Below, in pieces: positions 1 to 64,000 of a stretch of 64,000 bases of DNA. A program made the position numbers and the translations under genes. Positions within the stretch are counted from its first letter, which is position 1, and each line of letters opens with the position of its first letter. The stretch spans positions 3,215,200 through 3,279,199 of the forward strand of contig OX639973.1 of NCBI GenBank assembly GCA_951828385.1. The letters run 5' to 3'. Below the pieces are notes generated by a model. The model saw nothing but the letters and a program-made list of their open reading frames with translations. It was not told the DNA's origin and ran no database searches. Origin of the DNA: an uncultured Poribacteria bacterium (GTDB lineage: Bacteria; Poribacteria; WGA-4E; WGA-3G).

Positions 1-2045
1 TCGCCCTCAAATACAACACGGTTTTGGACGGTAAACGCTTCAGACGGATCTGCATCAACGCGTGGCAACGGTTGAATAGGAGGATTATCGGTTGCTCCAG
101 TGGCTGTCAGTCGGAGGTTTACGACTTCGACCGGTGCGTCGGTGCGTGCATAACCGAACCGCTGATCGTGTGCGGCGTGAAATTTCCGAACAAGTCCGTG
201 TGCCCCTGTTTCGGTAAAATACGGGATATTGAGTTCATAAGACTGTCCTTCGTATCGCATATCAAGTGAACAGTCAATCTTAAGTTGATTAGGTGTGAAC
301 CCTTCCGGTTTCATCTCATTTTCCGCACGGGTTAAGAGTTCGTCAAACCCAGTGTTTAATGTGTCAACGAGTGTTCCACTGCCAGTTTCAAACCGCAATA
401 GAACCGTCTGTGAATAGTCTTTGACGACATCTGCAAAGAGCATCCCGTAGGCGGAGAGCAAACCGCCGTTGGGTGGAATCAGGATTGTTTCGATGCCGAG
501 GTTTTCCGCCATAAATGCGGCGTGCAAACCGCCGGCACCTCCGAAAGAGACGAGTGTGAAATCGCGTGTATCAAATCCACGTTCCACAGAGATAACCTTG
601 ATCGCACGTTCCATGGCTGCGTTGGCGACTTTGAGAATACCGTCAGCAGCTTGCAGGGCGGGAATACCGAGTTGTGACGCAAATTTTTCAATGTGTACGC
701 GGGGCCTATCAAGGTCAAGTGCCATCGCACCGCCTAAAAACTGGGTCGCGGCGATGCGCCCTAAAAACAGGTTTGCGTCGGTTACAGTGATGTCTTCTCC
801 GTTGTTTCCATAACATATCGGACCCGGATCAGCACCTGCGCTCTCCGGTCCAACGCGCATCGCACCACCCGCGTCCACAGTCGCGATAGAACCGCCACCC
901 GCACCGACGGTATGGATGTCAATCAATGGTACCTTGATCGGAAGTCCACTAATCGTGCTTTCCGTCGTGAGTGAGATGCCGTTATTACACAGACTCACAT
1001 CCGTTGAGGTGCCACCCATATCAAATGTGATGATCTGATCGTAGCCAGCAGCTTTAGCGATTTGATACGCCCCGAGCACACCCCCCGCGGGGCCAGAGAG
1101 AACCGTGCGGATACCAACAGACGTATCTTCGGACGGTAAGTTTTCAGCTTGCAATCTTCCCTGAAATGCCTCTATGGAAACACTGCCGCCGTTGGAGAGC
1201 ATCAGTCGGAACGACTTTTTAATTTTTCCTTGCGGATAAGTATCGGCTGCTTGTTTCTTAACGCTTTTCGTGTTCGAGTTGAAGAAACGCCCAAGCAAAA
1301 ACCCCTCCATTTCATTACGGGCTACAGTTTCGTTAAAACTGCCCAGCAAATCAGAAGCTGTCAGTGTAGAGAGGTGCCGTTCTAAGGTAGGACGGATGTA
1401 CGCATTCGCAACAGTAGTGCTGAACCGTGCGTACTCGCGGTATTCCGGTAGGACTTCGTGCGAACATGAAATCGGTACCCCAAGCCGTGCAAGGTATTCC
1501 GCAACAACCTGTTCGTTTTGTGGGTTGACATAGGCGAAAAGGAAACAGATTGCGACTGCATCAAGTTCCAACGCGGCGAGTTCGGAGGCGAGTGTCTCCA
1601 AATCGGCGGGTTCAATCTCTGTCTGGATTTCGCCTGTGTATAGCGTCCGTTCCGATATACCGAAACGTCTATCGGCAGGGACAAGCGATGCTGGACGTTC
1701 TACGAAAAAATCGTAGAGACTTGGACGTGCCTGTCTACCTATCTCTAAAATGTCTTCAAAACCTTTCGTTGTAACGAGGGCAATGCGTGCACCCCTGCGT
1801 TCAAGGAGCGCGTTGGTTGCGACAGTCGATCCGTGAACAATTTCGAGATGTTCAGCATCGGTACCGTGTAATCGCAATATTTCACGGACCCCCTGTATTA
1901 CAGCGAGTGCTGGATTTTGCGGTGTGGAGAGGACTTTGTGTGTAAATAGGTTGCCCTCAATACGCATCACGATGTCGGTGAAGGTACCGCCCGTATCAAC
2001 CCCTATATTTTTAACTATGGCAGTTTCTGCTCGATTATCTCTCAT
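1..2045 (-). CDS. Hydantoinase/oxoprolinase family protein, HyuA type (3' end outside window)
   Basis: ATP-dependent hydantoinase or 5-oxoprolinase A-type subunit, which opens cyclic amides such as hydantoins or oxoproline. Reading on the minus strand from an ATG at 2045, the N-terminus carries GVDTGGTFTDIV, the ASKHA-like phosphate-binding start of HyuA. An in-frame FDMGGTSTDVSL lies near 1000-1035, followed by GSIATVDAGGAMRVGPESAGADP near 840-905, all hallmark HyuA blocks. The frame stays open to base 1, so at least 681 codons are present. That is about a full HyuA length; a fusion to HyuB beyond the edge cannot be excluded. The stop codon of the downstream-oriented hydroxyacid dehydrogenase is not far upstream, so the two genes are probably co-transcribed. 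The substrate cannot be named from sequence. Confidence 0.93.
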   Translation of the reverse strand, partial: MRDNRAETAIVKNIGVDTGGTFTDIVMRIEGNLFTHKVLSTPQNPALAVIQGVREILRLHGTDAEHLEIVHGSTVATNALLERRGARIALVTTKGFEDILEIGRQARPSLYDFFVERPASLVPADRRFGISERTLYTGEIQTEIEPADLETLASELAALELDAVAICFLFAYVNPQNEQVVAEYLARLGVPISCSHEVLPEYREYARFSTTVANAYIRPTLERHLSTLTASDLLGSFNETVARNEMEGFLLGRFFNSNTKSVKKQAADTYPQGKIKKSFRLMLSNGGSVSIEAFQGRLQAENLPSEDTSVGIRTVLSGPAGGVLGAYQIAKAAGYDQIITFDMGGTSTDVSLCNNGISLTTESTISGLPIKVPLIDIHTVGAGGGSIATVDAGGAMRVGPESAGADPGPICYGNNGEDITVTDANLFLGRIAATQFLGGAMALDLDRPRVHIEKFASQLGIPALQAADGILKVANAAMERAIKVISVERGFDTRDFTLVSFGGAGGLHAAFMAENLGIETILIPPNGGLLSAYGMLFADVVKDYSQTVLLRFETGSGTLVDTLNTGFDELLTRAENEMKPEGFTPNQLKIDCSLDMRYEGQSYELNIPYFTETGAHGLVRKFHAAHDQRFGYARTDAPVEVVNLRLTATGATDNPPIQPLPRVDADPSEAFTVQNRVVFEG

Positions 2046-2059
2046 TGTCAATGCAAACC

Positions 2060-3019
2060 TCAAACAACGACATTTTGGGGTGTACCTTCAAGGAACGCGA
2101 TGATATTATCTACCGCACCTTCGTTTAGCAGCTCGACACCTTCCGGTGTCATATCGGCACAATGCGGTGTCAGAATCACCTGCTCACACGCCAAAAGCCC
2201 ATGGTTTGCCGGCAGCGGTTCCTGATCATAGACATCAATCGCAGCACCACCGAGATGTCCACTGTTTAATGCCCGGATTAGCGCATCTGTATCAATCACA
2301 CCACCACGGGCAACATTGATGACGAGCGCGCCCGGTTTCATCAAGCCGAGTTCACGTTCACCGATGAGGTGTTGACTCTCCTCTGTCAGTCTGACATGTA
2401 GACTCACGACATCAGCAGTACAGAGAAGTGCGTCCAGAGAAACAAACTGAACGCCGAGTGCCTCTGCCCGCGCCGCAGAAGGGTGATACGTCCACGCAAT
2501 AACGTTCATCCCGATAGCCCGTCCGAGACGTGCCATCTCTGCTCCGATATGCCCGGTGCCGACAATTCCTAAAGTTTTCCCTTGCAGGTAGATGTTGTCC
2601 ATACGGGGCCATCCGCCTGCCTTCATCGAGGCTGTGAGGAATGCCGCACGTTTGGCGAGCGCGAACATCAGTCCGAACCCGTGTTCCGCGACAACCGGCG
2701 CGGTGCGTCCGGGTTGATTGCAAACAGTAATGCCGCGCTTCTTCGCCTCATCAAGTCCAATCATATCCGTTCCGATGGAACAGAGCGAAATTAACTTGAG
2801 TTCGGGGAGTTGACGTAGGATTTCTGCGGGCCACTTGACGAGGCCCCGTGAGTTGATGAGGATGTCTGCATCTTCAGCGCGGCGGATTTTCTCTGCGTCA
2901 GTATCGGGTCGGTCGGTGTAGAGTACAACATCGCCGTAGGGTTTCAGGCGTTCGAGATGCGGTGAACCTTGGATTTGCGGTGGTAAATCACCGGGTACAA
3001 CAATCTTGAGTCTGTTCAC
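2060..3019 (-). CDS. D-2-hydroxyacid dehydrogenase family protein
   Basis: NAD(P)-dependent 2-hydroxyacid dehydrogenase (phosphoglycerate/glyoxylate reductase fold), interconverting a 2-ketoacid and a D-2-hydroxyacid. The Rossmann motif GTGHIG is followed by the catalytic-block sequence VINVARGGVIDTDAL, then DVYDQEPLP and TPHCA with the catalytic His. About 319 residues, normal for the family. I chose the GTG at 3019 because AAGGA sits about 7 nt upstream; an ATG at 3052 is possible but would overlap the nuclease gene. The gene lies between a HyuA gene and a nuclease lipoprotein on the same strand. Substrate unknown. Confidence 0.9.
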   Translation of the reverse strand: MNRLKIVVPGDLPPQIQGSPHLERLKPYGDVVLYTDRPDTDAEKIRRAEDADILINSRGLVKWPAEILRQLPELKLISLCSIGTDMIGLDEAKKRGITVCNQPGRTAPVVAEHGFGLMFALAKRAAFLTASMKAGGWPRMDNIYLQGKTLGIVGTGHIGAEMARLGRAIGMNVIAWTYHPSAARAEALGVQFVSLDALLCTADVVSLHVRLTEESQHLIGERELGLMKPGALVINVARGGVIDTDALIRALNSGHLGGAAIDVYDQEPLPANHGLLACEQVILTPHCADMTPEGVELLNEGAVDNIIAFLEGTPQNVVV

Positions 3020-3036
3020 AAGCCATTCCTTTTTGT

Positions 3037-3651
3037 TTATTCTGCACCCCAATCGTGCATTTTTGTGCCGCCGTCATAGACAATGGCGTGTCCTGCTTCC
3101 AACAACGCCTCAGCAACATCAGTAGACACACCATTTTTGAAACATATCACATCGGCAACTGTACGACCTGCATATTTATCCAATTCTGGATTCTGAACCA
3201 CAAATCCGAGGGTGCCATCGTCTTTGCTGTTGTCAATAAGGAGCTGTTTGAGAAAGTCCGTTGCGGCTTCAGCACGTGCTTTTTCCCGTTGAATAGAGGC
3301 TTCGGTGCGGTCACCGCGGATTGGACGCTTTTCAGGTGTGTCTATCCCTGCTATTCTGATGTCTGTGATGCTATAAATGCCGTCGGCACGGCGTTCAATA
3401 CCGGGCCAGAGCGTTAATTGTGCCTCGCTCATGCCCGGCGTTGGCGAATGGAACGGATAAATTAAGATCGCTACATCTCGGATTGTGTCGCCATCGTAGA
3501 CCGCGTCGATGCTATCAATCGTTCCATAATAAATCGGTGCGCTGCTCTCGGGGAGCAGCACATCAGAGGTCTCACATCCGGCGAGTGATAGGCACAGCAG
3601 AAATGGTAAGATTAATTTTCTTAGAAGTGCGGTGCAATATGATTGAGGCAT
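3037..3651 (-). CDS. Thermonuclease-like (SNase fold) lipoprotein
   Basis: Predicted exported nuclease of the staphylococcal nuclease family. A signal peptide with a hydrophobic core ends in a lipobox (LSLAGC, Cys at about residue 26), so it should be membrane-anchored. The SNase domain shows YDGDT, RIAGIDTPE, a conserved E...A helix, then KYAGR and a C-terminal GHAIVYDGG, matching the Ca-binding Asp and Arg/Glu catalytic blocks of the family. About 204 residues. Its 3' end lies just before the GTG start of the hydroxyacid dehydrogenase. Possible roles are extracellular DNA scavenging or defence; neither is shown by the sequence. Confidence 0.85.
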   Translation of the reverse strand: MPQSYCTALLRKLILPFLLCLSLAGCETSDVLLPESSAPIYYGTIDSIDAVYDGDTIRDVAILIYPFHSPTPGMSEAQLTLWPGIERRADGIYSITDIRIAGIDTPEKRPIRGDRTEASIQREKARAEAATDFLKQLLIDNSKDDGTLGFVVQNPELDKYAGRTVADVICFKNGVSTDVAEALLEAGHAIVYDGGTKMHDWGAE

Positions 3652-3697
3652 GAGACCTTATAAGAGTGAACGGCACAACGGAGCGTGCCTACTACTT

Positions 3698-4864
3698 TTA
3701 AAAACACTGACGGTATAGCGCGACTATCTCTTCAGCGGTAGCCTGCCGCGGGTTGTTCGCGGGACTTCCGCTTGCGATGGCATCCGCTGCCATCTGTTCA
3801 ATCACGTCCTCAAATTTATCTCTGTCAATTTTATCAATTTCGCCGAGCCGCGGCATCTGAATATCGGTGACGAGTCGTTCAACGGCAGAAACGGCTGCGT
3901 CTGCTTGATGCATCGGCGACAATCCGTCAATCGGTTCACCCATCGCACGTGCAATATCTGCGAAGCGGTCAGGCACGCCGACAACGCTAAATGCCATCAC
4001 ATCGCGTAACAACACCGAATTCGACAATCCGTGATGCACATGGAAATACGCACCGATCGGACGCGACATCCCATGAACCAAAGCGACAGAGGAATTACTG
4101 AACGCCATCCCTGCGATAGACGCGCCGATCATCATATCCGTGCGTGCTGGAATGTTTTCACCATCCGCCCACGCCTGCCGTAGCGACCCCGAAATCATCT
4201 CAATCGCTTTCAATGCAAGTGCGTCAGTTATCGGTTGCGCTCGCTTGGAGATGTATGCCTCTATTGCATGCGTCAACGCGTCAACACCGACCGCTGCCGT
4301 TAGATGTGGCGGTGTTGTAAGGGACAGCAGTGGATCCACAAGCGCGATATGTGCCAATAGACAAGCACTACTGAGCATCATCTTGACATTCCGTTCGGTA
4401 TCCGTAATGACCGTAACCTTGGAGACTTCGCTGCCGGTACCGCCTGTCGTTGGTATTGCGATAAGCGGTGCGCCCGGATTTGGGATCTTGTCCACGCCCA
4501 TGTAATCGGCAAAATCGCCATCATTAGTTAGTTTCATGGCGATGCCTTTTCCGCAGTCGATTGCGCTGCCACCGCCGATACTCACAATCACATCACAAAT
4601 TTCGTCAGCGTATTGCTTGAGTCCATCTCGCACGTTCTGTAAAGTTGGATCGGGTGTGACATCAGAGAAGCAGGTACTACCGATTCCAGCGGCGTGTAAA
4701 TTTCGGACAACCTTATCGGCGTATCCGATTTTAGCGATACCCGGATCGGTTACGATAAGCGCGTTGGTTGCACCGAGCCGTTTCGCCTGTTCACCTACGT
4801 TCTCGGAGGCACCCGCGCCTGTGATTATTGTGGGTGGGAGTGTTAATATCGTAGGCAATTTCAA
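3698..4864 (-). CDS. Iron-containing alcohol dehydrogenase
   Basis: Group III (Fe-dependent) NAD(P)-linked alcohol dehydrogenase, 388 residues, a typical length. The nucleotide-binding GGGSAIDCGKGIA lies at about residues 96-108. The metal ligands are visible as Asp and His in LVDPLLS...DALTHAIEAY and two His in VHGMSRPIGAYFHVHHG. The closest functional classes would be lactaldehyde, 1,3-propanediol or butanol dehydrogenases; the sequence does not settle the substrate. It follows the nuclease lipoprotein in the same orientation with a short gap. Confidence 0.92.
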   Translation of the reverse strand: MKLPTILTLPPTIITGAGASENVGEQAKRLGATNALIVTDPGIAKIGYADKVVRNLHAAGIGSTCFSDVTPDPTLQNVRDGLKQYADEICDVIVSIGGGSAIDCGKGIAMKLTNDGDFADYMGVDKIPNPGAPLIAIPTTGGTGSEVSKVTVITDTERNVKMMLSSACLLAHIALVDPLLSLTTPPHLTAAVGVDALTHAIEAYISKRAQPITDALALKAIEMISGSLRQAWADGENIPARTDMMIGASIAGMAFSNSSVALVHGMSRPIGAYFHVHHGLSNSVLLRDVMAFSVVGVPDRFADIARAMGEPIDGLSPMHQADAAVSAVERLVTDIQMPRLGEIDKIDRDKFEDVIEQMAADAIASGSPANNPRQATAEEIVALYRQCF

Positions 4865-4905
4865 GTTCCTATGTTGATTTTCTGTTTAACTGAGTGTGAA
4901 GTTGG

Positions 4906-5154
4906 TTAAAGAATTCCAAGACGCTCAAGATCTGCCCCCGTCCACTTTGCTTGTTCCTCAATGATAGCTTTGAGTGTACCAACGGCAAAAGTTTGACCCA
5001 TGTTATGGAGATGGATGGTTGTTCTCCTTCCATCTCGATGCTTAAAAAGACGAAGGGCCCCTTTGCTTCTTTCTTCATAAAACCCGTCTTTTTTTAAAGC
5101 GCGTATCAGCCTTCGTGCTCTGAGTGAACGTAACCGACTGTAACCAATAGCCAT
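4906..5154 (-). CDS. HicA-family toxin-like protein lacking the catalytic His
   Basis: Small (82 residues) dsRBD-like HicA mRNA-interferase fold. The family pattern is visible as LIRALKKDGF, then K-G-A-L-R-L-F-KHRDGRRTTIHLH, then FAVGTLKAIIEE. In active HicA proteins the block after KG reads S-H, with the His catalytic; here residues 32-34 are GAL, so the catalytic His appears replaced. The start lies 1 nt past the stop of the HicB-like gene, so translation is probably coupled. It may be an inactivated toxin or an RNA-binding partner; this is an inference from a single motif. Confidence 0.8.
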   Translation of the reverse strand: MAIGYSRLRSLRARRLIRALKKDGFYEERSKGALRLFKHRDGRRTTIHLHNMGQTFAVGTLKAIIEEQAKWTGADLERLGIL

Positions 5155-5155
5155 A

Positions 5156-5461
5156 TTAGACTGTTATAGCGATTAAAGGCACATCGCTAACCTGAATGCG
5201 TGAACAAGGTTCAGAAGCACACTCTCTCTCATGTTGTACTATTGACTCTAAAAGATGTTCTTCACCATGCGCCAAAAGTGATTCAATGAGCAAATCAACA
5301 GCGTCTTGCAGATTCTTTAAAGCCTCTTTTTGGGTATATCCCCAACTTGAAGCACCTTGATGCTCCAGTTCGGGAATATACGCTCGCCAAACAGGGTCCT
5401 TGATGCGCTCGTCGAGCCACTCGTCCTCTTCTATGACAACCTCAAATGTATACGTTTTCAC
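5156..5461 (-). CDS. HicB-like antitoxin
   Basis: Partial RNase H-fold HicB antitoxin, 101 residues. The N-terminal FEVVIEEDEWLDERIKDPVWRAYIPELEHQGASSWGYTQKEALKNLQDAVDLL pattern (read in segments) corresponds to the HicB/UPF0150 core, in which a beta-strand 'Y.PEL' block and a 'T..EAL.N...A' helix neutralise HicA. No obvious DNA-binding tail is present; the C-terminus is short, so autoregulation would need another mechanism. It lies between a second HicB-like gene (10 nt gap) and the HicA gene (1 nt gap). Confidence 0.8.
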   Translation of the reverse strand: MKTYTFEVVIEEDEWLDERIKDPVWRAYIPELEHQGASSWGYTQKEALKNLQDAVDLLIESLLAHGEEHLLESIVQHERECASEPCSRIQVSDVPLIAITV

Positions 5462-5471
5462 CTGTTCCTCC

Positions 5472-5801
5472 TTAGTTATTACCCATCCCGTTCAAAAATT
5501 CCTCAATATTTTTACCAATAGTTGGTGAGGGGAGTGTCTCATTGTCGCGATGCAAAATTTCTATCCACTCGTCAACAATCTCGCACAACTGCCGATAAAC
5601 TTCAATTTCATCAGTGCCATGGCAACACGGACCGATGATTCCCGGGCAGTACCCAATAAAGCATTCATCCTCGTCTGACCACTCAACAATCTTGACGTAT
5701 TTCGCACTTTCAATCATCTTTGAGATTCTACCCATATCACAAAACCGGCTTTTCTCAAGTCGGCGAGGAGTTGTCGTATTTTTCTCGGCATAGAATACCA
5801 T
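5472..5801 (-). CDS. HicB-like small protein (second antitoxin-fold gene)
   Basis: A second HicB-fold protein, 109 residues as drawn. The stretch YVKIVEWSDEDECFIGYCPG followed by a CHG...EVYRQLCEIVDEWIE helix resembles the HicB_lk family. The N-terminal 22-28 residues may not be translated: ATG codons at 5735 and 5717 are alternatives, none with a convincing ribosome-binding site. Together with the two downstream genes it forms a three-gene minus-strand unit (HicB-like, HicB, HicA), which is unusual because normal modules have one antitoxin. Confidence 0.7.
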   Translation of the reverse strand: MVFYAEKNTTTPRRLEKSRFCDMGRISKMIESAKYVKIVEWSDEDECFIGYCPGIIGPCCHGTDEIEVYRQLCEIVDEWIEILHRDNETLPSPTIGKNIEEFLNGMGNN

Positions 5802-5881
5802 AAAAATCGTCGGATGTCCAGTTCTTTGACAAATCTACCATCGAAGTCCCTCAACAGCCATTTATTATTAACGTCGCTATG

Positions 5882-7477
5882 CTAATGCCGGAAATGGCGG
5901 ACACCTGTCAGCACCATTGCCATGCCGTAAGCGTCTGCAGTCTCAATTACAGGCGCGTCATTGACGGAACCACCCGGCTGAATAATCGCACTGATGCCAG
6001 CTTCACCGGCAATCTCAACACCATCCGGGAATGGGAAGTAGGCATCTGACGCTAACACCGCTCCTTTCGCTTTCTCGCCCGCCTTCCGAATAGCGATAAT
6101 CGCGGCATCCACTCGGCTCATCTGCCCCGCACCGATACCGACACTCCGCGTGTCGTTCGCCAATAAGATGCAGTTGGATTTGACATGTTTGCACGCCTTC
6201 CAAGCGAACAGTAGAGATTTTATCTCCTCGTCTGTAGGCGGACGTTTGGTGGCAACCTGTAGTGCTGCCGCTTCCATGTCGTGGACATCCGGGTCTTGGA
6301 CGAGTATACCGCCGGTAATATTGCGAATCTGCAAAACAGGTTCGGAGGCTGACAACGCCCCAACTTCAAGAATAGGACGGCGTTTGACACGCGACAACGC
6401 ACGCAACGCCTTATCGGTATAACTCGGTGCGATGATCGCGTCAACCTTCACACCGGCATTTGCGGCTTCTCGGATCGTATTCGCCACCTGAATCGTCACT
6501 TTGCGATTTAACCCGACAATCGAACCAAAGGCGGAGGTGCGATCACACTCCAGAGCATTCGCGAAAGCATCTTTTAGAGTATCGGCAGTAGCGAGTCCGC
6601 ACGGGTTGTTATGTTTGATGATGGCACAGGCAGGGGTTTCAAAGTCCTTGACAATTTCCAAAGCGGCTTCTAAATCGAGGAGGTTATTGAAGGAGAGCGG
6701 TTGTCCACTGAGCTGGTTTGCCCATGCGGCGGAGGGTCCGGGTGTGGTTTCAGTTCTGTAGAAAGCGGCGCGTTGATGTGGGTTCTCGCCATAACGGAGC
6801 GTGCGTTCCTTCTTGAAATGGAGGGTTAGGTCATCTGCGAATTCGTCTGTTTCAGAATCCTCCGCCGTATTAACCGCCCTACCAGAATCATCATCGGTAA
6901 GATAGGCAGCGATTGCGGTGTCGTAGTGGGCGGTATGCGCAAACGCTGCTTTTGCCAATTCAAATCGGCGTTCTTCCGAGAGGCAACCGTCGTTAGCATC
7001 CATGTCGGCGATAATTTGTGGATATTGGCTCGGTGCCGTGAGGGCAGCGACGTGTCGATAATTTTTCGCCGCCGCACGTATCATCGTTGGACCGCCGATG
7101 TCGATGTTCTCAATCGCTTCCGGAAGTGTTACGTCTGGTTTGGCCACAGTTGCTTCAAACGGGTATAAATTGCATATCACCATATCAATGGAACCGATGC
7201 CGTGTGCCTCCGCTTGTGCGTTGTGTTCGGCATTATCCCGTTCAGCGAGGAGCCCAGCATGGATTTTGGGATGGAGGGTTTTGACTCGACCATCCATCAT
7301 TTCAGGAAAACCGGTGTAGTCAGAGACATCAAGGAGGTCAATTCCAGCATCTCGGAGGTGTTGGGCAGTGCCACCGGTGGAGAGGATTTCTACGCCCCGT
7401 TGTGCAAGCGCAGTTGCTATTTCTAAAAGGTTCGTTTTATCGTAGACGCTGATCAAAGCGCGCGCTATCTTTTTCAT
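5882..7477 (-). CDS. purH: Bifunctional AICAR formyltransferase/IMP cyclohydrolase
   Basis: Catalyses the last two steps of de novo IMP synthesis. The N-terminal IMP cyclohydrolase (MGS-like fold) domain begins KKIARALISVYDKTNLLEIA and contains STGGTAQHLRDAGI and DGRVKTLHPKIHAGLLA. The C-terminal AICAR transformylase domain contains LRYGENPHQRAAFY, IIKHNNPCGLA, and ends with GGSVNDAPVIETADAYGMAM followed by a short tail. 531 residues, normal for PurH. ATG start with GAGGA just upstream. No other purine genes are nearby; its neighbours are toxin-antitoxin loci on both sides. Confidence 0.98.
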   Translation of the reverse strand: MKKIARALISVYDKTNLLEIATALAQRGVEILSTGGTAQHLRDAGIDLLDVSDYTGFPEMMDGRVKTLHPKIHAGLLAERDNAEHNAQAEAHGIGSIDMVICNLYPFEATVAKPDVTLPEAIENIDIGGPTMIRAAAKNYRHVAALTAPSQYPQIIADMDANDGCLSEERRFELAKAAFAHTAHYDTAIAAYLTDDDSGRAVNTAEDSETDEFADDLTLHFKKERTLRYGENPHQRAAFYRTETTPGPSAAWANQLSGQPLSFNNLLDLEAALEIVKDFETPACAIIKHNNPCGLATADTLKDAFANALECDRTSAFGSIVGLNRKVTIQVANTIREAANAGVKVDAIIAPSYTDKALRALSRVKRRPILEVGALSASEPVLQIRNITGGILVQDPDVHDMEAAALQVATKRPPTDEEIKSLLFAWKACKHVKSNCILLANDTRSVGIGAGQMSRVDAAIIAIRKAGEKAKGAVLASDAYFPFPDGVEIAGEAGISAIIQPGGSVNDAPVIETADAYGMAMVLTGVRHFRH

Positions 7478-7518
7478 ACTTCCTCATATTTTTTCACCAA
7501 GAGTGGGAATGGTTACAC

Positions 7519-7773
7519 TTAATAGACTTTGCTCCGGTGTCCAACTTGATGAACCGCAACCTCTTTAACACGTTTATCAAAAGAGTAAAGGACGCGGTAG
7601 TCGTTCATTTTCAAAGTAAATTTCCCTTTGTGTTTACCCTTCAGTGCCTTATGTCGATGTACGTCGCAGTTCTCACAAAGCCAATTCAATTTACTGCGTA
7701 TTCCCCGGGCTATTGTAGGATGCAAACGCCCTAAATCTGATTCAGCGCGTGAGTCTAATACTAACGTATACAC
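7519..7773 (-). CDS. RelE/ParE-family toxin
   Basis: 84-residue type II toxin of the RelE/ParE superfamily. The pattern is ALKGKHKGKFTLKMNDYRVLYSFD...VAVHQVGHRSKVY, matching the family's 'L.G...fR.R.GdYRviY...v.i..vghR..vY' core, with the Lys, Arg, Tyr and C-terminal His/Arg residues used by ribosome-dependent mRNA interferases. The GTG start at 7773 lies 2 nt after the stop of the preceding gene, so the pair is almost certainly translationally coupled. Whether it cuts mRNA (RelE) or poisons gyrase (ParE) cannot be told; RelE is favoured by the C-terminal residues. Confidence 0.85.
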   Translation of the reverse strand: MYTLVLDSRAESDLGRLHPTIARGIRSKLNWLCENCDVHRHKALKGKHKGKFTLKMNDYRVLYSFDKRVKEVAVHQVGHRSKVY

Positions 7774-7775
7774 TG

Positions 7776-8465
7776 TTAATCTATCCCTAATTTCTTGAAC
7801 ACCTCATCTGCTGGAATTAGTTTCGCCTTTCCGTCTTCGTAATCGGCTATACGTCGATCCAACTCTTTAAGGAATTCAGGACGCATTTCTAGCCCCGCAT
7901 CAGGGTCATAATGATACTCTTCCAAGGCAAGTTCCAAGAGTTCGTAGGCAACGAAAAATTCTCGAAATGCAACATCTAATTCGGCAAATGGAGCATTCTG
8001 CTCCAGCAACGCGAGGAAACTTTCGTGCACCGAGAAAAGCTCTAAACTCACGAGCATGCGCAACAGTTTCCGATATTCGTCTGTTGGCAACTCCGAGATT
8101 TTCTTCTCCGGCATCGGATCGCTGTTCATGTAAGCACCGGCGCGTCTGGACATCCGCTCGTCCAAGGTCGTTTTCCGATTGGCGAGGATGTATTCACGTT
8201 GCCGTTTTAATTTTTTCGATAGTGATGTGTGCGGCGGCAGTCCCTCCAATGGGTCCTCCTCATACGTTTCAAGAAAGAACGCGAGGCTTTCATAACCACA
8301 ATAGAATTCACGGAACTCTGTCTCAAGTTTTTGTCTGTTCTTGGCGGAAGAGGGTTCGTTGAGCAATACTATGAGCCGCTCGCGCGCCGCGAAAATCTGA
8401 TCGTTCACGAGGATATTTAGCACCTCAAGAGCCTCAATAGGGTCCATCTCCATAATGTTTTTCAT
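7776..8465 (-). CDS. Large duplicated-domain antitoxin candidate paired with RelE-like toxin
   Basis: 229-residue acidic protein of no recognised family. It has two helical repeats. The first, at about residues 8-75, contains FREFYCGYESLAFFLETYEEDPLEGL. The second, at about residues 130-195, contains FREFFVAYELLELALEEYHYDPDAGL; the two align over the whole unit. The C-terminus (YEDGKAKLIPADEVFKKLGI) resembles the toxin-binding tail of RelB/ParD-type antitoxins, which often reads 'G.a..i..dEvf..l'. The 2-nt spacing to the toxin supports an antitoxin role. Most RelB-like antitoxins are 70-90 residues, so this is unusually large. Function is inferred from context and tail only. Confidence 0.75.
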   Translation of the reverse strand: MKNIMEMDPIEALEVLNILVNDQIFAARERLIVLLNEPSSAKNRQKLETEFREFYCGYESLAFFLETYEEDPLEGLPPHTSLSKKLKRQREYILANRKTTLDERMSRRAGAYMNSDPMPEKKISELPTDEYRKLLRMLVSLELFSVHESFLALLEQNAPFAELDVAFREFFVAYELLELALEEYHYDPDAGLEMRPEFLKELDRRIADYEDGKAKLIPADEVFKKLGID

Positions 8466-8484
8466 TTTTTATTCTCCTAAAAAG

Positions 8485-9777
8485 TCAGACTATATATCGC
8501 GGGAATCCGAACCCGTCGTTTGCGACGTGGCTTCGCGCCGGAATCTGCGCACGATTCGGTATAATCAGATCCATTTCTGACGTGTTTTCAATGACGGTCC
8601 CGTCTCCGATGCGCACCTCATCCCCGATATAGATTCTCCCTGGATGATCGGATGCGCCACGGATAGTTCCGATGACAACCGATGAACCGATACGGCACCG
8701 CTGGGCAATCTCAACGAACCCATAGATTTCAGTGTTCGTGCCTATGGAGGAGTGGTCATCAATCTGGACGGGGCCGAGAAGGCTGGTGTCGGTACCGACT
8801 TCAACAAAGTCACCGATGACAGGGTGACGTTGTTTGACTTTGACGCTCAAACCACCAAACGTGCTTGGATAGATAACGCACCCAGAACCGATAATGCCTG
8901 TTTGCCCAGTGGTTACCCCGCGATGTGGGTGTTCAAGGAAATTCGCATCACCGATCTGTGTTTCCGGGTGTATATCGGCTTGGTAGTAGCGTCCGGCGAG
9001 TTCCGAGATAGCACGCGGCAACAAAGGAACCGGGACTCTCCGGATGTCTGGGCTCTCTTCGGGGGCTTCAGTCCGCGTCAGCGCGTGTGCAACATCGTGG
9101 TAAAAGAGTACACGCCAGCCTGGGTATGTACTTCCGACTAACTGGAGTTGATAATCCAAAACGGAGGCGAGATTCAGCGTGCCAAGGAAGTCTTGATACG
9201 GTTCAAAGGTCCGCTCTTGAATTGCGGTATCAACTTGGGATCGGAAATCAATGGCGGCAAGCTTTTCACGTGAAATGCCGGTGTGGAGCAGGTAAGCATC
9301 CCAGACAGCAGGGTCTTTGAGAGAGGCGAAACGATTCCAGAGCGCCCGGCTTTTGAACCGTGGCAGCTCCCAGAGGAGTGAAAATGCGGTTTCAAGGGCA
9401 GTGTCAAGCGGCGTTTCGTCTGCAACAGCGAGAAAAGACTGCGCGACCATCGCATATAACTGATCCGCCACCTCTTCAATCGCCTCCGAGAGCTCGCGTT
9501 TTTGGTGATGAAGATGCGGCGCATTATGGGAACCCGGTGCAACACACTCAAGCAAATTACCGAGTACCGTTTCAAGAATATCGCGATTGACGAATCCACG
9601 TCCGGAGCGTTGGGACAAACCTTCACGGCTCATACCGTCAATACGTAAAAAACTCAACTCCGACTTACTATAAATCGGACGCAGCCGTTCCAACGTTTGG
9701 ATCAGCAGCGGCTTTTTTCGCTGTTCATACAAGGCATCAAAAAGTGTCGTCTCAGACATATTTTTTCCTGGTTCCAA
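8485..9777 (-). CDS. Serine acetyltransferase-like left-handed beta-helix protein
   Basis: 430-residue protein with a long N-terminal helical part and a C-terminal hexapeptide-repeat domain. The block IHPETQIGDANFLEHPHRGVTTGQTGIIG, followed by QRHPVIGDFVEVGTDTSLLGPVQI (read in segments), aligns with the serine O-acetyltransferase pattern IHPGA.IG...DH..GVVIGET..IG and KRHPTIGD. Repeats then continue (IGTNTEIYG, IGSSVVIG, IGDEVRIGDGTVIENTS), extending the helix beyond normal CysE. DH is EHPHRG here, so the catalytic His context is altered. The start may be the second Met (MSETTL). It could make O-acetylserine or acetylate another substrate. Confidence 0.75.
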   Translation of the reverse strand: MEPGKNMSETTLFDALYEQRKKPLLIQTLERLRPIYSKSELSFLRIDGMSREGLSQRSGRGFVNRDILETVLGNLLECVAPGSHNAPHLHHQKRELSEAIEEVADQLYAMVAQSFLAVADETPLDTALETAFSLLWELPRFKSRALWNRFASLKDPAVWDAYLLHTGISREKLAAIDFRSQVDTAIQERTFEPYQDFLGTLNLASVLDYQLQLVGSTYPGWRVLFYHDVAHALTRTEAPEESPDIRRVPVPLLPRAISELAGRYYQADIHPETQIGDANFLEHPHRGVTTGQTGIIGSGCVIYPSTFGGLSVKVKQRHPVIGDFVEVGTDTSLLGPVQIDDHSSIGTNTEIYGFVEIAQRCRIGSSVVIGTIRGASDHPGRIYIGDEVRIGDGTVIENTSEMDLIIPNRAQIPARSHVANDGFGFPRYIV

Positions 9778-9819
9778 TCGTGCAGATAAAGTTAGAAGTG
9801 ATGGGTTAAGAGATATATT

Positions 9820-9885
9820 GTGGCGGTTACCAATGCTATTGTTGCCACAAGGGATTAACTTATAACCTCTTAACTTATAACTCTA
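9820..9885. repeat. AACTTATAACCTCTTAACTTATAA-type repeat, copy 1
   Basis: AT-rich tract downstream of the aminotransferase gene containing AACTTATAACCTC and TTAACTTATAACTC in tandem. The same words in inverted orientation occur upstream of the gene (11030-11125), so this short repeat flanks the aminotransferase on both sides. No coding content is visible. Confidence 0.55.
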
Positions 9886-11016
9886 AGTCCGAAAAACTTC
9901 CTGCACAGCAGTAACTCCCGCGCCAAATGGAATATCACAACCGATTTCCACTAATCCGCGCTCAAACGCAGAAATGGCAACGATAACGTCGCTTTCATTC
10001 ATCCAGCCGAGGTGCGCAATTCGGACGATTTTTCCACTTAACTGGCTCTGACCACCAGCATAGGTGATACAGTATTTGTCGAGCATCAGATTGATAAACG
10101 CTTTCCCATCAATTTCTTCCGGCAACCGGATTGAGGTTACGGTATTCGCTGGCGATGCTGCGAAGAGGGAAAGCCCTAACGCCTTAACCGCACTTCGGGT
10201 CGCGGCTGCTAAGCGGCTGTGCCGCGCAATCGTCCCGCGAATACCCTCTTCACAGATACGATTCAGCGCACATTGAAGGGCCGTCAGCAGTGTCACCGCG
10301 GGTGTATAGGGAACAGATCCCTGCAATCCGGTCTCAAACGCCTTACGGAAGTCAAAGTAATATTTCGGGAGGTTAGAACGTTCAACTGCGTCCCACGCCC
10401 GCTGATTGAGTGCTACGACCGATAGCCCTGGTGGTGTCATTAATCCTTTTTGAGCACAGGAAACAACGACATCCACACCCCAAGCGTCCATCTGTAAATC
10501 GTCGGCGCCGAGTCCGCTGACAGCATCAACAATCAAGAGTGTTGGACGCACTCGGGTCAGCTGTGCTAATGCCTCAATGTCGTGTAGAACACCCGTCGAA
10601 GTCTCGCAGAGCGTCGCGTAAATCGCTTTTACATCAGGATGTCGCGTTAAAAGCACTTCCACGACCTGCGGGTCAACAGAATTTCCGTAAGTTACGTCAA
10701 TCGGTATAATTTCAACGCCAAAGGCGATGCATATCTCGCCCCAGCGTTCTCCGAATTTACCACTCCGGATCACAATCACCTTGTCGCCACGAGATAGTAA
10801 ATTCGCAACCGCGCCTTCCATACCACCAGTACCGGATGATGTTAAGAAGAGAACATCGTTCTCGGTTTGGAAAACGTGTTTGAGTTTTTCGAGAACGTCT
10901 TTAATTAATGCGACAGTATCTTCGCTGCGATGGTAATCAATCGGTTGCGCCATCGCCAATAACGCTTCGGGCGGAATCGGCGTGGGCCCCGGTGTAAAAA
11001 GCCATTTCTTTTTCAT
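9883..11016 (-). CDS. Class V PLP aminotransferase (alanine/serine-glyoxylate type)
   Basis: 377-residue PLP enzyme of the class V family (alanine-glyoxylate, serine-pyruvate or serine-glyoxylate aminotransferase). The N-terminal FTPGPTPIPPEAL is the classic opening of this group, SSGTGGMEGAVANLLSRGD forms the cofactor phosphate-binding region, VDAVSGLGADDL carries the PLP-ring Asp, and CAQKGLMTPPGLS holds the Schiff-base Lys. A C-terminal RIAHLGWMNESDV matches the family's R-x-x-H-x-G substrate loop. It follows a serine acetyltransferase-like gene, so both may act on serine, but there is no proof of a shared pathway. Confidence 0.92.
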   Translation of the reverse strand: MKKKWLFTPGPTPIPPEALLAMAQPIDYHRSEDTVALIKDVLEKLKHVFQTENDVLFLTSSGTGGMEGAVANLLSRGDKVIVIRSGKFGERWGEICIAFGVEIIPIDVTYGNSVDPQVVEVLLTRHPDVKAIYATLCETSTGVLHDIEALAQLTRVRPTLLIVDAVSGLGADDLQMDAWGVDVVVSCAQKGLMTPPGLSVVALNQRAWDAVERSNLPKYYFDFRKAFETGLQGSVPYTPAVTLLTALQCALNRICEEGIRGTIARHSRLAAATRSAVKALGLSLFAASPANTVTSIRLPEEIDGKAFINLMLDKYCITYAGGQSQLSGKIVRIAHLGWMNESDVIVAISAFERGLVEIGCDIPFGAGVTAVQEVFRT

Positions 11017-11029
11017 ATTTTTTAGGATT

Positions 11030-11125
11030 ATAAGTTAGTAAGTTAAGAGGTTATAAGTTAAGAGGTTTTTGATTGCAGTACCTAACCCTCTTAACCAACA
11101 ACTTATAACCAACAACTTATAACTA
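11030..11125. repeat. AAGTTATAAG-type short repeats, copy 2
   Basis: Upstream of the aminotransferase, the words TTATAAGTTA and GTTAAGAGGTTATAAG recur in tandem, followed by inverted words (CTTAACCAACAACTTATAACC, repeated as CAACAACTTATAAC). The tract matches the words at 9820-9885 and could form a hairpin. No gene is visible inside. Confidence 0.6.
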
Positions 11126-11130
11126 TTAAA

Positions 11131-11346
11131 TTAGGCAGTGCTAACAGCGACAACCGTCTTACCTTCAACGTTAACAATAACCCATTCTTGGTCAAGGAGC
11201 TCACACAATTCTATAATTGCGGCACGTTGTGCTGTGCTATCCATGGGTATTTCAATGGTAAGCGTAGCGAATTCTTCTCGCTGCATCGCGCCCTCTTTAT
11301 CGAATTTCATGGGTGTAATCTGAATCTTTCTTAATCTTGCATCCAT
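11131..11346 (-). CDS. Hypothetical small protein
   Basis: About 71 residues from the ATG at 11346 (an upstream start at 11373 would add nine). No recognised family. The sequence alternates charged and beta-prone segments (KIQITPMKFDKEG, EFATLTIEIPMDSTAQRAAI, WVIVNVEGKTVVAVSTA) with a central helix, an alpha/beta fold without signal peptide. It sits between the aminotransferase and an inverted-repeat element on the same strand as its neighbours. AGGAAA-type upstream purines give some support for translation; expression is uncertain. Confidence 0.5.
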   Translation of the reverse strand: MDARLRKIQITPMKFDKEGAMQREEFATLTIEIPMDSTAQRAAIIELCELLDQEWVIVNVEGKTVVAVSTA

Positions 11347-11371
11347 AATTTTTCCTTTCTTGACTTTTAAC

Positions 11372-11460
11372 ACGACTTACGCAAAATCGGAATACCCCTT
11401 GAGGTATCGCTGGCGAGGTTTGAAACCTCGCCAGCAAATGTAGGGGTTGCGTAAGCCCTA
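11372..11460. repeat. MITE-like inverted-repeat element, GACTTACGCA family, copy 1
   Basis: 89-bp element with ends GACTTACGCAA and TTGCGTAAGCCCTA, an imperfect terminal inverted repeat, and an internal GCGAGGTTTGAAACCTCGC palindrome. Related copies are at 21719-21810 and 39579-39700. No coding capacity; probably a non-autonomous element mobilised by a transposase outside the window. Confidence 0.75.
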
Positions 11461-11465
11461 TTTAA

Positions 11466-12488
11466 CTATACGTCATCCATGAATGACGCGACATCAATGC
11501 ATTCCCCATTACGACGGGCGGATTCCCAGCCAGCCAAGACTGGTGCTAAAGAGAACAGACCGTCGTGGTAATCGCTGTGTAAAATGCTCACATCGTCGGT
11601 CAATATCGCGCGGATAAAGGTCTTATCCTGTTCTAACCACGGGTCGAATGCCTCCGCTTGATAAAGAATTTCGCCATTGACCTCAATCCTATCATATTGG
11701 TAAATTTCAAGGCATCCACCTTCATAGAAGATGGTAAACCAGGGTTCGTTTCTTGGACTGGAACCCGATGAGACGAAACTCAGTGCCATCGTAGCCCCGT
11801 TGTCAAAACAGTAATTGAAACTCGATGACAAAGCGGTTGCATAAGCAGAGCGTTCACAATAGAAGGCTTGCGCCCGTGCGACATTCAAGCCCGTCATAAA
11901 CCGGCTATAATCCGTTGCATGGACCCCCCAATCGAGGGCGCGACCACCGGATTTGTCCATCTCTGCCCACCACGTTTTAGCACCACTATCTGTTGAAGGC
12001 GGCAATCCACCGTAACTCTGGAAACGGACATGGACAATCTGTTTGTCCGCCAAAAATCGACGTGCCTCTTGAAAAATTGGACGATACCGTTCACGAAATC
12101 CGACAGTACTGATAACACCTGCCTGCTGGATAGCGTTGTCTATACGGCGGGCAACTTGTATCGTGATCGCTTGTGGCTTCTCACTGAAGAGGTGGATGCC
12201 TTTTTCAACTGCCGTCACTTCAACATCGGTTCGTACGTATGCTGGCACGATAGAGTATAACACATCGATGGCTTCAGCGTCAAGCATCTTATACGCGCCA
12301 TCATTTTCGCTATGGTAGACGTGTGGAACCTTGAAGTCGGCTGCGACTTCCTGCGCTGCCTGTAAATTACTATCACACACAGCGACTATATCGACTGCAT
12401 CTGTCTGTAATAGGTTTGGAATGCGCGTCCGTTTCGCAAAATTGCCGCAGCCGTAGACAGCGACCCGGAGGCGTTGATCTGTTGACAC
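11466..12488 (-). CDS. Gfo/Idh/MocA family oxidoreductase
   Basis: 340-residue NAD(P)-dependent oxidoreductase. The Rossmann start VAVYGCGNFAKRTRIPNLL is followed by the family's FSEKPQAITIQVARRIDNA block (EKP motif with the catalytic-region Lys) and a C-terminal alpha/beta domain with KSGGRALDWGVHATDYSRFM, where Asp and His occupy the usual catalytic positions. GTG start at 12488. Such proteins oxidise sugars, inositols or related polyols; the substrate is unknown. It is transcribed in the same direction as the WD40-dockerin gene, 47 bp away. Confidence 0.92.
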   Translation of the reverse strand: MSTDQRLRVAVYGCGNFAKRTRIPNLLQTDAVDIVAVCDSNLQAAQEVAADFKVPHVYHSENDGAYKMLDAEAIDVLYSIVPAYVRTDVEVTAVEKGIHLFSEKPQAITIQVARRIDNAIQQAGVISTVGFRERYRPIFQEARRFLADKQIVHVRFQSYGGLPPSTDSGAKTWWAEMDKSGGRALDWGVHATDYSRFMTGLNVARAQAFYCERSAYATALSSSFNYCFDNGATMALSFVSSGSSPRNEPWFTIFYEGGCLEIYQYDRIEVNGEILYQAEAFDPWLEQDKTFIRAILTDDVSILHSDYHDGLFSLAPVLAGWESARRNGECIDVASFMDDV

Positions 12489-12535
12489 GTTAACTATTCT
12501 CCAATTTTTTGTTGCTTCGGTGTCTATCTACTTCC

Positions 12536-14593
12536 CTAACTGTCCCCCAAACGGGATGCGACCAGCACTAAGTCTTGGATGTTCACCACACCATCACCGT
12601 TTACATCCGCAGGACTCAGTCCAGCCTCCCCGAGGTGCGATGCGACCAGCACTAAGTCTTGGATGTTCACCACGCCATCACCGTTCACATCCACTATTAT
12701 CTCCGGCTCAATAGGCGTGAATTCCCACAAAAGAATCGTGCCATCTTCACTGCCGCTTGCAAGTGTGCCACCATAGCGAGAGAGTGCAAGCGTATTAACA
12801 CCAGCAGTATGCCCTGTGAGTGTAGCTTGAAGCTGTCCTGTCTGTGTATCCCACAACCGAATTGTATCATCCCAACTTCCACTGGCAAGCGTTTTCCCAT
12901 CAGGGAAGAACAAAACAGATTTGACACGAGACGTATGTCCCATGAGCGTAACGTAGGATTGTCCTGTCTGTATATTCCACAATCGAACTGTGTTATCCCA
13001 ACTACCGCTGGCAAGGGTACCACCATCTGAACTAAACGCCACAGCATCAACAAGACGTGTGTGTTCTTCCAAAGATGCCAGGTGTTCTCCTCTCTCTACA
13101 TCCCATAAGTGAATTGCATTGCCCTGCCCTCCGCTGGCAAGCGTACGACTATCTGGGCTGAATGCGACAGTATAGACATTGGCACCGGCTCTGAGCGTTA
13201 CTTTGTGTTCACCGGTATCAGCGTCCCATAATCGCGCTGTGCTGTCCCAACTTCCACTGGCAAGTGTGCTACCGTCTGGACTAAACATGATGGATTCCAC
13301 ACCATATTTATGGCTTGTGATAGGCACTTTGGGTTGCCCGGTGTGGACATCCCATAACCGAATTGCGGTATCCCCCCACCCACCCCCACTGGCGAGTGTC
13401 GCGCCATCTGGACTAAATGCAACGGAAAAGACACGTCCACCATGTCCCTTAAGTGTATCTTGGAGGTGCCCTGTGTCGGCGGCCCACAAATGAATTGCCT
13501 TGCCATCGTCCACACTCGCGAAAATTTGTCCATCGGGCGCGAACGCAATCTCATTAACTGGAAAAGTATGACCGGTGATAGTAGACTTGTGTTGAAAGAC
13601 AACATAATCCCAAAATTGGATCATCTGGTCATCACCTGCACTCGCAAGGGTTCGTCCATCTGGGCTGAACGCAACAGAGGCCTCCCAACTGGTATGTCCG
13701 GCAAGGGTTATTTTCAGCGTTTCAGTGGCAGGATCCCATAACCGAATGGTTTCATCGCTGCCCGCACTCGCGAGTGTTTGCCCATCAGGAGAAAATGCAA
13801 CAGAAGTGACACCCTGTGTGTGTTCAGTAAGCGTAGTCTTGTGTTCCCCGGTATATGGATCCCACAATCGAATTGTATCATCCGTACTTCCAGTGGCAAG
13901 CATCCGTCCATCAGGAGAAAACGCAACGGAAGTGACTCCATATTCGTGCCCGATGAGGGAAGTGGCAACGATACGGAAATTATCTTTTGCCTTCCATAAG
14001 CGAATTGTATTGTCTTTGTGCCCACCACCACTAGCAAGCATGAGTCCGTCTGGACTGAACGCAACAGAAGTGACGGATCCCGTATGTCCCATTAAAGTCG
14101 TTATATAGTTGCCTGTACTCGCGCCCCACAATCGAATCGTTTTGTCTGAACCACCACTTACAAGTAAGTCGATTTGCGACAAAGGCGAAAACACGAGCGA
14201 AGTAATACGACCGCGATTGTGTCCTCTCGGAGACGCTTTCTGTTCGCCGGTACGTGGGTTCCACAACTGGATCGTTCCGTCCGTACTGCCAGCAGCAAGT
14301 GTATTTCCATTCGCGGAAAATGCGATGACTGAGATCTGCGCTGTATGCCCGACGAGCAAGCTAATTTCTTGATGAGTGTCCGCATCGTAAAGCCAGACCC
14401 CAATAGAACTCGGAACCGCCAGCAGACTACCATCTGGAGAATACTGGATATCTCCGGTTATTGTGCCTTTACCGAGGCGTGCTGTGGCACCCTCGGGTAA
14501 ATTCCACTGCGTATAATCTTGGGCAGAGACGTTCGCATGAAATAGTATCGAAAGAAAAAACATCGTCAAAATCAGGGCACGTGTCAGTTTCAT
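12536..14593 (-). CDS. Secreted WD40 (14-repeat) protein with C-terminal dockerin
   Basis: 685 residues. A signal peptide (MKLTRALILTMFFLSILFHANVSA) is followed by DYTQWNLPEG and then 14 WD-type repeats ending in motifs such as TIRLWD or TVRLWN, enough for two seven-bladed propellers. The C-terminal 54 residues are two copies of DVNGDGVVNIQDLVLVAS, the Ca-binding loops of a type I dockerin. No cohesin partner is visible in the window. It is presumably a secreted or surface protein-interaction platform. The opening module is shared with the sigma-WD40 fusion at 23.9-26.4 kb. Confidence 0.92.
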   Translation of the reverse strand: MKLTRALILTMFFLSILFHANVSAQDYTQWNLPEGATARLGKGTITGDIQYSPDGSLLAVPSSIGVWLYDADTHQEISLLVGHTAQISVIAFSANGNTLAAGSTDGTIQLWNPRTGEQKASPRGHNRGRITSLVFSPLSQIDLLVSGGSDKTIRLWGASTGNYITTLMGHTGSVTSVAFSPDGLMLASGGGHKDNTIRLWKAKDNFRIVATSLIGHEYGVTSVAFSPDGRMLATGSTDDTIRLWDPYTGEHKTTLTEHTQGVTSVAFSPDGQTLASAGSDETIRLWDPATETLKITLAGHTSWEASVAFSPDGRTLASAGDDQMIQFWDYVVFQHKSTITGHTFPVNEIAFAPDGQIFASVDDGKAIHLWAADTGHLQDTLKGHGGRVFSVAFSPDGATLASGGGWGDTAIRLWDVHTGQPKVPITSHKYGVESIMFSPDGSTLASGSWDSTARLWDADTGEHKVTLRAGANVYTVAFSPDSRTLASGGQGNAIHLWDVERGEHLASLEEHTRLVDAVAFSSDGGTLASGSWDNTVRLWNIQTGQSYVTLMGHTSRVKSVLFFPDGKTLASGSWDDTIRLWDTQTGQLQATLTGHTAGVNTLALSRYGGTLASGSEDGTILLWEFTPIEPEIIVDVNGDGVVNIQDLVLVASHLGEAGLSPADVNGDGVVNIQDLVLVASRLGDS

Positions 14594-14659
14594 CGTGGTA
14601 ACTCCTTGCGCGTAGGCACATTTCGAGGACAGCGAACGTAGAAATCGCTAATGGTAATC

Positions 14660-15550
14660 TTATTCTCGCCACGGCGGAATATCCCAAGTATTAAACCACT
14701 CCCATTTCCAGATGACTTGTTTTTGTGGCATCTCTACTTCGTATTCCACGCCTGCGGTGAAAGGGAGGAGTTGTGTTCTATTACCAATAATGGCACGCAT
14801 CGATTCAATGAATGCCATTTCATCGGTGACGTTCGGGGGCCAGTGTCCCTCTGGAATAGGATCGGATTTTCGGTCGGTTCGATAGTGCGTCGGTATCATA
14901 TAGTGAGGTTGAATCCGTTCCAATAATTCGATGAGTCGAGGTGCAAGCCCGCCACCGATGCCGAGTTTCATGTGAATCAGGAAATCCACCTTGCCTCGAA
15001 GGTTTGCCAATGCCGGATAGGGTTCGTGTAAATCGCCGGTGTGTAAGATTGAGACGTTTTTTTTTCTCTGTGTTATCAGATAACCGTTTGTCGGTAGATT
15101 TGGGGTCTGGTTCTCGCCACTTTCAATCGTTTCGACTTGAATATCACCGAGGTCAAGTGTGTCTGAACCTTGAAAATCGCGTGATATCCCCTGTTTTTCG
15201 TTGAGATGTTTCGGGTAGAGAATCTGTACTTTATCTGCGGGAACGTGCTTAGTGATCGGTAGATCGCGTTCAAATGCGGCATCGCCATATTTCTCAGCGA
15301 TCGGTTGTGCGGGAGTCATGCATCCGGGATTGACGAACAATTTCTTAAAACGTTCGCCGCGACATAACTTTCGCAAGGTTGCGGGATGGCAGTGATCAAA
15401 ATGTTCGTGGGAGATAAAGATATAGTCGTATATCGGTTCGGCATCCGCTAAGTTCTGATCGAAAAGGTATGGATCGAAGGCAATGTTAACATCGCCGAAA
15501 CGAGCGTCAAACGCACCACATCCCCACCATCTGAAAAATACATTCTCCAT
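14660..15550 (-). CDS. MBL-fold metallohydrolase (UlaG-like)
   Basis: 296-residue metallo-beta-lactamase-fold hydrolase. FISHEHFDHCHPATL supplies the HxHxDH zinc site; later blocks STGDLHEPYP-like (LHTGDLHEPYP) and IPTHYRTD supply the remaining Asp and His ligands. The opening RWWGCGAFDARFGDVNIAFDPYL resembles UlaG/RomA-type MBL proteins rather than beta-lactamases. The substrate is unknown; a lactone or phosphodiester is usual for this group. It is divergent in function from its WD40 neighbour and separated from it by a 66-bp gap. Confidence 0.88.
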   Translation of the reverse strand: MENVFFRWWGCGAFDARFGDVNIAFDPYLFDQNLADAEPIYDYIFISHEHFDHCHPATLRKLCRGERFKKLFVNPGCMTPAQPIAEKYGDAAFERDLPITKHVPADKVQILYPKHLNEKQGISRDFQGSDTLDLGDIQVETIESGENQTPNLPTNGYLITQRKKNVSILHTGDLHEPYPALANLRGKVDFLIHMKLGIGGGLAPRLIELLERIQPHYMIPTHYRTDRKSDPIPEGHWPPNVTDEMAFIESMRAIIGNRTQLLPFTAGVEYEVEMPQKQVIWKWEWFNTWDIPPWRE

Positions 15551-15590
15551 GGCGAAAAGCCTTCCTGCCTCAACGGTTTAGTAGGGTTGA

Positions 15591-15857
15591 TTAATTTTTA
15601 ATTGCGGAATCATCCCATTTTTCCCTCTGTTTTCGTACCCATGCGACACTGTCACGCATATCCTCCCGATCTGCCCACATCCCAAAGAAAGGCTGGTTGG
15701 CAAAATCCTCATTCTCTTCTGCCGCCGTATTTTGAGTGTTGTCAGTTTCAATCGGTTCTATTTGTATACGTACTTCAGTTCCCTCAGGTAACGAGAGAGG
15801 CTTAGATAGTACAATGTGTCCATTGTTTACCTTGCCTTTTTCTATTATTAAAGTCAT
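15591..15857 (-). CDS. AF2212-like antitoxin-type small protein
   Basis: 88 residues. The N-terminal half (KGKVNNGHIVLSKPLSLPEGTEVRIQIEPI) matches the DUF104/AF2212-like antitoxin beta-fold, in which a 'Y.NG...L..pl.LpEGt.V.v.i' strand pattern is typical. The acidic C-terminal half has an FFGMWADREDM...WVRKQREKW segment that could wrap a PIN or RelE-type toxin. No toxin gene is adjacent, so it looks like an orphan antitoxin. Confidence 0.65.
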   Translation of the reverse strand: MTLIIEKGKVNNGHIVLSKPLSLPEGTEVRIQIEPIETDNTQNTAAEENEDFANQPFFGMWADREDMRDSVAWVRKQREKWDDSAIKN

Positions 15858-15958
15858 TTTTCGCCTCCATTTTGAGCCTGATCCATTTGATTATCAGTAA
15901 GAGGTACCTGTTTTAATCAGATGCCTCTTACTGACGGTTTCCGAATGCTATTATGATA

Positions 15959-17836
15959 TTACTTCATCAGCCACATTTTCCGAACACTCTCGGTATCGCC
16001 TGCTCGGAACTGATAGAAATAGATACCACTGGCGACGGTTTCACCATCGTCATTTTTCCCATCCCAATAAAGCACTTTTTCGCCATACGTCTGATGTCCG
16101 AGATTGAAGTCACGAATCAATTCACCCGTTTGGGAATAGATAGAAATTTGGACATCGCTGGCTTCAAAGAGTTGGTAGGGAATCCAAGTTTCAGGGTTAA
16201 ACGGGTTCGGATAGTTTTGAAAGACCTCAGCAGCTTTGACTTTGCCCCATGTTGTGCTGAGTTTTCCAGTCGGTTCAACAGCCGTTACCACATCACCCGC
16301 TTCCGTAAAGATATAGACATCCCCGCCAAAACCGAACTGATGCGTTTCGACAATCCCGGAGGGCCATGCCAAGGTGATAGAACCCGATTGATACAATCCA
16401 GCAAAACCAAATTCGAGCTCTAAACTATCACTGCCCAAAAAACCCGTACCGCAGATTAACTCTTGCGTCTGAACGTGGTTACCGACTTTCACTGTTACGC
16501 GGGTGCCGATGCCGTCGCGGTTGCTTTCTGTGCCGATCAACCTAATTTTGATGCGTCGATTCTTAGTGGTGACGAACCCATGGTTAGATTCGAAATCTAT
16601 CGGAAAGCCAGGATCAAGATCGTTTTGAAGAAGCGTATTACCGGTATTGCTGACGACATAGAAATCGACATCGCCATCATTATCAAAATCACCAGAGGTT
16701 GCGCCGCGTGCGACAGCATCAACAGTGGCATCGAGTGCATTCGCACGGTCAACAAATTGTCCGTTCTGATTATGATAGAGGCGGTTGCGATTCGTTTTCT
16801 GTGAGCTATCAACATCGCCGTTAACGACGTAAAGATCGCGCCAACCGTCGTTGTCATAGTCAACGAAACTCGCGTACCAACCTACACCTTCGTTTGCGAC
16901 CCCAACAGTTTCAGCGACATTCGTGAACGTGCCATCCCCATTATTCCGCCAGAGGAGATCTGCATCGTAGTTGGTGATGAAAAAGTCGAGGTCCGTGTCG
17001 TTATCATAGTCGCCGACGCAGAGCCCCATCGCGCCTGTCGGTTTCCCATTGACTTCGGTTACGATGCCAGACTGTTCCGAAACATCTGCAAAGGTGCCGT
17101 CGCCTCGGTTGTGATAGAGTTTGTCAGGACCGTGATCATTTGCGACGAAAAGGTCTGCCCAAGTATCGCCATCATAGTCGAAGAAGATTGCGCCCCAAGC
17201 GATGCCGTCATCGTCAACGCCAGCGATTCCTGTGACTTCTTCAAAGGTGCCGTCGCCCCGGTTTCGGTAGAGGACGTTGGTTTTTGGGGCAGGATTTGGA
17301 TTTAACAGGGACGGGGCTCGCCCCCAATTAGCGATATAGATGTCCAACCAGCCATCGTGGTCATAATCGGCGATAACGGGACCGGTGCCGTGTCTTTCAT
17401 CGGCGACCCCAGCGTGCGTGCTTACGTCTGTGAAGGTGCCATCGCCGTTGTTCTCAAAGAGGAAATTTGGACCGGCACAGGTTACATAAAGGTCGCGATG
17501 CCCATCGTTATTATAGTCAAACCAGACGCAGCCGCGTCCGTTCGGTGTGTTTGCAATGCCCGCCTCGGCTGCCACGTCCGTGAACGTCCCATCGCCGTTA
17601 TTGCGATAGAGTGCGTTCGGTAAACCACCATCGCCGACAACAAAGATGTCAAGCCAGCAGCCATCGTTATCATAATCTACAGCGGCGGTACCGGGACCAA
17701 ACCAAGCCCCGGATTCCGCATCGACAGGTGTTTCACGTTGATAGACATTTGCGGTGCGACTGACATCCTTGAAGGTGGATGCCGCAAGGACGGAAACACC
17801 AAAGAATACAAAAAAAACAATCAGACAATACCGCAT
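15959..17836 (-). CDS. Secreted FG-GAP/ASPIC-UnbV (CRTAC1-like) protein with C-terminal sorting domain
   Basis: 625 residues with a signal peptide (LIVFFVFFGVSVLAAS). Residues about 40-410 are VCBS/FG-GAP repeats, with Ca-binding D-x-D-x-D-G-style loops such as DYDNDG and RNNGDGTF. About 425-505 is an ASPIC/UnbV domain (IGTRVTVKVGNHVQTQE, LAWPSGIVETHQF). The C-terminus opens with QNYPNPFNPETWIPYQL and ends ASGIYFYQFRAGDTESVRKMWLMK, a FlgD-like/type IX secretion-type sorting domain. A TTWGKVKA motif precedes it. Probably a surface or secreted adhesin-like beta-propeller. Confidence 0.93.
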   Translation of the reverse strand: MRYCLIVFFVFFGVSVLAASTFKDVSRTANVYQRETPVDAESGAWFGPGTAAVDYDNDGCWLDIFVVGDGGLPNALYRNNGDGTFTDVAAEAGIANTPNGRGCVWFDYNNDGHRDLYVTCAGPNFLFENNGDGTFTDVSTHAGVADERHGTGPVIADYDHDGWLDIYIANWGRAPSLLNPNPAPKTNVLYRNRGDGTFEEVTGIAGVDDDGIAWGAIFFDYDGDTWADLFVANDHGPDKLYHNRGDGTFADVSEQSGIVTEVNGKPTGAMGLCVGDYDNDTDLDFFITNYDADLLWRNNGDGTFTNVAETVGVANEGVGWYASFVDYDNDGWRDLYVVNGDVDSSQKTNRNRLYHNQNGQFVDRANALDATVDAVARGATSGDFDNDGDVDFYVVSNTGNTLLQNDLDPGFPIDFESNHGFVTTKNRRIKIRLIGTESNRDGIGTRVTVKVGNHVQTQELICGTGFLGSDSLELEFGFAGLYQSGSITLAWPSGIVETHQFGFGGDVYIFTEAGDVVTAVEPTGKLSTTWGKVKAAEVFQNYPNPFNPETWIPYQLFEASDVQISIYSQTGELIRDFNLGHQTYGEKVLYWDGKNDDGETVASGIYFYQFRAGDTESVRKMWLMK

Positions 17837-17857
17837 AGTTTGCGTCCATCCTTAATA

Positions 17858-18580
17858 TTATTGGGCTTTTAATGCGCCCCAGGTTGTTGTTGCTTTGCCA
17901 CCGGGTTCAACGGGGAACGGGTTCAGGTTGTCTTTGAAGTATTCGTATTCGACCTCCAAATTCCCTGTGCCTGCAGCGACACCGGCATAAATTCCGAGCC
18001 AAAGTGGAGGAGTCAGGGCAAAGTCGCCTTCTCCAATATCTACCCAATCCTTATCTTCTGCTGCTTTATACCAGGCAGTGTAGGTATCCCCCTCTTTTTT
18101 GAGTCGGAGGGACATTTCGATGTCGCCCCAATCACCAAATCTCCATTGGATATCAGGCGGTCCCATCCCGGCTTGCTTGGTTTGATACTGGATATGCCCT
18201 TTCGCCGCTGCGTCTCTCGACCAGAATTTAATGGTTACCCAATTATCGTCGCTCGGACTTTTCACGACAAGTCCATTAACGCCAGAACTGGTATCCCATT
18301 TGGCGAAGAAATGGGTTTCAACATCAAACATATCCGTGTCGGTTTCCTGATACAGGAAGTGAGATGCATCCGTTGCCCAGAGATTTCGGTTGGGTTCACT
18401 ATCAATATACAGGAAATCCGCGCGGGTTTTGCCGACATCCCATTTCGGGGGTTCGTTCTGCCATTCCCAATTAGGATTCTTCAAATCGCCACCTTCAAAC
18501 GGGTCGCCAAACGAATCCGCTGCGTCTGCAACGCTTCCAAAAACGAGCATAAATAGACACAAACTGATAGTATACTTCAT
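17858..18580 (-). CDS. Secreted concanavalin-like (DUF1349) protein ending in a TWG motif
   Basis: About 240 residues from the ATG at 18580, chosen because it begins a clean signal peptide (MKYTISLCLFMLVFGSVADA). The mature part (WEWQNEPPKWDVG, HFFAKWDTSSGVNGLVVKSPSDDNWVTIKFW in segments, MSLRLKKEGDTYTAWYKAAED) matches the DUF1349/laminin-G-like jelly roll that follows beta-xylosidases. It ends in EPGGKATTTWGALKAQ. The same TWGxxKA motif occurs in two other exported proteins of the window. Role probably carbohydrate binding or surface attachment. Confidence 0.85.
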   Translation of the reverse strand: MKYTISLCLFMLVFGSVADAADSFGDPFEGGDLKNPNWEWQNEPPKWDVGKTRADFLYIDSEPNRNLWATDASHFLYQETDTDMFDVETHFFAKWDTSSGVNGLVVKSPSDDNWVTIKFWSRDAAAKGHIQYQTKQAGMGPPDIQWRFGDWGDIEMSLRLKKEGDTYTAWYKAAEDKDWVDIGEGDFALTPPLWLGIYAGVAAGTGNLEVEYEYFKDNLNPFPVEPGGKATTTWGALKAQ

Positions 18581-18660
18581 AATTTTTTCAAGTTTTGATG
18601 TCGTCTGTAAACCAAAACCTGTTGATAAAAGTCGGATTTTCATAAATTTATCTAATCTTC

Positions 18661-18702
18661 GGTGTCTACATCTCAATCCTTTAGGTTTGGAATGTAGACA
18701 CC
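18661..18702 (+). repeat. Orphan hairpin resembling IS200/IS605 ends
   Basis: A perfect 11-bp stem (GGTGTCTACAT with ATGTAGACACC) encloses a further paired CAATCC-TTTA-GGTTTG core. The 16-bp core AATCCTTTAGGTTTGG is identical to that of the right-end hairpin of the tnpB element (48174-48193), and all three such hairpins in the window have a TTTA loop. No tnpB is next to it, so it is a solo end or a mobilised hairpin. Confidence 0.7.
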
Positions 18703-18727
18703 GCCTCTGGTTGTGTCAAAAACAACT

Positions 18728-18756
18728 TTGACATTGTGAGAAAAATCTGGTATAAT
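18728..18756 (+). promoter_or_regulatory. Consensus sigma-70 type promoter
   Basis: TTGACA (18728-18733) and TATAAT (18751-18756) with exactly 17 bp between them, both boxes perfect. A start near 18762 is predicted. No long gene follows on the plus strand for about 1.1 kb; instead a structured sequence starts at once (18770-18828). Confidence 0.8.
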
Positions 18757-18769
18757 GACTATAGCTATT

Positions 18770-18828
18770 GATTGAGACGTGTAAACTTCGGACCACCTGG
18801 TCCGTTGGTCTCAATCACCCCTTTACAC
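18770..18828 (+). ncRNA. Candidate pseudoknot-forming RNA
   Basis: Immediately downstream of the consensus promoter. GATTGAGAC (18770-18778) is complementary to GTCTCAATC (18808-18816); GTGTAAA (18779-18785) is complementary to TTTACAC (18822-18828). Because the second pair crosses the first, this is an H-type pseudoknot, with a 7-bp hairpin CGGACCA/TGGTCCG (18789-18804) in between. No known RNA family recognised; no terminator seen. A tiny ATG-to-TAA reading frame (ATG at 18837) follows. Non-coding RNA identity is an inference. Confidence 0.5.
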
Positions 18829-19075
18829 GGGCAGAATGGCTATGGCTAATCACCATTAAAAACGAACATAAAGTAGCATTCACTATGCAACATCGCCCTT
18901 TAGTGGACGGTTTGATTGTATATCGTCTACGATAAAGTTCAGTTCTGAAGTAGGAGATACCTACCAGAAGTAGTTGTAACCTCCTATCTTCAATTTTAAA
19001 ATAGATTCTCGCGATTGTCAAGGCAAATCAATTGTGTGCAGAGGTTTTCAGTTTTCAGCAATCAGCGATTGACCA

Positions 19076-19492
19076 TCAATCCCGCTTAATTCCGACGACC
19101 ACGTTCTCAGACGATACGTCCTCCGGTATAACGACAAAAATCTTCCCAACTTCACACCCCTCACCCTGTTTTTCGAGATACTTTGCTATTTCATTTTGGT
19201 CAAGGAGGACAGCACCATCCGCAGTAGATTCAGGTAACGGTGTCCGTTCGGAACCGAACTTCCGGATCCATTTGAAGATAGTGCTCGGGGACACCGAGAA
19301 CATCCGTGCGATATCGCTGATAGTAATCCCCCGGCAGTATAAGAAAACCGCCAAGGCTCTTTGCCAAGCGGGTCTCCCGCGGGTCGTCTGACGGGTAAAC
19401 TGAAAACCACAGGCGTTACACTTGTAGCGTTGGTTCCCTCTTGCTTTTCCATTTTTGACGGCATCCCTGCGTTTACAACGTGGACAGTTCAT
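19076..19492 (-). CDS. Zinc-ribbon/HTH transposase-like (IS1 InsA-like) protein
   Basis: About 138 residues from the ATG at 19492, chosen because it begins the zinc ribbon (MNCPRCKRRDAVKNGKARGNQRYKCNACGFQFT in segments: CPRC, then CNAC). A helix-turn-helix follows (ITISDIARMFSVSPSTIFKWIRKFG). This is the layout of the N-terminal part of IS1/IS1595-type transposases (InsA). No DDE catalytic domain follows; the C-terminus is a short novel tail (EIAKYLEKQGEG...GKIFVVIPED). It is either a domesticated DNA-binding protein or a truncated element. Confidence 0.75.
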   Translation of the reverse strand: MNCPRCKRRDAVKNGKARGNQRYKCNACGFQFTRQTTRGRPAWQRALAVFLYCRGITISDIARMFSVSPSTIFKWIRKFGSERTPLPESTADGAVLLDQNEIAKYLEKQGEGCEVGKIFVVIPEDVSSENVVVGIKRD

Positions 19493-19877
19493 TAGAGCGC
19501 ACCCTCTTTCAAAATTTGATGTGAGAAAGTATACCACAAAAGCGTTAGCCACGCAACACCTTCCGTAAAGAGCCATCAGCCATCAGCGGTTAGCAGTCAG
19601 CAAAAGCGCAAGTAGTGAAGGGCGCGCCTACAATAAAGAATCTATGAGCGGAAAATCGAAATTATAGGAGGGTTGAATGGCTCTGCCTCCTTATAGCAGA
19701 ATAATTTTCACTTGTTATTTTTTTCTGCATGATATATTATATGTTGTAGGTGGAGATGTATCCGCCGAAGACAGGTTTTACAGATTCAAAATGAATGAAA
19801 GCCGTAGGTCCGATTAGAACTTTAGTAGGAGCACATTATGCTCGCGGCGCGCCCAGCGCGTAAAGGAGAACAGGATT
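19493..19877 (+). other. Intergenic region upstream of Gfo/Idh/MocA gene
   Basis: 385 bp. It holds a plus-strand promoter candidate at 19712-19740 and a possible leader to the next gene. A CGCGCC-rich word near 19850 (GGCGCGCCCAGCGCG) may form a small hairpin. Nothing else recognised. Confidence 0.6.
19712..19740 (+). promoter_or_regulatory. Promoter candidate for the Gfo/Idh/MocA gene
   Basis: TTGTTA (19712-19717) and TATTAT (19735-19740) are separated by 17 bp, 138 bp before the gene start. Four to five of six bases match the consensus in each box. Confidence 0.5.
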
Positions 19878-20897
19878 ATGGCAGGGAAACTGAAAGTTGC
19901 AGCAGTTGGGTGCGGTGGCATAGGGCGTCTGCATCAACTCGGCTATCTGCAGCATCCGGGGGCGGAATTAGTGGCAGTCTGTGATATAGATGCCGCTAAA
20001 GCGCAAGCGCGTGCCGAAGAACTCAATATCGCCAAGTGGTATCCCTCCATCCAGGAGATGCTTGCCCATGAAGAATGCGACTTGGTAGATGTCGTAACTG
20101 CTGACCATCTGCACTTTGAACCTGTGATGGAATGTCTGGAAGCCGGCAAACATGTTATCTCCGAGAAACCGCTATCACTTTACATCGATGAAGCAGAACA
20201 GATGGTAGCCAAAGCAGAAGAAAAGGGCGTTCATCTCGCTATTGATTACAATCGCCGATTTGCCCCGGGATACGTCCAAGCCCGGAAATGGTTTGACGCG
20301 GGAGCAATCGGGCAGACGTATTACTTAGACATGAAATTATCTCAAGGGGGCCCCGCTTCAACGTGGAAGGGAGAATATTACCTGCTCTACGAACTCGAAA
20401 CGCACGCCATTGATCTGCTGCGGTGGTTTGGCGGCGAAGTCGTTGCAGTTTGCGCGCAAATGGCGAAGCCGCGGAAACAGGAAGCGCGCGAAGGTGAGGA
20501 CGCGTGTTACACGAGTATGGCGATCTCATTCCGTTACGAAACGGAAGTCGTTGCGACACTCTTAGCAAGTTGGGATAGCGATTTTATCCATCCGATTGAA
20601 CACCTCGAAATCTGTGGCTCCGATGGCGAGATCGTCGTCGATAATGTCCTAACACGCGCAACCCTCATGAGACGAGATAATCAGGTCGTTGAAGAATATC
20701 GGCCCTCCATTTTTAGGGACGAGCAACTCGCTTTTAACGGGACATTCGCCCTACGGATGGCGGCACTCGTTGATGATCTACTCACCGATCAACCGCCCGC
20801 GCCGACAGGAAGAGACGGCTTGCAGGCACTACGCATTACTGAAGCGATTGTAGAGTCATGGCAGGAAAAACGGGAAGTTGAAGTCAAAACAGATTAA
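19878..20897 (+). CDS. Gfo/Idh/MocA family oxidoreductase
   Basis: 339-residue NAD(P)-dependent oxidoreductase. The Rossmann motif VGCGGIGRLHQLGY is followed by ISEKPLSLYIDEAEQMV (EKP motif) and then DYNRRFAPGYVQARKW, GEYYLLYELETHAIDLLRWFGGEVVAV with the usual His-Asp pair. ATG start with AAAGGAG 8-9 nt upstream. It differs clearly from the 11.5-kb paralogue. The substrate is unknown; the following genes are a small exported protein and a GH127 glycosidase, so it may act in sugar degradation. Confidence 0.93.
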   Translation: MAGKLKVAAVGCGGIGRLHQLGYLQHPGAELVAVCDIDAAKAQARAEELNIAKWYPSIQEMLAHEECDLVDVVTADHLHFEPVMECLEAGKHVISEKPLSLYIDEAEQMVAKAEEKGVHLAIDYNRRFAPGYVQARKWFDAGAIGQTYYLDMKLSQGGPASTWKGEYYLLYELETHAIDLLRWFGGEVVAVCAQMAKPRKQEAREGEDACYTSMAISFRYETEVVATLLASWDSDFIHPIEHLEICGSDGEIVVDNVLTRATLMRRDNQVVEEYRPSIFRDEQLAFNGTFALRMAALVDDLLTDQPPAPTGRDGLQALRITEAIVESWQEKREVEVKTD

Positions 20898-20957
20898 CAA
20901 TGACATGTAAACCGTTTCTTATGAAAGCCGTTTCTATGTGCAAGGAGGAATGAAATT

Positions 20958-21650
20958 ATGAAACGCCAACTATCTTTTTTAAGAGAAGTTCGTCAGAGAT
21001 TATTTTCTGGTTCTTCATATTCAACCGCGCTCGCCTGTGTCGCGTTCCTTGTTTTTCTACTTCCATCAATAAACTGCGGTCCACCGCCGCAAAGCCAATA
21101 CTATGTCCCAGAATCGGCGATCACTGCCGCCGAAAAGACGACAACACCAACGCAATCCACGCAAAAAAGTGGAACAAGCTTACCGGAATCCGCTACCGTC
21201 CAATTGGAAAAGATGCCTTATATCCGAAATGCTTTCAAAGAACGTGTACGCGTGAGCAGCAGAGGTGGACTTAATGATTTTCACGCATCGTCACGTGCAC
21301 AGGTACAGCATAGTGCCGTCATCTCCAACTGTTCGTTTGATGTTTTAAAGGCATTTATTGCGAAGGGATGGGCACCTATTGTGATGATTGAATTCCAAGG
21401 ACGTACCCCGGAAATCTTGCCATTGACTCACTACAACGAGCAATTAGGCGAAGTACTTTTTGAAAACCCTTCCAACCTTAGCAAGCGTCGCTTGACCTAC
21501 AAGGATTTTGAGCAGTCTTGGAGTAGGATCTCACGGAATAAATGTATTTTAATCACACCGCGGCGACTCATAGAAATGGACATTCAGAAAGTGTTAGGGA
21601 GCTACTTACCAACAGAAGCGTTCCAACAGATTAGCGTCCAAAGCCGTTGA
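20958..21650 (+). CDS. Exported protein, possibly a degenerate C39-like peptidase
   Basis: 230 residues. An N-terminal hydrophobic segment (LACVAFLVFLLPSINC) suggests export, and a Cys at about residue 39 could be a weak lipobox. After a Thr/Ser-rich linker comes a domain with FDVLKAFIAKGWAPIVMIEFQG, LPLTHYNEQLGEVLFENPSNL and TYKDFEQSWSRISRNKCIL. This recalls the peptidase C39-like fold (helix, 'G.P.iv', His, strand, Asn/Asp-Pro, 'F...W'). The catalytic Cys of that family is not evident, so the protein may be inactive. Family assignment is tentative. Confidence 0.55.
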   Translation: MKRQLSFLREVRQRLFSGSSYSTALACVAFLVFLLPSINCGPPPQSQYYVPESAITAAEKTTTPTQSTQKSGTSLPESATVQLEKMPYIRNAFKERVRVSSRGGLNDFHASSRAQVQHSAVISNCSFDVLKAFIAKGWAPIVMIEFQGRTPEILPLTHYNEQLGEVLFENPSNLSKRRLTYKDFEQSWSRISRNKCILITPRRLIEMDIQKVLGSYLPTEAFQQISVQSR

Positions 21651-21718
21651 TACGACGTTAACCCGATTTAGGACAAGGCATCTATATCTGTTCAGTCCCT
21701 ATCCCACCAAACAGAATC

Positions 21719-21810
21719 AGGACTTACGCACAATTGGAAGACATCCTGAAACATCACAGGCGAGGTTTCCGAACCTCGCCTGCAAATGTAGTCGGTTTGC
21801 GTAAACCCTA
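21719..21810. repeat. MITE-like inverted-repeat element, GGACTTACGCA family, copy 2
   Basis: 92-bp element with ends AGGACTTACGCA and TTTGCGTAAACCCTA and an internal GGCGAGGTTTCCGAACCTCGCC palindrome (in segments). Its 3' end is only 19 bp before the TTG start of the GH127 gene, so it may carry or disturb that gene's promoter. Confidence 0.75.
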
Positions 21811-21828
21811 AAAATAAAGGATAAAATT

Positions 21829-23712
21829 TTGAGAGCACTTCCGTTTACGGCTGTCACGATTAGCGATCAGTTTTGGGCACCTCGGCAGAAAACGAATTCC
21901 GAGGCGACGATCCCACACGAACTCATGCAGTGCCGGACAACCGGCAGGATTGATAACTTTGCGAAAGCCGCTGGCTTGATGTCCGGCGATTTTGAAGGGA
22001 TCTTCTTCAACGATTCGGATGTCCACAAATGGGTTGAAGCGGCAGCGTATACACTCTGGACGCATCCAAATCCAGCGTGGGAAGCAGAACTCGATGAAGT
22101 CATCGCAAAGATCGCAGCCAGCCAACAACCCGATGGTTATCTGAACACCTATTTCACATTGGTTGAACCGACGAAACGGTGGCAGAACCTCGGTATGATG
22201 CACGAACTATATTGCGCCGGACACCTCTTTGAAGCCGGTGTCGCACACTATCAAGCGACCGGGAAGCAGACCCTGTTAGACGTTGCGTGTCGGTTCGCGG
22301 ACCTGATAGATAACACCTTCGGACCCGGCAAACGAGACGGGTTGCCCGGTCATCAAGGCATCGAACTCGCACTCGTGAAACTGGCGCGTGTGACAGGCGA
22401 AGTCCGCTACATGTCCCTCGCGGAATACTTTGTCACACGACGTGGGCATGCTCCGTCAATCTTTGAGAAAGAATTAGAGAACCCTGACCTTCCCGGGGGA
22501 CTCGGCGCGTATCAGCACCACTTCACGCGCGATGGAAAATTTGAGGGGCATTACGCACAAGCACATCTCCCGATACAGGAACAGACAGAGTGTGTTGGTC
22601 ACGCCGTGCGCGCGATGTATCTTTATAGTGGTGCCGCCGAAATCGCTTATGAAACCGGTGACACGGCTATCACAAACGCGCTGGAGGCACTCTGGCAGAA
22701 CGTCGGGAAACGTTTATATATCACCGGCGGTGTGGGTCCCTCTGGACACAACGAAGGTTTCACGAAAGATTATGAGCTGCCGAATTTCTCTGCTTATGCC
22801 GAAACGTGTGCCTCTATCGGACTGATATTTTGGGCACACCGGATGTTCTTGTTGCGTGGCGAGTCTCGTTTTGTTGATGTATTAGAAACGGCTCTCTACA
22901 ACGGCGCGCTCTCCGGCATCTCGCTTGATGGCACAGGTTTTTTCTATCAGAACCCGTTGGCAAGCCACGGCGATCGGCATCGGCACGAATGGTTTGGATG
23001 TGCATGCTGCCCACCGAATATCGCCCGACTTCTCGCCTCTATTGGACAGTACATCTACGCCGAATCGGAAGAAGGTTTATGGGTGAACCTGTACGTCGGC
23101 GGCACCGCCGATGCAATTGTCGCACGGAATATCCCAGTGAGACTGACACAAGCGACCGATTACCCGTGGACGGGCGACGTAACGCTAACAATCACGCCAC
23201 AAGCACCGGCCTCCTTCAGTTTGAACCTACGGATTCCGGGGTGGTGTGAACAGTTTGAAGCACGTGTCAACGGTGAAGTCTACAACGCACAAACGAATTC
23301 GGATGGCTATCTGTCCATCACACGAGAATGGCGCGCCGGTGACCGTGTAGCACTTCAAATCGCGATGCCTGTTACACGCGTCCACGCACATCCACTTGTG
23401 AGAGAAAACCTCGGACGCTCCGCTTTACGCCGCGGTCCGCTCGTCTACTGCTTTGAAGATGTTGACAATCCTGATGGCGCGTTTCAGACGCTGTCTCTCG
23501 CTAACGATAATGCACTGGAAACAGCGTTCAACAGCGATTTATTGGGCGGTGTAACGCTTATCCGTGGCACGGGTAATGTGTTGGATGACGCTGAGTGGGG
23601 AGACAATCTATATCACACGGGCCCGACTGCGAAACAGACAGAAGTTACAGCGATTCCGTACTACGCGTGGTGTAATCGTGGCACTGGCAAGATGGCAGTG
23701 TGGATCCTATAA
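21829..23712 (+). CDS. Glycoside hydrolase family 127 protein (beta-L-arabinofuranosidase type)
   Basis: 627-residue GH127 (DUF1680) enzyme, which removes terminal beta-L-arabinofuranose. The N-terminus (LPFTAVTISDQFWAPRQKTN) and IDNFAKAAGLMSGDFEG... are family-typical. The catalytic and zinc-binding region is visible: YAETCASIGLI (Glu) and EWFGCACCPPNIARLLASIGQYIY (the Cys cluster with the nucleophilic Cys). Length is full. TTG start at 21829 with AAAGGA 9 nt upstream; no ATG fits the conserved N-terminus. No signal peptide, so it should act in the cytoplasm. A rho-independent terminator follows. Confidence 0.92.
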   Translation: MRALPFTAVTISDQFWAPRQKTNSEATIPHELMQCRTTGRIDNFAKAAGLMSGDFEGIFFNDSDVHKWVEAAAYTLWTHPNPAWEAELDEVIAKIAASQQPDGYLNTYFTLVEPTKRWQNLGMMHELYCAGHLFEAGVAHYQATGKQTLLDVACRFADLIDNTFGPGKRDGLPGHQGIELALVKLARVTGEVRYMSLAEYFVTRRGHAPSIFEKELENPDLPGGLGAYQHHFTRDGKFEGHYAQAHLPIQEQTECVGHAVRAMYLYSGAAEIAYETGDTAITNALEALWQNVGKRLYITGGVGPSGHNEGFTKDYELPNFSAYAETCASIGLIFWAHRMFLLRGESRFVDVLETALYNGALSGISLDGTGFFYQNPLASHGDRHRHEWFGCACCPPNIARLLASIGQYIYAESEEGLWVNLYVGGTADAIVARNIPVRLTQATDYPWTGDVTLTITPQAPASFSLNLRIPGWCEQFEARVNGEVYNAQTNSDGYLSITREWRAGDRVALQIAMPVTRVHAHPLVRENLGRSALRRGPLVYCFEDVDNPDGAFQTLSLANDNALETAFNSDLLGGVTLIRGTGNVLDDAEWGDNLYHTGPTAKQTEVTAIPYYAWCNRGTGKMAVWIL

Positions 23713-23733
23713 TCCTTTCTTCATTCCTTGTAA

Positions 23734-23767
23734 GGGCGGATGTAAAATCCGCCCGTTTCTTTTTTCG
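23734..23767 (+). terminator. Rho-independent terminator after GH127 gene
   Basis: GGGCGGAT pairs with ATCCGCCC around a 5-nt GTAAA loop, followed by GTTTCTTTTTT. Placed 22 bp after the GH127 stop. Confidence 0.85.
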
Positions 23768-23858
23768 GAAACTTGTGCAGACTCTGCCTTTATGAACCAA
23801 TACTGAGGTGAACGAGTCTATCGGATAAAGTATACCTATTAGTGAACCTGCGAAGTAA

Positions 23859-26369
23859 CTAACGCAGCTCCCATAGAAGAATTGTACCGTCGTGCCCCCC
23901 ACTGGCAATGGTGTTTCCATCAGGAGAAAAGACTACGTTGTTAACGCCACCCTTATGTCCTGTGAGTGTTGCTATGTGTTCGCCTGTTTGTGGGTCCCAC
24001 AACTGCACCAGATGGTCCCTACTGCCGGTAACAATTATAGCCCCGTTAGGTGAAAACACGACGCTGATGTACCTCAATCGAGGTGTTGTTTCAATCATAG
24101 TTTTTTGCATGCCCGTCCGAACATCCCACAATCGAACTGACTCGTCATCACTTGCACTTGCTAAGATTGTGCCATCGGGCGAGAATGCGATGGAATTGGG
24201 ACCTTGTGTATGTCCTTCAAGCGTTGCTATAATTTGGCTTGTTTGAACGTCCCACAATCGGATTGTTTTGTCATTACTTGCACTGGCGAGTGTTGCACCG
24301 TCTGGAGAGAAGGTGACGCAATTGAGAGCTGCCGTATGTCCCTTGAGTGTGGCTATTTTCGCCCCTGTTTGTGCCTCCCAAAAACAGACTGTTCCATCTC
24401 TACCGCCCGTAGCGATTGTACTTTCATCCGGGGAATACGCCATAGATCTAAGGGCATCCGGATGACTTACAAGCGTAGTTTTAGGCGTTCTTGTGCGCGT
24501 CTGCAATACACGGTTACTGGCATCCCACAAGCGCACCGTCCCATCCCTACCAGCAGTAGCGATAATATCCGCATCTGAGGTATAGGCAACAGCAGTGATA
24601 TGACCCGTGTGCCCTTGGAACGTTGCTATGTGGTGTCCTGTATGGGCATCCCATAAATACCCCACGCCGTCCCGACCTCCCATAGCGATAGTTTTTCCAT
24701 TAGGTGAATATGCTACAGAAGTAATGCTGTCCGTATATCCTTTGATTGTCGTTCTAAGTTTTTCTGTTTGAATGTCCCACAACAACACTGTATCGTCTGA
24801 ACCTACGGTGGCGCGGGTGTTTCCATCCGGGGAATATGCGATATAAGGAACACCTGTCCTACGCCCTGTGAATGTGGTTTTGTGTTCACCTGTGTGTGCA
24901 TCCCACAGTTGGACTGTTCCATAGTTTCCCGTAACGATAGTCGTGCCATCCGGAGAAAACGCTATAGATCCGCCAATTCCGGTAGGTCCTTTGAGTGTTG
25001 TTAGAAGTTCTCTTGTTTGGACATTCCACAACCTAACTTCCGGTTCCTTTTTCATTAATCCACTGCCGGTTTCCATTAATCCACTGCCGGTGGCGAGCAC
25101 GTTTCCATCCGGAGAAAACGCGATTGAAGTGATCGTGTCTGTATGTCCCGTGAATGTACCTACCTGCTGTCCTGTGACAGCATCCCACAAACGGACCGTT
25201 CGATCCGAACCTCCGCTGGCGATAACGGCACCATCTGGAGAAAATGCAAGGGCGTTGACCACTTCCGTCCCTTCTGTTAACAGGTCAAGTTCTTTTTCTT
25301 TACCGGGACGCACATCATAGATCCAAATCCCGATCGCACTTCCAACCGCAAGCCGAGTGCCATCCGGTGAGAAAGCAATATTACCCGTAATTTTTCCTTT
25401 CCCAAGACGTGCTTTCGCGCTTTCGGGCAGCTGCCATTGTGTATAGTCGCCCGGATCGGATAAAACTTGATTTGATGCCTGTTTGCTGCCATTACCTTTA
25501 CCGGGGATATCGGAATTTTCTCCTACTAAATTCCGAACATCCGGTTTTGCGTCAATATTCTGGACTATCGGTGCATCAATAAGTTCCACTGTCATCTCAG
25601 ATTGCGCGTCTAAACTGTAGGGTTGTTGGAAACGTGCCAAATACTGACCGCCTATCCCAAATAACAACATAATTAAAACAGAGGCGGAGGTAGCCAGCAG
25701 CCACGGCATAAAAGGGTTGCTTCCAGACGGCGCAGGAGGTTGAAGATTTGCAACTTCTCTCATTATGTTATCAGTTAAGTTTGCGGAAATTTGGAAATTG
25801 CTGAGTGCCTCTCGAATCATCAGTTCCTCCTTCTTTAGGCGTTGTCGAGCACGACTGAGCCGACTTTTGATAGCACTTGTAGATACGCCTAAAAATCGGC
25901 TAATTTCTTCACACGTCATCTCACCAAAGTAGTAGAGTGTTATCACTGTTCGGTCACTCTCTTTTAATTTGGAGAGCAACTTTTTAACGACCTCGCGTTG
26001 TGTCTTTATTGACACTTTTTCTTGTTCCGCTGCGATATACCTGGAATACGCTGTTCCTTCTATCACATCAATGTCGGTATCTTCCAAAGGTTCAGTTTCA
26101 ATACGTTTCTTACGGAGCCATGCACAGCATTGGTTAGCTGTAATTACATAGAGCCACCCAGAAAACTGATTCGGATTTTTCAAAGTTGACAGGTTTTGAT
26201 ACGCTTTGAGAAAGGTATCTTGCGTAATCTCTTCAGCGATGTGGAAATCATCAGTTTTTCGCCAAGCAAGCGCGTGCACCTGTTTTCGGTATTTTTTTAC
26301 TAAACTTGTAAAAGCAGTATCATCACCTGCAAGGATTCTATGTATCAGTTCAACATCGTTATTTTTCAT
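23859..26369 (-). CDS. ECF sigma factor fused to membrane-anchored WD40 repeats
   Basis: 836-residue fusion. Residues about 15-90 form sigma-70 region 2 (FTSLVKKYRKQVHALAWRK, EEITQDTFLKAYQNLSTLKN, FSGWLYVITANQ). About 130-182 form region 4 (LKESDRTVITLYYFGEMTCEEISRFLGVSTSAIKSRLSRARQRLK in segments), with a helix-turn-helix for -35 recognition. A hydrophobic helix follows at about 219-243 (PWLLATSASVLIMLLFGIGG). Then DYTQWQLPES at about 308 opens 12 WD40 repeats to the C-terminus. Predicted topology: sigma part in the cytoplasm, WD40 in the periplasm. No anti-sigma gene is adjacent, so the tail may serve as its own sensor. The WD40 part resembles the dockerin protein at 12.5 kb. Confidence 0.92.
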   Translation of the reverse strand: MKNNDVELIHRILAGDDTAFTSLVKKYRKQVHALAWRKTDDFHIAEEITQDTFLKAYQNLSTLKNPNQFSGWLYVITANQCCAWLRKKRIETEPLEDTDIDVIEGTAYSRYIAAEQEKVSIKTQREVVKKLLSKLKESDRTVITLYYFGEMTCEEISRFLGVSTSAIKSRLSRARQRLKKEELMIREALSNFQISANLTDNIMREVANLQPPAPSGSNPFMPWLLATSASVLIMLLFGIGGQYLARFQQPYSLDAQSEMTVELIDAPIVQNIDAKPDVRNLVGENSDIPGKGNGSKQASNQVLSDPGDYTQWQLPESAKARLGKGKITGNIAFSPDGTRLAVGSAIGIWIYDVRPGKEKELDLLTEGTEVVNALAFSPDGAVIASGGSDRTVRLWDAVTGQQVGTFTGHTDTITSIAFSPDGNVLATGSGLMETGSGLMKKEPEVRLWNVQTRELLTTLKGPTGIGGSIAFSPDGTTIVTGNYGTVQLWDAHTGEHKTTFTGRRTGVPYIAYSPDGNTRATVGSDDTVLLWDIQTEKLRTTIKGYTDSITSVAYSPNGKTIAMGGRDGVGYLWDAHTGHHIATFQGHTGHITAVAYTSDADIIATAGRDGTVRLWDASNRVLQTRTRTPKTTLVSHPDALRSMAYSPDESTIATGGRDGTVCFWEAQTGAKIATLKGHTAALNCVTFSPDGATLASASNDKTIRLWDVQTSQIIATLEGHTQGPNSIAFSPDGTILASASDDESVRLWDVRTGMQKTMIETTPRLRYISVVFSPNGAIIVTGSRDHLVQLWDPQTGEHIATLTGHKGGVNNVVFSPDGNTIASGGHDGTILLWELR
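25050..25091 (-). repeat. 21-bp in-frame tandem duplication in the sigma-WD40 gene
   Basis: The words ATTAATCCACTGCCGGT repeat with a 21-bp period, adding seven residues (GSGLMET then GSGLMKK) inside a loop of WD repeat 3. A recent in-frame expansion that leaves the frame intact. Confidence 0.75.
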
Positions 26370-26707
26370 CGGATGCCTCGAGAAAGTAATAGATTGATCG
26401 CTGTCGTCTCAATATATAGTGACGCGAGCTCGAGCAAAAAAGTGGCATAATTCAGAAAAATATTTTTTAACGCCCGCCAGTCAAATCCGAATGCTTAGTT
26501 CGCCAGCAAAAGTTTGCGTAGATCCTGATATGTTAAGACTGGTGGTTAAATCGGCGAGAAGCGGTTTGCAGAATAAGGAGAACAAAGGAAAGTAGTCGGT
26601 AATTTTGTGAGGCAACTAACGTATTATCTTCCACAGAAGAATCGTCCCATCCGCGCTTGCACTTGTTGCTTCTTACTTGCCAAACATGCATGACTACTCC
26701 CGTTAAC
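26370..26707. other. Intergenic region with WD40 relic
   Basis: 338 bp between the sigma-WD40 gene and a C-type-lectin gene. It contains a WD40 3'-end relic (26616-26675) and a partial GGACTTACGCA-like word near 26500-26525 (TTTGCGTAGATCCT). Nothing else recognised. Confidence 0.6.
26616..26675 (-). pseudogene. 3'-end relic of a WD40 gene
   Basis: On the minus strand, ATSASADGTILLWKIIR followed by TAG reads in one frame, matching the last WD repeat of the adjacent sigma-WD40 gene (ASGGHDGTILLWELR then stop). The relic starts directly after a TAA in the same frame, so it is only about 19 codons and not expressed as a protein. It looks like the remaining 3' end of a second copy. Confidence 0.6.
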
Positions 26708-28171
26708 TTACTCATCAGCAGCCTCTTTCACAGTTGGTGTTTTAGAAACCAACCCATCCTTTTCTATAATTGCCTCTCGCGTCATTTGCCAGAAAGGGCT
26801 TCCGGGACCAACGGATTGCCATTCACCGTCCCTGAAAGTGAACACGACATAGTCTTTTTCTGTGTCTGGAAGTCTATCAGGAAAAATTGGTCGGACTGCC
26901 CAGTTGGTGTAGGTAACAGGTTCCCCACTATCCCACTGCCATTCTCCCTCCTTTTCCACGTCGGTAAGTCCGATCCATGAGGAGTGGACTCTAAAAATGA
27001 CCTGAAGCCAGTGCTGCTCGGCTTCGTCATTGATGGAGACGAGATGCGCGCCCGCCTCAATCGCCTTCTGTTGCGCATCGTGCCAATCAATACACTGAAT
27101 TTTTTTGTATGCATGACCGTTCGCGGGATTAATGACCCATACGCTTTTCGCTGGCTTCCTCGCCTGCGGTGGGACAGGCGGCTCGGCTTTAACTTCAGCG
27201 GGGATCTCTATAGCTCCAGGGGCTTTAATATTACCGGGAGACGGTTTAGCAGCAACCGGATTACCATCAAGTGTTAGGACAAGTGCCTCCGGGTGTACAC
27301 CATCTTTAAGTAGGAAGGGGCCCACTCCAGCAGAAAGTTCTTTTTCCACAGAAGGTCCACTATATTTCACAGAAATCGTGTAAAACCCTGGTACATCCAT
27401 GTACTCTGTAAAATAGCCGTCGTCATCCGTAAAATAGTCCATGCTGTAGCTGCCGCCACTTTGTGGATTGAACTCATCGCTTTGCCGCATGTTGAGCCGT
27501 CCGTCGGCGTTGACAAGGGGGGTGCCATCGGCATAAACGATTCGCGCGTGGATCCGCAGCCGCGATTTGACGGTGATTTTGACATTTTCGAGGGTTGTGC
27601 CGGGCTCAAGGGCGAATGTGATCCCTTCAAAAAAGCCAGGCTCCTCCGCGTTATTGAAAACGATGACCTTTCCAATCTGGATAGAGAAGATCTTTTTATC
27701 CGGCTCAAGGGGACCGCGATGTATCAATTCGGGTGGGACCTGTTCTCCTTCCAGAATTTCCTCGGGATCGAACCCCTCAGCCATACCCTGTGGGATGTCT
27801 GGAATCACCTCTAATTGAATGAAACCGGGTTGGATACCGGTGACAGTAAAAGTACCCTCTACATCGGTTCGCACTGTAGACGGGTGTCGTGGCATCCCTG
27901 GGAGATCCATGCCTTCAGGCGGTTTTTGACCGTCCGGTTGGAACTCACCCTCCGGTTGTAACTGACCCTCTTGGCGTTGCATAGGTTGAATAGCGAACGT
28001 GAACCCGCCAACACCCCTACCTTCTAAATCGACAACTTTGCCTGACATGCCACTCGGTGCTTGTAGATCCTGCTCTATGGGCACCTGCGCTGTTGTAACA
28101 CCTATTGTGGTGAATAAAAGCGTTAGTGCTGCGAACACTGTGAGTTTTTGTGCGGTGTAGATCCGACGCAT
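26708..28171 (-). CDS. Secreted carboxypeptidase-regulatory plus C-type-lectin protein
   Basis: 487 residues with a signal peptide (FAALTLLFTTIGVTTAQ). About 38-130 is a carboxypeptidase-regulatory-like beta-sandwich (GMSGKVVDLEGRGVGGFTF, TDVEGTFTVTGIQPGFIQLEV). About 180-300 is a second such region with SYSMDYFTDDDGYFTEYMDVPG. About 345-460 is a C-type lectin fold (AHLVSINDEAEQHWLQ, SSWIGLTDVEKEGEWQWDSGEPVTYTNW in segments). It probably binds surface glycans or proteins. A paralogue lies immediately upstream on the same strand. Confidence 0.88.
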   Translation of the reverse strand: MRRIYTAQKLTVFAALTLLFTTIGVTTAQVPIEQDLQAPSGMSGKVVDLEGRGVGGFTFAIQPMQRQEGQLQPEGEFQPDGQKPPEGMDLPGMPRHPSTVRTDVEGTFTVTGIQPGFIQLEVIPDIPQGMAEGFDPEEILEGEQVPPELIHRGPLEPDKKIFSIQIGKVIVFNNAEEPGFFEGITFALEPGTTLENVKITVKSRLRIHARIVYADGTPLVNADGRLNMRQSDEFNPQSGGSYSMDYFTDDDGYFTEYMDVPGFYTISVKYSGPSVEKELSAGVGPFLLKDGVHPEALVLTLDGNPVAAKPSPGNIKAPGAIEIPAEVKAEPPVPPQARKPAKSVWVINPANGHAYKKIQCIDWHDAQQKAIEAGAHLVSINDEAEQHWLQVIFRVHSSWIGLTDVEKEGEWQWDSGEPVTYTNWAVRPIFPDRLPDTEKDYVVFTFRDGEWQSVGPGSPFWQMTREAIIEKDGLVSKTPTVKEAADE

Positions 28172-28198
28172 CTCTGTACTCCTTATGTGTTGCTGTGC

Positions 28199-29479
28199 TC
28201 AAGGTTTTTCGGTGTCACTGTCTGATTCAGGGGCACCAATAATGAGATTTTCTCTTTCCAAAATCGCGCGTTCCGTTAGGCGTGCGAGGGGACTCCCCTG
28301 ACGGGTGAGCTGCCATTTCTCTGTCAAACCCACGAGGACTGTATATCCCCGACTCACCTCCTCGGTTTGAGGAGACTTGCTACTCTCGGCAGCTTCCTTT
28401 GGCGAATTCCAATTCGTGTAAGTGATCGGTTCGCCGTTGTCCCATTGTTGCTCTGTTTCCTCTGCGTCAACAGTGAGTCCGATCCAAAAGTTTTCTCGTT
28501 TTCCAAAGACTTCGAGGATCCACTGTTGTTCTGCTTCATCGTTGATAGCGACGAGGTGAGCCTCTTGGGCGACTGCTCGCGCCTGTGCCTCTTCACGGGT
28601 GTCGCAGCGAATCATTTTATACGCGTGTCGGTTGTCGGGATTGATTGCCCACATGCCTTCGCGTTCCCGTTTCCGCGCAGCTTCAAAGCGTGCCCGGTCG
28701 TGGACGTGAGGGGCTACTTCTACTTTCTCGGGTTTAGGGGGTTGAGGCTCAGCACTAAGCGTCAAGACAAGTCCATCAAGCCGCTGACCATCTTCAAGTA
28801 AAATCTCCTCGGATTCCACAGATCGTCCTTCGTATTTCACGGTAACGGTGTAATAGGCAGCCGCATTCACATATTTCGTAAAGTAACCGTCAGGATCAAG
28901 CGTTGTTGGACCACTGCTGCCGCCACCGCCACCTTTCAAGCGTCGTCGGTTGAGGCTGAAATCAACACGTGCATTGCTAAGCGGAGTGCCATCGGCGGAA
29001 AGGACGCGCCCACGGATACGCATCCGTAGTCGGACGATTATCTCTATGTCTTTAACATCTGCACCCTGTTCAATAGTGAAAGGAAATCCACCTCTCTGCC
29101 AGCGGTGCATCTGTGGATCGAGATGAAAGGTTGCTCCATCAATTTTGATGCTTTGAAATTCGTATTCCGCTTCATGTTCAGGCATTAACATAAGTGTATG
29201 GACTGCAGGCGAAGCGATGTCAATGATTGAGAACGCGCCTGTTTCGTCTGTCTCGCTGGGTTGCGTGGGTGGGAACATAGGTTCAGGTCTGTGGTGCCGG
29301 TTTGCTGGCATCTCGCCTGCGAATGACGAGAAACCTACGATAACGTTAGGAACCGGTTGCCCCGCTTCATCGATCACCCTTCCTGAAAAACTTGCCGCTA
29401 CGCTCGGTAGAGCCGTCGAAACCAAAAGCGCAACACTCACAACGCAAACGCCAAGGAATGTCGGGTAAGAACGCTTCAT
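28199..29479 (-). CDS. Secreted carboxypeptidase-regulatory plus C-type-lectin protein (paralogue)
   Basis: 426 residues with a signal peptide ending near SVAAS. The domain order repeats that of the downstream gene: FSGRVIDEAGQPVPNVIVGF, then TDETGAFSIIDI, a YFTKYVNAAAYYTVTVKYEG region, then a C-type lectin fold (AHLVAINDEAEQQWILEVFG, NFWIGLTVDAEETEQQWDNGEPITYTNW in segments). The 27-bp spacing and shared architecture show tandem duplication. A charge-rich linker (RARFEAARKRERE) precedes the lectin fold. No transmembrane anchor seen. Confidence 0.88.
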   Translation of the reverse strand: MKRSYPTFLGVCVVSVALLVSTALPSVAASFSGRVIDEAGQPVPNVIVGFSSFAGEMPANRHHRPEPMFPPTQPSETDETGAFSIIDIASPAVHTLMLMPEHEAEYEFQSIKIDGATFHLDPQMHRWQRGGFPFTIEQGADVKDIEIIVRLRMRIRGRVLSADGTPLSNARVDFSLNRRRLKGGGGGSSGPTTLDPDGYFTKYVNAAAYYTVTVKYEGRSVESEEILLEDGQRLDGLVLTLSAEPQPPKPEKVEVAPHVHDRARFEAARKREREGMWAINPDNRHAYKMIRCDTREEAQARAVAQEAHLVAINDEAEQQWILEVFGKRENFWIGLTVDAEETEQQWDNGEPITYTNWNSPKEAAESSKSPQTEEVSRGYTVLVGLTEKWQLTRQGSPLARLTERAILERENLIIGAPESDSDTEKP

Positions 29480-29575
29480 AGTAGATACCTCCTTTTGTTA
29501 ATAGGGGTAAAAAGGTCGGAGTGAATCTGTATTACACGAATATATTATAGCACTTGTGTGAGCTATTGACAACAT

Positions 29576-29701
29576 TATAGTGAATCCTAAAAATAAATAG
29601 ACACATTCGTAGCATAAACTTCCAGTTTGTGCCAGTCTGAATGCCTGTTATAGGTATTCAGACTGTTTGAGAGTGCCCAATTAATTCTAAACTTTACTAT
29701 A
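29576..29701. mobile_element. 126-bp MITE-like element, copy 1
   Basis: Ends are TATAGTGAA and TTTACTATA, a 9-bp inverted repeat with one mismatch, and an internal palindrome CAGTCTGAAT/ATTCAGACTG spans the centre. A second copy of exactly the same length, nearly identical over the 3' two thirds, lies at 41875-42000 in the same orientation. No coding content. Confidence 0.8.
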
Positions 29702-29769
29702 ATTATTACTATAGCCAGAACCATTCAATTCTCCATTTCTCGACCAAATCTTCACCCCCAGGCCCGGTA

Positions 29770-29823
29770 GGTGCGGTTTTGCGGTGTACGTACCCAAATG
29801 CGACCTGCATTCCTAACCGCACC
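29770..29823. repeat. Inverted repeat GGTGCGGTT/AACCGCACC
   Basis: Two 9-bp perfect arms separated by 36 bp. Function unknown; not followed by a T-run. Confidence 0.55.
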
Positions 29824-29961
29824 GGATCCTGAAAAAAGAACGAGAAACTCTATAATTTCTTAAAACTGAATGACTCTGTATCAGCGAACTTTTGAATTGA
29901 CAAACAAGCCAAGAACGCCTATAATCGTATTAATTCTTATTCAAGCAGCAGGTATATCCAA

Positions 29962-32229
29962 GTGAGAAACGACCAAACCGACTTCCTCCACATCGGAGAG
30001 CAAAAAGGCTACATCGAACTCCTCAACAAAGGAACAACAATTCGCTATATTGCCCCAAACAAAAAATACAGATTCACCAATCCAGAAGAACAGGTCCGCG
30101 CAAAATTTTACGTTGAGTTAATCGAGTATTTCCAATACTCCGAAAACCGAATTGATTTAGAGGTAACTGTTCCACGCAGGACCCCTTCCGATCTTGCCGA
30201 CATTGTTGTTTTCCAAGATGATGACAAGAAAGATCCTTTTATTGTCGTTGAGTGTAAAAAGGACGAAACTTCTGAGGCAGAATTTGAGCAGGCAATTGAA
30301 CAGGCTTTCGGGAACTGTAACTCTTTGAGCGGACATTACGCCGTTGTCGTTGCAGGAAACACGCGTAGATCCTTTGATGTTAAAAACTATAAACCGGGTG
30401 AACGCACAGAAAATATCATCGCCGATCCGCCGGTAGGATACGGCAAAGTCCAAGAATGGCGATATCTAAAAGGTGACCCTCGCTCGGAACTTTCCGTCAT
30501 TGAAAGAGGCGATCTCATTCGTGTCCTTGAGAAATGCCACCAAACGCTCTGGCAAGGCGGCAAATTCGCACCGACACAGGCATTCGATGAACTCGCCAAG
30601 ATTCTTTTTATCAAAATCCGGGATGAAAAGAAACTACGACGGGACGGTGAACCTTACGATTTTCAGATTAAGACGCGTGAAACCTCAGAATCCGTTGCAA
30701 ATCGAATTAACGCACTCTATCAGGACGCAAAAACACAAGAGCCAGAGGTGTTTACAGAGAATATTGAAATTGATGAAAATAGATTGTTTTCTGTCGTTAA
30801 TCACTTGCAGGGGATTAGCCTCAACCAAACCGATTTGGATGTGAAAGGTGTCGCTTTTGAACGGTTCTTAGGCAATTTTTTTAAAGGCGAAACCGGACAG
30901 TTTTTCACACCTCGCGAAGTGGTTGAGTTTATGGTTGATATGGTCACGCCGCACCATGAAGAACTCATCCTCGATCCTGCCTGCGGTTCGGGTGGTTTTC
31001 TGTTACATGCGATGGATTACATCCGTAAACAGGCATCCGACTACTACGACGAAGAAAGTCGAGAACATTATCTCCATTGGCACGATTTCGCCGAAAAACG
31101 ACTTTTCGGAATTGAAGTCAACGACTCCATTGCCCGTGTTGCAAAGATGAATATGATCATTCACGATGATGGGCATAGCAACGTTATCAGCAATGATGCA
31201 CTTGTCGGCTTTGATACGCTCCGCAACCAACACAGTAGTTTTGAAAAAGAGAAATTTGATGTAATCCTTACGAATCCACCTTTCGGAGCAGACATCAAAC
31301 AAGCAGAATTGCCTTATCTTGAAAACTATGAACTTGGCAAAGGAAAAACTTCTCGAAAGACTGAAATTCTGTTTCTTGAACGCTGTTTCGACTTCCTCAA
31401 ATGGAAAACTGGAAAACTCGCGATTATTCTACCGGACGGCATTTTGACCAACTCTTCACTGCAAGATGTCCGCGATTACATTGAACGGCATTTCCAAATC
31501 CGCGCCGTTGTCTCACTGCCACAGATTGCTTTCTCACATTACGGTGCCGGTGTTAAAACGTCTATTCTGTTCCTCCGAAAGTTATCGAAACAAGAATATG
31601 ACCGCTATCAAGCTGCCATCAATCAAATTACGCAAAAGAACGAAGCTGGCTATGTCCCTCAGATTGAGGCACTTGAAGATGAACGGCAGACTACTATCAC
31701 AAAAGGATCTCCAGCACAAGTCGATGTAATGGAAACTTATAGGCAGCAATTCATGGCTATTTTGGACAGTATTGATGCCTTAAATCAGAAACTCGACAAA
31801 ACGCCAACGAAAAAAGTTCAAACCCTTAGTGCCTTTTTCTTTCCAGAGATTGAGTCCACACCTACTACAGAATATGAATCATTGGACGCACAAACCGCAC
31901 GTGCAGAACTCAAGGCACAGACCGCCAAACTGAACGCGCTGGAGAAGGAATATAAAGCGGCATTCAAAGCAGCAGCCGATCCGGAGTGGGAAAACGAAAT
32001 CAAAGCGGAATACAAAGAACAGATTGACGCTGTTAAAAAGGAATGGGAAGAAAAAAATGTAGAAGACATCCGCGAATGGGTTCGGGAAAATGCCAATCAC
32101 TCAATCTTCATGGCGATCGCTGAGCGTATCGGATATGACGCAACAGGACGCAAGGACTCCGTTAACGAGCTAAACACTATCTGTGAAGAATATCGCAAGT
32201 TCATTGAGAACCCAGATTTTTTCGGGTAA
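29962..32229 (+). CDS. HSDR_N nuclease plus HsdM adenine methyltransferase (type I-like / type IIB-like)
   Basis: 755 residues (GTG start at 29962). Residues about 25-165 form a PD-(D/E)xK nuclease domain of the HSDR_N type, with Asp80 (SDLADIVVF) and the E97-C-K99 motif (VVECKK). About 300-560 is an N6-adenine methyltransferase with SAM motif DPACGSGGF (338-346) and catalytic NPPF (438-441). The C-terminus is coiled-coil-like (ARAELKAQTAKLNALEKEYKAAF). A single protein thus carries nuclease and methyltransferase, as in the BcgI A subunit, and no HsdR helicase gene is nearby. The gene ends at TAA (32227-32229), but a slippery site just before the stop should let some ribosomes continue into the specificity subunit. 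Confidence 0.9.
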   Translation: MRNDQTDFLHIGEQKGYIELLNKGTTIRYIAPNKKYRFTNPEEQVRAKFYVELIEYFQYSENRIDLEVTVPRRTPSDLADIVVFQDDDKKDPFIVVECKKDETSEAEFEQAIEQAFGNCNSLSGHYAVVVAGNTRRSFDVKNYKPGERTENIIADPPVGYGKVQEWRYLKGDPRSELSVIERGDLIRVLEKCHQTLWQGGKFAPTQAFDELAKILFIKIRDEKKLRRDGEPYDFQIKTRETSESVANRINALYQDAKTQEPEVFTENIEIDENRLFSVVNHLQGISLNQTDLDVKGVAFERFLGNFFKGETGQFFTPREVVEFMVDMVTPHHEELILDPACGSGGFLLHAMDYIRKQASDYYDEESREHYLHWHDFAEKRLFGIEVNDSIARVAKMNMIIHDDGHSNVISNDALVGFDTLRNQHSSFEKEKFDVILTNPPFGADIKQAELPYLENYELGKGKTSRKTEILFLERCFDFLKWKTGKLAIILPDGILTNSSLQDVRDYIERHFQIRAVVSLPQIAFSHYGAGVKTSILFLRKLSKQEYDRYQAAINQITQKNEAGYVPQIEALEDERQTTITKGSPAQVDVMETYRQQFMAILDSIDALNQKLDKTPTKKVQTLSAFFFPEIESTPTTEYESLDAQTARAELKAQTAKLNALEKEYKAAFKAAADPEWENEIKAEYKEQIDAVKKEWEEKNVEDIREWVRENANHSIFMAIAERIGYDATGRKDSVNELNTICEEYRKFIENPDFFG

Positions 32230-32269
32230 GCCCTGATAGGGAAAATCAAATTTTTCTCACCTATCGGGG
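32217..32269 (+). promoter_or_regulatory. Predicted -1 programmed ribosomal frameshift signal
   Basis: Slippery heptamer T TTT TTC (32217-32223) is in the zero frame (GAT TTT TTC), followed by a 7-nt spacer (GGGTAAG, containing the stop TAA) and a stem of 10 pairs: CCCTGATAGG (32231-32240) with CCTATCGGGG (32260-32269), one G-U. The loop is 19 nt. A -1 slip reads CGG GTA AGC CCT and enters the HsdS frame. Basis: direct inspection; frameshifting itself is untested. Confidence 0.75.
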
Positions 32270-33638
32270 CGAAATAGTCAACAAGCGGATTGATGCCTAC
32301 TATTACCAACCCAAATTTAAGGCTACCGACAAAGCACTGAAAAACGCTCAATTTGATGTTGTCAATTTGGGTGCCTTGATAAGTGACATATCAAGTGGAG
32401 CTACGCCAAAGGTTGACGAAAATTACTATACAGATGCGTCCGGTATCCCGTTTTTAAGGGTCCAAAATGTTACGGACGAAGGAATTGATTTGAGCGATGT
32501 GAAATTTATCAAGAGAGACGTTCATAACGGCATGCTCAAGCGTTCGCAAGTTAAAAAAGACGATCTGGTGTTTACAATAACTGGTAGAATTGGAAGTGTT
32601 GCGGTTGTACCAGATAACTTTGAAGGAAATATAAATCAGCATTCCGTTCGATTTCAACTCAAAACACAAATTACGAACATCGCCATTAACCCGCGTTACG
32701 TAGCTGTTTCCCTTAATTTACCTCTCGGTCAATCTTTGGCACTCCGAGAGGTGACGGGTGGAACTCGTCCCGCACTCGATTACAAAGCCTTATATTCCCT
32801 CAAAACTATTCTTCCACCTACCAACATCCAAAATCACATCGTCAGCATCATGAGATCTGCGTATGCAGAGAAAAAACAGAAAGAGGAGGAAGCGGACGCA
32901 TTCTTGGATTCAATTGATGATTATGTGCTTCAGGAATTGCGGATCGAAATGCTAGTAACTGAAGAAAAGAAGCGTTTTGTAGTTTATGCAGGAGAAATTG
33001 AAGGACGTTTTGACCCTTTATACATGAGTAATATATCCCATATTAGAAACCTTAAAACGCCATATCCTCTGACCCGACTAAGAAAACTTTTAATTCAGAA
33101 ACCCCAGTATGGCGCAAACGAAAGGGCAGTTGACGGCAATCCTGAAACTGACGTTCGATACATCCGGATTACTGATATAGACGACTACGGAAACCTACTG
33201 GAGGACTGGAAAACTGCAGAAGCAATACATTCCAAATACTTGCTTGAAGAAAATGATGTCCTCTTTGCCAGAAGTGGTTCAGCGGGACGGGCGTTTATTT
33301 ACAAAAACGAATTGGGTAAAGCCGTTTTTGCAGGATATCTGATTCGATTTAAGTTTGATCCCGCGAAAGTAAATCCTTCATTTGTATTCCATTATACATT
33401 GACAACAATTTACAAATTGTGGGTACAATCAATTCAACGAACATCTGTACAGGCAAATATAAATTCAAAAGAATTTCAGTCACTTGAGATTCCGCTGCCA
33501 CCGCTTGATGTCCAAAATCAGATTGTAGAAGAAGTTAATAGGCGTTTGGCTCACGTGGCAGAGCTTAGGCAAGAAGCGAATACTACCGTGGAGGAGGCAA
33601 AAGAGAGAGTTGAGCGGATTTTGTTGGCAGAAGGATAG
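32223..33638 (+). CDS. HsdS specificity subunit, entered by -1 frameshift from the upstream gene
   Basis: Restriction-modification DNA specificity protein with two target-recognition halves. The frame opens at 32208 and, up to a TTG at 32367, contains no ATG, GTG or TTG, yet this region is clearly coding: it reads RENQIFLTYRGEIVNKRIDA and YYYQPKF. That parallels the second half's start, KKRFVVYAGEIEGRFDPLYM, so the two halves are internal repeats. TRD1 spans about 32370-32830, the conserved spacer LPPTNIQNHIVSIMR and coiled coil lead to TRD2 (33000-33500), and LPPLDVQNQIVEEVNRRL is the second conserved region. From the slippery site the fusion would add 471 residues to the 754-residue upstream part. 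Confidence 0.85.
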   Translation, partial: RVSPDRENQIFLTYRGEIVNKRIDAYYYQPKFKATDKALKNAQFDVVNLGALISDISSGATPKVDENYYTDASGIPFLRVQNVTDEGIDLSDVKFIKRDVHNGMLKRSQVKKDDLVFTITGRIGSVAVVPDNFEGNINQHSVRFQLKTQITNIAINPRYVAVSLNLPLGQSLALREVTGGTRPALDYKALYSLKTILPPTNIQNHIVSIMRSAYAEKKQKEEEADAFLDSIDDYVLQELRIEMLVTEEKKRFVVYAGEIEGRFDPLYMSNISHIRNLKTPYPLTRLRKLLIQKPQYGANERAVDGNPETDVRYIRITDIDDYGNLLEDWKTAEAIHSKYLLEENDVLFARSGSAGRAFIYKNELGKAVFAGYLIRFKFDPAKVNPSFVFHYTLTTIYKLWVQSIQRTSVQANINSKEFQSLEIPLPPLDVQNQIVEEVNRRLAHVAELRQEANTTVEEAKERVERILLAEG

Positions 33639-33700
33639 ATTAAATCATTGAGGCATCAAGTTGCTTGCACTGGAAGTGCATGAAACGGAAAACAAAAAGT

Positions 33701-34615
33701 TCATTTTTTTAAGAATTGCAATGCTGCTTCTACCATCTCATCTGTAGTTTCATTCATCTGTCTTTCCATTTCTTGTCTATAGCGGTTATAAAGCCAAGTA
33801 AAAATGAGAGGACCGGTCCGACGATGATTGAAAATACCATCCTGTAACTCACGGCAGGCATCGGTTAACTCCTCAATGTTCGCACCTATCAAGGCTTTTT
33901 CCCATAGATTTTCCGCATGTGTTTTAAGTTTACTTAGCAACACCACCGACTTGTTGTGCTCTATAAGTTGTTGTATCCCAAACAGACAAACGGGCATAAA
34001 TGGAATTACCACTGCTAAAATCCATTTTTCAAAAGTCCAGTCCTTTTTTATCAGTCCAATACCAATAGCAGCGGCGGCCGTAAGTCCCATAACAACAATT
34101 ATTACCTTGGTGTAATGCTGTCTCAGCTCTGCACTCCACCAACAATTTGTTCGCTGACAAACAATCCGCGCTAAATGAATTGGCAATTTACCTGTCGTTA
34201 CAGGGTACCAGTCTTTAAGCTCACTATAAGAAGGCTTCTCAGGTTCATACTTCGCAGCATATTTCGCCACAGTTTCCGCCATTTCCAATTGCGAACCAAC
34301 TGTAAGCTCTCGCCAGTCCAGTTCAAGCACGGCACAATCAAAGGATTCATGAATTCTGGCAGCTTTTTCTTTCAAAGTTTGTCGCCAAGGAGTAAACCAT
34401 AGTATATTGAGACAAGTTATAATTATACCGTAGAGAGCGGTCCAAACGGCAAACTTAGGAAAAAATGCAACAACCAATGAACAAAGCGGAGGACTTAAAA
34501 TGCTGAGTCCTATTTGAATTCCTAAAATAACTTTGGCGTACGAGTCGGATTTTCTTCGTGCTGCCAAACGCTTCAGTTGGGTCGGTTCTAATTGAGTTTC
34601 TATGATTTTATTCAT
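33701..34615 (-). CDS. S-4TM (SMODS-associated four-TM) CBASS effector
   Basis: 304 residues. Four hydrophobic segments at about 27-50 (VILGIQIGLSILSPPLCSL), 56-75 (VWTALYGIIITCLNILWF), 170-190 (VIIVVMGLTAAAAIGIGLI) and 200-222 (WILAVVIPFMPVCLFGIQQL), with a soluble central part containing ARIVCQRTNCWW, match the S_4TM effector that accompanies SMODS nucleotidyltransferases. Such effectors are thought to disrupt the membrane when a cyclic nucleotide signal binds. ATG overlaps the stop of the CD-NTase gene (TAATG), so the two are translationally coupled. Confidence 0.9.
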   Translation of the reverse strand: MNKIIETQLEPTQLKRLAARRKSDSYAKVILGIQIGLSILSPPLCSLVVAFFPKFAVWTALYGIIITCLNILWFTPWRQTLKEKAARIHESFDCAVLELDWRELTVGSQLEMAETVAKYAAKYEPEKPSYSELKDWYPVTTGKLPIHLARIVCQRTNCWWSAELRQHYTKVIIVVMGLTAAAAIGIGLIKKDWTFEKWILAVVIPFMPVCLFGIQQLIEHNKSVVLLSKLKTHAENLWEKALIGANIEELTDACRELQDGIFNHRRTGPLIFTWLYNRYRQEMERQMNETTDEMVEAALQFLKK

Positions 34616-35493
34616 TAGTAACGGTAACTCGGGAAATTGTAGTTATAAAGTCGGTTCCACCAATCAAACGCTTCTTTTGTTTTGCCTTTATCTTCGGCAT
34701 CACAAGCGTTTTTCGCACGGGTTAAAGCAGTGGAGAGTTTCGATTTGGCATCCTCAAGTTTTGTATCTGTAGAGCAAGGGCTGATGTAACCGGAAATCCC
34801 CATGGGGTCTTGCATATCCCTCAGATCAATGCTATCTAAGTATGACAATACACCCTTTACATCTTCAGCATAAACGATGGATGATTCGTCTTCTGCGTAT
34901 TTTGTGACTCGCAATTCAAGATAAAAGGAGGAAATCGGGACGTTTCGATAATATTTCCATGCTTTAATGAAGCGAATAAGGGGCTTAACTTTACCTCCCA
35001 AATCCCCGTCGCCATCTTTGACATAAGCATTATGAGCGTCAGGGCTAGAACGCATCCATCCATTGGAACAGTCCGGAATATCATAAACTCTATAGTCGTC
35101 TTCGGTAGTTTTGATATAATCCGCAGGAGTGACCTCTGTACTTTCTTTAGCGTCTGTGCCAAATGGAACAACTACAGCAGGACAACTCACACGAACATTC
35201 GTCGTCGGAAAACGTTTTTTCAATGCATCTCGAACCTCTCCGAGCGTGGTTGTAGAATTTGCCTTAAGATTGCAAGTAGGAATCTCGGCAAAGTAATCCA
35301 CATCACTATGTCCGGAAATGCTGGTTCCGTTTCCAAAGGAGCCTGTCCTAAAGAAACTGGTTATACTAAAATTGCTCTCGAGGCAGGCCTTTATGGAAGA
35401 TCGATGATTTTTAGCTGCTGTAGATTCACCGGAAGACGGTGTGAGTGCGCTTAGAAAAGTTGTGAACCCTTGGTTAACGGTTCTGGTAGGCAT
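34615..35493 (-). CDS. CBASS CD-NTase (SMODS nucleotidyltransferase), copy 1
   Basis: 292-residue cyclic-nucleotide synthase of the CBASS phage-defence pathway. GSFGNGTSISG (from residue 51) followed by S-D-V-D at 63-66 gives the hG[GS]..DxD metal site with Asp64 and Asp66. A later ESTEVTPADY region holds the candidate third acidic residue. The C-terminal part (LIRFIKAWKYYRNVPISSFYLELRV) is the SMODS helical half. Its stop overlaps the S-4TM effector start. The protein is acidic. The upstream gene is a close paralogue. Confidence 0.92.
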   Translation of the reverse strand: MPTRTVNQGFTTFLSALTPSSGESTAAKNHRSSIKACLESNFSITSFFRTGSFGNGTSISGHSDVDYFAEIPTCNLKANSTTTLGEVRDALKKRFPTTNVRVSCPAVVVPFGTDAKESTEVTPADYIKTTEDDYRVYDIPDCSNGWMRSSPDAHNAYVKDGDGDLGGKVKPLIRFIKAWKYYRNVPISSFYLELRVTKYAEDESSIVYAEDVKGVLSYLDSIDLRDMQDPMGISGYISPCSTDTKLEDAKSKLSTALTRAKNACDAEDKGKTKEAFDWWNRLYNYNFPSYRY

Positions 35494-35648
35494 TGGTCTT
35501 CACCTCAAAATAAGTATAATTTCTGTCAGTAGAATAATGATTTACCCTGCAAGGAGGATAAGTAGCATATGTGGACAAAGCCTATTGCACTATGCTATTG
35601 AAGGTGCACCACGAATGGGAATTTGTCCTACTTTCAAACTGCTTTGGT

Positions 35649-36539
35649 TTAGTAATAGTAACTTGGAAATTTACGATTATACAGCATGTTCCACCAATGA
35701 AAAGCATTTTTTATGTTTCCACTTTTTCTCGCATGACAAGCCTTTTGAGCTCGGGTTAAAGCAGTAGAAAGTTTAGACTTCCCTTGCTTAAGTTTAGTTT
35801 TTGTAGAACAAGCACTAATATAACCGGAAATTCCCATGGGGTCTTGCATCTTTGCTAGTCCTACGGCGTGCAAATGAGAAAAAATACGCCTTATGGCTAC
35901 ATCATGTGTATTATAAACAATACCTGAATTTCTTTCAGCGTATTTTGCTACTCGTAATTCCAAGTAAAAAGAGGAAATTGGGACCTTTTGACAGTACTTC
36001 CACGCTTTAATGAAGCGAATGAGTCGTTTCACTTGTCCTTCCAACTTTTGGTCAACCTTTCTGACATAGGCATTATGAGCATGAGGGCTAGAAAATATCC
36101 AACCGTTGGAAGAGGCTGGAATCCTATAAATTCTATATTTACCTTTTTTGGTAAGTCTGATATACCTTGCAGGAGTAATTTCAGTACTTTCTTTGGCATT
36201 TGTGCCAAATGGGATAATAACAGCAGGACAACTTACGCTAATATCTGTCTTTGGGAAACGTATACTTAAGGCATTTCTCATTCGATTTAATGTATATATA
36301 GAATTCTTATTAAGGTTCCGAGCTGGAATTTCAGCAAAATAATCCACATCACTATGTCCGGAAATGCTCGTTCCATTTCCAAAGGAGCCTGTCCTAAAGA
36401 AATAGGTCATACCAAAACTGCTTTTTAGACATGCTTCTATGGAAGCCCGATGTATTATTGCTGCAGTAGATTCTCTGGGAGTAGGTGTGAGCCTACTGAG
36501 AAAATCTCTAAATCCTCGATCAATAGTTTTAGTTGGCAT
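35649..36539 (-). CDS. CBASS CD-NTase (SMODS nucleotidyltransferase), copy 2
   Basis: 296 residues, paralogous to the downstream copy across its whole length. It has the same GSFGNGTSISG and SDVDYF motif at residues 51-68 and the same CPAVIIPFG and ESTEITPARY blocks. Many Asp/Glu of copy 1 are Lys/Arg here (RLTKKGKYRIYRIPASSNGW against IKTTEDDYRVYDIPDCSNGW), so it is much more basic. The catalytic Asp pair is kept, so it may still be active. It is 155 bp upstream of copy 1 on the same strand, in an AT-rich stretch. Confidence 0.9.
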   Translation of the reverse strand: MPTKTIDRGFRDFLSRLTPTPRESTAAIIHRASIEACLKSSFGMTYFFRTGSFGNGTSISGHSDVDYFAEIPARNLNKNSIYTLNRMRNALSIRFPKTDISVSCPAVIIPFGTNAKESTEITPARYIRLTKKGKYRIYRIPASSNGWIFSSPHAHNAYVRKVDQKLEGQVKRLIRFIKAWKYCQKVPISSFYLELRVAKYAERNSGIVYNTHDVAIRRIFSHLHAVGLAKMQDPMGISGYISACSTKTKLKQGKSKLSTALTRAQKACHARKSGNIKNAFHWWNMLYNRKFPSYYY

Positions 36540-36631
36540 TGGTATTTACCTTAAAGTCGGTTTCATTACCATCAGCAGAACAATAGGCATCTTATAGAAA
36601 ACACAAGTGAACCTGTAAAAAATCGTTATAT

Positions 36632-36660
36632 ATTATATCACAAAATTCTGATAATTTCTA
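36632..36660 (-). promoter_or_regulatory. Promoter candidate for the CBASS cassette
   Basis: On the minus strand, TGATATAAT (extended -10, TATAAT at 36637-36632) lies 17 bp after TAGAAA as a weak -35, about 93 bp upstream of the first CD-NTase ATG. Confidence 0.5.
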
Positions 36661-36768
36661 TTTTATTTTGAATACCAATTTTGATATTACGCGGAAATCG
36701 GCATTCCAATTCATCCTACACCACCTCGACGATGAATATATCCGCTTTAATAGCCTTGGCATTTACTA

Positions 36769-37443
36769 TCATTTCTTACCCACCAAAACCGGTTGCATGT
36801 AGGTTTTCAAGGCATCCGAGCGTTTGAGCCACTTCTGGAGATGGCTGGCGTATTCCTCTGGATTCTCTTTTACTAACGATTGGAAAACGGCACGTTTTTG
36901 GGCATCAAATTGGAGGAATACCTTCCACGCATAGTCTGGGTTATCAGAACGTTTTGCTTCAAAATCGGCATTAAACGCTCTAACGGCATCGGCGGTGCCC
37001 ATCCCCCATTGACCGTCCACTTCAACACCTACGAGTTTCTGGACATCTTTTACCGCCTCGCGCCCGACCAGTGTAACAAAATCAGCGTAAATCAGTTGGA
37101 GTGCTGGATGGATGTCCCAGGCATACCATCTGCCGAGCGTGTCATAATAGTAGCGTTTGATGATGGTAATATCGACTTTCGGATCCTTGAGCGGATTGAG
37201 TTTTGGGTCACCCGCGAGTTCCCGGACATATCTGGGTAGATGGCGGATGTCGCCCTGTTTGCTGCGCCATATTTCCCACTTTTTCTGCGTGATACCGGCA
37301 TAATTGTTAGCATCGTTGACACTCTCATCGTGTGCGATGATGAACACGAGCGCGTGATCGTGGTCAATCGGCACGCCGCGGTAACTTGTCAATATAGCGT
37401 AAACCGCAAAAACGGAGCAGACAGCGATAATGGGTTTAATCAT
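36769..37443 (-). CDS. GH108-like (N-acetylmuramidase/endolysin) membrane-anchored protein
   Basis: About 224 residues from the ATG at 37443 (GAGGA 8 nt upstream). An N-terminal hydrophobic segment (MIKPIIAVCSVFAVYAILTS) anchors or exports it. DESVNDANNYAGITQKKWEIW matches the GH108 catalytic block (usually E-GG-Y-V-N-D-P-x-D-x-GG-T-N-x-GIT), with the Glu kept but the first Gly pair altered. VGREAVKDVQKLVGVEVDGQWG and TADAVRAF match the C-terminal peptidoglycan-binding part. Probably trims peptidoglycan; prophage origin possible. Confidence 0.75.
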   Translation of the reverse strand: MIKPIIAVCSVFAVYAILTSYRGVPIDHDHALVFIIAHDESVNDANNYAGITQKKWEIWRSKQGDIRHLPRYVRELAGDPKLNPLKDPKVDITIIKRYYYDTLGRWYAWDIHPALQLIYADFVTLVGREAVKDVQKLVGVEVDGQWGMGTADAVRAFNADFEAKRSDNPDYAWKVFLQFDAQKRAVFQSLVKENPEEYASHLQKWLKRSDALKTYMQPVLVGKK

Positions 37444-37541
37444 TTTTGTTTTCCTCATCGTAGAAATGTGGGTAAAAACCGGTTCGGTTAGGAAACCGTG
37501 AAGAAACACCCAAGCAAAAACCCTACCGGACCTGGCGGAGG

Positions 37542-39428
37542 TTACCGATGGAAGCGGCGTTCTAATTCATCGCGTCCCATTTCGACGATGATCGGACGAG
37601 AGTGCGGACAATTGAACGGGAGTTTCGCTTGCGATAACTCTTTGATGAGGTTCATCATCTCCTTGGTATCCAACGTATCCCCGGCTTTAACAGCCGATTT
37701 GCATGCAAGTGTGATTAAGGCGTTGTCGATGGCTTCAGGGAGTTGTACGTCGGTATGCGGTGCTTCCGGGAGTTTGTCGAGCAAATCAGTGATGGTCTGT
37801 GCGGCGACGCGAGTTGGAAGTGGCGACGGAATCGCCCGAATCAGAATCGTATTGCCACCGAATTCCTCCAGATCAAAACCGAGCTTCTCGAAGATGGCAC
37901 CGTGAATTTTCAAGGCACTGAGTTGCTGCGGTGTGGCTTCAAGCGTGACTGGCAGTAGTAACCCTTGCACAGGAATCCCGTCGGCTTGCATCTGGTTGAC
38001 GAAGCGTTCATAAAGCACACGCTCGGCAGCGACGTGCTGGTCGATGAAGAAGATTTTATCCTTCGCCTCAGCGACGATATAGGTTTTAAAAAGGTTCGTC
38101 TTGAGTTGGACATCCTCAAAGTCGAGTAGACTGAGATTCACGCCGTCAGGTACCTCCTGCTGCGGGGGTTGCACGACGATTTCAGTAGGTGTAGAAGGAG
38201 TTTGTACTTCCGAAGTGTCAATAGCTTCAGTTTCCTGCTTACCGGCCTCTACCGCTTGTGTTGGAACAGGCGGTGTTTCCGTTTGCTGCGTCCGTGCTAC
38301 AGAGGTCGTGGCGCGTTGCCCTCCTGCAGTAGGTATGTGGCGTGGTGTGGAGACCCGTCCTGATAGACTGGTATCGTGGGTTTCAGCGTCTTCCTCGGAT
38401 TGCGTCGGTTCGGTAGGTGTCTCAATTTTGGGGATATATTTCGCTTTATGGACAGCGTTACGGAGTATCCGGACGATGCCGCTATAAATCGTCCGTTCGT
38501 TGCGAAACCGCACCTCGATTTTGGCGGGATGCACATTGACATCAACTGTCTCCGGTTCCAACGTTAGGAAAAGCAGCGCGACCGGCTGCCGTCCCTTGGC
38601 TACCATAGCGTCAAGTGCCTCTGTGAGTGCCGCACCGATAATCCGACTGCGAATGGGTCGCTGATTGAGAAAAAAGAGTTGATATTCGCGGTTCGGTTTC
38701 GTAAACTCCGGTTTTCCGAGCAATCCGTATACCTTCAGGTCAGGCAGATCCTCTGTGAATTCGATGAGATTTTCGGCGAATTCTTTACCGTAGAGCAGAC
38801 GGACCCGCTCCAGATGCGAATCGCAGGCACGGACATCAAGCATTGCCCTGCCGTTGTGCGTCAGCGAAAAATGGATGTTCGGATGCGCGAGTGCCGCCCA
38901 TGTCACCTGATTCGTGACGTGGTTCATCTCGGTGGTATCGGTTTTGAGAAATTTCAGGCGTGCCGGGACATTGTAAAAGAGGTTGTTAATCGACATGTGT
39001 GTGCCGGGAGAGCATCCACTCTCTTGTACGGAACGGAAGACCCCACCATCAACGCTAACCTTTGTCCCCTCAAGTGCGTCGGCGGTGCGGGTGAGGAGTT
39101 CAAATTGTGAGACCGAGGCGATACTGGCTAACGCTTCGCCGCGGAACCCAAACGTTTGAATACACTCAAGGTCTTCAATGCGGTTCACTTTGCTCGTCGC
39201 GTGGCGTTCCAAGGCGAGGAGCGCGTCCTCGCGTTCCATACCGGCACCGTTATCAGAGACATGGATGAGGCGTTTGCCGCCTGCACGGATTTCGACGCGG
39301 ATAGAGGTGCTGCCTGCGTCTACAGCGTTTTCGATCAATTCTTTGACGACTGAAGCCGGACGTTCAACGACTTCCCCCGCAGCAATCTTATTGGCAACAT
39401 CTGCAGAAAGTATCTTAATCTTTCCCAT
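37542..39428 (-). CDS. mutL: DNA mismatch repair protein MutL
   Basis: 628 residues. The N-terminal GHKL ATPase is clear: ILSADVANKIAAGEVVERPASVVKELIENAVDAG in segments, DNGAGM, and HATSKVNRIEDLECIQTFGFRGEALASIASV. The C-terminal dimerisation/endonuclease domain contains DQHVAAERVLYE, the DQHA(X)2E(X)4E metal motif with Ala changed to Val, plus ACKSAVKAG and CPHSRP, so it should be a nicking MutL as in bacteria without MutH. A Thr/Gln/Pro-rich linker joins the halves. No mutS is adjacent. Confidence 0.97.
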   Translation of the reverse strand: MGKIKILSADVANKIAAGEVVERPASVVKELIENAVDAGSTSIRVEIRAGGKRLIHVSDNGAGMEREDALLALERHATSKVNRIEDLECIQTFGFRGEALASIASVSQFELLTRTADALEGTKVSVDGGVFRSVQESGCSPGTHMSINNLFYNVPARLKFLKTDTTEMNHVTNQVTWAALAHPNIHFSLTHNGRAMLDVRACDSHLERVRLLYGKEFAENLIEFTEDLPDLKVYGLLGKPEFTKPNREYQLFFLNQRPIRSRIIGAALTEALDAMVAKGRQPVALLFLTLEPETVDVNVHPAKIEVRFRNERTIYSGIVRILRNAVHKAKYIPKIETPTEPTQSEEDAETHDTSLSGRVSTPRHIPTAGGQRATTSVARTQQTETPPVPTQAVEAGKQETEAIDTSEVQTPSTPTEIVVQPPQQEVPDGVNLSLLDFEDVQLKTNLFKTYIVAEAKDKIFFIDQHVAAERVLYERFVNQMQADGIPVQGLLLPVTLEATPQQLSALKIHGAIFEKLGFDLEEFGGNTILIRAIPSPLPTRVAAQTITDLLDKLPEAPHTDVQLPEAIDNALITLACKSAVKAGDTLDTKEMMNLIKELSQAKLPFNCPHSRPIIVEMGRDELERRFHR

Positions 39429-39578
39429 TTTTTTAACTATTGGGTTTTCGCTCCGATTTTTCCGTTGTCAAAATCGGGTTCTCGTCTAAATCGGTGTCCA
39501 TTTGTGGAAATTGCGTTTCCCTACTTCCCGGAACGCCGTCAAATGACGAGATTCTAACCCAACTCCATATTATATTTA

Positions 39579-39700
39579 TAGGACTTACGCATGCTGCTCT
39601 TTTGTAGCACAAACTTCCCAGTTTGTGTCACCAGAACGCTGTGTTTTCCGAAAATTCTCATCTAACAGAACGGGCTGGAGTCAAAATTGCGTAAGTCCTA
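39579..39700. repeat. MITE-like inverted-repeat element, TAGGACTTACGCA family, copy 3
   Basis: 122-bp element with perfect 13-bp terminal inverted repeats TAGGACTTACGCA and TGCGTAAGTCCTA, the longest and best-preserved of the three copies. Its interior differs from copies 1 and 2 (no GCGAGG palindrome). Confidence 0.8.
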
Positions 39701-39702
39701 AT

Positions 39703-41748
39703 TTATTCAGCGTTTTGGTATAAGTAACAGTTGCATGAATGCGTCTGCGTGAAGCGCGTTTCGTCTGGATATGTGTCCTTACATGTAGGCATCACTTCTG
39801 GACAGCGTGGATGAAAATAACAACCAGCGGGACGATTGATCGGTGAAGGCACATCCCCCTCCAATTGAATCTTTTCAACACCGGTTTGCGGATCCATCTT
39901 CGGGACAGCAGAGAGCAGTGCCCGCGTATACGGATGCTTAGGCGAATCGAAAATTTCCTCTGTTGTCCCACGCTCAACAATTCTACCGAGATACATCACC
40001 GCTACCTCATCTGCAAAGTACTCAACGACAGAAAGATTGTGCGTGATGAAGAGATAGGTGAGATTGAAATCGGTCTGTAGTGATTTTAGGAGATTCAGTA
40101 TCTGCGCTTGGACTGATACGTCTAACGCACTCGTCGCCTCGTCACAGACGATGAACTCCGGATCGACAGCAAGACAGCGTGCGATACCAATGCGTTGTCT
40201 TTGACCGCCAGAGAATTCGTGCGGGTAGCGCGTCACCATATCCGGCGATAAACCGACGCGCTGCATCAATTCCGCAACCCGATTTTCGCGTGCCTCTGTG
40301 GACTCACCGATAGCGTGCGCCTGCATCCCCTCCTGAATAATAGCACCTATGGTCATTCGAGGATTCAGGGAGGCGTAGGGGTCCTGAAAGATAATCTGCA
40401 TCTGCTTCCGATACGGGTGCATAAGTTCCCGCGTGACAGTTGCGATGTTAACACCGTCATAGACAAGATCACCTTTGACCGGCACGCCTAATCGGAGGAT
40501 CGCTTTGCCGAAAGAGGTCTTGCCGGACCCGGATTCGCCGACAAGTGCAAGCGTCTTCCCGCGCGGAATATCAAGCGTAACATCATCAACGGCATAGACA
40601 TAACCGACCGTCCGTTTGAAAAGACCCTTCTGGATAGGATAGTGAACGCAGAGGTTTTTGACCTGAAGTTGCGGTTGTGTGTTTGCCATCTGTGCCGGAG
40701 CATCTTCTATTTTATCCGTATCCGTTTCGAGTTCCAGTTTTGTAGCACCAGTTACCGTAGCACTGAACGGCGGTTCAGGGTTGTAGAGATGGCAGGCGAC
40801 GTTGTGTTCGCTACCGTTAACGCCATGCAACGTCGGCGTAATGGTTTCGCACCCGTCCATGATTTTCGGACAGCGATCCGCGAATCGACAACCGTCATTA
40901 TAGTCGGTGGCTTTCGGGACTCTACCGGCGATGGTATGTAATTGCGTTCCGCGTTTATCGCGAGCCGGTGTTGATTCCAGAAGCTTGACCGTATACGGGT
41001 GCTGCGGTGTCTCGTAGAGTTGCTCCCAAGTGCCTATCTCAGCGATTTTCCCGGCGTACATAACGGCAACACGATCGGCTATGTTCGCAACAACCCCCAA
41101 ATCGTGTGTTATCAGTAGCACTGCCATTTGCAGCTCTTGCTGGAGGCGTTGGATGAGTTCAAGGATCTGTGCTTGTATGGTGACATCCAGTGCAGTCGTC
41201 GGTTCATCGGCAATGAGGAGCCCTGGACGGCAGGAGAGTGCCATCGCAATCATGACGCGTTGTTTCATACCGCCGGACATCTGGTGCGGATATTCATCGT
41301 AACGCGCCGCGGGTTCCGGGATACCGACGAGGTCAAGCATTTCGATTGCGGCGTTTCTCGCAGCCGTGCCGTGAAGGTCTTGATGCTGTCGGATCGCCTC
41401 CGAAATCTGGTAGCCGATCGTGAAAACGGGATTAAGGCTGGTCATCGGCTCTTGAAATACCATAGCAATATCGTTGCCTTGAATCTTCCGTTTTTCAACT
41501 TCCGGTAGGCGTGTGATGTCCTGTCCGTTGTAATAGATGGCACCGCCTGCAATGAACCCGGCAGGCTGCGCCACGAGTTGGATCACGGACAGCGCGGTGA
41601 CGCTTTTACCACAACCCGACTCACCGACGAGTGCGAAAATCTCGTTCGGCGCAATATCGAATGAGATGCCGTCAACGGCGCGGGCAAGTCCTTCGGGGGT
41701 GCGAAAATAGGTTTTGAGGTTTTGTACGCTGAGGAGTGCTTCTTGCAT
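39703..41748 (-). CDS. Oligopeptide/dipeptide ABC transporter, fused double ATPase
   Basis: 681 residues containing two ABC ATPases of the DppD and DppF type in one chain. The first has Walker A GESGCGKS, signature MSGGMKQR and Walker B LLIADEPTTALD; it ends with the oligopeptide-type C-terminal Cys cluster (DGCRFADRCPKIMDGC). The second has GESGSGKT, FSGGQRQR and FIVCDEATSALD, then YFHPRCPEVMPTC. It would energise peptide or nickel uptake, but no permease or binding-protein genes are in the window. ATG start at 41748. Confidence 0.95.
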   Translation of the reverse strand: MQEALLSVQNLKTYFRTPEGLARAVDGISFDIAPNEIFALVGESGCGKSVTALSVIQLVAQPAGFIAGGAIYYNGQDITRLPEVEKRKIQGNDIAMVFQEPMTSLNPVFTIGYQISEAIRQHQDLHGTAARNAAIEMLDLVGIPEPAARYDEYPHQMSGGMKQRVMIAMALSCRPGLLIADEPTTALDVTIQAQILELIQRLQQELQMAVLLITHDLGVVANIADRVAVMYAGKIAEIGTWEQLYETPQHPYTVKLLESTPARDKRGTQLHTIAGRVPKATDYNDGCRFADRCPKIMDGCETITPTLHGVNGSEHNVACHLYNPEPPFSATVTGATKLELETDTDKIEDAPAQMANTQPQLQVKNLCVHYPIQKGLFKRTVGYVYAVDDVTLDIPRGKTLALVGESGSGKTSFGKAILRLGVPVKGDLVYDGVNIATVTRELMHPYRKQMQIIFQDPYASLNPRMTIGAIIQEGMQAHAIGESTEARENRVAELMQRVGLSPDMVTRYPHEFSGGQRQRIGIARCLAVDPEFIVCDEATSALDVSVQAQILNLLKSLQTDFNLTYLFITHNLSVVEYFADEVAVMYLGRIVERGTTEEIFDSPKHPYTRALLSAVPKMDPQTGVEKIQLEGDVPSPINRPAGCYFHPRCPEVMPTCKDTYPDETRFTQTHSCNCYLYQNAE

Positions 41749-42128
41749 GAGACTACTATATCAGAGAGATTCGTGAAAGTCAAGGGAAATTTGTATCGTT
41801 ATTTCTCGTTTGAAGAATAACGACGCAACTTACAACAAAATTATATGAATAAAACTGCAGGACCTGTGCTATACTATAGTGAAGCCCATAAATAAGTGGA
41901 CATCTTCGTAGCACATACTTCCAGTTTGTGACAGTCTGAATGCCTGTTATAGGTATTCAGACTGTTGGAGAGTGCCCAATTAATTCTAAACTTTACTATA
42001 ATTTATGTGTCCAGCCGAATTCAGTCCACAGGTTTCCGCGATAAAAACCTTACTTAAAAGATGAGGTGCAAATGACAGGTTGACAGAACATGTATAGGCA
42101 CTTCGCTATTTTGAAGGAGCATCAAAAA
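41749..42128. other. Intergenic region before the tandem lipoproteins
   Basis: 380 bp. It holds the second 126-bp element (41875-42000). Outside that, no gene, promoter or terminator is clear. Confidence 0.6.
41875..42000. mobile_element. 126-bp MITE-like element, copy 2
   Basis: Same ends (TATAGTGAA and TTTACTATA), same length and same orientation as the copy at 29576-29701. The stretch from CAGTCTGAATGCCTG to the end is almost identical between copies. Together they bracket the restriction-modification, CBASS, muramidase, mutL and ABC genes. Confidence 0.8.
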
Positions 42129-42845
42129 ATGATAAAAAGATATTTTGTAGGCTTGATTACTTTTGTATGTCTCTCCAGTTTGTTTTTCTTTATCGGCTGT
42201 GGTGATTCTGAAGACACGGATTCGATAGTGATACCAGACGAACTTTACGATACCAGCGAACTCACTTACGACATTAGCGATGCAGAGATTCAGGAACTGA
42301 TGGCGTTAGATATCCCTGCAAACTGGGAAGAGACAGAAGATCGTGAGTTGCGCGCCAGATATTACCACGCGCAGTTGCTCAAAGAATTCGGGAACATTCC
42401 AGCCGTTCATATCGTTGCAGCGCGTGAACGAGAAAAAGAATTGACAGGTGTCATCGTATTTACAGTTGATGAAATGGTTAACTTTGAGAAGGCAAAATAT
42501 GTTCTCTGGCCCACCAAGCACAATCGTGACAAACTTGAAAGGTCGCTGAAGATACAATTGAGGCGTGAGACGGATGATCCAGAGTTATTTGCTAAACTCT
42601 ACAGAGAAGAGTTGATCGAACAGCATGGGGATAAGCCAGAGGTTGAGGTTGTTGTTAAAGGAGAGACAAAGTTATGGTTTGGCGGCTTTAGGTTTCCCGG
42701 CGATGAAGACGAATACATCGCCTTTCTCGAAGCAGAATATGTGCTGTGGCCTGAGGCCTTGAAGCTGCAAAGAATCGAAAAATACCGAAAGGCGAGAGCA
42801 GAAGGAACACCGTTCCATCTCATAGACTGGAATAATGACAATTAA
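42129..42845 (+). CDS. Lipoprotein with internal repeat (copy 1)
   Basis: About 238 residues from the ATG at 42129 (AAGGAG 10 nt upstream). The signal peptide MIKRYFVGLITFVCLSSLFFFIGC ends at a lipobox Cys. The mature part has two related segments. Segment 1 reads YHAQLLKEFGNIPAVHIVA...EKAKYVLWPTKHN. Segment 2 reads YREELIEQHGDKPEVEVVVKGETK...AEYVLWPEALK. No known family recognised. It forms a tandem pair with the next gene, so the two probably arose by duplication. Confidence 0.8.
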   Translation: MIKRYFVGLITFVCLSSLFFFIGCGDSEDTDSIVIPDELYDTSELTYDISDAEIQELMALDIPANWEETEDRELRARYYHAQLLKEFGNIPAVHIVAAREREKELTGVIVFTVDEMVNFEKAKYVLWPTKHNRDKLERSLKIQLRRETDDPELFAKLYREELIEQHGDKPEVEVVVKGETKLWFGGFRFPGDEDEYIAFLEAEYVLWPEALKLQRIEKYRKARAEGTPFHLIDWNNDN

Positions 42846-42919
42846 TTGATTCCGTATAGTTGACCCTGATCGATCTAAAATGTATATGTACTTCACATTT
42901 CTGCAAGGAGGACCCAATA

Positions 42920-43642
42920 ATGTTGAAAAGATATTTTGTAGGCCTGATCTCTCTCGTATGTCTCCTTAGTCTGTCTTTCTTTGTCGGCTGTGGGGACCCT
43001 GAAGGTACAGAATCGCCAACCATAGTAGATACGGAACCAACCGAACCATTAGAGCCATTAGAGCCAATCGTAATCCCTGAGGAACTTTACGACACCAGCG
43101 ATCTGACTTACGACATCAGCGATGCAGAGGTTCAGGAACTGATGGCGTTAGAACTGCCTGATCACTGGATCCATGATGCCAAATATTTCCATGCGCAACT
43201 CGTCCAACAATTCGGGAACATTCCAGCCGTTCATATCGTCGCGGAACGTCATCGAAAACGATTGCTGGCACCCGGAGGATTCATCACAACCCTTGATGAG
43301 TCGATTAATTACGCTAAAGCACGATATGTGCTCTGGCCGAACGAGTCCACTCTAAAGTCTCTTGAAGGATATTTGAAAGATAAATTAATGCAGGAGACGG
43401 ATGACCCGGAACTGTTTGCCAAAATCTTCAGAGAAAAGTTAGTCCATCAGTTTGGGTATATTCCGGAGGTCGATATTGTCGTTAAGGGAGAGACAAAAGG
43501 AATGTTCGGAGGCTTCAAACTCCCTGATGATGCAGATGAATACCTCGCTTACCACGAAGCACTCCATGCTCTCTTTCCGAATACGTTGCATCTACTTGAA
43601 AGTGCCCGAGAAGATGTCCGAAAGGCAAAAGCAGAAGGGTAG
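42920..43642 (+). CDS. Lipoprotein with internal repeat (copy 2)
   Basis: About 240 residues from the ATG at 42920, preceded by AAGGAGG. The signal peptide MLKRYFVGLISLVCLLSLSFFVGC ends in a lipobox. After an acidic, Pro-rich spacer (TEPTEPLEPLEPIVIPEEL) come FHAQLVQQFGNIPAVHIVAE...KARYVLWPNES and FREKLVHQFGYIPEVDIVVKGETKG. It is a paralogue of the gene just before it, with the same two-segment layout. Followed by a GC-rich hairpin. Function unknown. Confidence 0.8.
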   Translation: MLKRYFVGLISLVCLLSLSFFVGCGDPEGTESPTIVDTEPTEPLEPLEPIVIPEELYDTSDLTYDISDAEVQELMALELPDHWIHDAKYFHAQLVQQFGNIPAVHIVAERHRKRLLAPGGFITTLDESINYAKARYVLWPNESTLKSLEGYLKDKLMQETDDPELFAKIFREKLVHQFGYIPEVDIVVKGETKGMFGGFKLPDDADEYLAYHEALHALFPNTLHLLESAREDVRKAKAEG

Positions 43643-43651
43643 CCATGTTGA

Positions 43652-43676
43652 TAGGCGCGCTTGCAAAGCGCGCCTA
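43652..43676 (+). terminator. GC-rich hairpin after the lipoprotein pair
   Basis: TAGGCGCGC pairs with GCGCGCCTA around a 7-nt loop, 10 bp after the lipoprotein stop. No T-run follows, so it may stabilise mRNA or halt polymerase rather than be a classic terminator. Confidence 0.45.
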
Positions 43677-43715
43677 CCCACAGTGCCTACATCTCTTTAT
43701 ATCCAGATAACTTTT

Positions 43716-46106
43716 TCACTCGGCAGTGTCAGATGAAGAATTCGCTTCAGTATCTTCCTGGGATGGTGCGCTTTTTGCGCAACGGAAGCCGAGCCAACTG
43801 TTCGTGTTTGTCGGTTTATCATCCCCACGATTCGCCACACCTGCGGGCCCAGGTGTGTTCCATGAGCCGCCACGCGACACGCGCATCGTTTGAACACTTG
43901 TAAAATCTTCCATCAACGCCTCAATATTAGAGACACCGGCAACTGGATTTTTCTTCGGGGAACGCCTATAAAAATTTTTGTTATATTCATCCAAACACAG
44001 TTCCCAAACATTTCCGCCCATGTCGTGCAAACCGTACCCGTTTGGTAAATAACTCCCAACATTTCGGGTGCGCTTTCCGTAATACCCGTAGTTCGCTCTG
44101 CTGGGGTCTCGAGAATTGCCCCACACATACCGTTTATGCGCCACACCACCGCGTGCCGCCTTCTCCCATTCTGCCTCCGTTGGCAGCCGCTTGCCGACCC
44201 ACTTCGCATAAGCCATCGCCGCGTACCAACTCACATAGACAACCGGATGATCGGCTCTCCCGTTAGGGTAGTCATTCCCATCCCAGTGTCTGAGATAGTT
44301 GCCGTTATGATATTCACTCGGAATGTTGTCTTTGCGCCACTCAGGATTCGCATCAATGAACGCTTTGAATTGCGCGTTCGTCACCTCATACGGGTCGATA
44401 TAGAATGCGTCGAGGTAGACGGTGTGTCTCGGAGTTGCTTCCGTGATTTCATTGCTGCCCATCTGAAATTCGCCTGCGGGGATGCGCACCATTTCGGTGG
44501 TTGCTCTTTCTAATTCCTGCGTCGTTACATCGCCTCTCCCCCTCGATTGCAGTGCTCTCTCAAAATCAACTTTTGCAGCGTCATGTTGCCCGAGTGCCCG
44601 CTTCGCTTTTCCGCGGCTGTGATAGGCTTCAGTATAACTCGGACTATGTTCTATAGCCACATCCAAGTCATCTATGGCACTGTTATAGTCACCAAGGGCA
44701 GCCTTTGCGACACCACGGGTATGATAGGCGAAGGCTTCATCCGGATTGAGTTGGATAGCTTTTTCGCTGTCAATGATCGCTGCTTGATACTGTTTTCGGG
44801 CTTCCGCGGTTTTACCCTGTTTCGTTCTCAATTCTCCGAGGCGGCACTTCGCCCATCCACGCTCGCTGTAATTGGTATCCTCTTCAGGATCTAACTTGAT
44901 AGCTTGGGTACAGTCCTTTATCGCCGCTTCATACTGTTTTTGGGCTTTGTCAAATTCCGCTTGTTCAGCGTTCAGTTCCCCCAAGAGCGTCTTTGCCCAG
45001 CCGCGACCGCTATAATTTCTATCGTCGTCTGAATCTAACGCGATGGCTTTGTTGTAGTCCTCGATCGCCGCTTCATACTGTTTTTGGGCGGCTGTAGGAT
45101 TCCGTCGCTTGACTTCATATTCACCGTAGTGGCACCGTGTGTGCCCACGCCCATTGTAGTTTGCATCATCTTCAGGGTCTAATCTGATAGCCTCGGTATA
45201 GTCCGCTATCGCTACGTGATAGTGTTGCCGCGCTTCAGTGATGCTTCCATACTTTGCCATAGACTCACCATAATGGACCCCCACGTTTCCACGAGTGGCG
45301 TAGGCATCCGTAAATTCAGGGTCCACCTCAATGGCTCCATTAAGGTCTGTTAGCGCTGCTTTATAATCCTTCCGATTGTAGTTATCTTCTCCACGTTGGA
45401 GGTAGCCATAAGCACGGATACGCTTTTGTTTGTACCACTCCACCAAAGGTTCAACTTGCGCGGGTTGCGAAAGCAGTGCCTTGAGTAGGTTTGACGGAAC
45501 AGCGTAACTGAAGGAATTGTCTACGGCGGTACTGATGCCGATAACCTCACCTTTGCCGTTTAGCATAGGTCCCCCACTGTTTCCCTGAGAAATATCGGCT
45601 GTTGTCTGTAGCCATTTATCTTTATACCGGCTCCTGCGTACCATCCCCTCTGTGAGTTTGTACGCGCCACCACCCGGGTAGCCTATAGCATAGATGGGTT
45701 CACCATTTCTGGCATCATCACTGTCCCCGAGAGAGAGCGGCACCCCCTCACCTGCGATTTTTAGGATGACAAGATCGTTTTCCATATCATACGCCGCGAC
45801 ACCCTCAACCATCCAAATAGTTTCATCATCACTCAGTTTCGTGAAAATGGGTCCGGGACGTGCGATAACGTGAAGGTTGGTTACAATCTTATCGGGTTGC
45901 ACGAAGAAACCGCTGCCCGCGCCTATTTTCATCAAGTTCCCGCCGGTAATACGGACAACAGAGGCTTTGCCTTTTTCGGATGCAAGTTCTGCTGTTAGTA
46001 TCGGAAGTTTTTCAGAGACATCCTGCCGGGGAACTCGCGCACATGAGAGGAGGAACACCAAAGTTAAAGTAAATAGACTAAGCAAACATTTTTTGTTATA
46101 TTTCAT
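43716..46106 (-). CDS. Trypsin-like protease, TPR and formylglycine-generating-enzyme-like lipoprotein
   Basis: About 796 residues from the ATG at 46106 (AGGA 10 nt upstream). A lipobox (VFLLSC) anchors it. About 60-220 is a trypsin-like protease with SGFFVQPDKIVTNLHVIA (His), NDLVILKIAGEGVPLSLGDSD (Asp) and QGNSGGPMLN (Ser). About 235-540 is a series of TPR helices (NPDEAFAYHTRGVAKAALGDY). The C-terminal 260 residues form a SUMF1/FGE domain (MVRIPAGEFQMGS, VSWYAAMAYAKWVGKRLPTEAEWEKAARGG, GNVWELCLDEY, RGGSWNT, LGFRCAK). It leads a minus-strand family with three related genes downstream in the numbering. Confidence 0.9.
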   Translation of the reverse strand: MKYNKKCLLSLFTLTLVFLLSCARVPRQDVSEKLPILTAELASEKGKASVVRITGGNLMKIGAGSGFFVQPDKIVTNLHVIARPGPIFTKLSDDETIWMVEGVAAYDMENDLVILKIAGEGVPLSLGDSDDARNGEPIYAIGYPGGGAYKLTEGMVRRSRYKDKWLQTTADISQGNSGGPMLNGKGEVIGISTAVDNSFSYAVPSNLLKALLSQPAQVEPLVEWYKQKRIRAYGYLQRGEDNYNRKDYKAALTDLNGAIEVDPEFTDAYATRGNVGVHYGESMAKYGSITEARQHYHVAIADYTEAIRLDPEDDANYNGRGHTRCHYGEYEVKRRNPTAAQKQYEAAIEDYNKAIALDSDDDRNYSGRGWAKTLLGELNAEQAEFDKAQKQYEAAIKDCTQAIKLDPEEDTNYSERGWAKCRLGELRTKQGKTAEARKQYQAAIIDSEKAIQLNPDEAFAYHTRGVAKAALGDYNSAIDDLDVAIEHSPSYTEAYHSRGKAKRALGQHDAAKVDFERALQSRGRGDVTTQELERATTEMVRIPAGEFQMGSNEITEATPRHTVYLDAFYIDPYEVTNAQFKAFIDANPEWRKDNIPSEYHNGNYLRHWDGNDYPNGRADHPVVYVSWYAAMAYAKWVGKRLPTEAEWEKAARGGVAHKRYVWGNSRDPSRANYGYYGKRTRNVGSYLPNGYGLHDMGGNVWELCLDEYNKNFYRRSPKKNPVAGVSNIEALMEDFTSVQTMRVSRGGSWNTPGPAGVANRGDDKPTNTNSWLGFRCAKSAPSQEDTEANSSSDTAE

Positions 46107-46168
46107 GAGAGAAGTTCCTATGGTCTGAATATGAGAAATCGTTAGTGAAACGGCACGGAGCACTATGC

Positions 46169-46748
46169 CTAAACTTCAGGCTGCGATTTCAACATTCGGA
46201 GGGCATCCTGAGCCTGCCTACGTTGTCTCTGTGCTAACGGGTTTCCCCGATCTAACTTAAGTGCTTTGGCAGAATGGCCGATGACCTCCCGATAATATCG
46301 TTTTGCCTCACCGATATCTCCTTCATCCGCCTTATCTTCGGCGGTGTGAATTTTTTACCTCAGCCAAATTAACATGTGCGATTGCATACTCAGGGTTAAT
46401 TTCAATCGCTTTACTGAGGTCTTCAAGCAGCCCCTGTTTATCTCCAAGATTACCTCTTGCGGATGCACGATTGTTGTAGGCGAAGATATGTTCCGGATTA
46501 ATTTGAATCATCTTATCAAAATCCTTAATAGCACTTCGGAACCTCATAACGCGGAGTTTTACGATACCTCGTTTAGAGTAGATTTCAACCAAGTCCGGGT
46601 TGAGTTTCAGAGCGGCACTATAGTCCCTTATCGCGCCCCTATTTTTATTTCGTTCTGCCATTTTTTTGTCTGCTCGCGCTTCCAAAGCGTAGGCACGTAC
46701 GCGTGGGTATTCTTGGAATTCATCTAAGTTCACGGTTTTTCCTCCCAA
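46169..46748 (-). pseudogene. TPR relic of a trypsin-TPR gene, frameshifted
   Basis: Reading from 46748, the frame gives TPR repeats (FQEYPRVRAYALEARADKKM, YSAALKLNPDLVEIYSKRG, AFAYNNRASARGNL-type) closely matching the region after the protease half of the intact paralogues. At an A6 run near 46357 the frame is lost (stop at 46332). One base deleted there restores KIHTAEDKADEGDIGEAKRYYREV and on to a stop at 46169-46171. The protease half is missing, and the break sits where the tnpB element's hairpin begins. Confidence 0.7.
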
Positions 46749-46771
46749 GTCTTTAGACTTGGGAGGAAAAA
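46736..46771. repeat. Left-end hairpin of the tnpB element
   Basis: A 16-bp perfect stem (TTTTTCCTCCCAAGTC with its complement) closes on a TTTA loop. The right-end hairpin (48174-48193) and the orphan hairpin (18661-18702) have the same loop. Its left edge coincides with where the TPR relic stops matching. Confidence 0.75.
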
Positions 46772-46816
46772 CCGCCCTCGTGTATTAGGCCAAGGCGTTT
46801 TTTTCAAAAAAAACAC

Positions 46817-46845
46817 TTGACATTATAGTAAAAATATGTTTTAAT
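46817..46845 (+). promoter_or_regulatory. Promoter candidate for tnpB
   Basis: TTGACA (46817-46822) and TTTAAT (46840-46845) with a 17-bp spacer, about 125 bp before the tnpB ATG. The 5' region then contains nested stems TTCATAG/CTATGAA, CATTACCG/CGGTAATG and CCGCCC/GGGCGG (46868-46940). Confidence 0.6.
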
Positions 46846-46969
46846 ATATGTATCACAGTGGCAGACATTCATAGCATTACCGCCCCTTCCGAGTAACGGG
46901 CGGGGCCCCGGTAATGTGTCGGTTTCCTACCCACTATGAAGGGGTTAAAAGTGTGAACTGTGGACTCTT

Positions 46970-48127
46970 ATGAAAAAACGAAAGCGAAAACAAAAACGCA
47001 CGCGTCGGACGCATAAATATCAGATACGCGAACATCCGCAAAATATGCGGCTCGGCAATATGCTTGACGACTTGGGCGACGTGCATAATCACTTCCTTGC
47101 TTTGGAAAAACGGTATTATCGCCGGTATGGTTTGTATGCGGGACGGTATCGCTTGCAACCGCATTTGACGAAGTTGTTGAAACGCACGAAGCACCATTGG
47201 GCGTGGATACCCCGCGACACACTTGATGAAGTGATTGTCCGTATCCATATCACTTATGAACGCTTTTTTGACGGTCTCGGGGGATTGCCGAAGTTCAAAC
47301 GCAAAGACCGTTATCGTTCTGCTAAGTTCCAATCGGGGTATCTTCTTGAAGAAGGGCGTGTCCGAATCTCTTTCAAAGCGTGGGACGCACCCTCGCACTC
47401 CTTTAAGTTTCACAAGCGTTGGTTTTCTTTTCACTATCACCGTGATTGGAAAGGAAATGTCTGCTATATCCAAATCCTTCGCGATGCGGTTGGCACCTAT
47501 TGGCTTTACATCGTTACTGATGCCTCCACCACCGAACCCTATCCTGCTACAGGTGAGAGCGTAGGGGCAGATTTCGGTATGAAAGAGGCGTTTTTGACGT
47601 TGAACACGGGTGAGAAGATACAATCGCCACAATTCTTGAAACAGTCGTTGGCTGAACTTCGCAACCTCACCAAAAGCCTTTCCCGTAAAGTGAAAGGTTC
47701 TAACAATTGGTGGCGGTGTGTCCGTCAACTCGCACGGTTGTATCGCAAGATTACCCACCAACGCAAAGATTGGCATTGGAAACTTGCCACGGCCCTGTGT
47801 AAAAGGTTTGATCTTATAGCGACTGAGACACTGAACCTTGAGGGTATGAAACGCCTCTGGGGTCGCAAAGTCTCCGACCTTTCTTTCGGGCAGTTTGTTG
47901 AGATTCTGAAGTTCAAGTGTTTCAAACATAATCGTGATTTCTGTCAAGTTGGGCAATGGACACCGACAACTAAACCGTGTTCCGATTGTGGATACCCTAA
48001 TAAGAACCTAAGCCTTGATGATAGGCAGTGGACATGTCCTGAATGTGGTTCTCACCACGATAGAGACGTAAACGCTGCGATAAACATTTTGAGGGCTGCT
48101 TGTGGTCCCTCTGTGGAGACAGCGTAA
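46970..48127 (+). CDS. tnpB: TnpB, RNA-guided nuclease (IS200/IS605 family)
   Basis: 385 residues. The RuvC catalytic residues are in place: Asp in GADFGMKEAFLTLN, Glu in LIATETLNLEGM, Asp in HHDRDVNAAINI. The zinc-binding part has CSDCGYPNKN and CPECG. The basic N-terminus (KKRKRKQKRTRRTHKYQIR) fits RNA binding. It should be an active guide-RNA nuclease; the guide (omega) RNA of this family is normally read from the 3' end of tnpB and the right end, i.e. about 48000-48195 here. No tnpA. Confidence 0.93.
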   Translation: MKKRKRKQKRTRRTHKYQIREHPQNMRLGNMLDDLGDVHNHFLALEKRYYRRYGLYAGRYRLQPHLTKLLKRTKHHWAWIPRDTLDEVIVRIHITYERFFDGLGGLPKFKRKDRYRSAKFQSGYLLEEGRVRISFKAWDAPSHSFKFHKRWFSFHYHRDWKGNVCYIQILRDAVGTYWLYIVTDASTTEPYPATGESVGADFGMKEAFLTLNTGEKIQSPQFLKQSLAELRNLTKSLSRKVKGSNNWWRCVRQLARLYRKITHQRKDWHWKLATALCKRFDLIATETLNLEGMKRLWGRKVSDLSFGQFVEILKFKCFKHNRDFCQVGQWTPTTKPCSDCGYPNKNLSLDDRQWTCPECGSHHDRDVNAAINILRAACGPSVETA

Positions 48128-48173
48128 GACGGTTGACTCTTTGAGAAAACCGCTATTGTCTACGAAGCACAAG

Positions 48174-48193
48174 CCCAATCCTTTAGGTTTGGG
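48174..48193 (+). repeat. Right-end hairpin of the tnpB element
   Basis: CCCAATCC-TTTA-GGTTTGGG. This is the type of right-end hairpin seen in IS605-like elements, and its core is identical to the orphan hairpin at 18661-18702. Confidence 0.8.
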
Positions 48194-48244
48194 TGCCTTG
48201 ACGAGCAATCTCCTTCTATCACTTAAGACAGTAATAAACACGAT

Positions 48245-49783
48245 TCATTTTCCGATATCGGGATCCAATTCCTTTGCCTTCTGGAAGTCTGCTTTGGCTG
48301 CTTCACACTGCCCGAGTGCTTCTTTTGCTTTCCAGCGGTCGTGATAATATAGTGCCTTCTTTGAATTGAGTTGAATGGATTCATCAAAATCTTCAATCGC
48401 ACCATTGTGGTCACCTAAGGCAGCCTTTGCAACACCGCGCGTGTGGTAAGTCGCAGCTCGAACTTTAGCACCTTCTGATTGTAGGCGCAAAGCTTCATCA
48501 CTATCGGATACCGCCTTTTGATATAGATTTTGTGCTGCTTTTCTGTTACCTGCCTTCGTTTCAACTTTCCCAAAAAGATACTGCGTCCACCCGCGATTAT
48601 TGTAGGCTATACTGCACTTTGGGTCCCGATGAATAACTTCGGTATAGTCGTCTATCGCCTTTTGATAGTAGCACCGCGCTTCCACCAGAACGCCTTGATC
48701 TGCTTTGGATTCACCGATACGACCTTTCGCTAACCCCCGGTTGTAGTAGGCTTTAGGATTGGATGGGCTAAGTTGGATGGTTTTATCATAATCTTCAATG
48801 GCTCCTACATGGTCGCCAAGCGCGGATTTCGCAACCGCTCGGTTATTGTAAACTATACCTAAATCCGGGTTGAGATTAAGCACACGGTTATATTTTGCTA
48901 TCGCAGCTTTATGCTTCCGCTGTGCTTGTTTCCTATCCGCTTGTGTCCGAACAGCATGGGCATATATGTCAGGCAGCTTTTGCCATCTGGTAAAAGATTC
49001 TATTTCCTCCGTTTCCTTAAAGAGTGCATTAAGCACATTAGAAGGCACAGCTCCACCAAATCCAAAAGCATCAGAGGCGCCATCATTCATTATCTGGTCC
49101 ATGGAACATGCAATACCAATAATTTCACCACTACTATTTAGCACAGGGCTCCCACTATATCCTGGAAAAAACTGCGTTGTTATTTCAAACCATCCTCTGC
49201 TGTCGCGACCAGATATAGTACCCGCCACACACCGGTACTCGGCATTAGCATAAGCAAGCGTGTAAACTCGGTCACCTACCTTGACCTTCTCACTGTTGCC
49301 GAGAGAGAGCTGGGCATCACATTTTTCGGCAACTCTTAAGAGAACCAAGTCATTCTTGGCATCAAATGCGATAACACCTGTAATAGTATATAAGACAGGG
49401 TCCTTGCCAACTGATTTTTTATATCCGTACGGAAGATCCTTATGATCTGGAAGGTAAAGTGGAGTTTTTGTTACTTTAATCTGCTTTGCTGCAACAGTTT
49501 TTGCCAGGGCGACGACATGAATATTCGTTACAAGCGTGTCACTCGCTATGAAAAACCCGGTTCCTGCTACCCCAACTTTCTGAGCATCTTTAGAGGCATT
49601 GTCATGAATACGCGAGAGGAACCGGTGCAAATTTGTATACGTGGCAGTCCGGTTTCTATTAAAAAACTTATAAATGCGCCAGTGTAAGGTCAATATAGTA
49701 TCGGGAATCGTTTCTATATAGACTAAAGCGTTTCTACTCTCTTCTTCAAGCTGCTGTAGTGTTTCATCTCTATCCTGTTCCAT
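48245..49783 (-). CDS. Trypsin-like protease plus TPR protein (copy 2)
   Basis: 512 residues without a signal peptide or lipobox. About 70-235 is a trypsin-like protease with TGFFIASDTLVTNIHVVALA (His), AKNDLVLLRVAEKCDAQLSLGNSE (Asp) and FFPGYSGSPVLNSSGEIIGIA (Ser). About 250-512 is TPR helices (NPDLGIVYNNRAVAKSALGDH, KALYYHDRWKAKEALGQCEAAKADFQKAKELDPD in segments). Likely cytoplasmic. 34 bp separate it from the next gene on the same strand, so the three genes to 52.9 kb form an operon. Confidence 0.9.
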   Translation of the reverse strand: MEQDRDETLQQLEEESRNALVYIETIPDTILTLHWRIYKFFNRNRTATYTNLHRFLSRIHDNASKDAQKVGVAGTGFFIASDTLVTNIHVVALAKTVAAKQIKVTKTPLYLPDHKDLPYGYKKSVGKDPVLYTITGVIAFDAKNDLVLLRVAEKCDAQLSLGNSEKVKVGDRVYTLAYANAEYRCVAGTISGRDSRGWFEITTQFFPGYSGSPVLNSSGEIIGIACSMDQIMNDGASDAFGFGGAVPSNVLNALFKETEEIESFTRWQKLPDIYAHAVRTQADRKQAQRKHKAAIAKYNRVLNLNPDLGIVYNNRAVAKSALGDHVGAIEDYDKTIQLSPSNPKAYYNRGLAKGRIGESKADQGVLVEARCYYQKAIDDYTEVIHRDPKCSIAYNNRGWTQYLFGKVETKAGNRKAAQNLYQKAVSDSDEALRLQSEGAKVRAATYHTRGVAKAALGDHNGAIEDFDESIQLNSKKALYYHDRWKAKEALGQCEAAKADFQKAKELDPDIGK

Positions 49784-49817
49784 TAGGGTGTTTCCTGTCT
49801 ATCGTCTATGTTGAGTG

Positions 49818-51281
49818 TCAAGGGTGTTTTTCAAAATCTGGATCTAATTCCGTTGCTTTTGCAAAGTCTGCTTTCGCCTCTTCGTGCTGATTGAGTGCCT
49901 CTTTTGCTTTCCCGCGGTCGTGATAATATAGTGCTTCCTTTGGATTTAGTCGGATGGATTCACTGAAATCTTCAATCGCTGCCTTGTGATCGCCCAAGGC
50001 AGCCTTTGCAGCACCACGCGTGTGATAGGTATTAGACCGAAATTTAGCACTCTTCGGTTGTAAATACAGAGCTTCATCAGCGTCGGATATCGCTTCTTGA
50101 TATAGGTTTTGTGCCGCTGCTGCGTTTCCTTGTTCAGTTTCAAGTTGCCCGAACAGGTATTTCGCCCAGCCACGGGTATTATAGATTTTAGCCCTTTCTG
50201 GTTTTAGGTTGATAGCTTCAGCGCAGTCGCTTATCGCCGCTTGATATAATTTTTCGGCTTCTGTTATATCCCCTTGATCTGCTTTAGATTTACCAAGTCC
50301 TTGGTTCACATAACCCCGACTGTAGTATCCATTGTAAGATTTCGGTTCAAGGAGGATAGCCTCGTTAGCATCTTCCATCGCATCTTGGTAGTTCTGCAAT
50401 TCACTCTTAGCCATTCCACGATAGGCGTAAGCTGCCCCCAAAAATGGGATGAGTTTACTGGCAATAATTTTGTCATAGATTGTTATAACCCGAGCATAGT
50501 CCTCCGCGTCTGTTTTGATGTTTGCGAGTATAGCGTAGCAAAAACCTTTAATAAGATGCCAAGCGAGCCGAAGCATAACAATCGATCGCTTAGGCCACGT
50601 TCCGCACCCATACAACTTATACACAGTAACATTAAGAACATCGCGTCGTTTTTGCCATGCTGACAAAGGTTCAACTTTTGCGCCTTGTGCCTCAGTGAGC
50701 AATGCTTTAAGTGCATTTGAGGGTATAGCAATACCGGCATCACCAGATCTGTTTTTGCTTCCGTGATGAACGGCTATTACTTCACCTTTACTGTTCAGCA
50801 TGGGACCACCACTGTACCCTGGTCCAACAGGTGCTTTAAACCAGATGCGTTTTCCATGATTCAGAAAGCCGACCAGGGTGCCCTCTGCTTTACTGCGCCT
50901 TTCTTCCTCTGGATAGCCTGGATAGCCCAGAACATAAATAGGTTCACCAGGTTGTGCCCTGTCACTATCACCAAGTTGGAAGGAAGCACCTTCATCTAAG
51001 ATTTTTAGAATTGCAAGATCGTTGGCAGTATCAAACGCTATAATACCTTCAACAGTGTAGATAACATCTGCTTCAACGTGCTTTGCAATGACTGTTGTAG
51101 CCTCTAAGAGCACATGACAATTCGTTGCGATTTTGTCATCTGCTACAAAGAAAGCGGTCCCGCTGCTTCCGATACTCTCATCTGCATATTCCATTTCCAA
51201 GAGAAGCGTGGTGCCCCTGATTTCTTCGGCAAGTTGTTGACTCTTGTCATTTTTCGTATCTGTCACTATACAGATCTCCAT
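49818..51281 (-). CDS. Trypsin-like protease plus TPR protein (copy 3)
   Basis: 487 residues without a clear signal peptide. The protease has SGTAFFVADDKIATNCHVLLE (His), ANDLAILKILDEGASFQLGDSD (Asp) and VGPGYSGGPMLNSKGEVIAVHHG (Ser). The linker before the TPRs contains a partly hydrophobic segment (KRSIVMLRLAWHLIKGFCYAILANIK) absent from its paralogues, possibly membrane-peripheral. TPR repeats follow (YAYRGMAKSELQNYQDAMED, YYHDRGKAKEALNQHEEAKADFAKATELDPD in segments). Same operon as copies 2 and 4. Confidence 0.9.
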   Translation of the reverse strand: MEICIVTDTKNDKSQQLAEEIRGTTLLLEMEYADESIGSSGTAFFVADDKIATNCHVLLEATTVIAKHVEADVIYTVEGIIAFDTANDLAILKILDEGASFQLGDSDRAQPGEPIYVLGYPGYPEEERRSKAEGTLVGFLNHGKRIWFKAPVGPGYSGGPMLNSKGEVIAVHHGSKNRSGDAGIAIPSNALKALLTEAQGAKVEPLSAWQKRRDVLNVTVYKLYGCGTWPKRSIVMLRLAWHLIKGFCYAILANIKTDAEDYARVITIYDKIIASKLIPFLGAAYAYRGMAKSELQNYQDAMEDANEAILLEPKSYNGYYSRGYVNQGLGKSKADQGDITEAEKLYQAAISDCAEAINLKPERAKIYNTRGWAKYLFGQLETEQGNAAAAQNLYQEAISDADEALYLQPKSAKFRSNTYHTRGAAKAALGDHKAAIEDFSESIRLNPKEALYYHDRGKAKEALNQHEEAKADFAKATELDPDFEKHP

Positions 51282-51316
51282 GTATATCCTAATATTTTAC
51301 ATAGCATCTATATCCA

Positions 51317-52948
51317 TTACTTATTTTCAAAATCTGGATCTATCTCCTTTGCTTTCGCAAAGTCGGTGTCCGCTTCTTTTTGCTGACCGAGTGCCTGTTT
51401 CGCAAGCCCGCGCTGGTGATAAGCATGCGCGAAATCCGGCTTGAGTTTGATAGCGCGATCAAAGTCTTTAATCGCGTCCTCGTGTGCGTCAAAGGCAACC
51501 CTTGTGACTGCACGTGTGCAGTATGCATAAGCGTTTCGCCGATCGCGTTTGATCGCTGCCTCACTGTCAACCATCGCCGCTTCATAGAGCTCTCGCGCTG
51601 CTTCCATGTTTCCATCAGCGGATTCGTATTCCGCAATGAGATACTTCGCATAACCGCGGTTGTTGTAATTTCTACTGGCGAGGCTGGGGTCCGGGGCGAC
51701 CTGGATGGCTTTCGTATAGTCAGGAATCGCCGCATGATACAGTCGGATGGCTTCCGCCTCATCTCCCTGTGCCGCTTTATCTAACCCGAGGAGGTACTTC
51801 GCTAACGCGCGATTATAGTACGCGCCATACGCATCCGCCTCGCTAAGACCGATACTGAGGGCTTTATCGTAATCTTCAATGCCTTCGGTGTACTGCTTCA
51901 GGCCCATTCTCGCCTGTGCACGATTGTAGTAGGCGGGTGCTGCCTCCGGGTTGCGTTCAATAGCAGCGCTACAGTCAACGATGCCGCCTTCAAAGTCTCC
52001 TAAAGTCGTTTTCGCAGCAGCGCGATTGGAGTATGCTTCTGTGAAGTCTGGATTGCGTGCCAGGGCGGCTTCCCAGTCAGCCATAGCACTTTCGGGGTGT
52101 CCAAGGAGATTCTGTAAAGTTCCGCGATTGTGATAGATTTCCGCCAAATCCGGATTGAGTTGCAGGGCAGCCGTATAGTGTTTTATCGCTGCCTTATATT
52201 GTCTCTTTCTTTGCTTGACGTATCCTTGAGAAGCCTCGGCATACGCGCGTATCCGGGGTCGCTGTCGCCATGTTTCAAAAGTTTCCGGGGCTCCCGCTTC
52301 CGCAAGCAGTGCCTTGACAGCATTTGAAGGAATCGCGTAAGCAAATTCCCGGGGATCGCCTGCACCGGTCCCAGTAGCGGATGAGCCGCCAGAAACAGCA
52401 ATGCCGATAGCTTCACCTGCCCTATTTATTATGGGCCCGCCGCTATTCCCCGCGGAGAGCACAGTTTTTAAGCGCAGATGTGCGTCATTAGACCGGATGC
52501 CGTGCACGGTTCCTTCCGTGATGGCACCTCTCGCACCTCTCTCTTCTATACCGCCACCCGTGCAACGGACCGCGTAAACCCGTTCACCTTTCTTGAGGGT
52601 ATCGCTGTCGCCAAGCGGCAGCGGCATCCCTTCAGCCGAAATCTCCAAGACGACCAGGTCAGCCTTGTCATCATAGGCGACTACGCCCCCAATCGGATAC
52701 GTATCGGGCAAACTGACCGGTTCCGCGAAAACCCATGTAGTACCGACAACGCAGTGGATATTCGTCGCAATCAAGTGGGGTGCAACGAAAAAACCGCTCC
52801 CTGCCGCTACCTTAACACCCTTCATCACTTCATCCGTGACGCGTGCTGTCTGTTCTATCTCTGCAAGTACGACAGAGGCCCGCAAGGCACTTGAAGCAAT
52901 CCGCTGGAGCGACCTATTTTTATTATTTTTAGTTTTCCGTTTCCTCAT
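51317..52948 (-). CDS. Trypsin-like protease plus TPR protein (copy 4)
   Basis: About 543 residues from the ATG at 52948 (GTG at 52966 is an alternative). The N-terminus is Arg/Lys-rich (MRKRKTKNNKNRSLQR). The protease has GSGFFVAPHLIATNIHCVVG (His), KADLVVLEISAEGMPLPLGDSD (Asp) and LSAGNSGGPIINRAGEAIGIA (Ser). Then about eight TPR units follow, several with the family's NPDFTEAYSNRAAAK-type helix, ending FAKAKEIDPDF. It is the first gene of the three-gene minus-strand operon. Confidence 0.9.
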   Translation of the reverse strand: MRKRKTKNNKNRSLQRIASSALRASVVLAEIEQTARVTDEVMKGVKVAAGSGFFVAPHLIATNIHCVVGTTWVFAEPVSLPDTYPIGGVVAYDDKADLVVLEISAEGMPLPLGDSDTLKKGERVYAVRCTGGGIEERGARGAITEGTVHGIRSNDAHLRLKTVLSAGNSGGPIINRAGEAIGIAVSGGSSATGTGAGDPREFAYAIPSNAVKALLAEAGAPETFETWRQRPRIRAYAEASQGYVKQRKRQYKAAIKHYTAALQLNPDLAEIYHNRGTLQNLLGHPESAMADWEAALARNPDFTEAYSNRAAAKTTLGDFEGGIVDCSAAIERNPEAAPAYYNRAQARMGLKQYTEGIEDYDKALSIGLSEADAYGAYYNRALAKYLLGLDKAAQGDEAEAIRLYHAAIPDYTKAIQVAPDPSLASRNYNNRGYAKYLIAEYESADGNMEAARELYEAAMVDSEAAIKRDRRNAYAYCTRAVTRVAFDAHEDAIKDFDRAIKLKPDFAHAYHQRGLAKQALGQQKEADTDFAKAKEIDPDFENK

Positions 52949-53026
52949 CCTTTTGTTTCCTAACACTGAAAAAAATCTTTTCTTTTTATTATACCCTAAA
53001 TTTGAGGTTTTGCAAGGTAAAAAGAT

Positions 53027-53055
53027 TTGACATCTCCGATAGAATATGTTATCAT
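53027..53055 (+). promoter_or_regulatory. Promoter candidate for ileS
   Basis: TTGACA (53027-53032), 17 bp, TATCAT (53050-53055). A leader of about 390 nt would run to the ileS start at 53452. I looked for T-box elements (specifier loop, TGGNACCGCG) and did not see them. Confidence 0.5.
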
Positions 53056-53292
53056 AATTGACAAATCTGGCGAAATTTGCACAACATCACGCGACATTCA
53101 AACGAGATATGGACAAAAAATCGCTTACCACACTGACATCGCAATATAGGAAATTTGTGCGCTATAATACCCTATACCAAGAGAGCCTTCGTGCTGTCAC
53201 GGGTTTGCGCGCCATATTCATTATGATTGCTATTCGTCGGGCTGTGGTGGGCTAATCACGAGCAGATCAGAAGTTCCTATTACAACGCCCAT

Positions 53293-53331
53293 CACTGAAG
53301 CAGACGATTTCGGTGAGGGTGTTTTTTATTT
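53293..53331 (+). terminator. Possible attenuator hairpin in the ileS leader
   Basis: CACTGAA pairs with TTCGGTG (one G-U) around a 9-nt loop, then AGGGTGTTTTTTATTT. It lies between the promoter and ileS, so it may act as an attenuator or be left from an older terminator. Weak evidence. Confidence 0.35.
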
Positions 53332-53451
53332 AATACCTAAAGACAAATGGACGAAAAGAAGGATGGAAGGGTGGAAGGAAGCCGCTTTCAATCTTCCAGT
53401 CTTCCAAACTTCCATACTTCAACCCTACAAGAAAAGTGGAGGATTTTTCTC

Positions 53452-56400
53452 ATGTTTGAAGGGGTATCATCCCAATTCACGTTTGCTGAAAAGGAAAAAC
53501 AGACCTTGGAATTCTGGCGTGAAAACGAAATCTTCGAGAAGAGCATGGAGATGTACAAAGACGCGCCATCTTTCGTCTTCTTAGAGGGACCGCCGTTTGC
53601 AAATGCGCCGCCGGGTGTGCATCACGTCCTTGCGCGCATCATGAAAGATGCTGTCTGCCGCTATAAGACAATGACGGGACATTACGTCCTCCGCAAAGCA
53701 GGTTGGGACACCCACGGACTCCCCGTCGAATATCAGGTCGAAAAGCAACTCAATATCACAAATAAGGCTGAATTGGAGGCTTACGGCGTTCAGAACTTTA
53801 TCGAAAAGTGTAAGGAGAACGTGTTCCAATACGAGCAGGACTGGCGACGGATGACAGAGCGCATCGGATTCTGGGTCAACCTCGACGATGCCTATATCAC
53901 GTTGTCAAACGATTATATTGAAAGCGTCTGGTGGGTGCTGCGACAAGCGTGGGATAAGGAACTGCTGTATCAGGGGCATAAGGTACAACCGTATTGCTAT
54001 CGGTGTGGCACCACCTTGGCAAGCCACGAAGTCGCGCTCGGTTACCAAGAGGTCGCCGATCCGTCTATCTTCGTTCGGTTTCCACTGAAGAACAGAGAAA
54101 ATACGTACCTACTCGTCTGGACGACAACACCGTGGACACTACCCTCTAACGTCGCTGTTGCTGTCGGAGAGGATTACGATTACGTCGCTGTTGAAGAACA
54201 GAACGGGCAACACCTCATCCTCGCCAAGGAATGTGTCTCCAGTTTATTCGGAGACGAACCACCGCAGATCGTCGAAACCTATAAGGGCAGGGACCTTCAA
54301 GAATGGGAATACGAACCCTTGTTTGATAGCGGACAGCATCCAGAAAAATCTCACTATATCGTCACCGGCGATTTTGTAACGACAACAGAGGGCAGCGGCT
54401 TGGTCCACATTGCTCCAGCTTTCGGACAAGACGACTACGACATTGGACAACAACACAATCTCCCGTTGGTACAATTGGTAGGTCCCGATGGCAGATTTGT
54501 GCCAGAGGTTAAAGAACCGTGGGCAGGTGAATACGTTAAAGATGCCGACCCACAAATCGTTGAGAACTTAGATGGGCGCGGCTTGTTGTTCAAAGAAGCC
54601 AAATATACGCACCAATATCCGTTCTGCTGGCGATGCGATAACCCGCTGCTCTACTATGCACGCGAATCGTGGTTCATCCAAACGACCGCTATCCGAGAAC
54701 AGATGCACCAGCACAATCAGCAAATTAACTGGTACCCGGAACATATCAAAGATGGGCGGTTCGGGAATTGGCTGGAAAACAACATCGACTGGGGCTTGAG
54801 TCGTGAACGGTATTGGGGTACACCCCTGCCAGTCTGGGTGTGTGATGACTGCGGACACCAACACTGTGTCGGTAGTATCGCTGAATTGAAGGAACTCGGT
54901 ATAGACGTACCTGACGATATTGAACTCCACCGTCCGTACGTAGACGACGTTGCACTCACCTGTGAGGAATGCGACGGCACGATGCACCGCGTGCAAGACG
55001 TGATTGACTGCTGGTTCGACTCCGGCTGTGCACACACAGCACAATGGCATTACCCTTTTGAAAACAAGGAACTGTTTGAACAGGCGTATCCAGCAGATTT
55101 CATCTCCGAGGCGATCGATCAGACGCGCGGGTGGTTCTATAGCCTTTTGGCAACCGGTACACTCCTCTACGATAAACCCGCCTACAAGAACTGCCTCTGT
55201 CTCGAACTTATCCTCGCCGCCGATGGACAAAAAATGAGTAAGAGTCGCGGGAACACGGTAGATCCGTGGACAATTTTAGACGAGCAGGGCGCGGATGCGA
55301 TGCGGTGGTACATGTTCACGGGATCCGCACCGTGGGCACAACGGATGTTCAAAATTGATGGCGTTGATGAAGCGTTGAAAAAGTTCATGGGAACGCTTCA
55401 AAACGTCTACAGTTTTTTCGTGATGTATGCCAACCTCGAACAGGTTGATGTCTTGAAAGATACACCGCCGGTTGCGGCGCGCGCCGTTGTAGACAGGTGG
55501 ATCTTGTCCCGTCTCCATACCCTTATTGACAATGTGCGCCATGAAATGGAAAACTATCAACTCACGAACGCGCCACGTGCGATTGAGGCGTTTGTTGACG
55601 ACCTCAGCAACTGGTATGTCCGCCGTTCCCGCGACCGTTTTTGGGGTGCCGAAGCAGGCCCCGACAAACAAGCGGCTTATGCAACACTCTATGAGGTGCT
55701 TGTAACCGTTGCGAAACTCTCCGCACCTTTCGTCCCGTTTTTGGCAGATGAACTTTACCGAAATCTGGTATGTTCGCTTGATGCCGAGGCACCGCTGAGT
55801 GTTCATCTCGCGGAATATCCGGTAGCAGATACTTCGCTGAAAGATGTACAGTTAGAGACGGATATGGCTTTCATTCGCGAAGTGATCAGCATGGGACACG
55901 CAGCGCGCAACCGTTCGGGCATCAAAACACGTCAGCCACTTGCAGAGATTACCATCGGTGGACTCTCCGACGCAGAAAAAGCGACCGTTAATCGTTTGGC
56001 GGAACTCGTCTACGATGAACTTAACGTCAAAACCATCGTCTTCACAGAAGAATTAGACGCGTTCGCGCAGGTCACACTCAAACCGAACTTCAGGGTCTTG
56101 GGACCTAAATATGGCAAAGGCGTTCAAACGATCGCGAAGGCACTCGCCAGTGCAGATGCCATGCAGACGAAGGCGGAATTGGAAACCGCTGGCAGTTTAC
56201 AAATCGAAGCCGCAGGAGAGACATACACCCTCGATCCATCAGAAATCGACGTGCAAACGCAGAACCGAGAGGGTTTCTTTGTAGAAGTAGACGCTCGGAA
56301 ATTCGTCGCACTCTCAACGGAACTGACGCATGAATTGGTACTTGAAGGTTTAGCACGTGAGCTTGTCAACAAAATCCAAAATATGCGGAAAGATGCCGAT

Positions 56401-56598
56401 TTTAACGTCTCTGACCGGATTAAACTCAGCCTTACCGATGCATCACAACTCGTAGACGAAGCGTTTCAAGCGCATCGGGAATATATCCTCAGCGAGACAC
56501 TAACAACGGCAGTTGTAGACGCGCCTAGCGAAAAGGCTTTTACCCTCGCGCAAAAACTTAACGATGAATCGGCGACTTTGAGCGTTGAACAGGTCTGA
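53452..56598 (+). CDS. ileS: Isoleucyl-tRNA synthetase with swapped GVHH signature
   Basis: About 1048 residues from the ATG at 53452 (GGAGG 11 nt upstream); an upstream ATG at 53347 adds 35 unconserved residues. Class I synthetase: the HIGH-type signature region reads PPFANAPPGVHHVLAR at residues about 47-62, so the usual H-x-G-H is G-V-H-H (G55, H57, H58). KMSKS is intact (DGQKMSKSRGNTVDP). The editing region (ESWFIQTTAIREQM nearby, HIAPAFGQDDYDIG) and the C-terminal anticodon-binding part (SDRIKLSLTDASQLVDE) are present. It is of the longer, eukaryote-like IleRS2 type. Confidence 0.95.
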   Translation: MFEGVSSQFTFAEKEKQTLEFWRENEIFEKSMEMYKDAPSFVFLEGPPFANAPPGVHHVLARIMKDAVCRYKTMTGHYVLRKAGWDTHGLPVEYQVEKQLNITNKAELEAYGVQNFIEKCKENVFQYEQDWRRMTERIGFWVNLDDAYITLSNDYIESVWWVLRQAWDKELLYQGHKVQPYCYRCGTTLASHEVALGYQEVADPSIFVRFPLKNRENTYLLVWTTTPWTLPSNVAVAVGEDYDYVAVEEQNGQHLILAKECVSSLFGDEPPQIVETYKGRDLQEWEYEPLFDSGQHPEKSHYIVTGDFVTTTEGSGLVHIAPAFGQDDYDIGQQHNLPLVQLVGPDGRFVPEVKEPWAGEYVKDADPQIVENLDGRGLLFKEAKYTHQYPFCWRCDNPLLYYARESWFIQTTAIREQMHQHNQQINWYPEHIKDGRFGNWLENNIDWGLSRERYWGTPLPVWVCDDCGHQHCVGSIAELKELGIDVPDDIELHRPYVDDVALTCEECDGTMHRVQDVIDCWFDSGCAHTAQWHYPFENKELFEQAYPADFISEAIDQTRGWFYSLLATGTLLYDKPAYKNCLCLELILAADGQKMSKSRGNTVDPWTILDEQGADAMRWYMFTGSAPWAQRMFKIDGVDEALKKFMGTLQNVYSFFVMYANLEQVDVLKDTPPVAARAVVDRWILSRLHTLIDNVRHEMENYQLTNAPRAIEAFVDDLSNWYVRRSRDRFWGAEAGPDKQAAYATLYEVLVTVAKLSAPFVPFLADELYRNLVCSLDAEAPLSVHLAEYPVADTSLKDVQLETDMAFIREVISMGHAARNRSGIKTRQPLAEITIGGLSDAEKATVNRLAELVYDELNVKTIVFTEELDAFAQVTLKPNFRVLGPKYGKGVQTIAKALASADAMQTKAELETAGSLQIEAAGETYTLDPSEIDVQTQNREGFFVEVDARKFVALSTELTHELVLEGLARELVNKIQNMRKDADFNVSDRIKLSLTDASQLVDEAFQAHREYILSETLTTAVVDAPSEKAFTLAQKLNDESATLSVEQV

Positions 56599-57351
56599 AT
56601 TTTGCAAGTGTCAGTTTAGCATGCTTCTCACAAATACGATTTTGTTAGGTGAGGTCCCTGTGCTTTGCCTAACGCATTTATGAGATAACCTTGCTTTTCT
56701 ATACCCGAATGTTGTGGAGCGGTTTTAGAATCCCGTGCTCACGCTGCGCAGCAAAAATGCTACTATATGCAAATAGATTGACAAATAGTACTACTATTTG
56801 CTAACCGCGTTGACACGTAGTAGCAGCACTATGCAAAAGTAGAACTTTCAAGGTTCATTTGGAAACTAAAATCATCAAAACACAAATGAAATCCAACGCA
56901 GTCCTACATCTACAGTGTTGGGATTGTTGGGTTTTGCTATATTTATTTCCCAAAATTGGGTATCGCAAATCGGCATTCTCTATATAAACTGGTGGGACCT
57001 TGGTCTTTACCGCTCTACCCAACCTATGTCTACACTCCTCATGGCACAGAGGGGCGGGGTTTTTGAAGCGCCCAGCTTTGCACGCCCATGTGATGTAGAT
57101 CGCGCTTTCACAAGCAATTACAACGGCATTCACGTTAAGTTTGTGAATCTGGAGACATTGATTGCTGAAATATCTTCCCTCAAGAGATAAAAATCTTGCC
57201 TTAAAACCGAATTTTTGCTATAGTACGGTTTAAATTGAATATCCCAAAATGCATCTCATAAATACTGATTTCCGTGGCGAGGTTTCTGTACCTCAGCCTT
57301 CATGAAGTAACTTACTAAAATCTTAGTTTAGAATGAAAGGAGATTCCGGTT
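56599..57351. other. Intergenic region with degenerate palindromic repeats
   Basis: 753 bp. A long imperfect palindrome at 56626-56685 (TCTCACAAATACG ... GTTAGG ... CCTAAC ... CGCATTTATGAGA) and a degenerate relative at 57254-57302 (TCTCATAAATAC, then GGCGAGGTTTCTGTACCTC). A direct/inverted GCAAATAG word is at 56765-56805. The short open frames here look like chance. No gene is supported. Confidence 0.6.
56626..56685. repeat. Imperfect palindromic element
   Basis: Outer arms TCTCACAAATACG and CGCATTTATGAGA pair with two mismatches; an inner GTTAGG/CCTAAC pair extends it. The related sequence at 57254-57302 suggests a repeat family. Confidence 0.55.
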
Positions 57352-58230
57352 ATGCGAGATTTTTCGTATATTGCCGCGAAAACGATACCGGAAGCCGTTG
57401 CTCTGCTCGACGAAAAGGGAGAAAGCGCACGCATCTTAGCGGGCGGCACCGACCTCATCGTTCAGGTTCGAGAGGCGCGCCGAGACGTTGATTGGATGAT
57501 CGACATTAAATCTATTCCGGAGGTTAACGTCTTAAATTACGATGCCACCACTGGCTTGACACTCGGTGCTGCAGTTGAGTGTTATAAGATCTATGCCGAT
57601 GATGCCATCTGCGATGCCTATCCGAGTTTGATTGATGCGACGAAAATTATTGGTGGCACAGCGATTCAGGGACGCGCCGGGGTCGGTGGAAACCTGTGTA
57701 ACGCCTCACCCGCTGCAGATGGTATACCGCCCCTGATTGTGCTAAACGCTTCTTGTGTCATTGTCGGTCCAAACGGGGAACGTGAAGTCCCTGTTGAAGA
57801 CTTCTGTACAGCCCCCGGGCAGACAGTGATAAAAAAAGGCGAGATGCTCGTCTCTGTGAAAATACCGGCACCTGCAAACAATTCGAGCTCCTACTATCTC
57901 CGGTTTATCCCGCGCAATGAGATGGATATCGCTGTCGTTGGTGCTGGTGCTTCTGTGACCCTTGATGCTGAGAAAAAGACGATTGTCGCTGCTCGTATCG
58001 CACTCGCTGCCGTCGCCCCGACACCGCTCTTTGCGGAGGAAGCGAGCGCACTCCTTGCGGGTCGAGAGGTCTCTGATGAAGCAATCGACGCAGCTGCAGA
58101 AGCCGCACAAGCCATCGCACGCCCGATTAGCGATATGCGTGGCACGGCTGAACAACGCACACATCTCGTCGGGGTGCTGACGCGACGCGCCCTCAACGGT
58201 GCTATCCAGAGAGTCCGAGAAGCGACATAA
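57352..58230 (+). CDS. Molybdopterin hydroxylase FAD-binding subunit (CoxM/XdhB type)
   Basis: 292-residue flavin subunit of a xanthine-dehydrogenase-family enzyme, carrying electrons from the iron-sulfur subunit to the acceptor. LAGGTDLIVQVREA and GGNLCNASPAADGIPPLIVLNA (in segments; GGNLCNASPAAD) are the FAD-binding blocks of the family. ATG start with GAAAGGAG upstream. It begins a plus-strand set: FAD, 2Fe-2S and molybdopterin subunits, then a MoaD-like gene. The start of the next gene lies near its end. Confidence 0.93.
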   Translation: MRDFSYIAAKTIPEAVALLDEKGESARILAGGTDLIVQVREARRDVDWMIDIKSIPEVNVLNYDATTGLTLGAAVECYKIYADDAICDAYPSLIDATKIIGGTAIQGRAGVGGNLCNASPAADGIPPLIVLNASCVIVGPNGEREVPVEDFCTAPGQTVIKKGEMLVSVKIPAPANNSSSYYLRFIPRNEMDIAVVGAGASVTLDAEKKTIVAARIALAAVAPTPLFAEEASALLAGREVSDEAIDAAAEAAQAIARPISDMRGTAEQRTHLVGVLTRRALNGAIQRVREAT

Positions 58231-58291
58231 TTTTTGTCGATTGATAAGGATAACGACTTTTTCCCTACGAAACGTGAAAGGAACTTATATT

Positions 58292-58762
58292 ATGGCGAGA
58301 AGATCGCACGTTCAGACAACTCTTAATGGCGAAACAGTGGAATTCCTCTGCGAACCCCGGCAAAGTCTGCTCGAGGTCCTTAGAGATGAACTTCACCTTA
58401 CAGGGGCCAAAGAGGGCTGCAACAACGGGAATTGTGGGGCATGCAGTGTCATCCTCGACGGTAGACTGGTTAATTCATGCCTTGTCCTCGGTGTAGAAAC
58501 TGAAGGCAAATCGGTCGAAACCATCGAAGGCGTTGCTGACCCTGACAAGCTGCATCCGATCCAAGATGCTTTCCTCGAAAACGCCGCGCTCCAATGCGGT
58601 ATTTGCACACCCGGTTTCATCATGAGCGCGAAAGCACTGCTTGATGAGAACCCAAATCCGACGGAACACGAAGTCCGATACTGGTTGGCTGGAAATCTGT
58701 GCCGCTGTACCGGTTATGATAAAATCGTCCGTGCTGTACTCGATGCAGCCGCAGCTAAGTAA
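58292..58762 (+). CDS. Molybdopterin hydroxylase 2Fe-2S subunit (CoxS/XdhC type)
   Basis: About 156 residues from the ATG at 58292 (AAAGGA 10 nt upstream). The plant-type 2Fe-2S cluster ligands lie in KEGCNNGNCGACSVILDG and the second Cys set is in LQCGICTPGFIMSAKALL with WLAGNLCRCTGYDKIVRAV, giving the two [2Fe-2S] clusters of these small subunits. It follows the FAD subunit and precedes the molybdopterin subunit, as in carbon-monoxide or xanthine dehydrogenases. Confidence 0.95.
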   Translation: MARRSHVQTTLNGETVEFLCEPRQSLLEVLRDELHLTGAKEGCNNGNCGACSVILDGRLVNSCLVLGVETEGKSVETIEGVADPDKLHPIQDAFLENAALQCGICTPGFIMSAKALLDENPNPTEHEVRYWLAGNLCRCTGYDKIVRAVLDAAAAK

Positions 58763-58840
58763 AAGGAGCGTCCTTCGCATGACTGAGATCATAGAAATTG
58801 CGGTAGTCATTAGCAAATTTTCTATGTCTCACATGGCGAA

Positions 58841-61111
58841 TTGACGAAAATAGGAATGCTTGAAAATAAAGAATACAAAGTTATCGGAACTCGTCCCATC
58901 CGCCATGACGGTGTTGACAAAGTCACCGGCAGGGCACTTTACGGGGCAGATTTTCAGGCCGCGGGACTCCTCCACGGCAGGGTGCTTCGGAGTCCGCATG
59001 CCCACGCACGAATCATATCTATTGATACGAGTCGTGCCGAAGCACTCTACGGTGTTAAAGGTGTTGTCACTGCGAAAGATCTCCCAGACGCAGGTGACAA
59101 AATTGCTGATCTCGGGGAAGGTGCTGTCAATCTTAAACATCTTTGTGACAATATCCTGGCGAGCGACAAGGTACTCTATAAAGGGCACGCTGTTGCTGCA
59201 GTTGCTGCAACGAATCCGCACATCGCCGAAGAGGCTTGTACGCTTATTGATGTTGAATATGAGGTACTACCGCCTGTTTTAGAGGTACGGCAAGCGATGG
59301 AGTCGGATGCACCGCTCCTCCACGAACATTTAAAGACCACCTCAATGGGTGAAACGGCTGATGAACCGAGCAACGTCGCAAGCCATATCCAGCACAAACT
59401 CGGCGATCCTGAGAAAGGGTTCGCTGAAGCGGATATCATTGTTGAACGTGATTTCGTTACAGGCACTGTCCACCAAGGCTATATTGAACCGCATAACGCT
59501 ACAGCACACTACAACGCCGATGGGCAACTAACGATTTGGTGTAGCACACAAGGCGCGTTTACCGTCCGTGAACAAGTCGCCGAAATTCTCCAATACCCCG
59601 TTTCAAAAATTAAAGTCGTTCCGATGGAAATTGGGGGCGGTTTTGGCGGCAAAATCAGCGTCTACATTAAACCTGTTGCAGCACTGCTGGCAAAGAAAAC
59701 GGGTAAACCGGTCAAAGTACTCATGAACCGCGCAGACGTGTTTGAAGGCACAGGACCGACACCAGCTTCTTTCATTCGCGTTAAGATGGGTGCCACCAAG
59801 GAAGGTAAATTAACCGCCGCTCAGGCATATCTCGCCTTTGAAGCAGGTGCCTACCCGGGTTCTCCCGTTGGACCTGGCGCAATGTGTATCTTTGCACCCT
59901 ACAGCATTGAAAATGTTATCATTGATGGCTACGATGTCGTTGTGAATAAACCGAAAACCGCACCCTACCGCGCCCCCGGGGCACCAAACGCCGCTTTCGG
60001 TTCAGAGACAGTTCTTGACGAGATCGCGGAAAAACTGGACATCGATCCACTTGAGATCCGGTTGCTCAACGCTGCAAAAGAGGGCGACCGACGCGCAGAC
60101 GGACCCATTCACCCGCGCATCGGCTGTATTGAAACGCTCGAAGCCGCGAAAGCGCATCCGCACTATACCGCACCGAATGGGAAGAAACACCACGGTCGGG
60201 GCATCGCTTCCGGTTACTGGTTCAATATCGGTTTGGAGTCCAGCGTGACGATTAATGTCAACTCCGATGGCACAATTAACCTCATTGAAGGTTCCACAGA
60301 CATCGGCGGCACTCGCGCTTCAATCGCTATGCAGGCGGCAGAAGTGCTCGGTATACCCGCTGAATCCGTCAACCCAAGCGTTGTTGATACCAACTCTGTC
60401 GGTTACACCGCGGTGACAGGCGGTAGTCGTACAACCTACGCGACCGGCTACGCTGCTTATGAAGCCGCACAAAATGTCAAACAGCAGATGATCGCTCGCG
60501 CCGCGAAGCTCTGGGAAGTTGACGAAGCGAACGTGCAGTTTGCGGATGGCGAATTCTCAAGCATCAATGGCAAAGAGGAACAGATCAGTTTCCGAGACCT
60601 ATGTGCTCGGCTCGGTGAAACCGGCGGTCCGATTGTCGGCAGCGGGACAGTGAATCCCGGTGGTGCCGGTGGTGCTTACGCAACGCACGTAGTAGATGTA
60701 ACAGTGGACGAGGAGACCGGCAAGGTCGATATCCTCCGCTATACCGCAGTCCAGGATGCGGGAAAAGCCATCCATCCGAGCTACGTTGAAGGCCAAATAC
60801 AAGGCGGTGCTGTTCAGGGTATCGGATGGGCATTGAATGAGGAATACATCTACAATGCCGAAGGTGAAATGACGAACGCCAGTTTCCTTGATTACCGGAT
60901 GCCGACCTGCTTAGATTTACCGATGATTGACGCTGTCATCGTTGAAGTCCCGAATCCGGGGCACCCGTATGGTGTGCGTGGGGTCGGCGAAGTGCCGATT
61001 GTGCCACCGATGGCTGCCATCGCCAACGCGATCTACGATGCAATCGGCGTTCGGATGACGGAACTCCCGATGTCGCCCGATCGGCTCCTGAAAGCAATGG
61101 GCAAAATCTAA
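58841..61111 (+). CDS. Molybdopterin hydroxylase large subunit (CoxL/XdhA type)
   Basis: 756 residues as drawn from a TTG at 58841; an ATG at 58856 is the other option, each with poor ribosome-binding sites. It binds the Mo-pterin cofactor and catalyses hydroxylation of a C-H bond next to a heteroatom. Family blocks: GVDKVTGRALYGADF, EIGGGFGGKISVYIKPVAALLA (in segments), PYRAPGAPNAAFGSETVLDEIA (in segments), RGVGEVPIVPPMAAIANAIYDA (in segments). The last motif carries GVGE, the base-like Glu. Substrate unknown. A rho-independent terminator follows. Confidence 0.95.
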   Translation: MTKIGMLENKEYKVIGTRPIRHDGVDKVTGRALYGADFQAAGLLHGRVLRSPHAHARIISIDTSRAEALYGVKGVVTAKDLPDAGDKIADLGEGAVNLKHLCDNILASDKVLYKGHAVAAVAATNPHIAEEACTLIDVEYEVLPPVLEVRQAMESDAPLLHEHLKTTSMGETADEPSNVASHIQHKLGDPEKGFAEADIIVERDFVTGTVHQGYIEPHNATAHYNADGQLTIWCSTQGAFTVREQVAEILQYPVSKIKVVPMEIGGGFGGKISVYIKPVAALLAKKTGKPVKVLMNRADVFEGTGPTPASFIRVKMGATKEGKLTAAQAYLAFEAGAYPGSPVGPGAMCIFAPYSIENVIIDGYDVVVNKPKTAPYRAPGAPNAAFGSETVLDEIAEKLDIDPLEIRLLNAAKEGDRRADGPIHPRIGCIETLEAAKAHPHYTAPNGKKHHGRGIASGYWFNIGLESSVTINVNSDGTINLIEGSTDIGGTRASIAMQAAEVLGIPAESVNPSVVDTNSVGYTAVTGGSRTTYATGYAAYEAAQNVKQQMIARAAKLWEVDEANVQFADGEFSSINGKEEQISFRDLCARLGETGGPIVGSGTVNPGGAGGAYATHVVDVTVDEETGKVDILRYTAVQDAGKAIHPSYVEGQIQGGAVQGIGWALNEEYIYNAEGEMTNASFLDYRMPTCLDLPMIDAVIVEVPNPGHPYGVRGVGEVPIVPPMAAIANAIYDAIGVRMTELPMSPDRLLKAMGKI

Positions 61112-61123
61112 GATTGAAAAACG

Positions 61124-61153
61124 AAAGGCGTGCTTCGCAGGCACGCCTTTTTT
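61124..61153 (+). terminator. Rho-independent terminator after CoxL-type gene
   Basis: AAAGGCGTGC pairs with GCACGCCTTT around a 7-nt loop, ending in a T-run, 13 bp after the stop. Confidence 0.9.
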
Positions 61154-61183
61154 AGATTCCGTTCCTACCCAAAAGGATCGAAT

Positions 61184-61462
61184 ATGCCAATCGTAGCCAT
61201 TCCATCCCTCCTACGTAACCTAACCAACGGCAAAGAAAGTATTACTGTCCCCGGTGCCACTATCCGAGAGGTCATCGATAATTTAGAGAGTCGCCACCCG
61301 GGTCTGAAAGCGCGGTTGTGTGAGGACGATCGCATTAAGCCTGGTATCGCCGTATATGTCAACGGTCTCCTCACACGAGGCAGTATACTCGAAAGTGTTG
61401 ACGCAGATGCAGAGATCCATTTCCTTCCCGCCATAGGTGGTGGCACAAAGGAGAAATCATGA
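61184..61462 (+). CDS. MoaD/ThiS-family sulfur carrier-like protein
   Basis: About 92 residues from the ATG at 61184 (AAGGA 8 nt upstream). A beta-grasp ubiquitin-like fold: AIPSLLRNLTNGKESITVPGATIREVIDNLESRHPGL (in segments), VYVNGLLTRGSILESVDADAEIHFLPAIGGG. The canonical C-terminal Gly-Gly is present, but five residues (TKEKS) follow it, so a protease would be needed to expose it. It sits after a molybdenum enzyme set, so molybdopterin synthesis or sulfur transfer is plausible, not proven. Confidence 0.85.
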   Translation: MPIVAIPSLLRNLTNGKESITVPGATIREVIDNLESRHPGLKARLCEDDRIKPGIAVYVNGLLTRGSILESVDADAEIHFLPAIGGGTKEKS

Positions 61463-62136
61463 GATACAGTATCTTTACACTCTTTCTACTCATACTCACC
61501 GCAGTATCTGCACCGCTTTGTGTTGGCGAAGTGCTGTTTGAGGATGACTTCGATAAGAACGCAATTGACAAAGGTAAATGGAACCCTACAGGCACCTGGT
61601 CCGCGGATGGCGAGACACTGACAGTTAACGGTGGAGAAGTCGGGAATACGCTAAAGAATGACTTTACCGACTTTGAGTTCTATGTCGACTTCAATATGGT
61701 AAACCCGCTATGGGCAGCGAATTGGGTCGTGCGTGCGGAAGATCCAAACAACTGTACGTTGGTTCAAATTGTGGCAGATGGTCGTAATCAATTCTGGTGG
61801 TTTACAAGAGTCGGCGGTAATTATATCGTTAATGATGAGGATAAGTTAGACAACAAATCAGGTGTACACGCTGAGCTTGGCAAATGGTATACAATAAAGA
61901 TAGTTGCTGAAGGTGAGCGTTACGACCTCTACCTCGCTGAGCGTGGCAAGGAACTGAAGTTATCGTGCACATGGAAAGATGATACCAATGACAAGGGTGG
62001 TATAGGTTTTAGAGCCGGCGGCGGTGAACATTCCCTGTATGACAATGTGTTGGTTACATCCGTAGGACACAGTTTTGCTGTGAACCCCGAAGACGCTCTA
62101 CCGGTTACATGGGGAAAACTCAAGGCTGTCCGATAA
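61459..62136 (+). CDS. Secreted laminin-G/DUF1080-like protein ending in a TWG motif
   Basis: 225 residues with a signal peptide (YSIFTLFLLILTAVSAPLC). The mature part (VLFEDDFDKNAIDKGKWNP, FTDFEFYVDFNMVNPLWAANWVVRAEDPN in segments, KWYTIKIVAEGERYDLYLA, GGIGFRAGGGEHSLYDNVLVT) is a concanavalin/jelly-roll fold as in DUF1080 and laminin-G-like proteins. It ends NPEDALPVTWGKLKAVR, the TWGxxKA motif shared with 15.9-18.6 kb proteins. Overlaps the last bases of the MoaD-like gene by 4 bp (ATGA), so it is translationally coupled. Confidence 0.85.
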   Translation: MRYSIFTLFLLILTAVSAPLCVGEVLFEDDFDKNAIDKGKWNPTGTWSADGETLTVNGGEVGNTLKNDFTDFEFYVDFNMVNPLWAANWVVRAEDPNNCTLVQIVADGRNQFWWFTRVGGNYIVNDEDKLDNKSGVHAELGKWYTIKIVAEGERYDLYLAERGKELKLSCTWKDDTNDKGGIGFRAGGGEHSLYDNVLVTSVGHSFAVNPEDALPVTWGKLKAVR

Positions 62137-62156
62137 AGTTAAGAGGAACAATCCTA

Positions 62157-63047
62157 ATGCACGCCGAATTGCCATTTGTAGACTGCACAGCCTTGGTCGA
62201 AAGTCGTGATAGACTTCTTGAACACAGTCGCCAGAACGGATATCTCTTCTTTCCCGGACTGCTTCCTGTAGAACCGGTGCTTGAACTACGCCGACAAGTG
62301 CTTCGTGTGTCAGAACAGCACGCGCTCCTTGAACCAAACACCGATCTCGATGCCGGTATCCGCAGAGAAGGGGTCTTCATTTGTGAACAGGATGGCTCCG
62401 AAACTTTCAGAAATTTTTACATTGATGTCCAGAAACTCCGACTTTTCCACGCGCTTCCGCATCACAAGCACATCGTGCGTGTTCTGGAGGTTTTGTTCGG
62501 CACGTCCGTTTTCATTCATCCGCGCCACATCTGTCACGCTATCTTCCCAGGAGAGCATCAGTATACCACGCCTCCGCATCAAGACTTCAGTCCAGTTCGT
62601 GGTTCGCAGGAAACATGGACCGTATGGACCCCTTTGGGAGACTGTGATGCCGAGTTAGGGGGTCTGGCGATTGCACGCGGATCAAACCGTCATGGGTTGT
62701 TAGAGGACGGCGGTGTTCGTTCATGGCAGCTAATTGATGACAGTACGGAATGGGTCTGGAACTCCTTCAAGTGCGGAGATGTCGTCATGTTTCACAGCCT
62801 AACGATCCACCGAGGCCGTGACAACGTGACCGAGAATCGCATACGGCTCGCAACAAGCGCTCGTTACCAGTCGGTGAATGAACCCGTTGATGAAGACGCG
62901 CTCAGGGTCCATCTGAACTGTGCGCAATGGGAAGAGGTCTATTCGGAGTGGGAACCGGACGACGCGCTGAAGTATTATTGGAACGCAATTGACATGGACG
63001 TTCAGCCGTCTTACCATCGCCGCAGGAGAAAACTTGCAAATCGTTAG
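62157..63047 (+). CDS. Phytanoyl-CoA dioxygenase family protein
   Basis: About 296 residues from the ATG at 62157 (AGAGGA 9 nt upstream). Fe(II)/2-oxoglutarate oxygenase: HQDFSPV supplies the His-Asp pair, HSLTIHRGRDNVTENRIRLATSAR supplies the distal His and the 2-oxoglutarate-binding Arg. PhyH proteins hydroxylate a lipid, natural product or small molecule; the substrate is unknown. This family is expanded in Poribacteria-type genomes. Overlap-free with its neighbours and in the same direction. Confidence 0.92.
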   Translation: MHAELPFVDCTALVESRDRLLEHSRQNGYLFFPGLLPVEPVLELRRQVLRVSEQHALLEPNTDLDAGIRREGVFICEQDGSETFRNFYIDVQKLRLFHALPHHKHIVRVLEVLFGTSVFIHPRHICHAIFPGEHQYTTPPHQDFSPVRGSQETWTVWTPLGDCDAELGGLAIARGSNRHGLLEDGGVRSWQLIDDSTEWVWNSFKCGDVVMFHSLTIHRGRDNVTENRIRLATSARYQSVNEPVDEDALRVHLNCAQWEEVYSEWEPDDALKYYWNAIDMDVQPSYHRRRRKLANR

Positions 63048-63055
63048 GGGCAAAA

Positions 63056-63838
63056 ATGCAAAAAGAAAATCACGGATTATCTGAAACTCTACAACCTATT
63101 CCCGACAGGTTGGTTGTCCTCACCTTTGATGATGGTAACAAGTCAGATTATACTTACGTTGCACCGCTGTTGCAGCGTTACGGTTTTGGGGCGACTTTTT
63201 TCATCACGGAAGGTCTCAATTTCCTCAATAACAAGGCACACTATGTCACGTGGGAAGAGATCCGTCAATTGCACGAGGCAGGTTTTGAAATAGGTAACCA
63301 CACCCGTCATCACAAGCATACCAACACACAATCGAAAGAGGAATTGCTGGCAGACTTGATACACATCGATGAACGATGCAAAGAATATGGTATCCCTGTC
63401 CCTGAGACCTTTGGCTATCCGGCAGATTGTCGCGGCCCGGAAGCGATAGAAGCGTTGTCAGAAAAAGGGTATCGTTTCGCTCGGCGTGGCATTGGCCCGG
63501 AGTTTCCATTTCATCCAGAGGGCGGACGTGGACCGGCTTACGATCCGGATGTCCATCACCCGTTGGTCATTCCGTCAGCAGGTGTCCCCGGTCCGAACTA
63601 TGGGTTCGAGGATTTGGTATGGGCGGTTGAACAGGCAAAGGACGGAAAGATCGCAGTCCTGACATTTCATGGTGTGCCTGCCGTTGAACATCCATGGGTT
63701 GATGTCTCTCCCGAACAGTTTGAGACGTACATGAATTATCTGCGTGACAACGAGTGTACCGTTATCGCGTTGCGCGATCTGGCTAAATACGTTGATGCCT
63801 CAGAAACAACCGGGAAAAGTATAACGTATTGGCCGTGA
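63056..63838 (+). CDS. Polysaccharide deacetylase (carbohydrate esterase 4 family)
   Basis: 260 residues. The NodB-domain motifs are clear: VVLTFDDGNKSDY (catalytic Asp and metal Asp), FEIGNHTRHHKH (the His pair), GYPADCRGPEAIEALSEKGYR (in segments) and VLTFHG. No signal peptide, so it may act inside the cell or on an unusual substrate. It follows the PhyH gene by 8 bp, so the two are probably co-transcribed. Confidence 0.92.
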   Translation: MQKENHGLSETLQPIPDRLVVLTFDDGNKSDYTYVAPLLQRYGFGATFFITEGLNFLNNKAHYVTWEEIRQLHEAGFEIGNHTRHHKHTNTQSKEELLADLIHIDERCKEYGIPVPETFGYPADCRGPEAIEALSEKGYRFARRGIGPEFPFHPEGGRGPAYDPDVHHPLVIPSAGVPGPNYGFEDLVWAVEQAKDGKIAVLTFHGVPAVEHPWVDVSPEQFETYMNYLRDNECTVIALRDLAKYVDASETTGKSITYWP

Positions 63839-63856
63839 GAGTTGAGGTATCGAAAA

Positions 63857-63985
63857 CGAAAGTTGCACGATTTTACACAAGTGTATGTTATGACAGCTGC
63901 GCAAAAGGTGCGCGAAATCGCGTAAAAATTAGGCAGAAACGCCGAAGTGTTCCGAAAAAAGACTTGTGCCTCCAAAAAAGTGCTA
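63857..63985 (+). other. End of window with promoter-like sequences
   Basis: Two weak plus-strand promoter candidates (TTGCAC then TATGTT near 63862-63890, and TTGTGC then TAAAAT near 63964-63990) and a GCGCAAAAGGTGCGC hairpin at 63899-63913. They may drive a gene beyond the edge. Confidence 0.35.
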
Positions 63986-64000
63986 AAATTTTGAGAATTG

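Follow-up and report, generated by a model that had tools for sequence, protein, structure and literature searches.

The locus lies in a 64,000-nucleotide stretch of DNA (hereafter, the window) from the single-contig, 6.66-Mb genome of a sponge-associated relative of Candidatus Poribacteria; the named relatives that carry the same leader RNA are Candidatus Poribacteria. As the initial annotation had proposed, a promoter of the form TTGACA-17-TATAAT leads straight into two crossing helices and a 7-bp hairpin (Table 1). The helices are complete in the window copy: the crossing strands pair at 10 of 10 positions (18769–18778 with 18808–18817) and at 8 of 8 (18778–18785 with 18822–18829), and the hairpin at 7 of 7 (18789–18795 with 18798–18804). 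Folding added an outer helix (P0) and a 3-bp helix (P4), neither of which was part of the first description. In the predicted fold, P0 encloses P1–P3 and P4, and a 7-bp pseudoknot joins the P4 loop to the bulge between P1 and P3. The stretch 18640–18900, which includes a separate left-end hairpin, folded with z = −6.2 (0/200 shuffles equally stable), and 18763–18857 alone with z = −3.6 (1/200 shuffles equally stable). Since tens of relatives show this architecture with compensatory substitutions, the window fold exceeds chance.

The window copy of the RNA is probably intact but leads no gene. ATT stands where relatives have the tnpB start codon, no TnpB sequence follows, and the next plus-strand gene begins at 19878, in agreement with the gap of more than 1 kb noted at the outset. 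Between the element and that gene, on the minus strand (19076–19576), we noted a protein of 166 aa that begins with a zinc-ribbon-like segment and has an HTH_23 domain, perhaps a remnant or a domesticated transposase.

The IS605-like setting suggested for this locus was borne out: the window copy has a left-end hairpin that also occurs in Y1 transposase-bearing elements, together with the fixed short left target of IS200/IS605 elements, and TTATC precedes this hairpin in nearly all copies compared. The hairpin, initially placed at about 18661–18702, is real (18660–18703), and its TTTA loop is common to the window copy and the tnpB element elsewhere in the window. The core said to be shared by the two elements is, however, a 17-nt exact match to the right-end hairpin of the tnpB element (48176–48192), and the two left-end hairpins differ apart from the loop. 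The tnpB element does show the proposed order of hairpin, promoter and structured 5′ region (46733–46972), and this 5′ region belongs to the same RNA family. An intact right end was not found for the window element, which can be aligned to complete relatives only as far as about 18987.

Table 1. Features of the two elements in the window, numbered from its first base.
Feature	Position	Strand	Basis
TTTATC, target/TAM-like left boundary; element from about 18653	18647–18652	+	boundary inferred by comparison
Left-end subterminal hairpin, TTTA loop	18660–18703	+	arms 21 nt, 86%; same type before L046, L050, L054
Promoter TTGACA-17-TATAAT (TTGACA 18728–18733, TATAAT 18751–18756)	18728–18756	+	sequence
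Predicted transcript start, seven bases past the −10 box and first base of P0	18763	+	prediction
P0 5′ strand, predicted RNA 5′ end	18763–18769	+	fold
P1 5′ strand (partner 18808–18816)	18770–18778	+	helix search and fold
Pseudoknot 5′ strand (partner 18822–18828)	18779–18785	+	helix search; covariation in relatives
P3 hairpin	18789–18804	+	helix search and fold
P1 3′ strand	18808–18816	+	helix search and fold
P4 hairpin (18818–18820/18829–18831); loop holds pseudoknot 3′ strand 18822–18828	18818–18831	+	fold; P4 covaries in relatives
P0 3′ strand, copy 1 (AATGGCT)	18835–18841	+	fold and class A alignment
P0 3′ strand, copy 2 (ATGGCT), alternative partner of the 5′ end	18842–18847	+	class A alignment; seen family-wide
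ATT at decayed start-codon position (ATG in relative L039)	18855–18857	+	comparison
Remaining body of tnpB-less element, right end missing	18858–18987	+	alignment to L043, L254 and L040 stops
Left-end hairpin, in-window tnpB element	46733–46774	+	comparison
Second leader RNA copy, directly before tnpB	46846–46972	+	R1 match, 54 bits
tnpB, 385 aa, OrfB_IS605 and Cas12f1-like TNB domains	46970–48127	+	Pfam
Right-end hairpin and end of in-window tnpB element; 17 nt common with 18660–18703	48173–48201	+	exact end inferred from relatives

Elements with and without tnpB share one left end

A 301-base query centered on the locus matched the host genome at 17 places, most of them sharing the left-end hairpin and promoter alone; the TnpB domain PF07282 was found above cut-off at 54 places. 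Among these 17 places and most of the tnpB places, which we read, elements with the same left-end hairpin are of three kinds: a Y1 transposase plus tnpB (L046, L050, L054), tnpB alone behind the knotted RNA (L042, L048, L082), and geneless elements with the knotted RNA (the window copy, L039, L040, L043, L049). Two tnpA products from elements with this hairpin gave Y1_Tnp matches in Pfam. We also noted a separate family of short geneless elements (L041, L044, L045 and L047, at genome positions 6398042, 1461468, 2776600 and 5025356), which have the same left-end hairpin, a different structured 5′ region (starting TGTATTCGGCAT...) and, at the right, an end similar to the one in L042.

The window copy has the helix order P0-P1-pseudoknot-P3-P4 of the leader family with the promoter directly upstream. 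It falls into a subgroup, class A, that is tied to the family by its architecture and by L057, an element with a class A leader before a tnpB whose product was confirmed by Pfam. Four class A elements are complete and lack tnpB: L040, L043 and L049 in the host genome, and L254 in relative G048, where a second copy (L234, read in part) equaled it in score and extent against the query. These four are mutually alignable at 63–75% identity, and their right half, on reading, resembles the right end of host-genome tnpB elements. The suggestion of a minimal element therefore holds in kind, the relatives being complete tnpB-less elements of ~600 bp, but not for the window copy itself, which has no right end.

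MAFFT misaligned class A with class B leaders and within class A, and class A was therefore examined one helix at a time. Across the window copy, L039 and the four complete tnpB-less elements, 194 of 195 helix pairs form, with five different P0 helices and five different pseudoknot helices among the six copies; as these helices were picked from single sequences, the count shows pairing rather than blind discovery. Judged from these alignments, the window copy is part of a diverged tnpB-less relative that has kept the predicted promoter and RNA and has lost the start codon and the right end.

The leader is a covarying RNA family of Poribacteria

A genome search for the knot with covariation had been named as one of the checks; the searches returned a structured RNA conserved with covariation in relatives. 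A stricter pseudoknot finder, run over all fetched stretches, revealed the same helix order before tnpB after tnpB. We aligned 17 relatives with MAFFT (alignment A2), in which 97.2% of cells were paired and 23 of 36 pairs were changed on both sides (0/500 shuffles as high), and built from A2 a covariance model, R1. This model was run on 82 fetched loci, 80 loci of a pattern scan and 30 membrane-protein loci. The host genome gave 41 matches at E up to 1, 40 of them at E < 1e-5. Matches were present in 47 of the 84 genomes of the phylum: 38/38 of the same genus, 8/18 of another genus of the family (g3), 0/2 of a further genus (g2) and 1/26 outside the family, counts that leave aside class A, which R1 does not recognize, and at least one divergent leader that it missed (L296).

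Among 61 distinct rows, 96.9% of cells were paired and 30 of 36 pairs showed changes on both sides (0/500 shuffles as high); when partners were slid by 1–3 columns, pairing fell to 32–51%. The pseudoknot helix was 98.6% paired, with six of seven pairs changed on both sides. The nested part of the structure was used in fitting the 61-row alignment; the pseudoknot is not among the pairs of R1, and the MAFFT alignment A2 is independent of the model. Across leaders, G-U cells outnumbered A-C cells by 127 to 15, as expected for an RNA of this strand.

For the promoter, G-U, energy and Shine-Dalgarno (SD) counts, 125 of 148 matches were kept; five chance-like rows (L187, L162, L047, L144 on the minus strand and L146 on the plus strand), L131 near 6895 and duplicates were dropped. 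Sufficient upstream sequence for the promoter count was present in 123 of the 125, and 109 had both a start codon and the UAA landmark.

Scanning genome contigs for the exact pattern gave at least 108 stretches, and 76 of the 80 among the matches listed were from Poribacteria. The other four of these 80 (L162, L168, L169, L187) gave no R1 match or E values of 0.15–0.92. A further stretch from outside Poribacteria, L214 (Clostridiales), is among the at least 108. The window gave no covariance-model match in Rfam 15 (4227 families) at gathering cut-offs. Seven relative loci searched at E up to 10 gave five weak matches, of which none fell on the leader or came close to its gathering score. In open-licence papers, we found no description of this RNA. 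By sequence comparison, then, the leader RNA is a large Poribacteria family of predicted 5′-terminal structured leaders without an Rfam match.

Several identities were considered and set aside. The guide-like RNA of the initial annotation does not fit, given that in all tnpB-bearing relatives the RNA lies to the left of tnpB, at the 5′ end of the tnpB transcript rather than at the right end, and that Rfam has no match. A HEARO/IscB guide RNA likewise has no Rfam match, and the downstream proteins tested are TnpB (OrfB_IS605 plus TNB domain). For self-cleaving ribozymes (pistol, HDV), we found neither a match to an Rfam model nor a conserved unpaired stretch resembling an active site. An isolated small RNA is at odds with most copies being tnpB leaders.

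The leader stands directly before tnpB and is mutually exclusive with the transposase gene

The RNA usually forms the 5′ leader of a tnpB gene whose IS605-type element has no transposase gene. Its promoter is closely fixed: 91 of 123 leaders have a −10 box ending 4 nt before P0, and 120 of 123 contain at least five of the six −10 bases. An intact zinc-ribbon TnpB frame lay behind 91 of the 148 raw R1 matches, in 83 of these with the ATG exactly at the end of the model. Using tblastn, we found TnpB sequence downstream of 42 more matches, several of them cut by a contig end or decayed, which brings the total to 133 of 148. An SD-like motif occurred between −15 and −1 in one of 109 leaders versus 17 of 34 window ORFs longer than 250 aa, a crude comparison in that the first ATG was taken for the window frames.

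In five genomes (the host and four near-complete relatives), we scored 178 tnpB genes for a leader and for a transposase gene within 1.6 kb upstream. A leader alone preceded 130 and a transposase gene alone 18; none had both, and 30 had neither (Fisher p = 3.5e-12). The host genome contributes 38 leaders for its 54 tnpB genes, that is, 37 plus the one of class A (L057); a leader assigned to the tnpB at 707912, a truncated gene beside an IS607-type element, was not counted. The transposase labels of L054, L064 and L085 rest on reading rather than on Pfam. L058 was scored as having neither, and the frame upstream of it resembles, by eye, the end of a Y1 transposase, which would give, in the host genome, 14 transposase-coupled genes and two with neither.

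The other four genomes hold 27 of the genes with neither. Nineteen of these are in open frames shorter than 350 aa, and eight were read individually. L296 turned out to have a divergent leader, and L295, L298 and L299 stayed among the genes with neither. From L297 and L300, and likewise from L084, the leader seems to have been deleted, such that remnants of the promoter, or the flank, run almost straight into the ATG; their messages are possibly leaderless. L301 and L302 (G082:C1 4727650–4729600 and 2396200–2398150) perhaps represent a second leader family: tnpB stands behind a different knotted 5′ region, and ahead of the ATG the closing 3′ strand, GATAAGG, again occurs twice.

In the four tnpA-coupled elements that we read (L059, L060, L012, L015), the tnpB ATG overlaps the tnpA stop codon, in L059 as ATGA. 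TnpB from L059, where the gene follows tnpA, shares 87% identity with TnpB from L062, where it follows the leader; the leader and tnpA are hence like exchangeable modules before the same gene.

A second gene carries the same leader

In the host genome (L230/L265) and in relatives, the leader also stands directly before a gene for a small membrane protein of 150–170 aa with a coiled-coil tail and without a Pfam match at cut-off (L230:1253–1816, genome 3817252 onwards; L265–L268, L270–L273). R1 matched just upstream in eight of the nine best of 30 such loci; the other 21 gave one match, elsewhere in the locus. The start of this gene has CAG at the usual place and TTG nine bases on, and L230 and L166 are without the usual left-end hairpin. 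The leader before this gene shows that the module is not bound to TnpB.

Three other contexts were noted. At L120:1501–1700, a leader whose start codon has decayed immediately precedes a frame resembling, by eye, a GIY-YIG endonuclease. At L232:1154–1268, a decayed leader (E 0.41) lies ~50 nt upstream of a frame that by eye is catalase-peroxidase-like. Lastly, a 54-kb contig of a virus collection (IMGVR_UViG_3300033059_000057; L263, L264) has at least three leader matches, one of them before a TnpB frame.

The closing strand of P0 is duplicated before the start codon

Upon inspection of the leaders, we noted that the 3′ strand of P0 is present in two tandem copies before the start codon (for example, CGTGATA-CGTGATA). 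Between copy 2 and the 5′ strand, 93.9% of cells were paired, versus 20–49% in slid controls. Cells changed on both sides numbered 56, compared with 16.7 in shuffles (0/500 as high), and pairs with changes on both sides were four of eight, a number reached by 65 of 500 shuffles. The longest helix that the 5′ strand forms with its own copy 2 averaged 6.67, whereas 200 partner shuffles gave at most 5.52 (126 rows; the same five chance-like rows were dropped and L131 was kept). In L043, the copy 2 pairing is weak (3/6).

The mean pairing energy from the predicted 5′ end was −8.2 kcal/mol for copy 1 and −7.4 kcal/mol for copy 2, as against −3.5 kcal/mol for copy 2 of other leaders. The two energies, from which the pseudoknot contribution is left out, were within 2 kcal/mol of each other in 93 of 109 leaders, with copy 1 slightly stronger on average. 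There is thus a conserved alternative pairing that touches the start region, as in riboswitch-type leaders. The duplicated strand has the layout of a two-register switch, and the 5′ end may switch between the two copies.

Discussion

The promoter, an RNA of ~100 nt and the tnpB start codon at a fixed distance form one unit in the sequence. The usual place of the leader directly before the tnpB start codon points to a cis-acting leader more than to a small regulatory RNA working in trans, and we consider it reasonably likely, going by sequence comparison, that the leader acts in cis on the use of the transcript that begins with it, with translation initiation of tnpB as the main step. Initiation would be the likeliest step for tnpB, given a start codon whose position is fixed, which has no SD-like motif and which copy 2 could cover. 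If the first ~8 nt were paired with copy 1, the fold would be closed and the start region free; if they were paired with copy 2, just before the start codon, the start would be covered. The RNA is nevertheless kept in four tnpB-less elements. Its function must therefore extend beyond the control of tnpB translation, and this upkeep favors a further or earlier role, in transcript stability or protein binding. The leader before the membrane-protein gene, the weak copy 2 pairing in L043 and the slightly stronger average pairing of copy 1 also speak against the proposed control of initiation.

We judge it unlikely that the leader is chiefly a stabilizer of the 5′ end, that is, a knotted cap that blocks 5′-dependent decay and so raises the levels of tnpB mRNA and of the guide RNA at the distal end of that message, with effects on translation being secondary. 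The predicted 5′ end is itself paired in both registers, and a stabilizer would account both for the leader before another gene and for its retention in tnpB-less elements, which have a right half similar to the right end of elements with tnpB. Stabilization alone, however, leaves unexplained the fixed distance to the start codon, the missing SD-like motif and the covariation of copy 2 with P0.

It seems quite improbable that the leader is a binding site for TnpB or its guide-RNA complex, through which the protein would regulate its own expression or be retained near the element, tnpB-less copies then serving as decoys or recruiting TnpB in trans. Such a site would suit the 133 of 148 matches that lie before TnpB sequence, and TnpB is described, in the available part of PMC10278001, as processing its own mRNA, which has an inhibitory region. 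Yet one fold serves TnpB subfamilies with quite different N-termini, it also precedes a gene unrelated to TnpB, and it does not resemble any known guide-RNA family in Rfam.

A signal at the DNA level, in which the transposase would read an extra single-stranded fold during mobilization and the RNA would be incidental, has very little to recommend it. The fold does lie near the left end of every element that carries it and survives in geneless elements, and the two G048 copies match the query equally; against this, G-U cells far exceed A-C cells, the promoter is at a fixed distance, Y1-transposase elements with the same left-end hairpin do without such a fold, and the fold occurs before a gene that has no such hairpin. 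Equally remote is a metabolite-sensing riboswitch: P0 with an alternative partner beside the start codon is a riboswitch-like layout, the alternative pairing of the closing strand covaries, both registers have near-equal energies and two gene families carry the leader, but conserved unpaired positions are few, a mobile nuclease would be an unusual client and no known class in Rfam matches.

Returning to control of initiation in cis, a more specific form of it is a tentative proposal that we would not yet favor: in tnpB messages, the 5′ end would pick one of its two partner copies and thereby decide whether the nuclease is made, while the same module would also work on nuclease-free transcripts, namely those of tnpB-less elements and of the membrane-protein gene. 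The whole population of TnpB elements would then share one control RNA.

TnpB represents the nuclease lineage from which Cas12 came, and is an ancestor of CRISPR nucleases. The control of its expression within its own elements is largely open, and the leader offers a testable two-state design. A strongly covarying leader of ~100 nt precedes many different tnpB genes and is mutually exclusive with transposase genes, which gives a direct handle on the upkeep and control of transposase-less TnpB elements. The leader also adds to the known structured RNAs a family absent from Rfam 15 and shows that such RNAs persist in elements without tnpB.

Comparison with known systems

The guide RNAs of TnpB (omega RNA/reRNA) come from the right end of the element, with the guide lying beyond it. 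Like them, the leader is a structured RNA encoded by the element, and it is predicted to share their transcript; unlike them, it lies at the left, before tnpB. Among ribozymes, pistol pairs a hairpin loop with an internal bulge and HDV has two crossing helices. The leader has a comparable loop-bulge pairing (with the hairpin on the other side in pistol) or pair of crossing helices, but in most copies the strand joining P3 to P1 is without conserved unpaired nucleotides.

In IS200, tnpA is controlled by a leader hairpin and an antisense RNA. The likeness here is control of an IS200/IS605 gene at the RNA level, whereas the IS200 case concerns tnpA, and in our elements those bearing tnpA are the ones without the leader. 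In the available part of PMC10278001, this control of tnpA is mentioned in general terms, and cis-acting control by the tnpB mRNA is discussed as a possibility. The only RNA motif named with "Transposase" in the part of PMC2864571 at hand comes from several phyla.

PATE-like elements are described in PMC7290912; in the available part of that paper, one consists of the ends and a bit of tnpB only. Our elements agree with IS200/IS605 and PATE-like elements in their subterminal hairpins, TTATC-type left boundary, Y1 tnpA-tnpB relatives and short geneless copies. They differ from the PATE-like elements, as far as the available part of PMC7290912 describes them, in that the tnpB-less copies retain a promoter together with a pseudoknotted leader whose helices show compensatory changes.

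With structured mRNA leaders and riboswitches, finally, the family shares a compact 5′ fold and a closing helix for which an alternative partner lies close to the start codon. It departs from them in that the RNA is carried on mobile elements, in tens of copies per genome, and in that the partner strand is duplicated.

Follow-up and report, generated by a model that had tools for sequence, protein, structure and literature searches.

ECF sigma signalling in bacteria normally requires a separate anti-sigma factor. A gene in a 64,000-nucleotide stretch of poribacterial DNA, here called the window, raises the question of whether an ECF sigma factor fused to its own membrane helix and WD40 repeats is a working regulator, and how it would then be controlled. 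We find that it belongs to a family specific to the phylum, whose ECF sigma factors appear to be anchored in the membrane and to activate their own genes, and whose sensors are interchangeable.

Architecture of the window gene

The whole gene (23859–26369, minus strand; an earlier sequence-only reading gave no strand) is a single ORF of 836 codons, with its ATG at 26369 and its stop at 23859, and the 836-residue product consists of an ECF sigma factor, a transmembrane (TM) helix and 12 WD40 repeats. Sigma region 2 (residues 5–88; 26106–26357, minus strand) is defined by a profile match, the paralogue alignment and solved relatives, and sigma region 4 with its recognition helix (residues 126–181; 25827–25994, minus strand) by a profile match, alignment and covariation. 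The NCBIfam sigma70-ECF model matches residues 19–181 (E 6e-26), the SigW, SigM and RpoE models match too, and a profile of relatives matches solved SigW (5wuq, 3e-33), SigH and SigE without large gaps over about residues 2–190. Regions 2 and 4 are thus complete, consistent with the sequence-only reading, and regions 1.1 and 3 are absent, which places the protein among the ECF (group 4 sigma70) factors. The sigma part is also intact and under purifying selection: dN/dS against three relatives is 0.11–0.13 over residues 1–181. Regions 2 and 4 have values of 0.04–0.15, indicating strong purifying selection, and the WD40 part (0.22–0.28) is under moderate constraint.

Region 4 is followed by a cytoplasmic juxtamembrane segment (residues 182–217; 25719–25826, minus strand), the TM helix (residues 218–241; 25647–25718, minus strand), a conserved outer stalk common to paralogues with differing receptors (residues 242–290; 25500–25646, minus strand) and the WD40 repeats, a putative extracytoplasmic sensor (residues 327–836; 23862–25391, minus strand). 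The helix, which had been expected at about residues 219–243, corresponds to the single Kyte–Doolittle peak of the protein (1.96 at residues 221–239) and is not a chance hydrophobic run, because the TM helices of 55 paralogues line up with it in the same position. The predicted number of repeats is likewise confirmed: a regular expression finds exactly 12 repeat ends (..LWD..), the repeats run to the stop codon, and the Pfam WD40 match has an E value of 1e-111. AlphaFold2 models the WD40 part with about four strands per repeat, and its pLDDT exceeds 80 over most of the span from residue 640 to 836. The syntenic copy in a neighbouring species (L102) is 925 residues long and carries extra WD40 repeats inserted relative to the window gene; repeat number is therefore variable. 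The mean pLDDT is 57 for residues 1–290 (46 alignment rows) and 58 for the full protein (6 rows), and since the packing of the sigma domains is not confident in these models, self-inhibition could not be seen.

A family with a shared cassette and exchangeable receptors

The window's own genome, one 6.66-Mb contig, contains 102 region-2 matches, and the 74 that share 40% identity or more with the sigma part of the window gene constitute the family. A TM helix occurs at the same place in 56 members (54 above a strict cut of 1.6 and two, at 1.48 and just under 1.6, added by alignment) and is missing from the other 18. The 56 share one layout, in which sigma2, sigma4, the juxtamembrane segment, the TM helix and the conserved outer stalk precede an interchangeable receptor, either a propeller (BNR/sortilin-like, WD40 or PD40) or LRRs. 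The window protein, with its sigma part, juxtamembrane segment, TM helix and RFQQPYSLDA..SEMTVEL stalk, is one of them. Information content among the 56 is 3.31 bits for region 2, 3.16 for region 4, 2.67 for the juxtamembrane segment, 2.50 for the TM helix and 2.76 for the stalk (residues 242–285), dropping to 1.31 at residues 286–330. Used as a query, the juxtamembrane–TM–stalk segment retrieves 56 places in the genome, which are exactly the 56 TM members and no other gene. Two large tandem arrays lie at 1.52–1.57 Mb (12 genes) and 3.14–3.16 Mb (5 genes).

A Pfam scan of 71 of the 74 C-terminal parts, three being too short, assigns sortilin/DUF6242 to 27, BNR to 22, PD40 to 17 and WD40 to 15, in overlapping counts; in selected members the C-terminal part has LRR, carboxypeptidase-regulatory or Reg_prop domains. 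The carboxypeptidase-regulatory domain serves as sensor in paralogue s4928317m (L078); just upstream of the window sigma gene, 26708–28171 and 28199–29479 (both minus strand) encode two proteins, predicted to be secreted, of the C-type lectin plus carboxypeptidase-regulatory kind. In a tree of 72 of the 74 sigma domains, two N-terminally truncated rows having been dropped, sensor classes are interspersed, with 23 changes against a least possible 3; these classes are rough, and their simple patterns undercount WD40 (7 versus 15 by Pfam on the same C-terminal parts). Well-supported branches force at least 7 changes for the soluble class.

A survey of 84 genomes of the phylum, of the kind that the sequence-only reading had called for, finds the sigma–TM–stalk cassette in 67, comprising 58/58 of the window organism's family, with 1 to at least 58 copies per genome, and 9/26 of the others. 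An assembly or frame artefact is rejected, given that the same cassette recurs in 67 genomes, and there was no hint of a phage or mobile origin. The sigma part alone has matches in 83 of the 84 genomes (best 32 matches per genome scored). Among loci from named genomes, 35 of 36 are poribacterial, the other being a weak match (26% identity) in Ignavibacteriales. The earlier view of the window gene as one fusion therefore stands as regards the fusion, but not as a lone case: the gene is part of a large family with interchangeable receptors and its own promoter code.

The TM-less members end differently. Among eight of their C-terminal parts scanned singly, five carry DnaN, redoxin (two), methyltransferase or S9-peptidase domains, one has a winged-helix-like match below Pfam's cut-offs and two show nothing clear; the redoxin, methyltransferase, S9-peptidase and winged-helix-like fusions are found at L088, L089, L092 and L066. 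Domains of DnaN, the beta clamp, follow the family sigma part at L087:4261–4875 and L090:11787–12761 (both minus strand; identified by Pfam in the first and by similarity in the second), and matches spanning a sigma–DnaN junction, counted by eye, occur in 31/84 genomes. ECF sigma factors of a different lineage are joined in frame to an FtsZ GTPase domain (L090:3978–5201, minus strand, G000 C1 about 5518919; 408 residues) and to FtsZ together with domains of DNA polymerase III alpha, or FtsZ–DnaE (L074:1917–6179, plus strand, about 4711912; 1,421 residues). Matches spanning an ECF–FtsZ junction, also counted by eye, fall in frames of ~398–445 residues in 44/84 genomes and in frames of at least 1,349 residues in 27/84; a separate ftsZ-like frame of 439 residues is present in the window genome as well.

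A promoter that covaries with the sigma factor

Most family genes share an ECF-type promoter, AATTATGCAAC-N15/16-CGCGTCACTA, in keeping with the ECF consensus of AAC at −35 and CGTC at −10. The promoter of the window gene, CTGAATTATGCCAC-N15-CGCGTCACTATA (26415–26455, minus strand), lies 86 nt before the ATG, scores 32.1 against 10.4 for the 99% quantile of shuffles, and is likely autoregulatory. A rigid-pattern search recovers the promoter in only 19 of the 74 genes, and a two-block motif was used instead. Learnt on the 74 family upstream regions themselves, this motif exceeds the 99% shuffle level in 58 of them and in 1 of 28 other sigma-match rows; upstream of the remaining 16, no promoter of the AATTATGCAAC/CGCGTCACTA type is detected. 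At loci of other genomes, outside the learning set, the level is exceeded by 45 of 49 family upstream regions versus 7 of 115 other ORFs, counts in which at least one gene appears twice through the overlap of L108 and L124 on one contig. The family promoter type is also kept by 14 of the 18 TM-less paralogues, from which one would expect the family's sigma domain to work when free.

Further evidence comes from mutual information between sigma factors and promoters, computed over 102 pairs with an effective number of 42. The highest of all 4,810 position pairs couples K168, in the recognition helix, with the last base of the −35 element, and pairs between helix residues 163–173 and the −35 core block (66 pairs) account for 4 of the top 25 (hypergeometric 3e-4), an enrichment matched by 0 of 200 permutations, also within 15 relatedness clusters. 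The method is noisy, as other high pairs fall outside the contact regions. Covariation of the sigma4 helix with the −35 element of its own gene is the trace expected of self-recognition and implies a working, self-activating sigma factor, and each family gene seems to be switched on by its own product.

Across ~696 kb around family genes, 73 sites score above 20, against none in the reversed sequence. Of these 73, 16 stand in front of other genes, including those for ABC-2-like permeases (identified by Pfam on two homologues in relatives) and secreted WD40 proteins (the targets other than permeases were judged by eye). Nearby envelope genes with the related promoter type are probably transcribed as well. 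The −35 element of the window gene, GCCAC, recurs in L102, L116, L127 and L134 and in the L102 permease promoter; a regulon search for GCCAC with CGTCACTA elsewhere in the window genome returned no second site, only the window gene. A secreted-looking protein encoded at 20958–21650 (plus strand) of the window lies beside the sigma gene also in L102, L116 and L134, and by eye its product resembles the protein at G000 C1 3877997, which has a sigma-family promoter.

Control without a recognised anti-sigma domain

The earlier claim that a separate anti-sigma factor is lacking holds for the zf-HC2 type, with none beside the 74 family members; the search covers the zinc type only, and other anti-sigma types would escape it. 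Genome-wide, zf-HC2 gives 7 matches in 6 ORFs, each directly behind a canonical, non-family ECF gene. Within the window protein, no anti-sigma domain is named among the best 25 Pfam and best 25 NCBIfam rows. The 36 residues between sigma4 and the TM helix are cysteine-free and leave no room for a known anti-sigma domain, and a zinc-finger anti-sigma domain is absent from this interval, the stretch between residues 154 and 661 being free of cysteine. The window genome encodes an RseP-like protease with HELGH in a 570-residue frame, although M50 proteases occur in 14/14 control genomes, so that this gene speaks only weakly for release. The drop in conservation from the stalk to the start of the sensor is what recognition of the stalk by one shared protease would predict, and the outer stalk is a candidate site of first cleavage. 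Taken together, the missing anti-sigma domain and the RseP-like protease favour release by cleavage, and the sigma factor is probably held at the membrane and then freed by proteolysis.

The main rival to this reading is that the tethered sigma factor is active in place, uncleaved, with a signal at the propeller altering its orientation or clustering, in the manner of the one-component membrane regulators CadC and ToxR. A juxtamembrane segment of 36 residues without an anti-sigma domain offers no obvious hold on the sigma factor, and this segment and the TM helix are conserved in their own right. A sigma factor must, however, move with core polymerase to promoters across the whole chromosome; moreover, the conserved stalk outside suggests a common processing step, and paralogues without TM are common. 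We therefore regard activity in the tethered state as unlikely.

Location of the propeller

Three indirect lines of evidence support an extracytoplasmic propeller. Cysteine makes up a median 0.14% of the C-terminal parts of members with TM (n=56) versus 1.17% of those without (n=15; p 8e-9). A hydrophobic, signal-peptide-like N-terminus directly precedes the propeller in 22 of 24 free WD40 relatives, a count biased upward by start codons chosen to favour hydrophobicity; these 24 are the loci that are not sigma fusions among 30 retrieved from a total of 128 matches (at E 1e-8, counting sigma fusions). The normally cytoplasmic domains of several TM-less family members also count towards an outside location of the propeller in TM members. 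The weakness of the charge bias across the TM counts against this location: K/R residues are more numerous inside than outside in 32/56 and equal in 18/56, and net charge agrees in 41/56; a positive-inside count over 40 residues is uninformative (27/54). The genome encodes a very large number of free WD40 proteins with signal peptides, some in tandem; one example lies at 12536–14593 (minus strand) of the window.

Unless the following orthologues are assembly faults, some lineages can dispense with the anchor. In the syntenic orthologues L116 (1267–3444) and L134 (2872–5373) of other genomes, both on the plus strand, syntenic comparison reveals that the TM helix and part of the stalk are gone and the sigma and WD40 parts kept, through two different in-frame deletions of juxtamembrane, TM and stalk sequence (~59 residues in L116, ~82 in L134); assembly trouble is possible, because a third contig, L127, ends in the TM region. 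Two propeller-type paralogues in the window genome, s1679271m and s1686892m, also have no TM and, like these two orthologues, count against an outside propeller. The TM-less orthologues would suit a propeller that is cytoplasmic and makes protein–protein contacts as proposed for ECF57, with the hydrophobic segment a loose anchor or packed in the fold, as would the WD40-like repeats of ECF57 members (PMC8999054) and the TM-less ECF–WD40 fusions of another lineage in the window genome (s5081572p, s2046472m). Against a cytoplasmic propeller stand the cysteine depletion, the signal peptides of the free relatives and the strict linkage of TM and stalk, and we consider it quite improbable. That the gene is a decaying or non-functional duplicate with a dead sigma part, as its very numerous paralogues and the gain and loss of repeats might suggest, is scarcely credible given the low dN/dS of regions 2 and 4, the promoter retained by the orthologues L102, L116, L127 and L134, and the covariation of sigma factor and promoter.

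A proposed one-chain receptor

Release from the membrane, with the propeller outside, remains our preferred reading, for which we infer the following course. The protein's own TM helix would tether the N-terminal ECF sigma factor to the cytoplasmic side of the membrane, with the stalk and WD40 propeller outside the cytoplasm, binding or sensing something. A change in the propeller would expose the stalk to a first protease, the RseP-like site-2 protease would then liberate the sigma domain, and this would bind RNA polymerase and transcribe its own gene from its private ECF promoter in positive feedback. The layout, its conservation, the promoter and the sigma–promoter covariation are results of computation, to which the scheme adds by inference the side of the propeller, the sensing, the cleavage in two steps and the target genes. 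We hold this complete scheme of a single-protein receptor and sigma factor, with outside propeller, two-step cleavage and self-activation, with moderate confidence.

The family unites receptor, anchor and sigma factor in one chain, in at least 58 copies in the richest genome, with swapped receptors and, mostly, matched promoters. It is a source of dozens of natural sigma/promoter pairs, possibly free of cross-talk, and provides both a testable case of a sigma factor kept inactive without an anti-sigma domain and a handle on environmental sensing by an uncultured, sponge-associated phylum. More tentatively, and with considerable doubt, the family may amount to genome-wide plug-in surveillance built on one self-activating module, in which the TM/propeller forms (56 genes) would read the outside and the TM-less fusions, including those with DnaN and the second-lineage FtsZ and FtsZ–DnaE, would be built-in decoys watching the cell's own machinery. 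The decoy domains of plant immune receptors are a loose parallel to such sigma fusions with DnaN, FtsZ and FtsZ–DnaE copies.

Comparison with known systems

Literature pairing Poribacteria with sigma factors yielded no account of the family, and that on membrane-bound sigma factors nothing relevant, in a coverage that omits many journals. Eukaryote-like repeat proteins, among them WD40, LRR and TM or signal-peptide proteins, are abundant in Poribacteria (PMC3909097), but the main text of that article draws no link from them to sigma factors; the word 'sigma' is absent from its main text and from those of PMC8546597 and PMC5087111.

In ECF57 of Planctomycetes such as Singulisphaera, the C-terminal extension bears WD40-like repeats (section 3.5.2 of PMC8999054), an arrangement also seen in the window protein. 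By its description, with which our comparison was made, ECF57 differs in that no TM is mentioned, whereas the window family has a conserved TM helix and stalk. The mechanism proposed for ECF57 involves cytoplasmic protein contact and a cysteine pair joining sigma2 and sigma4 (PMC8999054). Among the cysteines of the window protein are C81, C82 and C153, which need not be the counterparts of the ECF57 pair; C81 is present in 56/56 paralogues and C153, in sigma4, in 15/56.

Membrane fusions are represented by ECF52, ECF53 and ECF48 (SCO4117 type), for which the relevant passages of PMC8999054 describe a sigma factor joined via TM helices to an outer domain, with proteolytic release proposed. They share with the window family the order of sigma factor, TM and outer domain in one chain, but are actinobacterial, and in them, as described there, a zinc-finger anti-sigma part separates sigma4 from the TM where the window protein has 36 cysteine-free residues. 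IutY (ECF243) of Pseudomonas putida, in the account given in the same review, combines sigma factor and membrane regulator in one chain and is freed by Prc and RseP. The single chain with a membrane part is common to the window protein; the fused anti-sigma factor and the iron-starvation cell-surface signalling of that account are not seen in it. The nearest known kinds, the ECF57 WD40 fusions and the ECF52 and IutY membrane fusions, each match the window family in part only.

Follow-up and report, generated by a model that had tools for sequence, protein, structure and literature searches.

A Type IIB-like restriction-modification (R-M) gene of an uncultured member of the Poribacteria, a phylum of sponge-associated bacteria, is very probably joined to the adjoining specificity gene by a programmed −1 ribosomal frameshift signal. 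As read from the DNA, the gene pair is predicted to give two products, the RM subunit, in which nuclease and methyltransferase are combined, and a fusion of RM with the specificity subunit (S), here termed RM-S. The locus lies within a 64,000-nt stretch of DNA (the window) from a 6.66-Mb genome assembled as one contig. The signal consists of a slippery heptamer in phase with the RM frame and a stem a fixed distance downstream; it recurs across phyla, its stem covaries, and throughout the Poribacteria it accompanies an S frame with no start codon of its own at the junction.

Organization of the RM-S locus

By ORF reading, the RM frame extends from a GTG at 29962 to a TAA at 32227-32229 and ends in GAT TTT TTC GGG TAA. 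Domain profiles identify an HsdR-type PD-(D/E)XK nuclease domain followed by an N6-adenine methyltransferase, and the nearest solved structure is RM.BsaXI, a Type IIB enzyme (8w0p, E 2.5e-43). The nuclease motif D...ECK is present in the window RM, and D...E-x-K is retained in 40/40 loci covering the region. The S frame comprises 476 open codons in the −1 register, from 32208 to a TAG at 33636-33638. A preliminary description of this DNA had reported no S start codon between the last stop and 32367, and the first ATG, GTG or TTG in the frame is indeed a TTG at that position, 140 nt past the RM stop. The same description proposed a 755-residue RM and a fused protein of about 1225 residues, with which the ORF lengths agree (754 + 471 = 1225 aa).

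The presence of nuclease and N6 methyltransferase in one chain (HSDR_N_2 + N6_Mtase), together with a two-TRD S (Methylase_S, two stretches), agrees with the architecture of the BcgI-like Type IIB enzymes. Type I systems carry a separate HsdR with a translocase domain; none was found by reading the ORFs in 25-40 kb of the window, and the position of the nuclease domain inside RM also speaks against a Type I assignment. Nor do RM and S form the one continuous ORF of AloI-like systems, as RM stops at 32227 and S follows in the −1 register. Assignment to the MADS systems (MAD2/MAD5) was rejected on profile scores of 303.9 vs 720 bits for MAD2 and 99.4 vs 400 bits for MAD5.

The canonical heptamer T TTT TTC that had been proposed for the end of RM is found there in the correct phase and conforms to the X XXY YYZ pattern of −1 frameshift sites (Table 1). 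The proposed downstream stem-loop is likewise present, with altered dimensions: the stem has 11 bp, not 10, and the spacer is therefore 6 nt, not 7. A covariation-conserved RNA structure 5-8 nt downstream is the second mark of such sites, and here the structure stands at 6 nt in 42/42 loci. Compared with dinucleotide shuffles, the fold at the window locus has a z of −3.25 over 85 nt and −4.5 over 65 nt. No Shine-Dalgarno stimulator was obvious by eye.

Table 1. Coordinates of the predicted frameshift locus and of example phage cassettes
Feature	Coordinates	Strand	Remarks
RM subunit: PD-(D/E)XK nuclease (HSDR_N_2) + gamma N6-adenine methyltransferase	29962..32229	+	755 aa; also N-terminal part of the predicted fusion
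S region, −1 frame after the predicted slip	32223..33638	+	471 codons + stop TAG; two Methylase_S (TRD) domains
Slippery heptamer T TTT TTC	32217..32223	+	In phase with RM frame; relatives keep it or swap it for T TTT TTT, C CCT TTT or A AAT TTT
Spacer, 6 nt	32224..32229	+	Contains zero-frame stop TAA (32227-32229); stem 6 nt past heptamer in 42/42 loci
Putative stimulatory stem, 5′ arm GCCCTGATAGG	32230..32240	+	Folding, conservation, covariation
Putative stimulatory stem, 3′ arm CCTATCGGGGC	32260..32270	+	Folding, conservation, covariation
Portal-MuF cassette examples	L174:2445-5125; L206:3825-6547; L292:3986-6708		

Two neighboring gene groups occupy the − strand. At 33701-36545, convergent with the adjoining RM-S genes, an S_4TM effector gene and two SMODS nucleotidyltransferase genes resemble a CBASS-like defence system, and the RM-S locus therefore looks like part of a defence island. 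At 26708-29497 lie two adjacent paralogues with carboxypeptidase-regulatory-like and C-type lectin domains.

Conservation of the junction among relatives

We gathered 80 relatives of the RM protein from GTDB genomes, plus further ones from sampled phyla, and among the relatives collected the RM/S junctions adopt four states: (a) the frameshift type, with 42 loci including that of the window; (b) S beginning with an ordinary ATG, GTG or TTG at the RM stop, whatever its frame, with about 30 loci; (c) a full in-frame RM-S fusion of 1178-1226 aa, with 4 loci; and (d) RM followed by roughly half of S, interpreted as a single TRD, with 9 loci and lengths of 819-856 aa. Frameshift-type loci occur in at least nine phyla (Poribacteria, Bacteroidota, Balneolota, Chlorobiota, Cyanobacteriota, Planctomycetota, Chloroflexota, Pseudomonadota and Coatesbacteria), and the 42 are not independent, 18 being Poribacteria or nearly so and 24 coming from elsewhere. 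All 42 possess a heptamer in RM phase, S in the −1 register and a stem exactly 6 nt past the heptamer, the one counted in L165 being a T TTT TTT one codon upstream. The heptamers (TTTTTTC in 34 loci, TTTTTTT in 5, CCCTTTT in 2 and AAATTTT in 1) are all of the form H HHT TTY; one survey ranks the H_HH.U_UU.Y class among the most efficient in E. coli (PMC4066793).

The heptamer is tightly associated with the lack of a start codon: an in-phase heptamer lies at most 10 nt from the stop in 35/37 start-less −1 loci vs 0/29 start-codon loci (Fisher p 1e-16), and the remaining two start-less loci have one at −22. Neither heptamer nor stem is present where an RM-S relative has an ordinary S start codon. 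Alignment of homologous RM-S pairs, suggested earlier as a check, thus bears out the preliminary description in that the heptamer and its spacing are kept, as is the stem, which covaries, and every Poribacteria relative lacks an upstream S start codon. Because phase, 6-nt spacer, stem and start-less −1 frame are kept in 41 further loci, the arrangement in the window is not due to chance.

Some distant frameshift-type relatives have a GTG, TTG or ATG early in the −1 frame (e.g. L097 at +14, L107 at +14, L100 at +11), and some separate S may therefore be made in these few. An ATG or GTG also precedes the RM stop in the −1 frame, by about 70 nt in L087, L091, L145 and L022, and a GTG by 40 nt in L131 and L132. 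In five loci (L034, L037, L039, L022 and L099) S is interrupted downstream of the frameshift site, close to the border between its two half-S units in L022 and L039; such broken frames could represent half-S genes, decay or assembly errors. One further locus, L159, was taken by eye for a C CCT TTT frameshift site and was dropped, as its S overlaps RM at an ATG and lies in the +1 frame. Plasmid and phage records yielded no annotated close relative.

Stem covariation, folding and codon constraint

Changes on both sides of the helix were detected for 7 of 10 stem pairs, with 49 cells changed on both sides vs 20 in shuffles, and the covariation score of 0.518 vs 0.214 in shuffles was equaled by none of 500 shuffles. 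The 3′ arms were placed with the help of folding, which biases the percentage of paired cells upward, and the result is accordingly to be read with the shuffled controls and with a slid control in which shifting the partner by one column lowers paired cells from 90% to about 52%. Mean fold z at the site is −4.0 (40/42 below −2). As controls, other parts of the frameshift loci average −0.16, and sequence downstream of the RM stop in relatives with a start codon averages +0.08.

The first part of the −1 frame itself encodes protein, with a post-slip motif FF-RLSP...RGE or FF-RVSP...RGE, and nucleotide conservation at the site is for this reason partly protein constraint. Codon choice within the stem is more uniform than gene usage predicts: Arg is CGG in 32/33 loci (4.5 expected from the usage of those genes), Gly is GGC in 37/39 (11.3 expected) and Ser is AGC in 38/38 (7.6 expected), and the excess of all three persists with Poribacteria excluded. 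Among 17 Poribacteria, the first 18 S codons of the −1 frame, which span the stem, rank first of 493 codon windows for codon conservation at unchanged residues. Synonymous constraint over the last 12 RM-frame codons, taken together in Poribacteria, shows no elevation (z about 0.6), the increase being confined to the heptamer codons and to the S codons of the −1 frame.

In-frame fusions and evolution of the junction

The full in-frame fusions retain traces of the same signal with the frames exchanged. In Chromatium okenii (L094), a sister of the frameshift-type L097 on the tree, RM-S occupies one frame; its junction reads ggT TTT TTT CAATTAC ahead of a stem of the type seen in the frameshift loci (z −4.4), and a slip into the −1 frame would reach a TGA after four codons. 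The other three fusions, all cyanobacterial (L133-L135), have a T9 run at the junction, no strong stem, and a TGA one or two codons downstream in the −1 frame. Since each of the four combines a slippery run with a near −1 stop, slippage there would yield free RM, and RM and RM-S are again both predicted. Frames have likewise been exchanged between species in dnaX (PMC5009743). The fusions of RM with one TRD share no comparable slippery signal at their junctions.

A tree built from the RM methyltransferase region (85 rows), in which the position of the very distant L197 (29% identity) is unsure, requires 6 changes of the frameshift state, and well-supported branches force at least 5 of them. 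The signal has therefore been gained or lost several times, or has moved with S by recombination.

Proposed mechanism

In the model that we favor, ribosomes would read RM up to T TTT TTC, and the majority would terminate at the TAA one codon on and release RM. A minority would pause at the stem, the two Phe tRNAs re-pairing one base back, and would then read on through S to make RM-S, the only apparent source of S. One message would thus supply RM by termination and RM-S by slippage in fixed proportion. The two proteins could then assemble such that two RM domains serve the two TRDs of one S, as in BcgI/BsaXI. We infer slippage in vivo, its efficiency, the assembly of the products and their enzyme and restriction activities from this arrangement.

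It is plausible that frameshifting sets the RM:RM-S ratio to match the 2 RM : 1 S of Type IIB enzymes, and the simplest rule common to the junction types would be one RM domain per TRD. In its broadest form, the proposal is of a widespread Type IIB-like branch that operates as an RM + RM-S heteromer, in which programmed frameshifting sets 1 RM : 1 TRD, the signal is repeatedly gained and lost, and the slip is kept with frames exchanged after in-frame fusion. We advance this broad proposal tentatively, at somewhat less than even confidence.

Alternative explanations

The most serious alternative concerns purpose. Fused products arise from any programmed frameshift, and a genuine slip might merely couple S to RM, for cis-assembly or for keeping S low enough to limit toxicity, with no role in subunit ratio. 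Two observations weigh against this view, namely that the frames-swapped fusions retain the ability to release free RM, and that the 819-856 aa fusions of RM with one TRD lack the shared signal, which fits a rule of 1 RM : 1 TRD; we regard coupling alone as a substantial minority possibility.

Other alternatives dispute the frameshift itself. Slippage of RNA polymerase on the T run could generate a fused message, a reading encouraged by the T6-T9 runs and by L133-L135, whose T9 without a strong stem recalls Thermus dnaX (PMC5009743). However, the CCCTTTT and AAATTTT members have no long run, and the strict X XXY YYZ phase, 6-nt spacer and covarying stem are features of ribosomal frameshifting, rendering transcriptional slippage improbable. 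Marginally less probable again is separate translation of S, by termination-reinitiation or from a non-standard start codon. The distance from the RM stop to the −1 frame is short, ATG/GTG overlaps exist in relatives of the same family, and some loci have a GTG or TTG early in the frame; yet the Poribacteria lack any ATG, GTG or TTG for 47-257 nt past the stop, mostly beyond conserved S sequence, and separate translation would leave unexplained the heptamer, fixed spacer and stem, which start-codon relatives do not have.

A sequencing or assembly indel in the T6 run of an in-frame fusion, which the preliminary description held to be the main alternative, or a recent frameshift mutation producing a pseudogene, is scarcely credible: T6 is a homopolymer run and the genome is one contig, but at least 15 independently assembled Poribacteria, and isolates such as Spirosoma, Larkinella and Deminuibacter, have the same six T's and the same frames with no fusion, the C CCT TTT and A AAT TTT variants preserve the design, and protein constraint acts on both the RM and the S frame on either side of the junction. 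Given this conservation among relatives, error and pseudogene are rejected. Two further readings were discarded: the element is not a terminator, as the T run sits 5′ of the stem, not 3′, and stop-codon readthrough fails because the zero frame past the TAA does not encode S and meets a stop within about 16 codons.

A similar cassette in phages

When IMG/VR was scanned with two patterns derived from the RM junctions, 178 matches were recovered (L166-L343), only one of them, L197, in an RM gene. By far the larger share (149/178) lies between a Mu-like portal gene (Portal_Mu) in the zero frame and a MuF-like gene (Phage_Mu_F) in the −1 frame, and among the portal-type matches the stem arms form 34 different pairs. 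Portal and MuF proteins align to successive parts of a single PHROG profile (890 positions), and a portal-MuF frameshift fusion is predicted in many phages. Because the same cassette occurs at two unrelated gene pairs, its reading as a dedicated frameshift signal is strengthened, and its presence in both settings, RM and phage portal-MuF, points to a modular element under strong selection. The MuF-side protein of L292 also bears a papain-fold glutamine deamidase domain. In L289, L293, L305 and L328 the pattern match falls in a gene pair that is neither RM nor Mu-like portal, with 113-116 aa open upstream and 310 aa in the −1 frame.

Novelty and implications

Recoding in bacteria is well documented for dnaX, insertion sequences and phages. 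The frameshift mechanics proposed here would be standard; what is new is their place, an RM/S pair, and their consequence. The preliminary description knew of no Type I or IIB system controlled in this manner, and we likewise found none in the openly available main texts of bacterial frameshift papers and Type I/IIB reviews, so that priority is probable rather than certain. A −1 site was considered in a C-REase fusion, of which no product was seen (PMC3850674). If the frameshift model is correct, gene annotation in at least nine phyla is prone to mislabel S subunits or overlook them, and RM-S is an actual protein. The stoichiometry problem posed by single-chain enzymes with two TRDs could then be tested directly.

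Comparison with known systems

The predicted signal resembles those of dnaX (tau/gamma) and the IS3-family transposases in its X XXY YYZ heptamer, downstream stem and spacer within the range of 5-8 nt, and in yielding two products with a common N-terminus; it differs in that the gene pair encodes an R-M enzyme and its specificity subunit. Among R-M systems, members of the same family whose RM and S genes overlap in the ordinary way have homologous proteins, but in these an ATG or GTG start lies at the RM stop, with neither heptamer nor stem. The Type IIB systems BcgI and BsaXI share an RM composed of nuclease and N6 methyltransferase, a two-TRD S and the RM-S gene order. Their RM and S are separate, however, whereas here S lacks its own start codon and would be fused to RM by frameshifting. 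Type IIB enzymes contain 2 RM : 1 S (PMC3874165, PMC9159934).

The single-chain Type IIB enzymes AloI and TstI consist of one RM-S chain of about 1250 aa, similar in length to the 1225-aa RM-S predicted here. These enzymes are described as single polypeptides, TstI being a homotetramer, whereas in the present system free RM is predicted to accompany the fusion. How single-chain AloI-type enzymes act has been called a mystery, given 1 RM : 2 TRD (PMC3874165). Free RM supplied by slippage would resolve that mystery for the present RM-S family and, if AloI-like enzymes likewise produce free RM through slippage, would offer a possible answer to how they work.
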